From positions 1-33,858 of IMG/VR virus record IMGVR_UViG_3300035698_021901: 33,858 nt of DNA, one strand, 5' to 3'. This document shows, in pieces, positions 1 to 33,858 of the stretch (positions within the stretch are counted from its first letter, which is position 1; every line of letters begins with the position of its first letter). A model generated the notes under the pieces. That model worked only from the letters and a program-made list of their open reading frames with translations. It had not been told where the DNA came from and ran no database searches. This stretch comes from a virus. Both the position numbers and the translations under genes were made by a program.

Positions 1-6
1 GAAAGG

Positions 7-19
7 AAGGCGAAGCCTT
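7..19 (+). promoter_or_regulatory. mini-hairpin between ribosome site and HU-like start
   Basis: AAGGC-GAA-GCCTT is a perfect 5-bp inverted repeat around a GAA loop, between the AAGGA ribosome site (3-7) and the ATG at 20. Its core is GCGAAGC, a sequence known to form an unusually stable DNA mini-hairpin. A related leader (GGAGGCGAAGACTTATGAA) precedes the nuclease gene at 554. It may modulate initiation; that is inference. Confidence 0.4.
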
Positions 20-331
20 ATGAACAAAGCACAATTGACCGAGCAATTCCAGAATTATGCCAATTCCTATTTCCGAACCACAAGACATAGATACTTTCAA
101 CTTAACAAAAAGGAGGCAAAAAACCTTGTTAACTGTTTCATCGAATCCATATCTGTAGGATTAAAAAAAAGTGGACATGTTAAAATTGCCAGTTTTGGCA
201 CATTCAAGGTCAGGGAATATGCAGAAAGAACAGTGTTTAGCCCCAGAGATGGGAAAAGAATGTCAATACCGGCTCGAACAAAAGTGAAGTTTAGGCCTTC
301 ACAAAATCTGAATTGGGAGGTGGAGAGATAA
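20..331 (+). CDS. HU/IHF-family DNA-binding protein
   Basis: A 103-residue protein of the HU/IHF histone-like family, small dimeric proteins that bend and compact DNA. The family pattern is visible: an N-terminal helix pair with basic residues, then GHVKIASFGTFKVRE at about 52-66 (usually G-x-V-x-I-x-G-F-G-x-F), a basic arm with the turn SPRDGK at about 74-79, and a closing strand VKFRPSQNL. The usual arm tip R-N-P-x-T-G is changed to F-S-P-R-D-G. At 103 residues it is slightly longer than bacterial HU (about 90). The stop overlaps the next start by one base (TAATG at 329-333), suggesting translational coupling. In a phage it could compact DNA, assist the origin or help recombination. The family call is secure; the role is inferred. 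Confidence 0.85.
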   Translation: MNKAQLTEQFQNYANSYFRTTRHRYFQLNKKEAKNLVNCFIESISVGLKKSGHVKIASFGTFKVREYAERTVFSPRDGKRMSIPARTKVKFRPSQNLNWEVER

Positions 332-561
332 TGCAGAAACCAGCAATGTTAATCTGCGACATCTGCAAAAAAGATACAATACCGATGAACTTGGATGGAG
401 AAGGCTTCTTTGTCTGTTCTGAATGCGGTTGGAAAGTTAAAGATATACCGCTCCACATGATACGAGAAATGGTAATGAGGCATATATTGGAGATAAGGGA
501 AGAAGCGACAGAAAATTTGAAGGAAATGAAGAAATGGAAGGAGGCGAAGACTTATGAATAA
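331..561 (+). CDS. small zinc-ribbon protein
   Basis: A 76-residue protein with two CxxC pairs near the N terminus (CDIC and CSEC, about 9-12 and 29-32), the layout of a treble-clef or zinc-ribbon metal site. A highly charged helix rich in Glu and Lys follows. The ATG at 331 is preferred over an in-frame TTG at 313 because GGAGGTGG (316-323) lies just upstream. The gene overlaps the HU-like gene by 1 base and the nuclease gene by 8. Function is unknown; nucleic-acid or protein binding is typical for such proteins. It is one of several small CxxC proteins in this window. Confidence 0.7.
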   Translation: MQKPAMLICDICKKDTIPMNLDGEGFFVCSECGWKVKDIPLHMIREMVMRHILEIREEATENLKEMKKWKEAKTYE

Positions 562-1003
562 TGGCGAAGTCATACCAACCATCATAATCGACACCCGCGA
601 GCAACACCCCTACACTTTCAACCCGGCCCGCGCCATGCAAATTCGCAAGGCGTTGAAGACGGGAGATTATTCCATCCTTGGACATGAGGATAAAATTTGT
701 ATTGAGCGAAAGAGCCTTGATGACTTTGTTCAATCGGTTACACATGGTAGGAAAAGGTTTTTTAAAGAGATTAAGAGGATGTCAGGAATGCTCTGGAGGT
801 CTATAGTTATTGAAGGTACAAGAGAAGACATAAAAAATGGTGATTATAACAGTCATGCCAATCCAAAGACTATTCTTGCTACAATTGAAAGCATAGAAGA
901 TTCTTGGCATATCCCTGTTTTTCTATGCAAAGACAGGCAAGGAGCTTTAGCTACAACAGAAGCTATACTTCTGGATTATTGGCAATTTTTAAAAGGTGAA
1001 TGA
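554..1003 (+). CDS. ERCC4-type (XPF/Mus81-like) nuclease
   Basis: A 149-residue, single-domain nuclease of the ERCC4 fold, which cuts branched or flapped DNA using a divalent metal. The diagnostic motifs are present in order: IIIDTREQ (D13, R15, E16), LKTGDYSI (D38) and IERKSLDDF (E51, R52, K53), then a basic GRKRFFKEI segment. There is no helicase domain and no clear helix-hairpin-helix pair, so it may need a partner for substrate choice. The start at 554 overlaps the upstream gene by 8 bases and uses GGAGG at 540-544. Sitting next to a RecD2-like helicase and an HU-like protein, it fits a phage recombination or fork-processing module. Confidence in the family is high; the substrate is inferred. 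Confidence 0.88.
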   Translation: MNNGEVIPTIIIDTREQHPYTFNPARAMQIRKALKTGDYSILGHEDKICIERKSLDDFVQSVTHGRKRFFKEIKRMSGMLWRSIVIEGTREDIKNGDYNSHANPKTILATIESIEDSWHIPVFLCKDRQGALATTEAILLDYWQFLKGE

Positions 1004-1016
1004 AAGGAAATGATAA
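1000..1016 (+). repeat. 17-bp direct repeat, copy 1 (gene junction)
   Basis: ATGAAAGGAAATGATAA contains the stop TGA of the nuclease gene, the ribosome site AAAGGA and the start ATG of the next gene. An identical copy lies at 1492-1508 at the other end of that gene. Confidence 0.8.
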
Positions 1017-1495
1017 CAGCTATGCATTACCCGAAAGTTAACTTATCACAAGAACAGTCAATCCACATGTTTTGTGATGACAAAATGAGAATGAGGATAG
1101 AGCCTTTTTTTGACTTTAAATTAAGAGAAGAGCGAAAGCTTCATGACCACGAGGTCTACTCCCCCCATAGACTCCTTGACTTTAATCTGCCAGATAGAAC
1201 CTATTTAAATCTAACAATCACTAGCGATATGGCAAAATCTTTTTGTGGTTATGTATACATGGCAACCCCCGAAAGATTTTTGGAAGCTCTCTCTAAAGTT
1301 GTAGATTTAGACTTTATCTTAACGGACATAAAAGGAAGAGAAATCAAGCTCTTAGAAGAAAAAAAAACATGGACTTATGAAGGGATTGGCCACCAATATT
1401 TTTTGGATATTCCACCTCCTCTTCTCAGTCTAGAGCCTAATTATCGTTTCGAGTACAAAGCTGTTTTGATAAGAAAATTAGTTGAACGGAGATGA
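1010..1495 (+). CDS. hypothetical protein in a repeat-flanked cassette
   Basis: A 161-residue protein I do not recognise. It has a mixed, soluble composition with several aromatic strands, no signal peptide, no membrane segment and only two Cys. A C-terminal part with DIPPPLLSLEPNYRFEYKAVLI looks like beta structure. The start at 1010 follows AAAGGA and the nuclease stop by six bases. The notable point is its setting: identical 17-bp sequences span its start junction and its stop junction, so the gene could be lost or gained by homologous recombination without harming either neighbour. Its place between nuclease and helicase suggests a DNA-metabolism accessory role, but that is only context. 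Confidence 0.65.
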   Translation: MITAMHYPKVNLSQEQSIHMFCDDKMRMRIEPFFDFKLREERKLHDHEVYSPHRLLDFNLPDRTYLNLTITSDMAKSFCGYVYMATPERFLEALSKVVDLDFILTDIKGREIKLLEEKKTWTYEGIGHQYFLDIPPPLLSLEPNYRFEYKAVLIRKLVERR

Positions 1496-1508
1496 AAGGA
1501 AATGATAA
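1492..1508 (+). repeat. 17-bp direct repeat, copy 2 (gene junction)
   Basis: Identical to 1000-1016. It holds the TGA stop of the preceding gene, AAAGGA and the ATG of the helicase gene at 1502. The repeat period equals the length of the gene between the copies. Confidence 0.8.
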
Positions 1509-3823
1509 AAACCATGAAAACTGCAAAAAGTAAAGTCAAAACCAAGTCACCTCAAGTCAGAATAACCGGCCAGGTCTTACGAATCATATTCCCACGCCCC
1601 GGCCAGGAGCATACCGGCTGGACGGCAGGGATATTGAGGCCGGATTGCAAAGAAAAAAGTTCAAAGGATGAAAATAATTCTTTGGAAGGCCACTTCGAAC
1701 CAGTCTGCTTTGACATTCGTTTCCGTGGCAACATACATGTTAAACAAGGCGACCAAGTCACCCTCTCCGGTCATCATGTAACCGACTCGAAATACGGCCA
1801 TCAATTCCAGGTAGAGCAGGTCATTCCGGAAATGCCATGTGACGCCAAAGGGCTCGCCAATTTCATTGCAAAGAACAAGGAAATCAAGGGTATTGGCCCG
1901 GTGAAAGCAGCTAAGTTGGCTAAAGCCTTTGGTCAGGAATTCGAAGAAGTTCTGTTAAATCACCCCGAAAAAATAGCCTCAATAGCTTCAATATCCCTGG
2001 AAGTAACCATGCAATTTCAAAAGGTGTGGAAAGCCAATATAGAGATGAATGCCATTTCGGTTTGGCTCGCAGGTTTCGATTTAACCCACCATGAGATTAC
2101 CTTGTTAACTGAAAAGTATGGAACCGACGCAAAGGCAATTCTCACTCAAAACCCCTATCTTATGATACAGGACATCAACGGGTTCGGATTCAAGAAAAGC
2201 GATAAAATCGCTTTAAAGATGAGGATTAAGAAGGATAGTGATGAGCGGGTTGACGCCGGGATTATCTACACAGTGAGGGAGACCCTGGACAAGGAAGGGC
2301 ACTGTTGGATTGAAGAAGAGGAGCTTATTAAGAAAGCTAACAAGCTTTTAATCATGGATAGGAGGGATTCCAAGTTTGTAATAAGCGCAAGGCTCACAAA
2401 TGTTGTAATGAGCGGTGAATTAGAAATGATGACTCTGAAAGGGAAGAAGACGATATTTGGATTAAAAACCATATTTGAGGCAGAGACCTTTTTGGCGCAA
2501 TGTTTTGAAAATATGCATGACGAAGCAAATGCTCATTTCCCAGCACGAGACCTTAAATTGTATAAAGGAGAAGGATTAAACAAAAAACAATTTTCTGCTG
2601 TTAAGAAATTCATGGTGTTTGGTACTTCAATCATATCCGGCTCTGCCGGGACAGGCAAGACATACACCATCAAGGAGATTCTTCGAATCTGTCATTCCCG
2701 TGACCTACATGTCACCCTCTGTGCGCCAACGGGGAAGGCCGCGAAGCGGATAGAAGAGCTTGCGGGCTTCAAGGCCAGTACGATTCATAAGACGCTGGGA
2801 GCCCGGGGAAACAATGTTTTCACAGTAAACGAGGAGAACCCCCTGGAAACCGATGTAATAATAATTGACGAAGCGTCTATGCTTGATGTCTATTTGGCAC
2901 GCCGGCTCTTCCTCGCATTGAATCCCAACACGGCAATTGTATTAATTGGAGACCACAACCAGCTACCCCCTGTTGGCCCCGGCTACATCCTGCGAGACAT
3001 GTTATCCTCATCTTTAATACCCTCTACAATCCTCACACAATGCATACGACAATCCGGAACTTTGAAACACAATTGTAATGATATTCTACATGGCAAAGTG
3101 GCGAAAACAGAATGCGTAGCACCGGAGGAGCATCCTGCTTCTTGGTACATCGTCAAGGAGAAAGAACCGCAGGTTCTTCTGCAAAACATTATCGACATGT
3201 TCAATGGAGGCTTTCAGGATATTGGCTATTCCCCTGTCTATGATGTGCAACTCATCACCCCCACGCACAAGGGTATTCTGGGCACTCGCAGTCTGAATCT
3301 GGCAATACAACGGGTCATGCAAAAGATGTTATATGGGATTGATGTGGAGCCTGTGGCGGCTCACAAAAAGATCACTTTGTATCCCGGTGACAAAGTCATT
3401 CAGACGAAGAATGACTACAAGTTGGACATCATGAATGGCGACCAAGGTATTGTTCAAAAAATAACAAAACAGCACATTGAAGTGTTATTTGGAAAGCAAA
3501 ATGCAATGCAAAAAGGAGATACATCTGGCAATACATCGCATGTTGAATTAATCCCCCGTACTGGCAATCATTTGGAGCTTGCATACGCCCTGACAATCCA
3601 CAAGTGCCAGGGTTCGGAATTCCCCTGCGTTTGCGCTATCATTCACAAGCAACACTGTTGGCAGCACCATCGGAATTTGCTCTACACTGCCGTTACCCGT
3701 GCCCAAAAAACAGTCATTCTGTTTGGCGATACATGGGGAATTGGGAATTGCGCTAAAATCGAGAAGGTGCTGGACAGGAATACTTTTCTGAGCTTGTTAT
3801 TGAAAAAATGGGAGGTGAAATAG
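1502..3823 (+). CDS. RecD2-like SF1B DNA helicase
   Basis: A 773-residue helicase of the RecD/RecD2 family (5'-3' SF1B), about the usual length for RecD2. The N-terminal region carries helix-hairpin-helix sequence (GIGPVKAAKL, 130-139). The motor follows: Walker A SGSAGTGKT (379-387, K386), Walker B VIIIDEAS (D456, E457), motif III GDHNQLPPVG (483-492), motif V LTIHKCQGSE (about 698-707) and motif VI YTAVTRAQ (R733). All key residues are present. It starts at 1502 inside the 17-bp repeat and ends one base before the next gene. It probably acts in replication restart or recombination beside the ERCC4-type nuclease; RecB and RecC partners are not visible, which fits RecD2 rather than RecD. Confidence 0.92.
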   Translation: MIKTMKTAKSKVKTKSPQVRITGQVLRIIFPRPGQEHTGWTAGILRPDCKEKSSKDENNSLEGHFEPVCFDIRFRGNIHVKQGDQVTLSGHHVTDSKYGHQFQVEQVIPEMPCDAKGLANFIAKNKEIKGIGPVKAAKLAKAFGQEFEEVLLNHPEKIASIASISLEVTMQFQKVWKANIEMNAISVWLAGFDLTHHEITLLTEKYGTDAKAILTQNPYLMIQDINGFGFKKSDKIALKMRIKKDSDERVDAGIIYTVRETLDKEGHCWIEEEELIKKANKLLIMDRRDSKFVISARLTNVVMSGELEMMTLKGKKTIFGLKTIFEAETFLAQCFENMHDEANAHFPARDLKLYKGEGLNKKQFSAVKKFMVFGTSIISGSAGTGKTYTIKEILRICHSRDLHVTLCAPTGKAAKRIEELAGFKASTIHKTLGARGNNVFTVNEENPLETDVIIIDEASMLDVYLARRLFLALNPNTAIVLIGDHNQLPPVGPGYILRDMLSSSLIPSTILTQCIRQSGTLKHNCNDILHGKVAKTECVAPEEHPASWYIVKEKEPQVLLQNIIDMFNGGFQDIGYSPVYDVQLITPTHKGILGTRSLNLAIQRVMQKMLYGIDVEPVAAHKKITLYPGDKVIQTKNDYKLDIMNGDQGIVQKITKQHIEVLFGKQNAMQKGDTSGNTSHVELIPRTGNHLELAYALTIHKCQGSEFPCVCAIIHKQHCWQHHRNLLYTAVTRAQKTVILFGDTWGIGNCAKIEKVLDRNTFLSLLLKKWEVK

Positions 3824-3824
3824 G

Positions 3825-4190
3825 ATGGAAAATAACATGATAAATAATGATATTGCGGAGCAATTATCACCAGGCACCCTCGTTACTTTGAAGTCAGGTG
3901 GCGAAACAATGGTAATTGAAAAGATTTCAAGCGCATCCCACCCTGCTAACTCTGCCACCAAGAATGCCCTGCAACAAAACAATCCCAGCGTAACGCTTGT
4001 TCTTGGTGCCAATTACACATGTACCTGGATGTATAAAGGACTTATCCAGAAGGGAAATTTCCCAGGTATTGTATTAAAAAGGAAGGAGGCGAAAACGCCT
4101 AAAAGCAAAGGCAGCGACATCGGGGTGGCGAAGCCAGTGAAGCCAAGGCGAAAACAGGGGAGACCACGGAAAGCCAAGAAAACTGATTAA
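3825..4190 (+). CDS. DUF2158/YodC-like protein with C-terminal AT-hook
   Basis: A 121-residue protein. Residues about 14-35 (SPGTLVTLKSGGETMVIEKI) and the downstream YTCTWMYKG...FPGIVL match the pattern of the small DUF2158 (YodC-like) family, where a beta-barrel contains K-S-G-G and a later C-x-W. The tail, from about 88, is rich in Lys, Arg and Pro and contains KQGRPRK, an AT-hook core that binds the minor groove of AT-rich DNA. The start lies one base after the helicase stop, with GGAGGTG at 3811-3817. The tail's coding sequence includes GCGAAGC and GGCGAAAACGCC hairpins, so nucleotide structure may shape it. A DNA-associated role is inferred from the tail; family confidence is moderate. 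Confidence 0.6.
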   Translation: MENNMINNDIAEQLSPGTLVTLKSGGETMVIEKISSASHPANSATKNALQQNNPSVTLVLGANYTCTWMYKGLIQKGNFPGIVLKRKEAKTPKSKGSDIGVAKPVKPRRKQGRPRKAKKTD

Positions 4191-4207
4191 AAATGTGGCG
4201 AAGCCAG
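4125..4207 (+). repeat. 13-bp direct repeat GTGGCGAAGCCAG, two copies
   Basis: GTGGCGAAGCCAG occurs at 4125-4137, inside the end of the AT-hook gene, and at 4195-4207, just after its stop. Each copy holds TGGC-GAA-GCCA, a 4-bp stem around GAA. A third hairpin, AGGCG-AAAA-CGCCT, lies at 4087-4100. The second copy sits directly upstream of a promoter -35 box. It could be an operator or an mRNA 3'-end structure; no T-run follows, so a classical terminator is not supported. Confidence 0.5.
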
Positions 4208-4208
4208 A

Positions 4209-4237
4209 TTGGCAGACAATCCCTGTGGTGATATAAT
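4209..4237 (+). promoter_or_regulatory. sigma-70-type promoter
   Basis: TTGGCA (4209-4214) and TATAAT (4232-4237) are separated by exactly 17 bases: a perfect -10 and a one-mismatch -35. Transcription would start near 4244, at the left arm of a long-range inverted repeat. It would drive the leader ORF, the Cys-rich gene and the primase-helicase gene. Confidence 0.7.
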
Positions 4238-4241
4238 AAAA

Positions 4242-4409
4242 TTGACGAACCAAGAGGAGATAAAAAAATGCTTAGAGTTGTTTTATTGCTTAAATTAAAT
4301 TTGGGTTATCATAATGTTTCTAATACACATAACATGTTAATATGCTTCAACATGTTAAATAGGGAGCTTCCCCTCCGTGGTTCGTCAAAACTCTATGCTT
4401 GGGAAGCTC
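4242..4409 (+). ncRNA. structured leader with interlocked inverted repeats
   Basis: Two perfect inverted repeats interlock. Arm A TTGACGAACCA (4242-4252) pairs with A' TGGTTCGTCAA (4378-4388); arm B GAGCTTCCC (4364-4372) pairs with B' GGGAAGCTC (4401-4409). The order A-B-A'-B' is that of a pseudoknot or of alternative structures. Arm A lies at the predicted transcript 5' end and abuts the leader ORF's ribosome site (4253-4259). A T-rich run (TCTTTTCTGTTGTT) follows B', so B-B' could be an attenuator. Two AACATGTTAA palindromes (4331-4340, 4349-4358) lie between, 18 bp apart. It could be an attenuation leader, a translation switch or an independent RNA. I do not recognise a known RNA family. 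Confidence 0.45.
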
Positions 4410-4444
4410 TCTTTTCTGTTGTTAAAAAATTTAGGAGGAAATGA
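4268..4444 (+). CDS. possible 58-residue leader peptide
   Basis: An ORF of 58 codons beginning MLRVVLLLKLNLGYH and ending VVKKFRRK. It has a good ribosome site (AGAGGAG, 4253-4259, 8-base spacing), lies about 24 bases from the predicted transcription start, and ends in an ATGA overlap with the next gene (4441-4444). The hydrophobic N terminus and basic end could suit membrane contact. Because it runs through both inverted repeats, its translation would control which leader structure forms, as in attenuators. It may equally be a chance ORF over a structural RNA; the sequence resembles no family I know. Confidence 0.4.
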   Translation: MLRVVLLLKLNLGYHNVSNTHNMLICFNMLNRELPLRGSSKLYAWEALFSVVKKFRRK

Positions 4445-4872
4445 AAATGGAAAAGCCATATATCATATATGACATAGATTCAAACTGTATCTCCCCACGA
4501 TTTCACATTGTAATAGAAGAGAATAGAATTGCTTTTCTAACAAAGTGTGGTAAATGGATTTCAAAAAGGGAATCTGTCAAAAAAGTAGACATTAAAACTA
4601 TCTCTATAGTGCCTGGCGAAACAAACCATAGAGAGGATGCCTTTTTTTGCGAACACAACAAAAAAGACTTAATGGGGTGTCTTTGTTGTTACGCAGAGAA
4701 GAAGCCAAAAAAAGCGTCCTTTAATTACCGGGAAATATTAACATGTATAAACTGTGAAAATTCTGAAATACAGACAAGCAACTCTTTTCCTAAAATAGAG
4801 TGTTTGTTGAGAAAAAAAGAAGTTGCATTGAATGGAAAATGTAGAAAGTTCAGAATAAAAGAGGGAGTATAG
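4441..4872 (+). CDS. cysteine-rich hypothetical protein
   Basis: A 143-residue protein with about ten Cys, including CEH at about 70, a CLCC cluster at about 80-83, a CINCEN pair near 102-105 and single Cys further on. Such spacing suggests metal binding, possibly two zinc sites, with beta-rich and lysine-rich sequence around them. It begins at 4441 after AGGAGG (4433-4438) with an ATGA overlap to the leader ORF, and ends three bases before the primase-helicase gene, so it probably shares that transcript. No family is recognised. A replication accessory role is suggested only by position. Confidence 0.65.
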   Translation: MKMEKPYIIYDIDSNCISPRFHIVIEENRIAFLTKCGKWISKRESVKKVDIKTISIVPGETNHREDAFFCEHNKKDLMGCLCCYAEKKPKKASFNYREILTCINCENSEIQTSNSFPKIECLLRKKEVALNGKCRKFRIKEGV

Positions 4873-4875
4873 CTT

Positions 4876-7449
4876 GTGATTAACCCAGACAACTCAAAAC
4901 CAGCAACCCAGGCGCATGTTATTCAAATCGGCAATATAAATAACCTGAAATATTACCTTGAAAAAGGATTATTCTCTCGCAAGTCCCGCGAGGAGTGCCC
5001 TACCTGCCACCACAATACATTCTGTATTAAGAAAGATAAAACACTTGCAAAGTGTTTCCACCCATCCTGCAACCTCTATATATCTATCTATGGGGGACAG
5101 AAAACTTCAATCTATACAGAAGCTTATGAGCTATTTAAGGAATTTTATAAGATATGCCATGATGAATTATTACGGCAAGCTGACACTGCCAATACGGAAT
5201 TCCCTGATTTTGACTCTCAATTCGAAGCCAAAAACGCCTACAATTATTGTGTATTAGAAAGGAAGATACATCCGAAGGTTCTCAAGCAGTCTATGATAGG
5301 CGTCCTTCCCCCCTACACTTCATGGCAACCCATCATGCAGAAAAAGATTGATGAGTTAACTCAAAAGCATACAGCCGGCTACAAGCAGTCCCTGGAAGCT
5401 TTCAACTTGACTCATGAGGAATTCGAGAGAATTCTCGGACTGGCCAAAAACGGTGTGAAGATGACGGATAAAGAGAGCAAGGCTCATAAGGCAATAACTC
5501 AGAAGAATAAAGATATAAGCATATTACATGATATTTTCGATAAATTCTATAATGTGTTTAAAGAGTTTGCCGCAGGGTGGCTTGCCTTTTTCTACACAGA
5601 TCATCGCCACAATATCAAGTCAATCAAAATTAGGAAGCCCTATGCCTCCTCTAAAAGTTGTTATCTGTTTAAGCCATTCACCGCCCAGGGCTTCTTTAAC
5701 CATGGTTTATTTTCGCCTGGAGATAACAACATTAAAGATGAAGAACGGAAGAAGTGGAAGGAAGAATTGGCGTCAAGAATCCTTCTTATGGAAGGTGAAT
5801 TCAATCAGCTTCAACTTCAATCCCTTTTCCTTCGCCTCAATTTGGATTTTATCCATGCGGCGGCCTGGGGAAGCGCAGCTTCTTTACACGCCCAGGATGT
5901 TCTTTCTGCCAATTGGAAGCCCATTGTAATATATGATAACGATGAGGCCGGGCATTCTGTATTAGAAAAACTACAGGCTGACATGACTTTTGCGGCTTTC
6001 ACGACGCCTACCCCCGACTCGGATTTAGATGACTTCGTCATGTCTTTTAAGGAAGACTACAAAGAAGCATACAAATCCCTAAAAGCCCTGATGAATGATC
6101 GCAAAATATTTTACTGGCAACCTGACAATATTGATTGGGCAAAAGTATTGAAACCGGGAGGGAAGGGAGTCAAAATTTGTTATCCCAGGATAGCAGAGCA
6201 CTTCATAGAGAGGTACAAACCCTTCACTATCGGCGGGAAGGTCTTTATGTATGAAAACGGGCTTTACAGTCCCGACAAAATTGGTAACATGCGACATCAA
6301 ATACAGAGGCTTATGAGGGAAGAAACTACAAGTTTCTCTGTCAATGAAATCATGGGATACATAGAGAGGCATGAGCCCATTTCAACTGCAAAGACAGACA
6401 GGCAGGCTTGTAATTTAATTAACCTTAAGAACGGCATGTTAGATTGGAGAGCTGGAAAACTCTTACCACATGACCCCAAATATTTCTCAACTATTAGGAT
6501 ACCTCTGAATTATGACCCGGACGCCAAAAGTGAGCTTATAGAAAAGTATCTCAAAACAACATTAGACCCCTCTATTATACCTCTTGTAGAAGAATTCGCA
6601 GGATACCTCTTAATCCCTGAAACAAAGTTTGAGAAGGGTATCATAGCCACCGGCGGGGGAGATAATGGAAAATCAACTTTTATCGCACTCTTGGAGGGGC
6701 TTATTGGAAGGGAAAACATGTCAGGATTGAGTCTCCAAGACATAACAAGTGATGACAAATTTGTTGTTTCTGTTTTGTTTAGAAAGTTGGCGAACCTTTA
6801 TGATGACCTGGATAACAGTCTTATTCAGCTATCTGGCAAAATCAAGCTATTAATATCGGGGAAGACTACCATCACTGCCCAGGAGAAGTTTAGAGACCCC
6901 TTTGAATTCCAACCATTTGCCCGCTTCATTTTTACATGTAATGAATTGCCAGCGACGAGGGATAGGACACATGGGTTTTGGAGGAAATGGCTTATTATAC
7001 CATTTGAGAAACAATTTAGAGCTGGCGACAAAAACACGATAAGAGGTCTTGACGAAATGGTTAGAGACACCAAGGAGCTATCTGGTTTTTTAAACATGGC
7101 GGTAGGCGGGCTTCGCAGACTCCACCATAATAATGTGTTTTCTAAATCGGAGAAGATTGAAGAGGCCATGTCAAAATATCAGAAGCAAGCTGACCCGGTT
7201 CGAGCCTTTGTAGATGATGTTTGTATTTTAGGTAAAACCTATGAAATTAACCGGAAATTACTGTATAAAGATTACTGCGAATACTGTGAAGACAGCGGAA
7301 TAAAATCCCTTGGTAGAAATAAATTCTATTCGCATATAGAAACTACCTTCAACTTGAAAACACGAAAAAAGCCTGATTTTCGAGTTTTTTGTGGAATAGG
7401 GATTAAATCGGAAGAGGAGGGTTCAGCATGGGATGTAAGAAACTATTAG
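4876..7449 (+). CDS. primase-helicase (CHC2/TOPRIM plus D5-type SF3 helicase)
   Basis: An 857-residue replication protein joining primase and helicase. A CHC2-like zinc site comes first (C41, C44, C60, C65). A TOPRIM catalytic core follows: LLMEGEF (E306) and YDNDEAG (D354, D356), then a second acidic patch (DSDLDDF). The C-terminal half is a D5-like SF3 helicase with Walker A GGGDNGKST (593-601, K599), an acidic LYDDLDN motif (about 641-647) and a sensor-like TCNELPATRD (N689). Downstream sequence fits a D5 C-terminal winged helix. The start is GTG at 4876, with GAGGGAG at 4861-4867, three bases after the previous stop. It should unwind the origin and lay RNA primers; the inverted iteron array begins 17 bases after its stop. 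Confidence is high. Confidence 0.92.
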   Translation: MINPDNSKPATQAHVIQIGNINNLKYYLEKGLFSRKSREECPTCHHNTFCIKKDKTLAKCFHPSCNLYISIYGGQKTSIYTEAYELFKEFYKICHDELLRQADTANTEFPDFDSQFEAKNAYNYCVLERKIHPKVLKQSMIGVLPPYTSWQPIMQKKIDELTQKHTAGYKQSLEAFNLTHEEFERILGLAKNGVKMTDKESKAHKAITQKNKDISILHDIFDKFYNVFKEFAAGWLAFFYTDHRHNIKSIKIRKPYASSKSCYLFKPFTAQGFFNHGLFSPGDNNIKDEERKKWKEELASRILLMEGEFNQLQLQSLFLRLNLDFIHAAAWGSAASLHAQDVLSANWKPIVIYDNDEAGHSVLEKLQADMTFAAFTTPTPDSDLDDFVMSFKEDYKEAYKSLKALMNDRKIFYWQPDNIDWAKVLKPGGKGVKICYPRIAEHFIERYKPFTIGGKVFMYENGLYSPDKIGNMRHQIQRLMREETTSFSVNEIMGYIERHEPISTAKTDRQACNLINLKNGMLDWRAGKLLPHDPKYFSTIRIPLNYDPDAKSELIEKYLKTTLDPSIIPLVEEFAGYLLIPETKFEKGIIATGGGDNGKSTFIALLEGLIGRENMSGLSLQDITSDDKFVVSVLFRKLANLYDDLDNSLIQLSGKIKLLISGKTTITAQEKFRDPFEFQPFARFIFTCNELPATRDRTHGFWRKWLIIPFEKQFRAGDKNTIRGLDEMVRDTKELSGFLNMAVGGLRRLHHNNVFSKSEKIEEAMSKYQKQADPVRAFVDDVCILGKTYEINRKLLYKDYCEYCEDSGIKSLGRNKFYSHIETTFNLKTRKKPDFRVFCGIGIKSEEEGSAWDVRNY

Positions 7450-7465
7450 AAGTTGGAAAAATACC

Positions 7466-7565
7466 TGGCACTTATGACAGTTCATGGCAGTTTTATGGCA
7501 CTTTTTATGGCACTTTTTTAAGCGGAAAGTCCCACTCTATCTGAATAATGGCACTTATGGCACTT
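7466..7565 (+). repeat. iteron array, left half (TGGCACTT)
   Basis: Five perfect TGGCACTT copies at 7466, 7496, 7508, 7549 and 7558, plus a one-mismatch copy TGGCAGTT at 7485. Two pairs are spaced tightly (12 and 9 bp). All point the same way and none lies in a gene. This is the left half of a probable replication origin. Confidence 0.85.
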
Positions 7566-7650
7566 ATTTTCTATTAATTTAATAAGAAAAAATAAACAGT
7601 AAGTAAGGTAAGAGTAAGTAATATGTATATACCTATATATGGGTGAAAAA
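7566..7650 (+). other. AT-rich core of the putative replication origin
   Basis: About 85 bases of strongly AT-rich DNA (runs such as ATTAATTTAATAAG and AGTAAGTAA repeats, then TATATACCTATATAT) between the two oppositely oriented iteron arrays. This is the expected place for initial duplex melting. The AGTAAG-type elements (AGTAAGTAAGG, GAGTAAGTAA) could be further initiator or single-strand binding sites. No gene and no convincing promoter is seen here. Confidence 0.6.
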
Positions 7651-7819
7651 AAGTGCCATAAGTGCCAGGAATTTTTTAAACATACTGTTCATCAGGGTTT
7701 CCGGTGTCGCAAAAGTGCCATCAAAAGTGCCATCAAAAATAGGGGTTTCCCGCTTATGTACAGGTCATCGGAGTTTCCTCTGAAATCGGGTGACCCGAAA
7801 AGTGCCAGCAAAAGTGCCA
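7651..7819 (-). repeat. iteron array, right half (AAGTGCCA, inverted)
   Basis: Six perfect AAGTGCCA copies, the reverse complement of the left-half unit, at 7651, 7660, 7713, 7725, 7800 and 7812. They come in three close pairs (9, 12 and 12 bp apart). Together with 7466-7565 they form a mirror-image array around the AT-rich core. A stray copy lies at 9808-9815. Confidence 0.85.
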
Positions 7820-7849
7820 TTCGGCAAGAATAGAAAAAGGAGTGAAATT

Positions 7850-8548
7850 ATGAGTGAAAATCAAGTGGAAATTCTACCCAAAAATGAGGTGGAAAATATA
7901 GAAGAATCATACTTTTATGTCAACCTATCTGACATGTCTTTTCTAAGCAAAAAACCCTCTGAGTGTCCATTTGAGGGCGTCATCTTTGCTAACAACACCT
8001 ACTACCGCATTCTAACGCCCCTGTTGTTTGACTGGCTTAACTCTAAGTTCAGGAGGATTAAAGAGTTGCACTTATCCGGTGGGGTGCCCAAAGGCTTTTT
8101 TCCTCCCATTCGCAAGAATTTCTTGCAGATACAGAATTATGCAAAGAGGATGTGGGGGGGAACCTTAAAATTTTGTATAGATACTGAGAAAGAAGAGTTT
8201 TTTGGTCTTTTCTCTGATTTAAACCTTATAGAGCCTTTCTTTAACCAAGTTTTGAGGATGGAAGAAATGCTTATAACAACAAAATCGGAGGAGGTGGAGA
8301 CCAAATATTTTATCGAGAAATGGTTGACCATGACTAAGGAGTTTTACCCCGAATACTGCGATAACAAAGCGATGTGGTTGACTGCTGCATATCAACTTTT
8401 TAAGGAGTATGGCAATTTGCTTTACATGACAGAGAAGATAGCGACAGAAGACAGAAAGGAGACTTTATATAGGATTGTTGGAATCCTTGGAGCCGAGCTA
8501 CAGAGAGAGTTTAGAGAGCAAGAAAGCGAGGAGGAGGAGGCATTATAA
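7850..8548 (+). CDS. hypothetical acidic protein next to the origin
   Basis: A 232-residue soluble protein I do not recognise, with a strongly acidic end (REQESEEEEAL). The N-terminal half contains short hydrophobic strands (GVIFANNTYYRIL); the second half looks helical. The ATG at 7850 is chosen because AAAGGAG (7836-7842) precedes it; an in-frame upstream extension to 7790 would translate iteron DNA and lacks a ribosome site. The stop overlaps the next start by one base (TAATG). As the first gene after the origin it could be an origin or replication accessory factor, but no DNA-binding motif is evident. Confidence 0.65.
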   Translation: MSENQVEILPKNEVENIEESYFYVNLSDMSFLSKKPSECPFEGVIFANNTYYRILTPLLFDWLNSKFRRIKELHLSGGVPKGFFPPIRKNFLQIQNYAKRMWGGTLKFCIDTEKEEFFGLFSDLNLIEPFFNQVLRMEEMLITTKSEEVETKYFIEKWLTMTKEFYPEYCDNKAMWLTAAYQLFKEYGNLLYMTEKIATEDRKETLYRIVGILGAELQREFREQESEEEEAL

Positions 8549-8784
8549 TGGGTGATTTTGCTTTATATTATAAAGAGTATTATACGACTTATTATACTCA
8601 ATGTCTTGATTGTAGTAATTTGTGTAGAATAAACATATTGGACTCAGATGGAGGTATGGTTACGAAAGTTAAGATGTATTGTATAGTATGTGGGAAGACA
8701 GAGATAGAAGGACACGAGAAGGGATCTGTGTCTTGGTTTGGAAACAGGATAATCAAAAAAATAACAAACAAGGAGGAGCCATGA
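8548..8784 (+). CDS. small zinc-ribbon protein
   Basis: A 78-residue protein with Cys clusters CLDCSNLC (about 19-26) and CIVCGK (about 45-49), typical of a zinc ribbon. The start overlaps the upstream stop by one base and has a strong GAGGAGGAGG site (8529-8538). The end overlaps the kinase start in an ATGA junction (8781-8784), so the three genes appear translationally coupled. Function is unknown. The fold differs from the zinc-ribbon protein at 331 in spacing and length, so the two do not look like recent duplicates. Confidence 0.65.
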   Translation: MGDFALYYKEYYTTYYTQCLDCSNLCRINILDSDGGMVTKVKMYCIVCGKTEIEGHEKGSVSWFGNRIIKKITNKEEP

Positions 8785-9521
8785 AAATGATATTCATAGA
8801 AGGCAACATCGGAGCCGGGAAGTCTGAGTTTTTAAAAGCCATGTTAAAACACAATCCCAACTGTGCAATAATCCCGGAGCCAGTACCGGGGAAGTATCTC
8901 CCATATCTCTATGAGAGACCAGAGCTATGGGCATATCCGTTTCAATTGATTATGGCTGTGGAGCGGAAGACCGCTCAGAACAACGCTTTGCGTTTGGAGG
9001 AGGATAGCCCGGGGAAACTTGTATTCCTGGAGCGGAGCCTTCATGCGGATTCGATATTTGCGGAGGTGGCTATAGAAGACCAAGAGGAGAAGGAGAAATA
9101 CAGGGTATTCAGGAAGGAGATTTTGGGTGATATTATTGCAAAGCCCGACATGATAATTTATCTCAGGAGTACCTCGGAGGGGTGTCAGAAACGAATCAAG
9201 GAGAGAATGGGAGTTGATGAGAGTCGAGAGTGTGAGGATGTCATAAGGGTTGACTACCTGCAGAAGATTCACGATAAGCATGAAGAATGGTTGGTAAGAC
9301 AAGATGACTGGTTATTACCAACCGAACAAAGGCTTGGTTATCCAATTTTAGTTTTAAATACAGAGGAGATTGATTGGAGGCTCAAAAGTGTGTCAGAAAG
9401 GATTTTTGATAGGATTGTAAAGATGTTAAAAGTTTGTCGTTTAAGGGCTGAGAAATTAGAGGAGTTTAGAAAGCCGAAAATTTGGAGAACAATAAGAACT
9501 TCAATTGATTACGGAGATTAA
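8781..9521 (+). CDS. deoxynucleoside kinase
   Basis: A 246-residue deoxynucleoside kinase of the dNK/dCK/dGK type, which phosphorylates deoxynucleosides with ATP to feed dNTP pools. Visible features: P-loop GNIGAGKS (8-15), the ERS motif (84-86) that positions the substrate, and YLRSTSEGCQKRIKER, the arginine-rich lid region. The length is usual (200-260). The ATG at 8781 has AGGAGGAGC directly upstream and overlaps the previous stop (ATGA); a longer in-frame form from 8679 would overlap that gene by over 100 bases and has no ribosome site. The tail beyond about 215 is very basic. Nucleotide salvage suits phage DNA synthesis; the preferred base cannot be told. Confidence 0.85.
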   Translation: MKMIFIEGNIGAGKSEFLKAMLKHNPNCAIIPEPVPGKYLPYLYERPELWAYPFQLIMAVERKTAQNNALRLEEDSPGKLVFLERSLHADSIFAEVAIEDQEEKEKYRVFRKEILGDIIAKPDMIIYLRSTSEGCQKRIKERMGVDESRECEDVIRVDYLQKIHDKHEEWLVRQDDWLLPTEQRLGYPILVLNTEEIDWRLKSVSERIFDRIVKMLKVCRLRAEKLEEFRKPKIWRTIRTSIDYGD

Positions 9522-9522
9522 C

Positions 9523-9771
9523 ATGAAATCCAATAAACGCTCAATCCGCCGCCATCATGTAGAGCGAATCATAAAGAAGCGGCTCAAAACCATTAAAAAG
9601 TCATGGGGAGAGTCGGATTTGATGGATTCTGAATGGTGGTGTGAGGGCAGACTACGGAAATGGAATTTATCATGTAAAGATGGATGCTGGATGTGCAAAC
9701 AAGGGAGAAAGACGAGGAGGCCGGAATTGAAAAACCAAGGATTAACACACAGCGATTCTGAGACACATTAA
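9523..9771 (+). CDS. small basic hypothetical protein
   Basis: An 82-residue protein rich in Arg and Lys at the N terminus (SNKRSIRRHHVERIIKKR) with a Trp/Cys-rich centre (WWCEG, CKDGCWMCKQG). Three Cys in CxxxCxxC plus an upstream Cys could bind zinc. The ATG at 9523 follows ACGGAG (9511-9516) and lies one base beyond the kinase stop; an in-frame TTG at 9505 is less likely. Charge and Cys pattern suggest nucleic-acid binding, but no family is recognised. Confidence 0.55.
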   Translation: MKSNKRSIRRHHVERIIKKRLKTIKKSWGESDLMDSEWWCEGRLRKWNLSCKDGCWMCKQGRKTRRPELKNQGLTHSDSETH

Positions 9772-9853
9772 AGGGCATTCTGGGTGATTATGTGTTAGAA
9801 TGGGTTAAAGTGCCACAGGGAGGCAGGACACAAAGTGAGGAGGATATAAAATA

Positions 9854-10078
9854 ATGTTCACAAAAGAGCAAATACAGGGAGCCATGCAAGCTGTTAGGGA
9901 GGACAAATTCATGGATTATTGTGAGGAACATGGTTTTGACTACTTAGAGATGAATTTGGCTCTTCCAGAATGGGAAGTTATCGATATTTCTAAAATTAAA
10001 CAAATCAAAAAAGGAGACGAAAATCATGCAAAACATGCAAATGATACACACAACGCAAAGAACGAAGGAAGCCGATAA
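9854..10078 (+). CDS. small hypothetical protein
   Basis: A 74-residue acidic-then-polar protein. The N-terminal part (FTKEQIQGAMQAVREDKFMDYCEEHGFDYLEM) looks helical; the C terminus is rich in Asn, His and Lys. It is preceded by a strong GAGGAGG site (9837-9843). The 82 bases before it hold no gene, only one stray AAGTGCCA iteron (9808-9815) and a weak CATTCT/AGAATG inverted repeat. Its last 53 bases overlap the next gene in another frame, so its low-complexity end may be dispensable. Function unknown. Confidence 0.5.
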   Translation: MFTKEQIQGAMQAVREDKFMDYCEEHGFDYLEMNLALPEWEVIDISKIKQIKKGDENHAKHANDTHNAKNEGSR

Positions 10079-10373
10079 CCGGGGTAGCGCAACCAAAAAC
10101 TTCATTTTTGCTCTGTTTATAGCAATAGTGGTTTTTGGAGTAATTATCGCCGTGGTGAAATTTGATGTCCTGGGGAGCCTAAAAACAACCGGGCAACAAG
10201 CAAAACAGGCCATGGGTCAAAAGTGGGAATACAAAATTGATAGTTTTTATGACAAAGACCTTAAAACTGAGATGAATGTTCAGGGTGAAGCTGGCTGGGA
10301 ATTGGTATTTGCCAGGCGTGCACTGAACGAAGACGAAGCGATGTATGAAATGATTTTTAAAAGGCGAAAGTAA
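10026..10373 (+). CDS. membrane-anchored DUF4177-like protein
   Basis: A 115-residue protein with a polar N terminus, one membrane helix (FIFALFIAIVVFGVIIAVV, about 26-44), a short linker and a C-terminal domain WEYKIDSFYDKD...GEAGWELVFARR...YEMIFKRRK. This C-terminal pattern, an opening W-E-Y-K strand, a G-x-x-G-W-E-L core and a final strand ending in basic residues, is that of the small DUF4177 family. Start: AAAGGAG at 10009-10015, then ATG at 10026. It probably sits in the inner membrane with the small domain in the cytoplasm by the positive-inside rule. Its function in the phage is unknown. Confidence 0.65.
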   Translation: MQNMQMIHTTQRTKEADNRGSATKNFIFALFIAIVVFGVIIAVVKFDVLGSLKTTGQQAKQAMGQKWEYKIDSFYDKDLKTEMNVQGEAGWELVFARRALNEDEAMYEMIFKRRK

Positions 10374-10411
10374 TCCAAGCCCATCAAAATAACATGAGGA
10401 GATAGTATAAT

Positions 10412-10846
10412 ATGACCCTTAAAAGCTTTGCATTCTACAAGGTCAACTTCTCTTATTATCATGGTAAAGACAACATCATTATAGTTGAGCTTCAAGTGTC
10501 TTGCCCATTCTGCCAGGAGCAATGTTCGCAGTCTTTGGGTGGAGAATATAATGAAATGCTTCGATTCCGGGATGTTGAATGGCATTGTTTAGCATGTAAA
10601 ATGGCATTCTATCCTGATGTGTATTCTAAGACGGCAGGGGAGCATTACCAGGAATACATGGCGAATCAGAAGACTGTGGCAATGAGAGGAATCAATGAGA
10701 CCACAGAGATTCAGCAATGCTTCATAGAGGAAACGAGGAAGAATGAGGGCATCAAGAAAGGGCGTGGTTCAGGAGGTAATAAGTTTGGAAAGAAAAGAAA
10801 GCGATTTGATTGGAGAGGACAATTTATGAGGATGTATGAGTGTTAA
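10412..10846 (+). CDS. zinc-finger protein with basic tail
   Basis: A 144-residue protein with a zinc-ribbon pair CPFCQEQC (about 31-38) and CLAC (about 59-62), followed by a long tail that is basic and Gly-rich (KKGRGSGGNKFGKKRKRFDWRG, split here as seen from about 115 to 136). GAGGAGA (10395-10401) precedes the ATG. The tail could bind nucleic acid. A TATAAT sequence overlaps the start but has no matching -35 box. Function unknown; the zinc site is clear. Confidence 0.6.
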   Translation: MTLKSFAFYKVNFSYYHGKDNIIIVELQVSCPFCQEQCSQSLGGEYNEMLRFRDVEWHCLACKMAFYPDVYSKTAGEHYQEYMANQKTVAMRGINETTEIQQCFIEETRKNEGIKKGRGSGGNKFGKKRKRFDWRGQFMRMYEC

Positions 10847-10869
10847 ATCATGGAATGAGGAGGAAGGAA

Positions 10870-11112
10870 ATGAGCCTTTTAAAACAAGAAATAGTAGTGT
10901 TGAATTGGACTTATCGATATTTAAAACAAATAGCTAAATTCGAGAGGGTTTTAGATTTAAAGTCATGTGGCATAACAATCAAAGACTGCAAAGACGCTAT
11001 TGAAGCTATTGAGAAATTGATGTTTATCATGAGTTTTATTTGTCCTTGTGGTCAGATTATGGGTAATTTAGCAACATTTTTATTGCTTGAAATTGGAAAA
11101 TTGAATACTTGA
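10870..11112 (+). CDS. small hypothetical helical protein
   Basis: An 80-residue, mostly helical protein with a hydrophobic C-terminal stretch (LMFIMSFICPCG then IMGNLATFLLLEIG), perhaps membrane-associated. The ATG at 10870 is chosen because GAGGAGGAAGG (10857-10867) precedes it; a GTG at 10840 would overlap the previous gene. It is the last gene before the promoter of the packaging operon, and the -35 box overlaps its stop codon. No family is recognised; a holin-like role is conceivable but unsupported. Confidence 0.5.
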   Translation: MSLLKQEIVVLNWTYRYLKQIAKFERVLDLKSCGITIKDCKDAIEAIEKLMFIMSFICPCGQIMGNLATFLLLEIGKLNT

Positions 11113-11137
11113 CAATTTAATAACCATGTGGTATGGT
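11109..11137 (+). promoter_or_regulatory. sigma-70-type promoter of the packaging/head operon
   Basis: A perfect TTGACA -35 box (11109-11114) and TATGGT (11132-11137, 4 of 6 matches) are separated by 17 bases. Transcription would start near 11144, about 115 bases before the terminase small-subunit gene. No other convincing promoter lies between here and the end of the window. Confidence 0.6.
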
Positions 11138-11161
11138 AATATAGAAATCTTTGTAATCAAG

Positions 11162-11189
11162 AAGACCATCAAACACTATCAAGACCATC
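11162..11189 (+). repeat. direct repeat AAGACCATC in the terminase leader
   Basis: AAGACCATC occurs at 11162-11170 and 11181-11189, 19 bases apart, just upstream of the small terminase gene. Such repeats can be terminase (pac/cos) recognition sites or operators; here that is only a suggestion. Confidence 0.35.
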
Positions 11190-11209
11190 GAGCCTAACAC
11201 ACTGCAGGA

Positions 11210-11240
11210 GCGAGCCGGCTAACACCCGGTTCGTTTCTTT
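11210..11240 (+). terminator. leader hairpin, possible attenuator
   Basis: GCGAGCCGG (11210-11218) pairs with CCGGTTCGT (11226-11234) over nine base pairs, two of them G-U, with a 7-base loop. TTCTTT follows. It lies between the promoter and the terminase gene, so it is either an attenuator that must be read through, or a stabilising 5' hairpin. The T-run is short, so termination would be weak. Confidence 0.45.
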
Positions 11241-11257
11241 ATATAGGGGAGAATGAC

Positions 11258-11710
11258 ATGGCAGGAGGACGCCCTTCTAAATTAACACCAAAATTACATG
11301 AGAATATTGTTTCACTCATGGCAGAGGGGAATTATTTATGCACAGCATGCGCCGCATGTGGGATAACAGAAACAACTTATCATCGGTGGGTTGCTGATGG
11401 AAAAGAAGCTAAAAGCGGCAAATTTTATGAGTTTTATAGGGACATAAAAAAAGCAGAGGCGCAAGCAGAAGCTAAAAGGCTTCGAGGGATAAAAAAGTTA
11501 GGCGAAGAAGGAAACTGGACTGCGTTAGCATGGATATTGGAGCGAAGAGACCCTAACAAGTGGGCAAAGACAGTTCGCCATGAGGGCGGTAACCCTTCGA
11601 ATCCCATCAATATTAACATGTCATTATCTGATAAATTGGATAGCATGACGGAGGCAGAACTTGAAGCAGAACTTGACAAAGCGAGAAAGAAAGCAGAAAA
11701 ATTACATTAA
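11258..11710 (+). CDS. terminase small subunit
   Basis: A 150-residue protein that should recognise phage DNA and recruit the large terminase. It opens with GGRPSKLTPKL, a common start for this family, then a helix-turn-helix of about 28-46 (CTACAACGITETTYHRWV). Two charged helices follow, including EAQAEAKRLRGIKKL and a WTALAWILERRDPNKW segment that is very typical of phage small terminases. The C-terminal acidic helix (LEAELDKARKKAEKL) may contact the large subunit. GGGGAGA (11246-11252) precedes the ATG. It overlaps the probable large-subunit start by about 50 bases, as is frequent for this pair. Confidence 0.85.
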   Translation: MAGGRPSKLTPKLHENIVSLMAEGNYLCTACAACGITETTYHRWVADGKEAKSGKFYEFYRDIKKAEAQAEAKRLRGIKKLGEEGNWTALAWILERRDPNKWAKTVRHEGGNPSNPININMSLSDKLDSMTEAELEAELDKARKKAEKLH

Positions 11711-13346
11711 GCTTGTTGAAGAGAAATTGCAGGTGAAGCGTGATATGAAGACGAAGCTTTCTGTCTGGGCTGAAAAGAATGTCATGTTAAACGGTAAGCC
11801 GTTTTCGTTCAAAGGCCATGAGTACCTTCGCCAACCGTATGACGACAACCATCCTTTTCAGATTGAGCAGAAAGCAGTTCAAGTGGGTATCTCCACGAAG
11901 AAGGCTATCATGTCGATATGGAGAGCCGCTCAACATGGCAATTCGACAGGATACTTCTTCCCTGATGAGGGATGGGCAAACCGTTTTTCAATGCGGGTTA
12001 AAGAAGAGATAATCAAGGACTCGCCAAAAATCATGTTGCAGATGGACAGGCGAAGTATTGACAATGTAGGGGATAGACGAATCGGGAAGGGTATGGTTCA
12101 TTTTAGAGGATTGAGAAATCCTAAAGGCACGCAGGAAACCCCGATGGACATTATAGTTATAGATGAATTTGACCATATCGGTAACATGAAGAAATTAAGC
12201 GAAGCTAAACAGCGAACATCCCACTCGACCTTAAAATGGCTTCATTATGTGGGCATCCCCACTGTGGCCGGGTGGGGTATCAATGCATTATTCCAGCAGT
12301 CGACACAATATAACTGGAATCTGATATGTCCGAATATACAATGCAAACATTATAATATACTTGTTGAGACATTCCCGGAATGCTTAAAACGAATTGATGA
12401 GGATACGGTCATTCGAGTTTGCTCAAAGTGCGGGGCAGAACTGGATACTGAACAAGGGGCATGGGTAGCGAAGAATCCTGATTCTAAAATACATGGCTAT
12501 CACTACACGCAGTTGAGCACAGCACCCACGGATTTGAGTGAAGTCCTGTATTTATGGGAGCGGTTGCAGGCAGGTGAAGCTAATCCAGGGGAAGACTTAG
12601 AGACATTTTTTCGTGAAATCTTAGGATTGCCGTTTATCATGGCAGAGAATCAGTTAACCGCCACGCAGGTTTTAGCATGTTGTAGGGCGGCCACACCGAG
12701 CATGAGTGGTGCGCAGAATTACATGGGCGTTGATACCGGGAAGCGGCAGTGGCGACATGTTATTATGAAAGGAAGTAGCGATGGGGGATCTGACAAAAAC
12801 TTCTCCACCCTGGCCATGGGAGAAGCCACATGGGAGCAAATCTATAGCGACATGGATACCTACAATGTCATGTGTTGCGTGGTTGACCCAGGAGGTAATG
12901 ATACCAAGACCAGGGAATTTCAGGCTGATTTCCCTGGCAGGGTTTACTTGATTCCTCCCGCATGTTATACGGCTCGTGAAACGGTGTATATAGAATTCAG
13001 AGAAGAGAAGGGCTATGTCGTAGCCAACAGGACGGGAACCATAGACTTTCTTGTAAACAAAATCAGAGGGCAGAAGCTTGTCTTACCTCGCAAAGACTTG
13101 CCGGAAGTAGCCGTGTTTGTGAAGCATTGTTTGAATATCAAGAGGATTGCCGAAATCAAAGATGAGCAGTTGGGAATCAAAACTTACAAGTGGATACGGA
13201 CAGGTGATGACCACTGCGTACATGCCTTAAACTACGCCATGATTGCCAGTTATGGTGATACGGCGGGATTATGGAAGGATGTAGCAAACATGAACGCTGA
13301 TAGCGTTTTTAAGAGTATGACAAACTATGCAGAGATGGGATTATAA
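11661..13346 (+). CDS. terminase large subunit (GpA-like)
   Basis: A 561-residue packaging motor and nuclease. The ATPase half has a degenerate Walker A (QVGISTKK, 74-81) and a clear Walker B MDIIVIDEFD (D168, E169). A Cys4 zinc insertion follows (C223, C228, C254, C257), as in the GpA branch of terminases. The C-terminal RNase H-like nuclease shows MGVDTGK (D358), CVVDPGGND (D409) and DDHCVHALNYA (D516, D517). Start: the TTG at 11661 is supported by GGAGG at 11650-11654; a later GTG (11734) has a poor site. The family is certain, the exact start is not. Confidence 0.9.
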   Translation: MKQNLTKRERKQKNYIKLVEEKLQVKRDMKTKLSVWAEKNVMLNGKPFSFKGHEYLRQPYDDNHPFQIEQKAVQVGISTKKAIMSIWRAAQHGNSTGYFFPDEGWANRFSMRVKEEIIKDSPKIMLQMDRRSIDNVGDRRIGKGMVHFRGLRNPKGTQETPMDIIVIDEFDHIGNMKKLSEAKQRTSHSTLKWLHYVGIPTVAGWGINALFQQSTQYNWNLICPNIQCKHYNILVETFPECLKRIDEDTVIRVCSKCGAELDTEQGAWVAKNPDSKIHGYHYTQLSTAPTDLSEVLYLWERLQAGEANPGEDLETFFREILGLPFIMAENQLTATQVLACCRAATPSMSGAQNYMGVDTGKRQWRHVIMKGSSDGGSDKNFSTLAMGEATWEQIYSDMDTYNVMCCVVDPGGNDTKTREFQADFPGRVYLIPPACYTARETVYIEFREEKGYVVANRTGTIDFLVNKIRGQKLVLPRKDLPEVAVFVKHCLNIKRIAEIKDEQLGIKTYKWIRTGDDHCVHALNYAMIASYGDTAGLWKDVANMNADSVFKSMTNYAEMGL

Positions 13347-13367
13347 GGATAGGAGTTATAAGATAAC

Positions 13368-14735
13368 ATGACAATTAAAATAGCATGTGAAACAAAACAT
13401 AGTTTACCGCTTGCGGATTTAACATGTCTTCAAGGTGACCTAAAAACCCTGTCTGATGAGAATAAAGCGAAGCTTAGAAAGCAGATTGTAGAGAAGGGAT
13501 TCATTGCTCCGTTCTTTGTGTGGAAAAATGAGGAGAATGGCAAGGTTATAAATTACATCATAGACGGACATCAACGGGAAGTCGTTCTAAAAGACATGGC
13601 AAGTGAAGGCGAGGAATTGCCCGGAGCCTTTCCTGTTGTGTATATAGAAGCAAAAGACGAGAGGGACGCAAAAGAAAAGCTCCTGGCTATCAACTCACAG
13701 TATGGCAAGATGACCGAAGAATCTTTATTTAATTTTGCAGAAGAACTTGATTTCAAGTTTGAGGATTTAGGCGATTTCCAGTTTGCCGGGATTGATACGG
13801 AGGGATTGGAAGGATTGTTTGATGAGGCTAACGAGCCAGAGCATACTGATGAAGACAACATTTGCACCGCTAAAAAGAATGAAATTATAGTTGATAATGA
13901 GGAAGAATTTTTAGAACAATTCGATAGATTTATTGTTTCTTTTTCAGGAGGGAAAGATAGCACTTTTCTTCTTTTATGGGCATTAGAAAATTTACCAAAA
14001 GAGAAAATAAGTGTTTTGTATTGGGATTCTGGTCTTAATTGGGAAGAAGAATATCAATTTTTACAATACATGTGTAGTAAAAATGATTTAGAATCTATTG
14101 TTTGTGGCTATAAAGATGCGGAATTAATTGAAAAAACAGTGATAGAAAAAGGTTATCCTTTTTATGGTAATTTGTGGTGTCAATCATTATTAAAAATTCA
14201 TTCCTTGGCTAGGGCGGGGAAGTATATTGAGGAGAAATACGGAAAAATATTATTATTAAACGGGATAAGGCACGCAGAGGCAGGTTCGGCGAATGCTTCA
14301 AAGCGGGGGCAATATCCTCGTTTTTACATGGAAGGCAGTAATAAGAAACCGATGTTCTGCCCCCTCATAAAAGAAACCGATGAAGATTTGATTGCATATA
14401 TACAGAAACATAACGAAAAGATTTTACCGCTTTATAAATGGGCAAACAGAACGGGATGTTGGTTTTGTCCTAATAGCGATGTGAAAATTCGTGCTTATAT
14501 AAAAATTAAACATCCTGTGAAATTGGTTTATATAAATGAGTTATTATGCAAAGGCATGAAGAATAAGGTTTGGAAAGAGAAGAAATTTGAGGATTTATTT
14601 ATTTTTTTCAATTCTCCCAAAGAGTTGGTGAAGGGAAGCTTTAGCGATATTGCTTTCACGGAAGAAGAATTCAAAATAGCCGTTCAAGAGCAACAGAACG
14701 AGAATTATAAAAAAAGTATAGATTTGCGAGATTGA
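13368..14735 (+). CDS. ParB-like domain fused to PAPS-reductase/DndC-type domain
   Basis: A 455-residue fusion. The N-terminal third is a ParB/sulfiredoxin-like domain with IIDGHQRE (64-71) and a following AKEKLLAINSQYGKM stretch typical of phage ParB-like proteins. After an acidic linker (about 150-175) comes an ATP-pyrophosphatase of the PAPS-reductase class: FSGGKDST PP-loop (192-199), SGLNWEEE, LNGIRHAEAG, and a Cys pair GCWFCPN (C364, C367). Phages often carry these as two adjacent genes; DndC (phosphorothioation) and IbrA belong to the same class. Likely roles are adenylation-based nucleic-acid or thiol chemistry at specific DNA sites. From about 13860 the DNA is visibly more AT-rich, suggesting the second domain came from elsewhere. 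Confidence 0.85.
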   Translation: MTIKIACETKHSLPLADLTCLQGDLKTLSDENKAKLRKQIVEKGFIAPFFVWKNEENGKVINYIIDGHQREVVLKDMASEGEELPGAFPVVYIEAKDERDAKEKLLAINSQYGKMTEESLFNFAEELDFKFEDLGDFQFAGIDTEGLEGLFDEANEPEHTDEDNICTAKKNEIIVDNEEEFLEQFDRFIVSFSGGKDSTFLLLWALENLPKEKISVLYWDSGLNWEEEYQFLQYMCSKNDLESIVCGYKDAELIEKTVIEKGYPFYGNLWCQSLLKIHSLARAGKYIEEKYGKILLLNGIRHAEAGSANASKRGQYPRFYMEGSNKKPMFCPLIKETDEDLIAYIQKHNEKILPLYKWANRTGCWFCPNSDVKIRAYIKIKHPVKLVYINELLCKGMKNKVWKEKKFEDLFIFFNSPKELVKGSFSDIAFTEEEFKIAVQEQQNENYKKSIDLRD

Positions 14736-14822
14736 GCCGGGATATTGCCAGGTGATAATTGACCGATGGGAGAAGTTGACCGGGGAGAAGGCCGTTAAAA
14801 TAACAACAGAGAGTAACCAATC

Positions 14823-16949
14823 ATGAACCTAAAAGAAACTTACAAAAAAATATTATCATTCTTCTCTCAAACACCTTTCCATGCTATAAAATACCTGAAC
14901 GCATTACGCCGAACCATGGCAGAAACGAGTAGGCCATCATTCAAGAAACCAACCCGCCTTTCCCCTCCCCAAAAGGGCGTCCTGGGTGTAACAGGTATTG
15001 ACATAATGGGCGGGCAGATACAGGATGAAGAGTTAGGTAACTTAGAATTATTGGCGGATAGATGTCCGATATATGATGAGATGGAGAAGCAGGAAGGGTC
15101 TGTGAGACTCAGTCTCTTATGTTACAAGAAGCCGATATGCTCTGCAAAGTGGGATGAGACGATAGAGAAGGAAGCAGAGATAAACGATAAATTACGGGAA
15201 GACATGTTAGATTATTCTAAGCGGCTGATTCGCTTCAACCCATTCTTTGTTTGGAAAAGCAAGCTGAACGAGATTTGTGATTATCAGAAATATGGCGTGT
15301 CGGTGTTTGAAGTTGAGAGTGAACCGATTGATAATCAGTGGTTTCTAAAGGGTCTGTGGTACAGACACCCCAAAACAATACAATGGCAATTCGACAATGA
15401 AAATAATTTAATAGGAATTGAACAGCAGGATTATCAGGGTAATAAACAAGCGAAGCCCATATCCCGTGATAAATTAATAATATTCAACTATGAGAAAAAA
15501 GGCGATAACTGGGACGGCATAGGAATGTGTCGGTATCAGTATCGGCCTTACATGTTAATAAAGAAGATACTCAAGAACATTTTGATAGGATTGGAGAGAT
15601 ACTTGGTTGCAGAACCGAGGATACAAGCCCCGCAAGGCGTGGGTATAAGAGGCAATGAATGGGAAACAGTAAAAAGCATGTTATCCGATATTAGGTCGGG
15701 TGCTCAAACAGGTGCTTTATATCCTCATGGGTGGGTTGACATAACAAAAGAAATGAGCATGGCGGGATTCGACACGGCGCTGAAAATCATTGAGAGCCTT
15801 AAGAAAGACATTTTCTGGGGAGCCATGACACAGCATGCCATGTTAGCCGGAGGAGCGGCAGGCAGTTGGGCGTTATCCAAGGACGCCACAGATTTCTTCG
15901 GCATGGCGATTCAAGCTGAATTGGATTTGATAGCCGGGGAATTGAATAAGCTCATAAAGTATTATATTGACTTGAATTTTACTACGGATGTTTATCCTGT
16001 TTTAAATGCAATTATATCAGAAGAGGATATGCATCAATGGCTCTTGGATACTATACTGACATTTGAGAAACAAGTTTTGCCTCCATATCCTTCTGCTCAA
16101 GACATGATAATTCAAAGGTTAGGATTACCGGAAGAAAACATGGCAAAATTCCAGGAAGAGCAGCAGGCCCGACAAGACGAAATAGCACAACAGCAATTGG
16201 AATTGGAGAATGCCAAGGGCGATAAAAACAAAGATGACGAAGAAGATGAAGGCGAAGATGAGAAGCCCGGTAATGAGGATAAGAAGAAGCCGGAAGACGA
16301 GGATGATGAGCCGCCGAAAAATAAGCCGCCGGGCAACAAACCACCTGGTAGCAAGGCCACGAAGAAGGCAGAGCGGGCTTCACATCATAAGTGTGGAGAA
16401 GACACGAACCCATTTTGGCGTGATTTAACAGATAGGGAAAAAGCTATCGGCGGTATCAAGTATTTTAAAGAAAAACAAAAGTTTATGAAAGACCAAGAAG
16501 CGAAGCTTAATAAAGCTCTCACTCCAATTATAACAAAGCAAATGGACGCAATCCTAACATACTCCAAATCACATGATATTAAACAGCTTATGGATATGGA
16601 GGTTCCCAATGAAGAGAAATTCCGCAGCGTGGCAGAACGGTTTTTGCAGAGTTCTATGCAGGAAGGTCTTGACGCTGTATTATCGGAGGGCAAGAAGCGG
16701 GGGAAAACCGTACCAACCAAAACGGTTGCCGAAACCAAAAAGCAAATTGCAGAAATCTCAAGACAAAAGTCCTACATAGTTCAGGGGAAATACATGCAGG
16801 ATATGAAGGTTTTCATTGCAGATAATATTGTAAACAATACAGCGTTTGTGGGTGACGAGCCGAAGGCGAAAGAGAAGACTGCGGCGCAGTTGGTTAACAT
16901 GGCGATGACAAGAATTATTGATGAAATTGGAGTTAAGGGGCAAGTATAA
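14823..16949 (+). CDS. portal protein (DUF935-like) with extended C terminus
   Basis: A 708-residue portal, the dodecameric ring through which DNA enters the head. The first about 440 residues follow the DUF935 (Mu gp29-like) pattern: GIDIMGGQIQDEELGNL, CDYQKYGVSVFEVE, WYRHPKTIQWQFD and DNWDGIGMCRYQYRPYMLIK, with a late AMLAGGAAGSWALSKDATDFF segment. A Glu/Gln-rich helix and an acidic, Pro-rich linker (about 465-515) follow, then about 190 more residues of helical sequence. That tail resembles the helical N-terminal part of gpF-type minor head proteins, which the next structural gene seems to lack. Usual DUF935 portals are about 500 residues, so a fusion is plausible. Confidence 0.85.
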   Translation: MNLKETYKKILSFFSQTPFHAIKYLNALRRTMAETSRPSFKKPTRLSPPQKGVLGVTGIDIMGGQIQDEELGNLELLADRCPIYDEMEKQEGSVRLSLLCYKKPICSAKWDETIEKEAEINDKLREDMLDYSKRLIRFNPFFVWKSKLNEICDYQKYGVSVFEVESEPIDNQWFLKGLWYRHPKTIQWQFDNENNLIGIEQQDYQGNKQAKPISRDKLIIFNYEKKGDNWDGIGMCRYQYRPYMLIKKILKNILIGLERYLVAEPRIQAPQGVGIRGNEWETVKSMLSDIRSGAQTGALYPHGWVDITKEMSMAGFDTALKIIESLKKDIFWGAMTQHAMLAGGAAGSWALSKDATDFFGMAIQAELDLIAGELNKLIKYYIDLNFTTDVYPVLNAIISEEDMHQWLLDTILTFEKQVLPPYPSAQDMIIQRLGLPEENMAKFQEEQQARQDEIAQQQLELENAKGDKNKDDEEDEGEDEKPGNEDKKKPEDEDDEPPKNKPPGNKPPGSKATKKAERASHHKCGEDTNPFWRDLTDREKAIGGIKYFKEKQKFMKDQEAKLNKALTPIITKQMDAILTYSKSHDIKQLMDMEVPNEEKFRSVAERFLQSSMQEGLDAVLSEGKKRGKTVPTKTVAETKKQIAEISRQKSYIVQGKYMQDMKVFIADNIVNNTAFVGDEPKAKEKTAAQLVNMAMTRIIDEIGVKGQV

Positions 16950-17003
16950 GAATATGAGCACATGAGAAAATTTTTCTAATTAAACAAAATGGAGGTAACG
17001 GGA

Positions 17004-17327
17004 ATGGATAAAGTTCTTACATGGTTAAACAATTTTTCTGGTATAACCGTGGAAAAACCTGGACATCATTACAGGGGAGCAATGCTTGAGCTTACTTTTC
17101 AAGATGGAGTTGTAAGCGAGAAGGGACACAATGGAACAACAAACGAAGCTGTCCTTACAGTGTTGATTGATAGGTTGAATTTTCTACAAAAAGAACATCA
17201 TGGTGGGAAATTCTCTTGTCGAGAAAACGCAATTGTGATTACCAAGCTCGAAGAAGCTTTGATGTGGCTTGAGAAAAGAACCATAGACCGAACAAAAAGA
17301 GGGGTTGAAGGGACTTTAGTCGTTTAA
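17004..17327 (+). CDS. Acb2/Tad1 hairpin-type protein (putative anti-CBASS/Thoeris sponge)
   Basis: A 107-residue protein with the blocks LTFQDGVVSEKGHNGTTNEA (30-49), LIDRLNFLQ, and FSCRENAIVITKLEEALMWL (70-89), ending KRTIDRTKRGVEGT (91-104). From memory, phage proteins with F-Q-D-G-x-V-x-E-x-G-x-N-G-x-T, C-R-E-N-A, KLEEALMWL and R-G-V-E-G-T belong to the Acb2/Tad1 hairpin group, in which characterised members bind cyclic nucleotide signals and blunt CBASS or Thoeris defence. The ATG at 17004 is picked for GGAGGT (16991-16996, 7-base spacing). It interrupts the portal and minor-head genes like a moron. The family assignment is by motif recall and not searched; ligand is unknown. Confidence 0.6.
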   Translation: MDKVLTWLNNFSGITVEKPGHHYRGAMLELTFQDGVVSEKGHNGTTNEAVLTVLIDRLNFLQKEHHGGKFSCRENAIVITKLEEALMWLEKRTIDRTKRGVEGTLVV

Positions 17328-17358
17328 AATCTTTTCAAAAAAGATGGAAGTTAACATC

Positions 17359-18018
17359 ATGAGCACAGCACTATTATTACAATCACAAAGGCAAGCTCAA
17401 GAAATGTTCACCCCATCCCTGCAACCTTCAATTCTAGCCGAACCTTTAATTGGCGAAGCCATTGCCAGTTTCGTCAAATTAACAATAACCCGTATGGGCA
17501 CATCTCTGATTCAAGACGCAGCGAACCAGGGGAAGCGGTTAACATTCGAGGATACCCCTGACATCACTGCCGTTCAATATGTAGCGTTGATGGATAATAC
17601 ATGTGCATTTTGCGAAGCTCTTGACGGCTTAATTATTGACACCACAACAGCAGAAGGCAGAGCCTTGGAAGATAAGTATTCCCCGGCACAACATATAAAC
17701 TGTGAATGTGAATATGTCGGAATTTATAAAGATGAGAAGTATAAGGCAGATAACAAAGACTTTGAGAAGAAGTGGCAAGCTAAATTTAGAAAGCAGAACC
17801 CGGGCTTAAAAGACATGCCAAAAGCAGAGATAGTGAATAAATTTGGACATTATAATCTGTGGACACGTGGAGAGCATTGGGTAGACGAACCGGGGTTTGA
17901 CCTTATAACACAAGAAGTCATGCGAAAAAAGATGAAGAAGAAAGTGTTTAAATTCGTGGGAGATGTAGCGAAGTTTTTTGGATTCGGCGATATTACCGTA
18001 CCTGATTGGTGGGTTTAA
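17359..18018 (+). CDS. minor head protein (Mu gpF/SPP1 gp7-like), C-terminal type
   Basis: A 219-residue head morphogenesis protein. The signature is the Cys/His motif of the gpF group: MDNTCAFCEALDG (C82, C85) followed by SPAQHINCECEY (H112, C115, C117). A basic tail (RKKMKKKVFKF) follows. Such proteins bind inside the portal and may be ejected with DNA. It is short: the usual long helical N-terminal part is missing, and may be the extra tail of the upstream portal. The ATG at 17359 is preferred because GGAAG (17346-17350) fits; an in-frame ATG at 17344 has a weaker site. It follows the Acb2/Tad1-like gene by about 30 bases. Confidence 0.75.
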   Translation: MSTALLLQSQRQAQEMFTPSLQPSILAEPLIGEAIASFVKLTITRMGTSLIQDAANQGKRLTFEDTPDITAVQYVALMDNTCAFCEALDGLIIDTTTAEGRALEDKYSPAQHINCECEYVGIYKDEKYKADNKDFEKKWQAKFRKQNPGLKDMPKAEIVNKFGHYNLWTRGEHWVDEPGFDLITQEVMRKKMKKKVFKFVGDVAKFFGFGDITVPDWWV

Positions 18019-18041
18019 AAGTTAACTTATAAGTTAACTTT
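18018..18041. repeat. perfect 24-bp palindrome
   Basis: AAAGTTAACTTA followed directly by its reverse complement, with two GTTAAC cores 12 bp apart. It begins at the last base of the minor-head stop codon. As RNA it would form a weak A-U hairpin with no GC clamp; as DNA it could bind a dimeric regulator. No T-run makes it a terminator. Confidence 0.7.
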
Positions 18042-18087
18042 ATGGATAAAAAACATGATAAATGATTGATATTAAGGAGCAAGCATT

Positions 18088-19722
18088 ATGCCATATACTT
18101 TCGATAATCCCCCGGACATAATCAAAAAATTACCATCTGGAGCGCAGAAGGTTTGGATAACAGCGTTTAATGGTTATCTTGATAAAGGGTTTGAAGAGAG
18201 CCGTGCTATCAAGTCTGCCTGGGGGGCTGTAAAGCAAAATTGGCAACAAGACCCGCAGGGTAATTGGCGACGAAAATCAGAAACTACGCCCCCGCAAGAA
18301 GATCTCCCCGAAGAGATTCAGAACATGTGGAATAAGGAATATCGGCAGGCCGTAAAAGATGGAAACGGGAAGCCCACAGCGGAGAAGATGGCATGGCTGG
18401 CAATTCAAAAGAAGTGGAAGAAGATGAAGAATTCCTGGAAAGCTATTAAGAAAAGACATGAGACCATGTTAAAGAATTATAAGACCCTCAAAGAGGGTAC
18501 TCAAATAGCATACAAGACACAGGAATACAAGGACGGAGACATCCTTCAATTGCAATTTTGTTGTGTTGGCGAAAATATATATGACAAAGAATTAGGCGAA
18601 ATGATAACGAACTTCGAGAGCGGTGCATTAGGTCAGACTATCGGCTTGCATGTCGACCATCCCTTCTTTCTCAACATACAAAGCGATACCCGGCGGTATG
18701 GAGATATTCTCAATATCTATCGCAAGGGGACGCATGAGGGGTGGATTGAAGTTCGCCTCAACACTTTGGGCGCAAAAACATTTAACGATAGAAGCTACGC
18801 TTACCTTTCTCCCGGTTGGTGGGGTGAATATGAGCATAGAAAGACCGGCGAAAAAGTTAAGAATGTGCCCTTTGAAATTAGCATGACGAACATGCCAGCC
18901 GAGAAAATGATGGAGGCGATAATAGCTATGGCAGAAAATGAATTTCCTGATAAGGATAAACCAGGGAATAAACCGGAAGATGAAATGCCACCCGACGAAG
19001 ATAAACCGGAAGATGAGCCAGAGAAGCTTGCTTTTCCACCTGGAGATAAGGAGCCGGAGGAGGAGGAGCCGATAGAAGCCATGCTTGAGAAATTCAAGAG
19101 TTATGGTGGGAAGATAATCGACAAATTAAAGAACAAATCAGGCAATAGCATGAGAAGGTCTAAATTCAAAGACTTTCTCAGTGGTTTGAGTATAAGTAAA
19201 AAATCAGAGGAGGAGGTAAAAGACATGCCGGATGAAGATATGGTAAAAACTCTTGCAGAACGGAATGACCAGATTAAAACACTGCGAGAAGACTTGGACA
19301 AAGCGCAAGGAGATATGAAGAAGATAACAGAGGAGAAGCGAAGCACAGAGCGTCTCACTCTAGCCGAATCATATCTACCGCAACCGGGGAGCGAGGCGTA
19401 CAGAATCAAGAAGGAAGACCTGGAGGAAACACATGAATTCTTGATGACACTAGATGAAAAACAGGTGAAATCCTGGAAAATACTCATGGACAAATCGCCT
19501 GTAATGACTGTCAAAATGGGTGTTCAGGGCGTGGGGCTTGTGAAGGAAGAGCCGAAGGCTAAAGAAAAAGCCAACATGCTTTCTGAGAATGATTTTGAAA
19601 CTAAAGTGCGAAGCGAATCCAAAAAAGACCCTGATTGGGAAATAGCGACAAAACGAGGAGAAATCATGGCAAAAGCCCGGAAAGAACTCTCTGAAAAATT
19701 TGAAATAGCAAAGGAGGAATAA
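18088..19722 (+). CDS. ChaB-ChaB-prohead protease-scaffold fusion
   Basis: A 544-residue multidomain head maturation protein. Two ChaB-like modules open it: LPSGAQKVWITAFN...AIKSAWGAVKQNW (about 15-52) and LPEEIQNMWNKEYRQ...MAWLAIQKKWKK (about 73-112). A Mu gpI-like prohead protease region follows, with GLHVDHP (H188, D190, H191) and YAYLSPGWW (237-245), a pairing typical of these serine-type proteases. From about 285 an acidic, Pro-rich linker and then a charged coiled-coil (about 375-425) look like the internal scaffold that the protease degrades. SD: AAGGAGC before the ATG. Fusing protease and scaffold is common; two ChaB modules in front are less so, and their role is unknown. Confidence 0.75.
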   Translation: MPYTFDNPPDIIKKLPSGAQKVWITAFNGYLDKGFEESRAIKSAWGAVKQNWQQDPQGNWRRKSETTPPQEDLPEEIQNMWNKEYRQAVKDGNGKPTAEKMAWLAIQKKWKKMKNSWKAIKKRHETMLKNYKTLKEGTQIAYKTQEYKDGDILQLQFCCVGENIYDKELGEMITNFESGALGQTIGLHVDHPFFLNIQSDTRRYGDILNIYRKGTHEGWIEVRLNTLGAKTFNDRSYAYLSPGWWGEYEHRKTGEKVKNVPFEISMTNMPAEKMMEAIIAMAENEFPDKDKPGNKPEDEMPPDEDKPEDEPEKLAFPPGDKEPEEEEPIEAMLEKFKSYGGKIIDKLKNKSGNSMRRSKFKDFLSGLSISKKSEEEVKDMPDEDMVKTLAERNDQIKTLREDLDKAQGDMKKITEEKRSTERLTLAESYLPQPGSEAYRIKKEDLEETHEFLMTLDEKQVKSWKILMDKSPVMTVKMGVQGVGLVKEEPKAKEKANMLSENDFETKVRSESKKDPDWEIATKRGEIMAKARKELSEKFEIAKEE

Positions 19723-19725
19723 GTC

Positions 19726-20148
19726 ATGGAAGCAGGGACAATAGGCGGCTATCTTGTTGTAAAAAAAATTACTGAGGCAAATGAACAATTTCGCGCCGTG
19801 AAGCATACTACAAACTTAAACGAAGTAGACAAATGCACTGGTACTACACACCTTGTAATCGGAGTAACCGACGAAGCCGTAACCGCTTCAGAATACACTG
19901 ACGGGAAGAATACACTTATTGTGCGAAAATTCGTGCCGGGCGGAGAATATACGGTGGTTGTTGACGGAGCTGTGGATGTGAAAGACAAGGCTAAACTGGC
20001 AGCCGATGGTAAATTTACAAAAGTGGCAATCAACCTAACTCCCGTTGCACAAGATTATGTGGGCGAATTCATAGAGGCCGCGACTGCAGATGGCGATGAA
20101 GTGCTCATGCATTTCTTTAGTTCATTTCCGAAATCAGTAACATTATAA
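19726..20148 (+). CDS. head decoration (cement) protein
   Basis: A 140-residue beta-rich protein between the protease-scaffold and the major capsid genes, the usual place for decoration proteins. Its pattern, GTTHLVIGVTDEAVTASEY early, then VPGGEYTVVVDGAVDVKDK and a terminal strand region, resembles the DUF2190-like or capsid cement group, where small Gly- and Val-rich barrels sit on capsomers. AAGGAGGA (19711-19718) precedes the ATG. It ends 24 bases before the capsid gene. The family call rests on pattern and position. Confidence 0.65.
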   Translation: MEAGTIGGYLVVKKITEANEQFRAVKHTTNLNEVDKCTGTTHLVIGVTDEAVTASEYTDGKNTLIVRKFVPGGEYTVVVDGAVDVKDKAKLAADGKFTKVAINLTPVAQDYVGEFIEAATADGDEVLMHFFSSFPKSVTL

Positions 20149-20172
20149 TAATAAAAAGGTGGTGAAAAAAAC

Positions 20173-21162
20173 ATGGCAATAGCAAACGGATTAAGGCGGA
20201 ATGTCAAATTAGAGAATGTGGGGCTTGAATTTATAGCGAAATCTATCTGGAGAACAATATTTAAAAAAGCTATGAATGTTAAGTCGATTGATACATGGTA
20301 TCCGTTCTTCGACGAGAAAGCATTCGCCTTCAAGGATCTCCGTGAATTATTCAGGGTTTCTAATACTCAGTCTGACAATGACCGCCGGAGGATTAAATTC
20401 AAGTACACCAAAAGGCAAATCATGTTAGATGGGTATAATGGTAATGTCGAAAGAAGCAACGCTGAAATCAGAGAACTCCGTTCTATGGACATCAACAAGG
20501 CTATGGAAGCCGATACCAGGGGTGCCATGGGACTGTTTAATACTTTCTATAATCTGGATATAGCCGCATTGTTTACGGATACAGGTATTTGGAATAATGA
20601 CGCTCCCGTGAACAAGTATGATACTGCAACCGGGGACATTCAAAAGGATTATTTGAACAAAATCAAACCCGCAGTAAAACGACAGTCCCGAAGTACTCGT
20701 GAACCGAATACATGGCTTTTGAGCGACATCGCTTATGGCAAAATTGTTACTAACACAATAACAAGAGACCTGATAAAACATACGGGGCTTCCTATCGCAA
20801 ACGCCACTGCTGCCCTAAAACAATTACTTGGGATTGAAAATATAATTGTTTTAGACGCTACTTATGATGTGGCTAAAAAAGGGCAAACCGCTGACATGAC
20901 TTCCATTTGGACAACTGACATGTGGTTTGGCTATTTAGACTCGAATCCAAATGAACAAAATCCTTCTGCCGCCATGGCTCTCGTACCGGAAGACGAGACT
21001 GGCAATGATGAGGGATTGCAGATTGTATCTGCTAAAAGACCGCCTGGTTCAAAATTTGAAGATGGCAAAGATGGATATAGAATGTTTGTCGATGCCTTCG
21101 TTAATTTTAAACAGACTTCAGAACTTTTGGGATACCTTTGGACTGATACTTATACACCGTAA
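20173..21162 (+). CDS. major capsid protein
   Basis: A 329-residue protein that should form the HK97-fold shell. The call rests on its position after protease-scaffold and decoration genes, its length (300-350 is usual) and pattern: a helical N terminus, an acidic spine-like segment with KFKYTKRQIMLDGYN, a WLLSDIAYGKIVTNT middle, an LLGIENIIVLDATYDVAKKG strand, and a final TSIWTTDMWFGYLD...LLGYLW core. It resembles Mu gpT/lambda gpE-type capsids of the Mu-like set, though the match is not strong by eye. AAGGTGGTG precedes the start, and a large hairpin follows the stop, as expected for a strongly expressed gene. Confidence 0.75.
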   Translation: MAIANGLRRNVKLENVGLEFIAKSIWRTIFKKAMNVKSIDTWYPFFDEKAFAFKDLRELFRVSNTQSDNDRRRIKFKYTKRQIMLDGYNGNVERSNAEIRELRSMDINKAMEADTRGAMGLFNTFYNLDIAALFTDTGIWNNDAPVNKYDTATGDIQKDYLNKIKPAVKRQSRSTREPNTWLLSDIAYGKIVTNTITRDLIKHTGLPIANATAALKQLLGIENIIVLDATYDVAKKGQTADMTSIWTTDMWFGYLDSNPNEQNPSAAMALVPEDETGNDEGLQIVSAKRPPGSKFEDGKDGYRMFVDAFVNFKQTSELLGYLWTDTYTP

Positions 21163-21200
21163 GGCAAGGCGTGGGAGGAGTGCATGCCTCCTCCTTGCCT
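21161..21200 (+). terminator. large hairpin after the capsid gene
   Basis: AAGGCAAGG (21161-21169), a 5-base bulge, then GAGGAG (21175-21180) pair with CTCCTC (21188-21193) and CTTGCCTT (21194-21201); the loop is TGCATGC. It overlaps the capsid stop. No T-run follows (TCGCTATTGA), so it is more likely a weak terminator or an mRNA-stabilising structure than a strong stop; genes downstream have no other promoter that I can see. Confidence 0.5.
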
Positions 21201-21239
21201 TCGCTATTGATAAACAAGGATAAATAAAGAGGATAAGCC

Positions 21240-21713
21240 ATGGCATATTGTACGACAACTGACATGGATAAGTACGGCGGAAAATACATGAATACTACCG
21301 TGCCTGTAACAATAACAATGGATAGAGATTTGTTTATTGACGACATAGCTAATAAAATTGATGAGATATTATTGAAGGCCGGGATAGTTTTGCCTGTTGC
21401 GGCAGGCTTCACGAAGGCATTAGAACGCTTAAAGGAAATGAATGCTTATGGTGCATTAGCAATGCAGGAGAGTGCATTAAGAACCAGGGCTACCCCTAAG
21501 AAGGGCGTGGCAGAACAAATTAGTGAGGTTTTTCAGAAAAAATATGATGACATGATGAAAACTTATGCGGATTATCCACAGAAGTTATTTGCCGGAGCAG
21601 ACGATACAGACGCCTATGATCCTCATGTATGGAAGAGACCTCGCGGGGATGCTGCATGGTCTTACAATGAACAGGAGGGCGTGGAGCCAACGGACTGGGA
21701 TGACTATATTTAA
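21240..21713 (+). CDS. head-tail connector, Mu gp36/DUF1320-like
   Basis: A 157-residue helical protein beginning MAYCTTTDMDKYGG and containing DDIANKIDEILLKAGI, a helix pair typical of small phage connector (adaptor) proteins of the DUF1320/gp6 type, followed by LKEMNAYGALAMQESALR and a KYDDMMKTYADYP helix. These proteins form a ring beneath the portal. It is the last recognisable head gene before the glycan island begins 24 bases later. AGAGGA precedes the start. The family call is by pattern and order; confidence is moderate. Confidence 0.6.
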   Translation: MAYCTTTDMDKYGGKYMNTTVPVTITMDRDLFIDDIANKIDEILLKAGIVLPVAAGFTKALERLKEMNAYGALAMQESALRTRATPKKGVAEQISEVFQKKYDDMMKTYADYPQKLFAGADDTDAYDPHVWKRPRGDAAWSYNEQEGVEPTDWDDYI

Positions 21714-21736
21714 AATTTAACACAAGGGAGAATAAC

Positions 21737-22894
21737 ATGATTGATAATATAACAGACAACATAGTTAATAACATGGACAGTACCGTGAAAGATGACATTA
21801 TATGGGCAAATCCAAAAATGATAAAGCTGATAAACGGGGCGGATGTTAAGGACTTCCAATTCTGGAGCTTCTTGAAAAGTGGAGCGAAAACAGTCCCGCA
21901 AATTAAGAAAACAGAGTATTACAAGTGGTATCTAAATCACATAAAAATAGGGACTCATTCTGACAGAATCAATGGAATTAAAAATGAACAAGACATTGTG
22001 AATCGATTGAAATACCTCTTAAAGCTGAATGATATTGTAAAGAAAGACACTTGGTTTCAAGACATGGATAAACCGCAGGTTTTTATAGACAGCCAGGGGC
22101 AAATTCGGATCTTTGAGGGTTGCCATAGAATCACATGTGCATTATACAATAACTTGCAAAACATTCCCTTGATAGTCATACATAGACATTCTGACTGGAT
22201 AGCATTCAAGGATTCTTTGCAGGATGAATATGGCAAAAAGACCTTGTATAATCCTATTGACCATCCCGATTTTTCAGATTGGCCAGTAATGAGAGAGCAC
22301 AGAATTAAAGTGATTGAGCAGGAGATTAATGCACACAATTTTTACCAGGTAACAGATAGCAAGAGCCAGGAGAAACCGGGATATTATTACAAGTGGAATA
22401 CAGGGCATTACTTTCAGTGGAGCCATGCGGAGAGGCTAAAAGGTCTCGACCTTGGCTCCCATATTGGTTATTTCTGTCATTACATGGAGCGATGTGGGGT
22501 GCAAATGACAGGTATCGACCATAACAGAATTTATTATGAAAAAGCTTTGTATCTCAACCAGGTATATGGGATGTCTTCGACATTCTACCTGGAGGAGATA
22601 CACGATTTTCTAAAAAGAACAAAAAACAGATATGATTTTGTGATCGCACTGAGTGTGTTTTATTATCTCTTTAGGACAGACAAAGACAAAGCCCGGGGAA
22701 TGCTTGCAAGGATTTCAGAAATAACCGACATGGCTTTCATTGACAGCGACCCGCAGGAATTGCCGGAAGCTGTGTTTTTGCAGGAGATTGCCGATAATAC
22801 CGACTTCGAAGCAAGAGTTATTTACGCAGGTCGGGACGGGAGAAAAATATACAAATTGACAAAGCTGGAGATAACACCAGATAAAAAAAAATAG
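21737..22894 (+). CDS. ParB-like domain fused to SAM methyltransferase
   Basis: A 385-residue fusion. Residues about 38-140 form a ParB/sulfiredoxin-like domain: FWSFLKSGAK, YYKWYLNHIKIG, NEQDIVNRLKYL, then PQVFIDSQGQIRIFEGCHRI, where EGCHR (127-131) takes the place of the ParB D-G-x-H-R motif. Residues about 225-375 are a class I methyltransferase with LDLGSHIGYF (237-246, a SAM-binding motif I), GIDHN and FVIALSVFYYL. The N-terminal part is paralogous to the next protein. AAGGGAG precedes the ATG. A glycan or small-molecule methyl transfer fits the neighbours; the ParB-like part might act as a nucleotide-binding or regulatory unit. Confidence 0.7.
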   Translation: MIDNITDNIVNNMDSTVKDDIIWANPKMIKLINGADVKDFQFWSFLKSGAKTVPQIKKTEYYKWYLNHIKIGTHSDRINGIKNEQDIVNRLKYLLKLNDIVKKDTWFQDMDKPQVFIDSQGQIRIFEGCHRITCALYNNLQNIPLIVIHRHSDWIAFKDSLQDEYGKKTLYNPIDHPDFSDWPVMREHRIKVIEQEINAHNFYQVTDSKSQEKPGYYYKWNTGHYFQWSHAERLKGLDLGSHIGYFCHYMERCGVQMTGIDHNRIYYEKALYLNQVYGMSSTFYLEEIHDFLKRTKNRYDFVIALSVFYYLFRTDKDKARGMLARISEITDMAFIDSDPQELPEAVFLQEIADNTDFEARVIYAGRDGRKIYKLTKLEITPDKKK

Positions 22895-22920
22895 TTTTTA
22901 TAAATCCCAAGGAACTTAAA

Positions 22921-23307
22921 TTGAACGACAATAGTAACCCTATAGATTTCCCATTCTATGACTTCCTGAAAAGCGAAGCAAAAACAGAGGAACAAATCAA
23001 GGAAACCATGTATTATAAATGGTATGTTATCCGATTGAAGAAAGGCATTCCCCGTGTACGGAGAACCGGAGAAATCAGAAATGAAGAAGATGTGATAATA
23101 TGCTTGAAGGATTTATCGGCTTTAAACGAAGTGGTGCAAAAAGACCCGCTGTACAAAGAGATTCCCAGGGTTATAGCATTTATAAATTCCGATGGTTCTT
23201 TCTGTATTGTCGATGGGTGTCATAGAGCGATTTGTTCAATCCATTATAATGATAATCATGATGAAAATATTCTTATCCCCGTTGAGATAATTGATTATAA
23301 GAAGTAA
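22921..23307 (+). CDS. stand-alone ParB-like protein, paralogue of the upstream N terminus
   Basis: A 128-residue protein that copies the order of the upstream N-terminal domain: FYDFLKSEAKTEEQIK, YYKWYVIRLKKG, RNEEDVIICLKDL, LNEVVQKDP and finally FCIVDGCHRAICSIHYN. The motif V-D-G-C-H-R is closer to canonical ParB (D-G-x-H-R) than the E-G-C-H-R of the neighbour. It starts with TTG at 22921, with AAGGA at 22909-22913 (7-base spacing); no better start exists. It lacks the methyltransferase, so it seems to be a partial tandem duplicate that lost, or never had, the second domain. Function unknown. Confidence 0.7.
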   Translation: MNDNSNPIDFPFYDFLKSEAKTEEQIKETMYYKWYVIRLKKGIPRVRRTGEIRNEEDVIICLKDLSALNEVVQKDPLYKEIPRVIAFINSDGSFCIVDGCHRAICSIHYNDNHDENILIPVEIIDYKK

Positions 23308-23318
23308 GAGAGGCAGTT

Positions 23319-25472
23319 ATGAATCCAGAGGTTGAAATATTTGTTTCTACAATAGGTCAAGGGATTTTTCCAAAATGCATGCAAGCCCTAAAAAGCCAGA
23401 AGAATTCTTATCCTATTCATGTTGTGGAGAATGTGCAACCTATGAACGAAGCTTTTAATACTATGATTCGTGAAGCCTCACTTAAATATTTCGTTCAAGT
23501 TGATGAAGACATGGTGCTTTATCCCGACGGTATCCAGAGATTGCACGATAAGATTGAGAAGGCTCCTGGTAATGTAATTTGTGTTTGTTTGGACTTGTAT
23601 GATACGGGATTAAAAAAACAGATTCAAGGCGTGAAAATCTATAAGACAGAACCCATGAAATCCTTTGTCTTCAAAAACCGGGTCGATTGCGAAATGGATA
23701 TTATTCGTCAATGGACACAATCAGGATTCAAAATTGACATAGTGAAGGAAGTCGCCGGGACACATGAGCCGTGTTTTGATTTAAAGTCAACTTTTATGCG
23801 ATATAAACAATTGGCAGAGAAAGAGTTATATGGCTTTGAGGTTATGACTGGATTCTTAAAAGATTTGATGGAAGATTATAGGAAAAAACCACAGGATTTA
23901 AAAAGATTGTTTGCGGTGCTGGGTGCGGTTGCAGGTTTTTCTTCTTCTCCTATCATAGCGAGTAAAGAGCGAGGGATACATGATTATGAAAGCATTGCTT
24001 ACGAGAGATTTTATGAATATTTCAAGAACGGTAGGAGGGACATCGATGTGAAGGGTTTGAATACACCAAAAATATCAGTGATTTTGCCGATATATAAAAA
24101 AGAATTGAGGTATCTCAGGGAGGCAATTGACTCGATTTTGAATCAATCCTACCATGATTTTGAATTGCTATTAGTTCTGAATGGGACTCCCCCGGACATT
24201 TTAGCGGAAATGGAGAAGTATGCAGAACGAGATAAGCGAGTTAAAATTCTATATATGGAGGAAGCGAATCTTGTTAATGCTTTAAATCATGGGATAGAAC
24301 AATCAAAAGGAAAATACATTGCCAGGCAGGACGGGGATGACTTAAGCGATTTGAATCGATTTATGGTGCAGGTAGATTACTTGGAAAAACATCCTGATAT
24401 ATCCTTCATCGGCTCTTCTGCCAAACTTATTGATAAGGACGGCTCTTACCTGCGCATGTGCCCGCAGGCGCGAGGGATGGCAAAAATCAATAAGTTGTTG
24501 CAGTACAACAATGCTTTCACGCATGGGAGCGTCATGATTCGGGCTGACATTTTAAAGGATAACCATTATTCTACAAGCAAAAACCATCTACATATTGAAG
24601 ACTTAGAATTGTGGAAGCGATTGATAGCGCAGGGGCATAAGGCAGACAATCTGGCTCTTCCTCTCTATACATATCGCTGTGCTGATGGTGTTTGCAGAAA
24701 CTCAGAGCAGGCAAAAATTCAGAATCAGAATCGCCTAAACTTGGTAAAAAAGAAGGCTATTAATAAAACTTATTCAGAGGAAGACTTGGAAGAATTTTCG
24801 AATTATACCATGACTTTATTGAGGACAAAAGAGGTTTGCGAGGAGAAGAATATTCCATACAACATTGACGGGATGGATAATTCAGAGACATGGAAACCTC
24901 GGTTCTGGGAATATTCGCATGCCGTTAATTGCACGGCAGTGAAGAAAGGCGACAGAGTCTTGGACGCCGGGAGTGGCTATTCGCTCTTTCCTGTTTTACT
25001 TGCACGCCTGGGGTGCCATGTGCATTCACTGGATTTGAATTACCAGGAAGAGAGAGCTTGTTTGGCAGCGAAGCTAAATCTCGATATACAAGCTGATAGA
25101 GGTTCTTTCCTCAAGCTTCCCTACCCTGATTCTTATTTCGACAAAGTCTTTTGTATTAGTTGTATAGAACATCTGCAGGATTTGTCGCATGTGAAAAAGG
25201 CGATGAGCGAATTCAGGAGGGTATTGAAGCGTAAGGGATTACTCTTCTTGACAGTTGACTACCACAAGGATTACATTGAATACGGCAAGGCCGGGTGGAA
25301 GTGGTCTTCGCATACCAGGTTCTATAACTGGCAAAACATCCTGGAGAAAATTGTGTATCCTTCTAACATGGAACTTGTGGGGAATAACAACATATACGAC
25401 ATGACAGATTGGGATAATCCCCCGCTTTACGGAAACTACACTTTTGCTTCGATATTATTGAGGAAGGATTAA
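23319..25472 (+). CDS. three-domain protein: GT-A, GT2 and SAM methyltransferase
   Basis: A 717-residue chain of three enzymes. Residues 1 to about 230 resemble a GT-A glycosyltransferase, with YFVQVDEDMVLYPDG (D62, D64 as the metal-binding DxD). A family 2 glycosyltransferase follows from about 249: PKISVILPIYKKE, LREAIDSILNQSYHDFELL, and ARQDGDDLSDLNRF (D338, D340, D341), ending near 480. From about 530 comes a class I methyltransferase: VLDAGSGYSLFPVLL (547-561), HSLDLN and FDKVFCISCIEHLQDL. Together it could add two sugars and methylate the product. Such fusions are common in surface glycan loci. The gene ends one base before the next ATG. Confidence 0.85.
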   Translation: MNPEVEIFVSTIGQGIFPKCMQALKSQKNSYPIHVVENVQPMNEAFNTMIREASLKYFVQVDEDMVLYPDGIQRLHDKIEKAPGNVICVCLDLYDTGLKKQIQGVKIYKTEPMKSFVFKNRVDCEMDIIRQWTQSGFKIDIVKEVAGTHEPCFDLKSTFMRYKQLAEKELYGFEVMTGFLKDLMEDYRKKPQDLKRLFAVLGAVAGFSSSPIIASKERGIHDYESIAYERFYEYFKNGRRDIDVKGLNTPKISVILPIYKKELRYLREAIDSILNQSYHDFELLLVLNGTPPDILAEMEKYAERDKRVKILYMEEANLVNALNHGIEQSKGKYIARQDGDDLSDLNRFMVQVDYLEKHPDISFIGSSAKLIDKDGSYLRMCPQARGMAKINKLLQYNNAFTHGSVMIRADILKDNHYSTSKNHLHIEDLELWKRLIAQGHKADNLALPLYTYRCADGVCRNSEQAKIQNQNRLNLVKKKAINKTYSEEDLEEFSNYTMTLLRTKEVCEEKNIPYNIDGMDNSETWKPRFWEYSHAVNCTAVKKGDRVLDAGSGYSLFPVLLARLGCHVHSLDLNYQEERACLAAKLNLDIQADRGSFLKLPYPDSYFDKVFCISCIEHLQDLSHVKKAMSEFRRVLKRKGLLFLTVDYHKDYIEYGKAGWKWSSHTRFYNWQNILEKIVYPSNMELVGNNNIYDMTDWDNPPLYGNYTFASILLRKD

Positions 25473-25473
25473 C

Positions 25474-25971
25474 ATGAAGATTAACCTCGGCTCAGGTCCA
25501 AAGCGAATTGAAGGTTACACCAATATAGACATCCGGAAGGATGTTAACCCTGATATTTGTTGTGATATAAGATTTGGAATCCCTGTGGCAGACAACTCTG
25601 TTTCTCACATTCATGCCTTTGCAGTGATTGAACATTTTTCCAAGAAAGAGTTAGAAGAGATGGTTCTGCCCGAAATACTTCGCATTTTAAAGCCCGGGGA
25701 AAAGATAGAATTGTTAGTACCCGACTTAGAGGAATTGGCAAGGCGATATACGGAGTATAAGAGAACTGGCGAAACGCCATATAAGAGACCAGGCCTGGGA
25801 ACCAACTTCTTGTATGATGCCGAAGACCTTTCATATTGGATAACATCGTGGGGTGCTCATAAAATTGTTTTTGACAAATCATACCTAAAGCGACTCATGG
25901 AAAATGCAGGGTTTAAGACTGTCAAAATTGTATTGTGCGATCACAACTTGATAGGAGTATTTGAAAAATGA
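25474..25971 (+). CDS. short SAM-dependent methyltransferase
   Basis: A 165-residue class I methyltransferase-like protein of the compact type found in glycan loci. It starts directly with motif I (KINLGSGPKRIEGYTNIDI), then AFAVIEHFSKKEL (motif II region) and EILRILKPGEKIELLVPDL. There is no N-terminal substrate domain. The coding end overlaps the next gene by four bases (ATGA). It and the next protein share the M-K-(I/L)-N-L-G-(S/C)-G opening and organisation, so they may be duplicates that diverged. Substrate unknown; glycan methylation fits the context. Confidence 0.75.
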   Translation: MKINLGSGPKRIEGYTNIDIRKDVNPDICCDIRFGIPVADNSVSHIHAFAVIEHFSKKELEEMVLPEILRILKPGEKIELLVPDLEELARRYTEYKRTGETPYKRPGLGTNFLYDAEDLSYWITSWGAHKIVFDKSYLKRLMENAGFKTVKIVLCDHNLIGVFEK

Positions 25972-26426
25972 AGCTGAATCTCGGATGTGGAAAAAACATA
26001 AAAGACCCTAAAGAATGGGTGAATGCAGATTGCATTAAAACTGATGAATCTGTAATTATAATGGATATGGATTCAGAGTGGCCATTTAAAGATGACACCT
26101 TTGAAGGAGTTGTTGCTTCTCATTCATTTGAGCATGGCAAAGAAAAATTACATATTGTTGAAGAATTATGGAGGGTCTGTAAGGCAGGGGCTAAGATTCA
26201 TGTTATAGTACCTCACCCGGAGAATCCATTCTTCTGGCAGGATCCAACACATAAACTCTGTTGGCATGTTGATAACTTTGACTATTTTACACCACATTAT
26301 AATTGGAACTACATGTCAGAAGCGAGATTTAAGGTATTAAAAAAGGAAATCAAATGTTTTGAAATTACATGTTCTGAGAATGGAAAACCACAAACCATTG
26401 AATGGAGGTTAGAAGTAATAAAATGA
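25968..26426 (+). CDS. short SAM-dependent methyltransferase, second copy
   Basis: A 152-residue class I methyltransferase-like protein beginning KLNLGCGKNIKDPKEW, with the acidic NADCI end of strand 2, MDSEWPFKDDTFEGVVASHSFEH and EELWRVCKAGAKIHVIVPH. It keeps a proline-rich, aromatic later segment (NPFFWQDPTHKLCWHVDNF) that is typical of methyltransferases acting on sugars. It overlaps both neighbours by four bases (ATGA), so the tract is likely one coupled transcript. It is similar in plan to the protein at 25474. Substrate unknown. Confidence 0.75.
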   Translation: MKLNLGCGKNIKDPKEWVNADCIKTDESVIIMDMDSEWPFKDDTFEGVVASHSFEHGKEKLHIVEELWRVCKAGAKIHVIVPHPENPFFWQDPTHKLCWHVDNFDYFTPHYNWNYMSEARFKVLKKEIKCFEITCSENGKPQTIEWRLEVIK

Positions 26427-27334
26427 AATCATGCACAATAATTATTCCACATTTGGAAAGTTTCTGCTTTTTGGAAGCCTGTTTGCGTTGGATTGGATAC
26501 ATGAAGAATCCAGAAATTGAACAGAAGATTATCATAGTTGATGACAATTCGCAGGATGGAAGTTATGACTTAATTCAGAAAGAATATGGGAATAAGCATT
26601 TAGTTCTACAAACAGGCAGGCAAGACAAAGAACAGAATGCTGGAGTCCCATTGGACATTGCCGCCTCGCATGTTACAACAGATTATGTCTGTTCGCTTGA
26701 TTGTGATTGCATTCCTATGTCAAAAGCATGGCTATCATATCTTATTGATAAAGTTGATGAAGGCTATATCTTTGCTGGTAGGAATTCAGCATTTGAAAAG
26801 CCATATATGGCGTTTGGCAAGAATAACCCTGATATGATACCCTTCTTGATAATTGATAATTGTTATCGGGTTTCGACCGCAAAAGACTTTAAACTGCTTT
26901 CAGAAAATTGTGGTTTTAAAAGGCATAAAAAGTCAGATAAAAAATATGATTATTATTCTCCCAAATATACACCAATTACAGGGCATTCTGACACAGGCGT
27001 TGCAGCTAACTATTATGCTTATTCTGTAATGAAGAGAAAATCATTTAGATTGCCAATCGTAGCCGTTATTGGAAAAGTGGAAAAGCAAGGTAGTTTCGGA
27101 CAAAACATTGCCGACCTCGTCTTTCACATGTCTCTGAGTTCACGAAGATTAAGCTCTAGGAGTGATATACCTTTTGTGGGGGAAGAATACGAAGGATATT
27201 TGGATAGAATATTAGCGGAGGGATTGACTGATAAATTTATTAAAGAACTTCTATCAAAATGCACTAAAAAAATGTATGACTATTTCATTTATGAGGGAAA
27301 CAATGCTTTTCGCCAAACCGAATGGAGGACATAG
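26423..27334 (+). CDS. family 2 glycosyltransferase
   Basis: A 303-residue GT-A enzyme. The nucleotide-sugar site is seen as IIIVDDNSQDGSY (D40, D41) and the metal-binding motif as CSLDCDCIP (D93, D95). A charged C-terminal region follows. The ATG at 26423 overlaps the previous stop (ATGA); GGAGGT at 26404-26409 lies somewhat far (13 bases) but no closer start is better, and the in-frame ATG at 26402 sits inside the upstream gene. It probably adds a sugar to the glycan built by this island. Donor and acceptor cannot be told. Confidence 0.8.
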   Translation: MKSCTIIIPHLESFCFLEACLRWIGYMKNPEIEQKIIIVDDNSQDGSYDLIQKEYGNKHLVLQTGRQDKEQNAGVPLDIAASHVTTDYVCSLDCDCIPMSKAWLSYLIDKVDEGYIFAGRNSAFEKPYMAFGKNNPDMIPFLIIDNCYRVSTAKDFKLLSENCGFKRHKKSDKKYDYYSPKYTPITGHSDTGVAANYYAYSVMKRKSFRLPIVAVIGKVEKQGSFGQNIADLVFHMSLSSRRLSSRSDIPFVGEEYEGYLDRILAEGLTDKFIKELLSKCTKKMYDYFIYEGNNAFRQTEWRT

Positions 27335-27335
27335 A

Positions 27336-28184
27336 ATGAAAATTATCAACAAAACGATGGATAGAGATGACCTATTTACAACAGAAGGAGAAAAGATTAC
27401 ATGCGATATTGACAAGTTGATAATAGATATGTATGTCAAGAATTGTTATTTTACAAGTTGGTATGGGTATCTACCAGAGCAGGAGAAGAAAGAGATTGAG
27501 GAGACTGGGGGAATTGGTGTTTGGAACCGAGGTAAAGATTATGAGGCATTGCCTTGCTCGGCTGATGACAAAAGAATACCCTGGTATCTATACTGGGAGA
27601 TATTGTGGGTTCTGCAGAATTGTCCTAAATTGAATTCTGACATGAGATTATTGGACGCCGGGGGAACCGCTTCGCTGTTTACTTGCTATCTCGCCTCTTT
27701 AAATTACAAGGTTGACAGTATTGATATGAACGCAAATTTGCTCATACAAGGGGATAAGATAACAGAAAAAATGGGATGGAATATGAATTCCTTCTTTATG
27801 AATATGAATAACATGATATTCCCTGACAATCACTATGACCATGTTTTCTCGGTTTGTGTTTTTGAACACATTCCCTTCCATGATAAGCAGAAAGCCCTGC
27901 GGGAGATTGCCAGGGTATTGAAGCCCGGAGGGACTCTATCTATTACATTCGATTATAGAAATCCTGCCCCCATGTTATGCATAGAAGAAGGACACATTCC
28001 AAATACAGACCCGGAGAATCAGATTACAACATGGGAAGATATTAAGCGAAGCTTTCTATCCACCGGCTTGTTTAAATTGAGGGAGAATCAAGAGTTTTAT
28101 GACAACGAAAAGAATTATCTTGTAAGACCATTTTTCGACGATAAGCCCTATACTTTTGGGGCTTTATTCCTGGAAAAAATATAA
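27336..28184 (+). CDS. SAM-dependent methyltransferase
   Basis: A 282-residue class I methyltransferase. Motif I is LLDAGGTASLF (105-115), strand 2 ends in SIDMN, and the core continues FSVCVFEHIPFHDKQKALREI and RVLKPGGTLSITFD, the last being typical of the Methyltransf_11 group. An N-terminal extension of about 100 residues, rich in Trp and Tyr (GVWNRGKDYE, IPWYLYWEILW), may bind the acceptor. The ATG at 27336 follows GGAGG (27323-27327); the longer form from 27276 would overlap the glycosyltransferase by about 60 bases. It lies one base after that gene and belongs to the same glycan island. Confidence 0.8.
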   Translation: MKIINKTMDRDDLFTTEGEKITCDIDKLIIDMYVKNCYFTSWYGYLPEQEKKEIEETGGIGVWNRGKDYEALPCSADDKRIPWYLYWEILWVLQNCPKLNSDMRLLDAGGTASLFTCYLASLNYKVDSIDMNANLLIQGDKITEKMGWNMNSFFMNMNNMIFPDNHYDHVFSVCVFEHIPFHDKQKALREIARVLKPGGTLSITFDYRNPAPMLCIEEGHIPNTDPENQITTWEDIKRSFLSTGLFKLRENQEFYDNEKNYLVRPFFDDKPYTFGALFLEKI

Positions 28185-28198
28185 CATTGGAGGATAAC

Positions 28199-30361
28199 AT
28201 GCTAATAGGAGTTTCATCTTTCGACCTCGTTTGGGGTGGTATTCAGATTCAAATGCTGAATCACATGAGGTATTCCCAAAATGACTTTATTATATTTGCC
28301 GATAAAAGCGGATGCATGACAAAGCTATTCGAGGCTCTGCCGAATGTCAAGGAAATTGTGATTTGCGAAGACCATGAGATTTCAGACCTGGCAAAGCAAA
28401 AGAAGGTCGACATGTTCTTACATCATACCGTGAATCACACGAGTCGAAATTCCGTGGTGAAGCTAAAGGAACTGAGCATTCCGACTGTAGTTTTTCATCA
28501 TTGCGCTTTCCTGCCGATTTATTCGGCTTCTCTTATCGACGCCATTATCACGACTTCCAAGAATAATGTATTAATAATAAAACAGAACGAAAGCTTTAAA
28601 AACATGGAAATTGACAGTATTCACCTATCCCTTGATTTCGCTCCCTATGATAATGCGTGTGATGTTAAGGAGATTAAGAAGAAGTATGGAATACCTTTAA
28701 ACAGAATTGTTATAGGCAGGATGGGAAGATTAGAGCCGGGGAAGTGTCCGGAAGACTTCTTGAAATCAGCGAAGCAGCTTAAAAAGAAACATCCTAAATC
28801 ATTTTTCATCATAGGCGGCGCTCTATCCGTTTTTAAAAGCCAGCAATACCTGGACGGATTGAAGAATAAAGCTCGTGAGCTTGGACTGAAAGATGGCAAA
28901 GACATCTTATTTACCGGGGAAATTTCAGAGCAAGAGAAGGCAGACCTTCTAAACTGCATGGATATATTTCTGTACCCCACAAAGTGGGAGGGATACTGCA
29001 TGGCATTTTTGGAAGCTATGTATCTCAGAAAACCAGTGATAACTTATGCTAATTTTGCCAATAAAGAAACCATTGGGAATGGTGGGGTTGCCGTGAAAGA
29101 TGGAGATATAACTGGACTTGTGCGGGAAACCATGCGATTAATTACAGACAAGAAACTGAGAGAGCAGATAGGAGAGATGGGAAGACAACTTGTAATACAA
29201 AGAAATGAAGTGAAAGAGTTTGCCGGGAAAGTGGACTCGGTTTTAGACAGGATTCATGTAAGTAAAAGATTGGAAATCAAGGAGAAAAACAACATTAAGT
29301 TAGCATTAGTGGGATGGGGATTTGTGGACGGCATGGAATCTATCCCTGAATACTTGCAGCTTAAACATTTCTATGAAGCAGGATTGAACCTTGATTTCTT
29401 TTGTATCACGGCGAATGGAATGAAAAGTTTTAATGGATTGAAAATAAATCGTTCAAAAGCCTTCAATCCGACCTTGCTATCTCGCAAACCGCAAGTTTGT
29501 CACCTTCATCATGTGGAGAATCCATTATCAAAACAAGCTGCAGAATGGGCAAAGAGCCAGAACATTCCCGTAACCATGAATATCCATTCTTTCACACAAT
29601 CACCCGCTCCTTATCTCCCTCTTGTTGACAAATTTATTGTCTTCTCTGAAAAGGAATTTGACATGAGAAAAAAGGAGATACCGGAAGACAAACTTGCTAT
29701 AATTCCAAATGGGATTGATGTGGGGAGATATAAGAGTGGAGGGAATAAGTTTAAAAATGAGAAAGACCAGGGGAAATTCAATATATTGTATGTAGGTCAA
29801 CTCTTTGGTTGGAAAGGCATATATCGGATTGTTGAAATAGCGAATCACCTGAAGGGCAGAAGAACCGACTTCTGCTTCCATATTGTTTCACATGTTATAG
29901 GGGAGTTGGAGCAACTCCGGAAGAGTATAGCGAAGAGCGGGTTGCAAAACTTTGTCAAGGTTTATCCGGCCAGTCACGGGGAAAGACCATTTGAGGAACT
30001 CTTAGAATACTACGCTTCCTGCGATGCATTCCTTCTCCTCACAGATATTGATTGTTTTCCTACTACTCTCCTGGAAGCCATGGCAAGTAAAAAGCCATGC
30101 ATAGCCACGGCGGTAGGTGGGATTCCAAATATTGTTGACCACGAAGTCACCGGCTTCCATGTTGGATTCTGGAAAAAAGAACAAAAGAAAGTACGGGTTG
30201 AAGAGGTTATTGAAAGAATTGAGCAGTTGATTGAGAACCCGGATTTATGTCAGAAAATGGGAGAAGCCGGGTATCAGAAGGTATTAAAATACCATGATAT
30301 AAGGATACAGATTAAGAAGTATGTTGAGGTATTTAAAGAGGTTTTGAAAGGAAGGGAATGA
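28199..30361 (+). CDS. tandem GT-B (GT4-like) glycosyltransferase
   Basis: A 720-residue protein with two GT4-type, GT-B-fold enzymes in a row. The first occupies about 1-355: VSSFDLVWGGIQIQML at the start, GRMGRLEPGKCPEDFLKS, and the E-x7-E motif EGYCMAFLE (E264, E272). The second occupies about 370-715: LALVGWGFVDGMES, VCHLHHVENP, IPNGIDVGRYKSG, YVGQLFGWKGI, and DCFPTTLLEAM (D618, E626; the first acidic residue is Asp rather than Glu) followed by CIATAVGGIPNIV. GGAGG at 28189-28193 supports the ATG at 28199. It could make two successive sugar linkages. The domain calls are secure; the sugars are unknown. Confidence 0.88.
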   Translation: MLIGVSSFDLVWGGIQIQMLNHMRYSQNDFIIFADKSGCMTKLFEALPNVKEIVICEDHEISDLAKQKKVDMFLHHTVNHTSRNSVVKLKELSIPTVVFHHCAFLPIYSASLIDAIITTSKNNVLIIKQNESFKNMEIDSIHLSLDFAPYDNACDVKEIKKKYGIPLNRIVIGRMGRLEPGKCPEDFLKSAKQLKKKHPKSFFIIGGALSVFKSQQYLDGLKNKARELGLKDGKDILFTGEISEQEKADLLNCMDIFLYPTKWEGYCMAFLEAMYLRKPVITYANFANKETIGNGGVAVKDGDITGLVRETMRLITDKKLREQIGEMGRQLVIQRNEVKEFAGKVDSVLDRIHVSKRLEIKEKNNIKLALVGWGFVDGMESIPEYLQLKHFYEAGLNLDFFCITANGMKSFNGLKINRSKAFNPTLLSRKPQVCHLHHVENPLSKQAAEWAKSQNIPVTMNIHSFTQSPAPYLPLVDKFIVFSEKEFDMRKKEIPEDKLAIIPNGIDVGRYKSGGNKFKNEKDQGKFNILYVGQLFGWKGIYRIVEIANHLKGRRTDFCFHIVSHVIGELEQLRKSIAKSGLQNFVKVYPASHGERPFEELLEYYASCDAFLLLTDIDCFPTTLLEAMASKKPCIATAVGGIPNIVDHEVTGFHVGFWKKEQKKVRVEEVIERIEQLIENPDLCQKMGEAGYQKVLKYHDIRIQIKKYVEVFKEVLKGRE

Positions 30362-30362
30362 T

Positions 30363-30827
30363 GTGGAAATGAAAGAATTTTGGATTATAATATTCATGGT
30401 TTTTTGGCTTCTCGTTTTAGGTTTTGTTCAATTGTATATTTGGAGGAAGAGCAAAAAAGAGAAAACAGAAAAAAGATATCAAGGGGAAGCAGCGATGGCA
30501 GCAGCAGAGGCAGAAGCAATGGCAGCAGCAGAGGCAGAAGCAATGGCAGCAGCAGAGATGTCGCCAAGAGAAAAATTAAGAAAAAGATATTTAGAATTAA
30601 AGAAATTGCCCGATGGTTCTTCATGTAAAGCTATAGCATACAGAGATATAGTATGCGGAGAGAAAGTAGAGTTAGATTTTATATCTGATAAGATAATGGC
30701 TTATGCCGTTGATTTAAGGCCAAATCCCACCCTTTTAAGGGCTGATTATTTTGGTGAATCCCTAACCTCTGCTATAAGAGGGGAAACAATAAATATTATA
30801 GTAAAGCGAAGGTTTGGATATTATTAA
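30363..30827 (+). CDS. membrane-anchored protein with Ala/Glu tandem repeat
   Basis: A 154-residue protein. A single membrane helix lies at about 6-27 (FWIIIFMVFWLLVLGFVQLYIW), followed by a basic stop-transfer segment and an alanine/glutamate helix encoded by a 24-bp tandem repeat (MAAAEAEA, 2.6 copies). A soluble C-terminal part (LPDGSSCKAIAYRDIVCGEKVELDF and beyond) contains two Cys. GTG at 30363 or ATG at 30369 could be used; the ribosome site GGAAGGGA (30350-30357) fits GTG slightly better. It sits inside the glycan island and might anchor or organise its enzymes at the membrane. No family recognised. Confidence 0.6.
   Translation: MEMKEFWIIIFMVFWLLVLGFVQLYIWRKSKKEKTEKRYQGEAAMAAAEAEAMAAAEAEAMAAAEMSPREKLRKRYLELKKLPDGSSCKAIAYRDIVCGEKVELDFISDKIMAYAVDLRPNPTLLRADYFGESLTSAIRGETINIIVKRRFGYY
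30495..30557 (+). repeat. 24-bp in-frame tandem repeat (2.6 copies)
   Basis: Unit ATGGCAGCAGCAGAGGCAGAAGCA split as ATGGCAGCAGCAG + AGGCAGAAGCA; copies begin at 30495, 30519 and 30543 (partial). Each unit contains an in-frame ATG and encodes MAAAEAEA. Because the unit is a multiple of three, copy-number changes would lengthen or shorten the helix without a frameshift. Confidence 0.9.
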
Positions 30828-30836
30828 GGAGTTATT

Positions 30837-31571
30837 ATGGATTTAAATAATTCACTACCTAAAATATTCCTGGGCATAGCCACCCGGAACCATGGGTGGA
30901 TATTGCCTAAATACTTATCTTCAATCCTATCCCTTGAATACCCTCGCCATCTTATCTCTCTCTTTTTTTATGTCAATGACTGCGAAGCAGGGGATGAGTC
31001 CATGTCAATCCTGCGAGACTTTCGAGCTTCTCACTTGAAGAAATATCGCTCAATTCGTGTTGAAGAAATTTCCTTTGGCGTGGAATTAGATGTGCGGGAG
31101 ACAAATATTCGCTCTCGACTTTACCCCCATTTCGCCATGCTGAAGAATACCGTAAAAGACATGTTTCTAAAGTCGGGTTGTGATTATTGGTTACAAATTG
31201 ATACAGACTCCCCTATGAAGCCGGATACCCTCGCGAAGCTATTGAGACATGATAAGGGCTATGTATGCGGGATGTGCAATGTAGATAAGAATAAGCAAAG
31301 CATAACCTTAAATGTCATCAAGAAGACTACAGGCAGGCGCGCTAGGGTCGACATGGCAGAAATAATGAGGACAAGGCCGGGACAGCTTTACAAAGCCTGG
31401 TGGGTGGGAGGCATTGCATTGATACGGCGGGATATTGCCGAATCGTGTAACTACCATGTAAAGAAAAAAGGCAAAGACGATAATTTGGGGTTCTGTGCCG
31501 ATGTTAGAAAAATGGGGAAAGAAGCCTGGGTTGACCCGGAAGTATTTTTAGAACATTACATGGTAAAATGA
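30837..31571 (+). CDS. glycosyltransferase (GT-A, Anp1-like pattern)
   Basis: A 244-residue GT-A-type enzyme. The N-terminal strand KIFLGIATRNHGWILPKYLSS and later WLQIDTDSPMKPDTLAKLL (DTD 122-124) give the nucleotide and metal sites, and KAWWVGGIALIRRDIAES the acceptor loop region. The sequence order NTVKDMFLKSGCDYWLQIDTD resembles the Anp1/GT62 or related phage glycosyltransferases. AAGGAG (30826-30831) precedes the ATG. It is the last gene of the glycan island before small tail-side genes resume. Sugar donor unknown. Confidence 0.75.
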   Translation: MDLNNSLPKIFLGIATRNHGWILPKYLSSILSLEYPRHLISLFFYVNDCEAGDESMSILRDFRASHLKKYRSIRVEEISFGVELDVRETNIRSRLYPHFAMLKNTVKDMFLKSGCDYWLQIDTDSPMKPDTLAKLLRHDKGYVCGMCNVDKNKQSITLNVIKKTTGRRARVDMAEIMRTRPGQLYKAWWVGGIALIRRDIAESCNYHVKKKGKDDNLGFCADVRKMGKEAWVDPEVFLEHYMVK

Positions 31572-31583
31572 AAGGAAAATGAA

Positions 31584-31820
31584 ATGGGATTTTTAAGAGA
31601 ATTATCAGAAGAGGAAAGTGGAATAGAAGTTTTCATTGAGTTAATAACTGGAAGCCATGTTATGGGTAATGTAAAATTTGTTTACAGCGATTCATTGACT
31701 TTGAAACATAAAATAAACGAACAAACACACACTATGATTATTCCTCAAACCAGCATTCTAACTCTCAGTTATATTAGCATTAAAGATAAATATGAGAAGA
31801 GAAAAAAAAGAGTTATATGA
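31584..31820 (+). CDS. small beta-rich protein, possible Sm-like fold
   Basis: A 78-residue protein whose centre, VFIELITGSHVMGNVKFVYSDSLTLKH then TMIIPQTSILTLSYIS (quoted in parts), has the strand rhythm of an Sm/Hfq-like barrel: a strand, a T-G-x-x-x-x-G-x-V turn, a D-x-x-x-L strand and a final I-P-x-x-x-I strand. Basic residues close it. This is only a pattern resemblance; no typical Sm1 or Sm2 consensus is complete. AAAGGAAA precedes the ATG, in a leader similar to those at 1000 and 1492. It may alternatively be an unrelated connector. Confidence 0.45.
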   Translation: MGFLRELSEEESGIEVFIELITGSHVMGNVKFVYSDSLTLKHKINEQTHTMIIPQTSILTLSYISIKDKYEKRKKRVI

Positions 31821-32028
31821 CATAAAGGATGGAGGAGAAGTGGTCTTGATAGCTTCCGAAGAAATATTGATACAAGACCCTATAATTTTAAACATGCGTT
31901 GTGAGGCAGAACCAGTAGTATGTAATCTCACTTGTGTGGAATATAATCTTTTGGGTTATTCTTTAAATGAGGCTAAAAAGGGTGAAGAAGTTCTAATTAA
32001 AATAAAAAAAGAAATTTTGAATTGGTGA
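31792..32028 (+). CDS. small hypothetical protein
   Basis: A 78-residue protein with alternating beta strands (GGEVVLIASEEILIQDP, EEVLIKIKKEIL) and no obvious motif. Three Cys (CEAEPVVCNLTC) could form a site or a disulphide. The start at 31792 overlaps the previous gene by 29 bases and has no good ribosome site, so the true start may differ, or translation may be coupled. It lies at the boundary between the glycan island and the tail genes. Confidence 0.4.
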   Translation: MRREKKELYDIKDGGEVVLIASEEILIQDPIILNMRCEAEPVVCNLTCVEYNLLGYSLNEAKKGEEVLIKIKKEILNW

Positions 32029-32034
32029 TTTATC

Positions 32035-32547
32035 ATGGCAAAAAATATTACAGTAGGATACTCGGTACTTGGAATTCCTCAATGGCGTCGACAAATCCGG
32101 GCTGTAAAAGATTCTGTCAAGTCCATGAAACCTGGATTTGAACTGATTGCCAAAGATTTTTATGAGACAGAGAAAAGTCAATTTGCGGGTAGCGGTAGTT
32201 TCGAAGGGAATAAACCCTGGGTAGGGTTATCAGATATATATAAAGCATGGAAGGATAGACATTTTCCAGGTCAACCTATTCTTACATTACATGGTAATTT
32301 GCGAGATTCATTAACGAAGAAGGGTGCGCCGGGGAATATCCATAGAATTAGCGACATGAGTTTTGAGATTGGAACAGGTATTGAGTATGCGATATATCAT
32401 CAGAAGGGAACTTCAAAAATGCTTCCACGCCCTCCTATCTGGTTAACGGAAGCTGAAAAACGAAGATGGGGTGCATTACTTAAGAGGTCTTTAGGAAAGC
32501 GAATTATGAAGGCGGGCCGCCAGAAGTATGCCCCGCCGAAAGCATAG
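32035..32547 (+). CDS. phage virion morphogenesis protein (Mu gpG-like tail completion)
   Basis: A 170-residue protein of the phage virion morphogenesis/tail completion group. The typical order is visible: KPWVGLSDIYKAWKDRHF, then ILTLHGNLRDSLTKKG, then FEIGTGIEYAIYHQKGTSKMLPRPPIWL, matching the family pattern W-x-x-L-x-x-x-T/Y...L-T-x-x-G-x-L-x-x-S...G-x-x-x-x-Y-A-x-x-H-Q-x-G-T...P-x-R-P. The C-terminal end is basic. Such proteins join heads to tails or finish the tail top. It begins 6 bases after the preceding stop with a weak ribosome site. Confidence 0.8.
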   Translation: MAKNITVGYSVLGIPQWRRQIRAVKDSVKSMKPGFELIAKDFYETEKSQFAGSGSFEGNKPWVGLSDIYKAWKDRHFPGQPILTLHGNLRDSLTKKGAPGNIHRISDMSFEIGTGIEYAIYHQKGTSKMLPRPPIWLTEAEKRRWGALLKRSLGKRIMKAGRQKYAPPKA

Positions 32548-32638
32548 TGAAATATAATCAGAGTTAATGTTAATTAATGAATAAGAATAAGATTCAAGTG
32601 AAACCCCACGCATAAAGACATGTGAAAAGAGTTGTAAA

Positions 32639-33163
32639 ATGGAAGAAGTAATTGATAGAGTGCTTGAAATTCTGAAACGAGAATTGCCCGGCACTCTCAC
32701 TACTTATAATGCAAGAAAATCAGCGTCGGACATCGTCAAATTTGATGTGCCATTAACGCTTCATCCTCCTGTTAGATATGTGTATGGAAGGATTTTTAAT
32801 GGTGATGTAACGCCTTACTTGCAGGTTTACAGTCCTCTTGAAACACCAAATAACGCAGGGTATAGCATACCTAAAGAATCTTTATTACATGTTATTATAG
32901 AATTCTATTGGGAGAGTGATGAAGTTGAAATAACAGAACGCATGTTACAGCGATTTAAGCAGGCGATAAAACTTGTTATAGAAAACAATTTGTATCTGAA
33001 TAATGCGGCAGGGAAAGATGCTTATTCGCAATGGGCAAAAATATTAAGTATCTTAACTATTGATGCAACAAAAAACGACGATATTCTTTATAATCTGATT
33101 GCTGTTGAAGTGGAGTATAAAATACCGCTCCATGTTATAGAGCAATTAGCTGGGATATATTAA
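32639..33163 (+). CDS. probable tail terminator-like protein
   Basis: A 174-residue protein in the position between the virion morphogenesis gene and the tail tube gene, where a tail terminator or DUF1834/gp37-like protein is expected. It has an N-terminal helix (IDRVLEILKRELPG), a beta-rich centre (VRYVYGRIFNGDVTPYLQVYSP) and a C-terminal IAVEVEYKIPL strand. No family consensus is strong enough to be sure. The 91 bases before it (32548-32638) contain an AT-rich stretch with one TATAAT but no matching -35; nothing else is seen there. Confidence 0.5.
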   Translation: MEEVIDRVLEILKRELPGTLTTYNARKSASDIVKFDVPLTLHPPVRYVYGRIFNGDVTPYLQVYSPLETPNNAGYSIPKESLLHVIIEFYWESDEVEITERMLQRFKQAIKLVIENNLYLNNAAGKDAYSQWAKILSILTIDATKNDDILYNLIAVEVEYKIPLHVIEQLAGIY

Positions 33164-33185
33164 GCATAAACAAGGAGGAATTATC

Positions 33186-33275
33186 ATGGGAGAATTAAGA
33201 CCAATAATAAGAAAAACAAAAAGACCCCCCGGTGATGGTTATTTGTTTTTTGGAAACTTAAAATCAAAACGATAA
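33186..33275 (+). CDS. 29-residue duplicate of the tail protein N terminus
   Basis: A short ORF of 29 codons beginning MGELRPIIRKTKRPPGDGYL and ending FFGNLKSKR. The next gene begins MGERRPI...VGDGYLFFGGLN. The two share M-G-E-x-R-P-I at the start and G-D-G-Y-L-F-F-G-x-L at about 16-25. AAGGAGGAATT (33173-33183) gives it its own strong ribosome site, and the next gene has a near-copy (AAGGAGGTAAAAT). It looks like a partial tandem duplication of the tail gene's 5' end, left as either a tiny protein or a leader ORF. Confidence 0.65.
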   Translation: MGELRPIIRKTKRPPGDGYLFFGNLKSKR

Positions 33276-33291
33276 ATAAGGAGGTAAAATC

Positions 33292-33858
33292 ATGGGAGAA
33301 CGAAGACCAATTGTAAACGAACCTACGGAAATGGGAGTAGGTGATGGTTACTTATTTTTTGGCGGGCTTAACAGTATTTTCTTGCAAAAAGAATTGAATT
33401 GCATTGGAGCCGTGAAAGGAAGCTTTGAGTTTGCGGTAATTGATGAAACCAAAGAGCTTGAAACCGGCTCTCCAATGCGTGTTGTGGGACAGGAGCCGAC
33501 CCGAAAAGGATGTACCTTGAAAGTTAACTTCATGGAGCTTTCAGCGAAAGAAACCTTTTTGAGATACATCGGACAAGGGACTCTTTCTGAAACAGATGAA
33601 ACTGTTGTAGAGTTTTCTGGAGATGACGCCCAGGAAGTTATTTTGTATAGTTGCCGAATGCAAAAACTACCTTTTGAGAATATCGCCGAAATAACTTTAA
33701 TCGAAGACGATAACGCAACTCCGACTACATGGGATCCAGAAGCTATAGCAACTAACTTTGAAATTGATTTGGCTAAAGGATTAATCAGAATCAAGAGAGC
33801 AGATGAGGGTGGCACCATAAGCGGAGACGAGGTAGGACAAACCTACTACCTTGCCGGA
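33292..33858 (+). CDS. probable major tail (tube) protein, partial
   Basis: The reading frame opens with ATG at 33292 after AAGGAGGT (33278-33285) and stays open to the window end (189 codons seen, so the C terminus is missing). It has the beta-rich pattern of phage tail tube proteins: LNCIGAVKGSFEFAVIDETK, then VVGQEPTRKGCTLKVNFMEL, with a Y-x-x-x-G-Q-G-T turn and a later EIDLAKGLIRIKRAD strand. The position after tail completion and terminator-like genes agrees. A sheath protein is less likely because of the small beta sandwich layout, but cannot be excluded without the rest. Confidence 0.6.
   Translation, partial: MGERRPIVNEPTEMGVGDGYLFFGGLNSIFLQKELNCIGAVKGSFEFAVIDETKELETGSPMRVVGQEPTRKGCTLKVNFMELSAKETFLRYIGQGTLSETDETVVEFSGDDAQEVILYSCRMQKLPFENIAEITLIEDDNATPTTWDPEAIATNFEIDLAKGLIRIKRADEGGTISGDEVGQTYYLAG

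Follow-up and report, generated by a model that had tools for sequence, protein, structure and literature searches.

The window analyzed here is an entire virus record from IMG/VR, 33,858 bases in length, which codes for its own virion components, namely a terminase (PF05876), a Mu-type portal (PF06074) and a major head protein (phrog_1005). Genes for a RecD2-like helicase and an ERCC4 nuclease are found upstream of a primase-helicase gene, behind which lies a mirrored array of short repeats (iterons) around an AT-rich core (Table 1). The gene at 7850 begins directly after the array, and nothing in Pfam, PHROGs, NCBIfam or phage records matched its 232-aa product. A short way downstream of this proposed origin region, the contig codes for a deoxynucleoside kinase (PF01712; 8679–9521). 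Elsewhere, a gene with a PAPS-reductase domain (13368–14735) is flanked by the terminase and portal genes, and the structural region features two large glycosyltransferase-domain genes (23319–25472 and 28187–30361), the first of which also has a methyltransferase domain.

Table 1. Features of the primase-helicase gene and the iteron array behind it.
Feature	Coordinates	Strand	Details
Primase-helicase gene, proposed initiator	4876..7449	+	857 aa, GTG start
Left iteron arm	7466..7565	+	TGGCACTT at 7466, 7496, 7508, 7549, 7558
AT-rich core, proposed melting region	7566..7650		85 bp, 80% AT
Right iteron arm	7651..7819	-	TGGCACTT on the minus strand, reading AAGTGCCA, at 7651, 7660, 7713, 7725, 7800, 7812
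Second short repeat between right-arm pairs	7695..7778	+	GGGTTTCC at 7695, 7743; GAGTTTCC at 7771

The first-pass annotation of this DNA had described five perfect sites and a near-copy to the left of an 85-base core and six inverted sites to its right, starting 17 bases past the primase-helicase gene, and our analysis reproduced these coordinates: since the gene ends at 7449, the first iteron at 7466 falls on the 17th base beyond it. The left arm includes near-copies at 7485 (TGGCAGTT, one mismatch, plus strand) and 7475 (TGACAGTT, two mismatches, plus strand), along with a one-mismatch copy on the opposite strand at 7527. Outside the array, just two further copies of TGGCACTT/AAGTGCCA are found in the whole 33.9 kb contig, at 3602 and 9808. 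The annotation's expectation of far fewer than one site by chance also held, with ~0.012 iteron sites expected per 354 bp (Poisson p ~1e-29). Shuffled versions of the contig contained a mean of 1.14 copies per 33.9 kb and never 13, while shuffling the 500 nt behind the primase-helicase gene yielded a maximum of three copies of any 8-mer. The core, likewise noted earlier as AT-rich, has an AT content well above the 60% of the contig and is the lowest-GC 85-mer among all 33,774, the ties being overlapping windows at its own position.

The mirroring of the array extends beyond the polarity of the individual sites. The iterons occur in pairs 9 or 12 bp apart, as the annotation had stated, and the order of these pairs is itself mirrored between the arms, with a 9-bp pair innermost and a 12-bp pair next outward. 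Thus, the innermost 9-bp pairs form an inverted match of 96% over 23 nt (7549–7571/7645–7667), and the 12-bp pairs one of 93% over 27 nt (7491–7517/7711–7737). The second short repeat is partly mirrored too—GGGTTTCC belongs to the mirrored pair 7519–7533/7742–7756 (repeat families D6 and I11). A loosely similar element, ATCAAGGNTTT, was recovered in 6 of 40 D5-type loci, where 1.4 would be expected and shuffles reached at most 5, which is suggestive only of a second element common to D5-type origins.

The product of the gene preceding the array has a P4/D5-type SF3 helicase domain at residues ~448–827, with a predicted C-terminal winged helix at residues ~770–835. It matches PF08706, PF19263 and PF03288, with RFX_DNA_binding scoring below its cut-off, and its score of 188.8 bits against TIGR01613 (curated cut-off 108.7) places it in the P4/D5-type family. 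Its N-terminal half weakly resembles TOPRIM, the match to Toprim_2 (E 0.008) falling short of the cut-off. The sole sequence match of the protein in the PDB is 7ola (E 2.2e-20), labelled a DNA primase, which we take to be the SaPI5 primase-helicase. An AlphaFold2 model of the C-terminal 148 residues has a pLDDT of ~95 over residues 61–130 of that fragment, which span the winged helix. The top Foldseek matches of this model, none of which reached an E-value of 0.001 or better, were the DNA-bound RFX DNA-binding domain 1dp7 (TM-score 0.77 by target) and RFX5. At the sequence level, a profile of the C-terminal domain likewise finds 7ola (E 1.4e-10) and RFX5 (0.003), as well as C962R, the primase of African swine fever virus (0.011). 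The tail domain of C962R has been set beside RFX1 and the winged helix by which P4 alpha binds its origin (PMC10516667). Together, the PF03288 match and the RFX-like predicted fold point to a probable C-terminal DNA-binding domain, which we predict to be an RFX-like winged helix.

The annotation had proposed GC skew as a check on an origin at this locus; run on the contig itself, this revealed a switch from a C-rich to a G-rich strand near the array. At fourfold-degenerate sites, the G–C balance is −0.23 to the left of the array and +0.07 to the right (385 versus 1,126 sites; Fisher p 5e-7). An unconstrained search placed the change point at 6,936 in the raw sequence (block-permutation p 0.002) and at 6,924 at the fourfold sites (reached in 0 of 2000 site permutations), albeit coarsely, with a bootstrap interval of about 5.0–12.1 kb. 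Gene direction does not explain the switch because the genes tested to the left and to the right share one orientation, although gene content or transcription could contribute, as the class of genes differs between the two sides. Provided that leading strands are G-rich, as is generally held, the sign of the skew fits two forks diverging from the array.

We then examined the relatives of the primase-helicase. Those in phages and plasmids have ~20–35% of residues in common with it over the helicase and C-terminal part, and several of them feature a gap of ~210–370 nt directly 3′ of the gene, which holds inverted iterons of a different sequence. The iteron word is GTTACGT in a Streptococcus phage, ATAAGACA in an S. 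epidermidis phage and GTAACAGA in a Paenibacillus phage, all directly behind the gene; CCATCAC in a Lactobacillus phage and AGAACAG in a mycobacteriophage (Mycobacterium), again behind the gene; and GAGGCAA in a Bordetella phage, with one intervening gene between the D5-type gene and the array. The closest good analogue is a Jeotgalibacillus locus, where CGCCAAA is ordered +++++----. Thus, distant relatives preserve the plan and change the iteron word. Phages of Oceanotoga, Vibrio, Morganella and Parabacteroides are without such a gap behind the gene. A DNA search of phage records recovered no relative, and viral contigs searched with the primase-helicase, an alignment of it with one relative, and the terminase yielded no relative. 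When contigs were scanned for paired TGGCACTT sites, most of the hits were unrelated. A few had inverted TGGCAC arrays near primase or DUF3987 genes, among them L046 (9382–9563, with a Prim-Pol/DUF3987 gene nearby) and L070 (3977–4109, with a DUF3987 gene nearby); while selected by the motif itself and hence biased, they raise the prospect that the mirrored layout may not be confined to D5-type helicases.

To gauge how common this organization is, we surveyed loci coding for D5-type proteins, obtained by searching 299 genomes of one phylum with the Pox_D5 model and adding further loci, and scored 34 of them for an exact 7-mer overrepresented, relative to shuffled sequence, in the 450 nt following the gene (p < 0.02; both method and cut-off were picked after the first loci had been viewed). 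A significant array was found behind the Pox_D5 winged-helix gene in 13 of the 34 loci, 12 of which are mirrored. Two controls, one inside the same genes and the other behind terminase genes, yielded none of 34 and 1 of 27, respectively (Fisher p 0.0016 for the terminase comparison). These counts include the near-identical L161, L164 and L165 separately, as well as L151 and L152, which repeat L136 and L147; dropping such duplicates lowers the count by about three and leaves the contrast with the inside-gene control in place. Same-strand neighboring iterons across the loci are mostly 8–12 bp apart. The layout is not universal, since 21 of the 34 loci are without a significant exact 7-mer, some of these showing weaker mirrored sets by eye. 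A shared iteron consensus, TGTRRCA with a fixed polarity, was tried and proved not significant (70 versus 51 sites, p 0.10). In L174, twelve GTAGCAG sites occupy the 450 nt behind a D5-type gene at perfectly palindromic intervals (9,12,19,47,9 / 103 / 9,47,19,12,9).

Taken together, these observations indicate that the array is most likely a phage replication origin, a reading that is well supported by its position, the AT-rich core, the skew switch and a layout kept in distant D5-type phages, including Streptococcus phage Sfi21. Very probably, its iterons are recognized by the primase-helicase encoded immediately upstream, with melting by a double ring and diverging forks. Under this model, the C-terminal winged helix of that protein would bind the TGGCACTT iterons on both sides of the core, engaging them in pairs 9–12 bp apart. 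Because the arms point in opposite ways, two helicase rings would be loaded in opposite orientation; these would melt the AT-rich core and launch two diverging forks, implying bidirectional firing, with primers synthesized by the same primase-helicase protein.

The main alternative regarding the initiator is that the array is an origin whose iterons are bound by the 7850 product or a host factor, with the primase-helicase merely recruited. The start of the 7850 gene directly after the array, and the TGGCAC arrays of the motif-picked L046 and L070, which accompany DUF3987 rather than D5 proteins, would agree with this. We nevertheless consider it unlikely: the 7850 protein is without a family match in the databases listed above, arrays occur right behind D5-type genes in many phages despite differing downstream neighbors, and the C-terminal domain of the related SCCmec protein Cch2 binds its own downstream repeats (PMC7581432). 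The first-pass annotation had judged the initiator not obvious and named the primase-helicase and the 7850 protein as candidates; with its predicted winged helix and the Cch2 analogy, the former now stands out, whereas nothing in our analysis speaks for the latter.

Repeated sites can also be used by repressors, and the array does occupy the gap ahead of the 7850 gene, as would a regulatory operator or boundary element of the downstream operon with no part in initiation. This appears quite improbable, as we found no forward promoter-like or terminator-like site in 7350–7950, and no regulator gene is apparent beside the array; further, the contig reaches its highest AT content at the core, and both the skew switch and the conserved place behind D5-type helicases would be left unexplained. 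Finally, although plasmid partition and the packaging of some phages use repeated sites, a partition or packaging role is barely credible, with no ParA/ParB-like Pfam match among 20 window proteins (a subset of the ORFs), the terminase gene 4 kb from the array, and mirrored arms with an AT-rich core beside a helicase being better suited to initiation.

With the array thus favored as an origin served by its own primase-helicase, the layout can be placed in a wider context. The origins of PICIs, which comprise an AT-rich region between two iteron sets 3′ of rep and were shown to drive a plasmid, have been described as having a mirrored organization unique to these elements and found in no other known bacterial replicon (PMC6092414); the SaPI/PICI rep-ori is also credited to Ubeda et al. 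2007, as cited in PMC7581432. Our survey instead indicates that phages and prophages widely carry the mirrored layout. In a literature search that left most subscription papers outside its reach, we found no paper reporting this, and yet the annotated origin of Sfi21 provides at least one phage example of long standing. We consider it probable that tailed phages and prophages of several bacterial phyla share a general type of replicon, namely mirrored iteron origins behind D5/P4-type genes, in which the words vary by lineage and the geometry stays constant—pairs 8–12 bp apart, inverted arms, and an AT-rich core often of 60–110 bp. If true, this would contradict the claim of a PICI-only organization and tie satellite and phage replicons together. 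It would furnish a simple rule for locating origins in the genomes of many phages and prophages, namely inverted short repeats with an AT-rich core right behind a D5/P4-type primase-helicase gene, and offer many naturally varied initiator/iteron pairs for tests of DNA recognition and helicase loading. Of the annotation's proposal of a probable new origin, the origin part is well supported and the novelty of the layout does not hold, this being the published SaPI/PICI layout (PMC6092414). Nor is the inverted layout rare, the annotation having supposed inverted iteron halves to be rarer than one-direction ones: with arrays in 13 of 34 loci, 12 of them mirrored, and the Sfi21 origin besides, it is shared with SaPI/PICI and common behind D5-type genes in our survey.

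Individual known systems show both likenesses and differences. As in the SaPI/PICI rep-ori, the origin in the contig lies immediately 3′ of the initiator gene (7449 to 7466), with five and six sites flanking the 80% AT core. The iteron word differs, and the contig, which encodes a terminase, a portal and a head protein of its own, represents a phage and not a satellite defined by helper-phage dependence; the N-terminal half of its primase-helicase is weakly TOPRIM, unlike the archaeo-eukaryotic type primase of SaPI5 (PMC7581432). Cch2, a D5-family helicase, has a putative origin just behind its gene, which its C-terminal domain binds in isolation (PMC7581432). Its reported iteron, AAGTG, equals the first five letters of AAGTGCCA, a match short enough to be due to chance, and its putative origin comprises a direct-repeat block of just three iterons, with no mirrored array. 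The alpha protein of phage P4 belongs, like the contig's protein, to the TIGR01613 helicase family. P4 additionally needs a separate crr repeat cluster, unlike the contig, which may be incomplete and has two isolated TGGCACTT copies in place of a second cluster. According to PMC10516667, the origin-binding domain of P4 is of the winged-helix type and has a relative in RFX1. Among phages, the parallel is with Sfi21 (NC_000872): its annotated 302-bp origin lies directly behind a D5-type primase-helicase gene and likewise features an AT-rich center flanked by inverted iteron pairs, although its iteron is AGTTAC-like, it belongs to another phage family, and its initiator is ~23% identical to that of the contig over the helicase part. 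Thus, the layout is that already known from SaPI, PICI and Sfi21, and what is new is the iteron word, in a phage for which no close relative was found.
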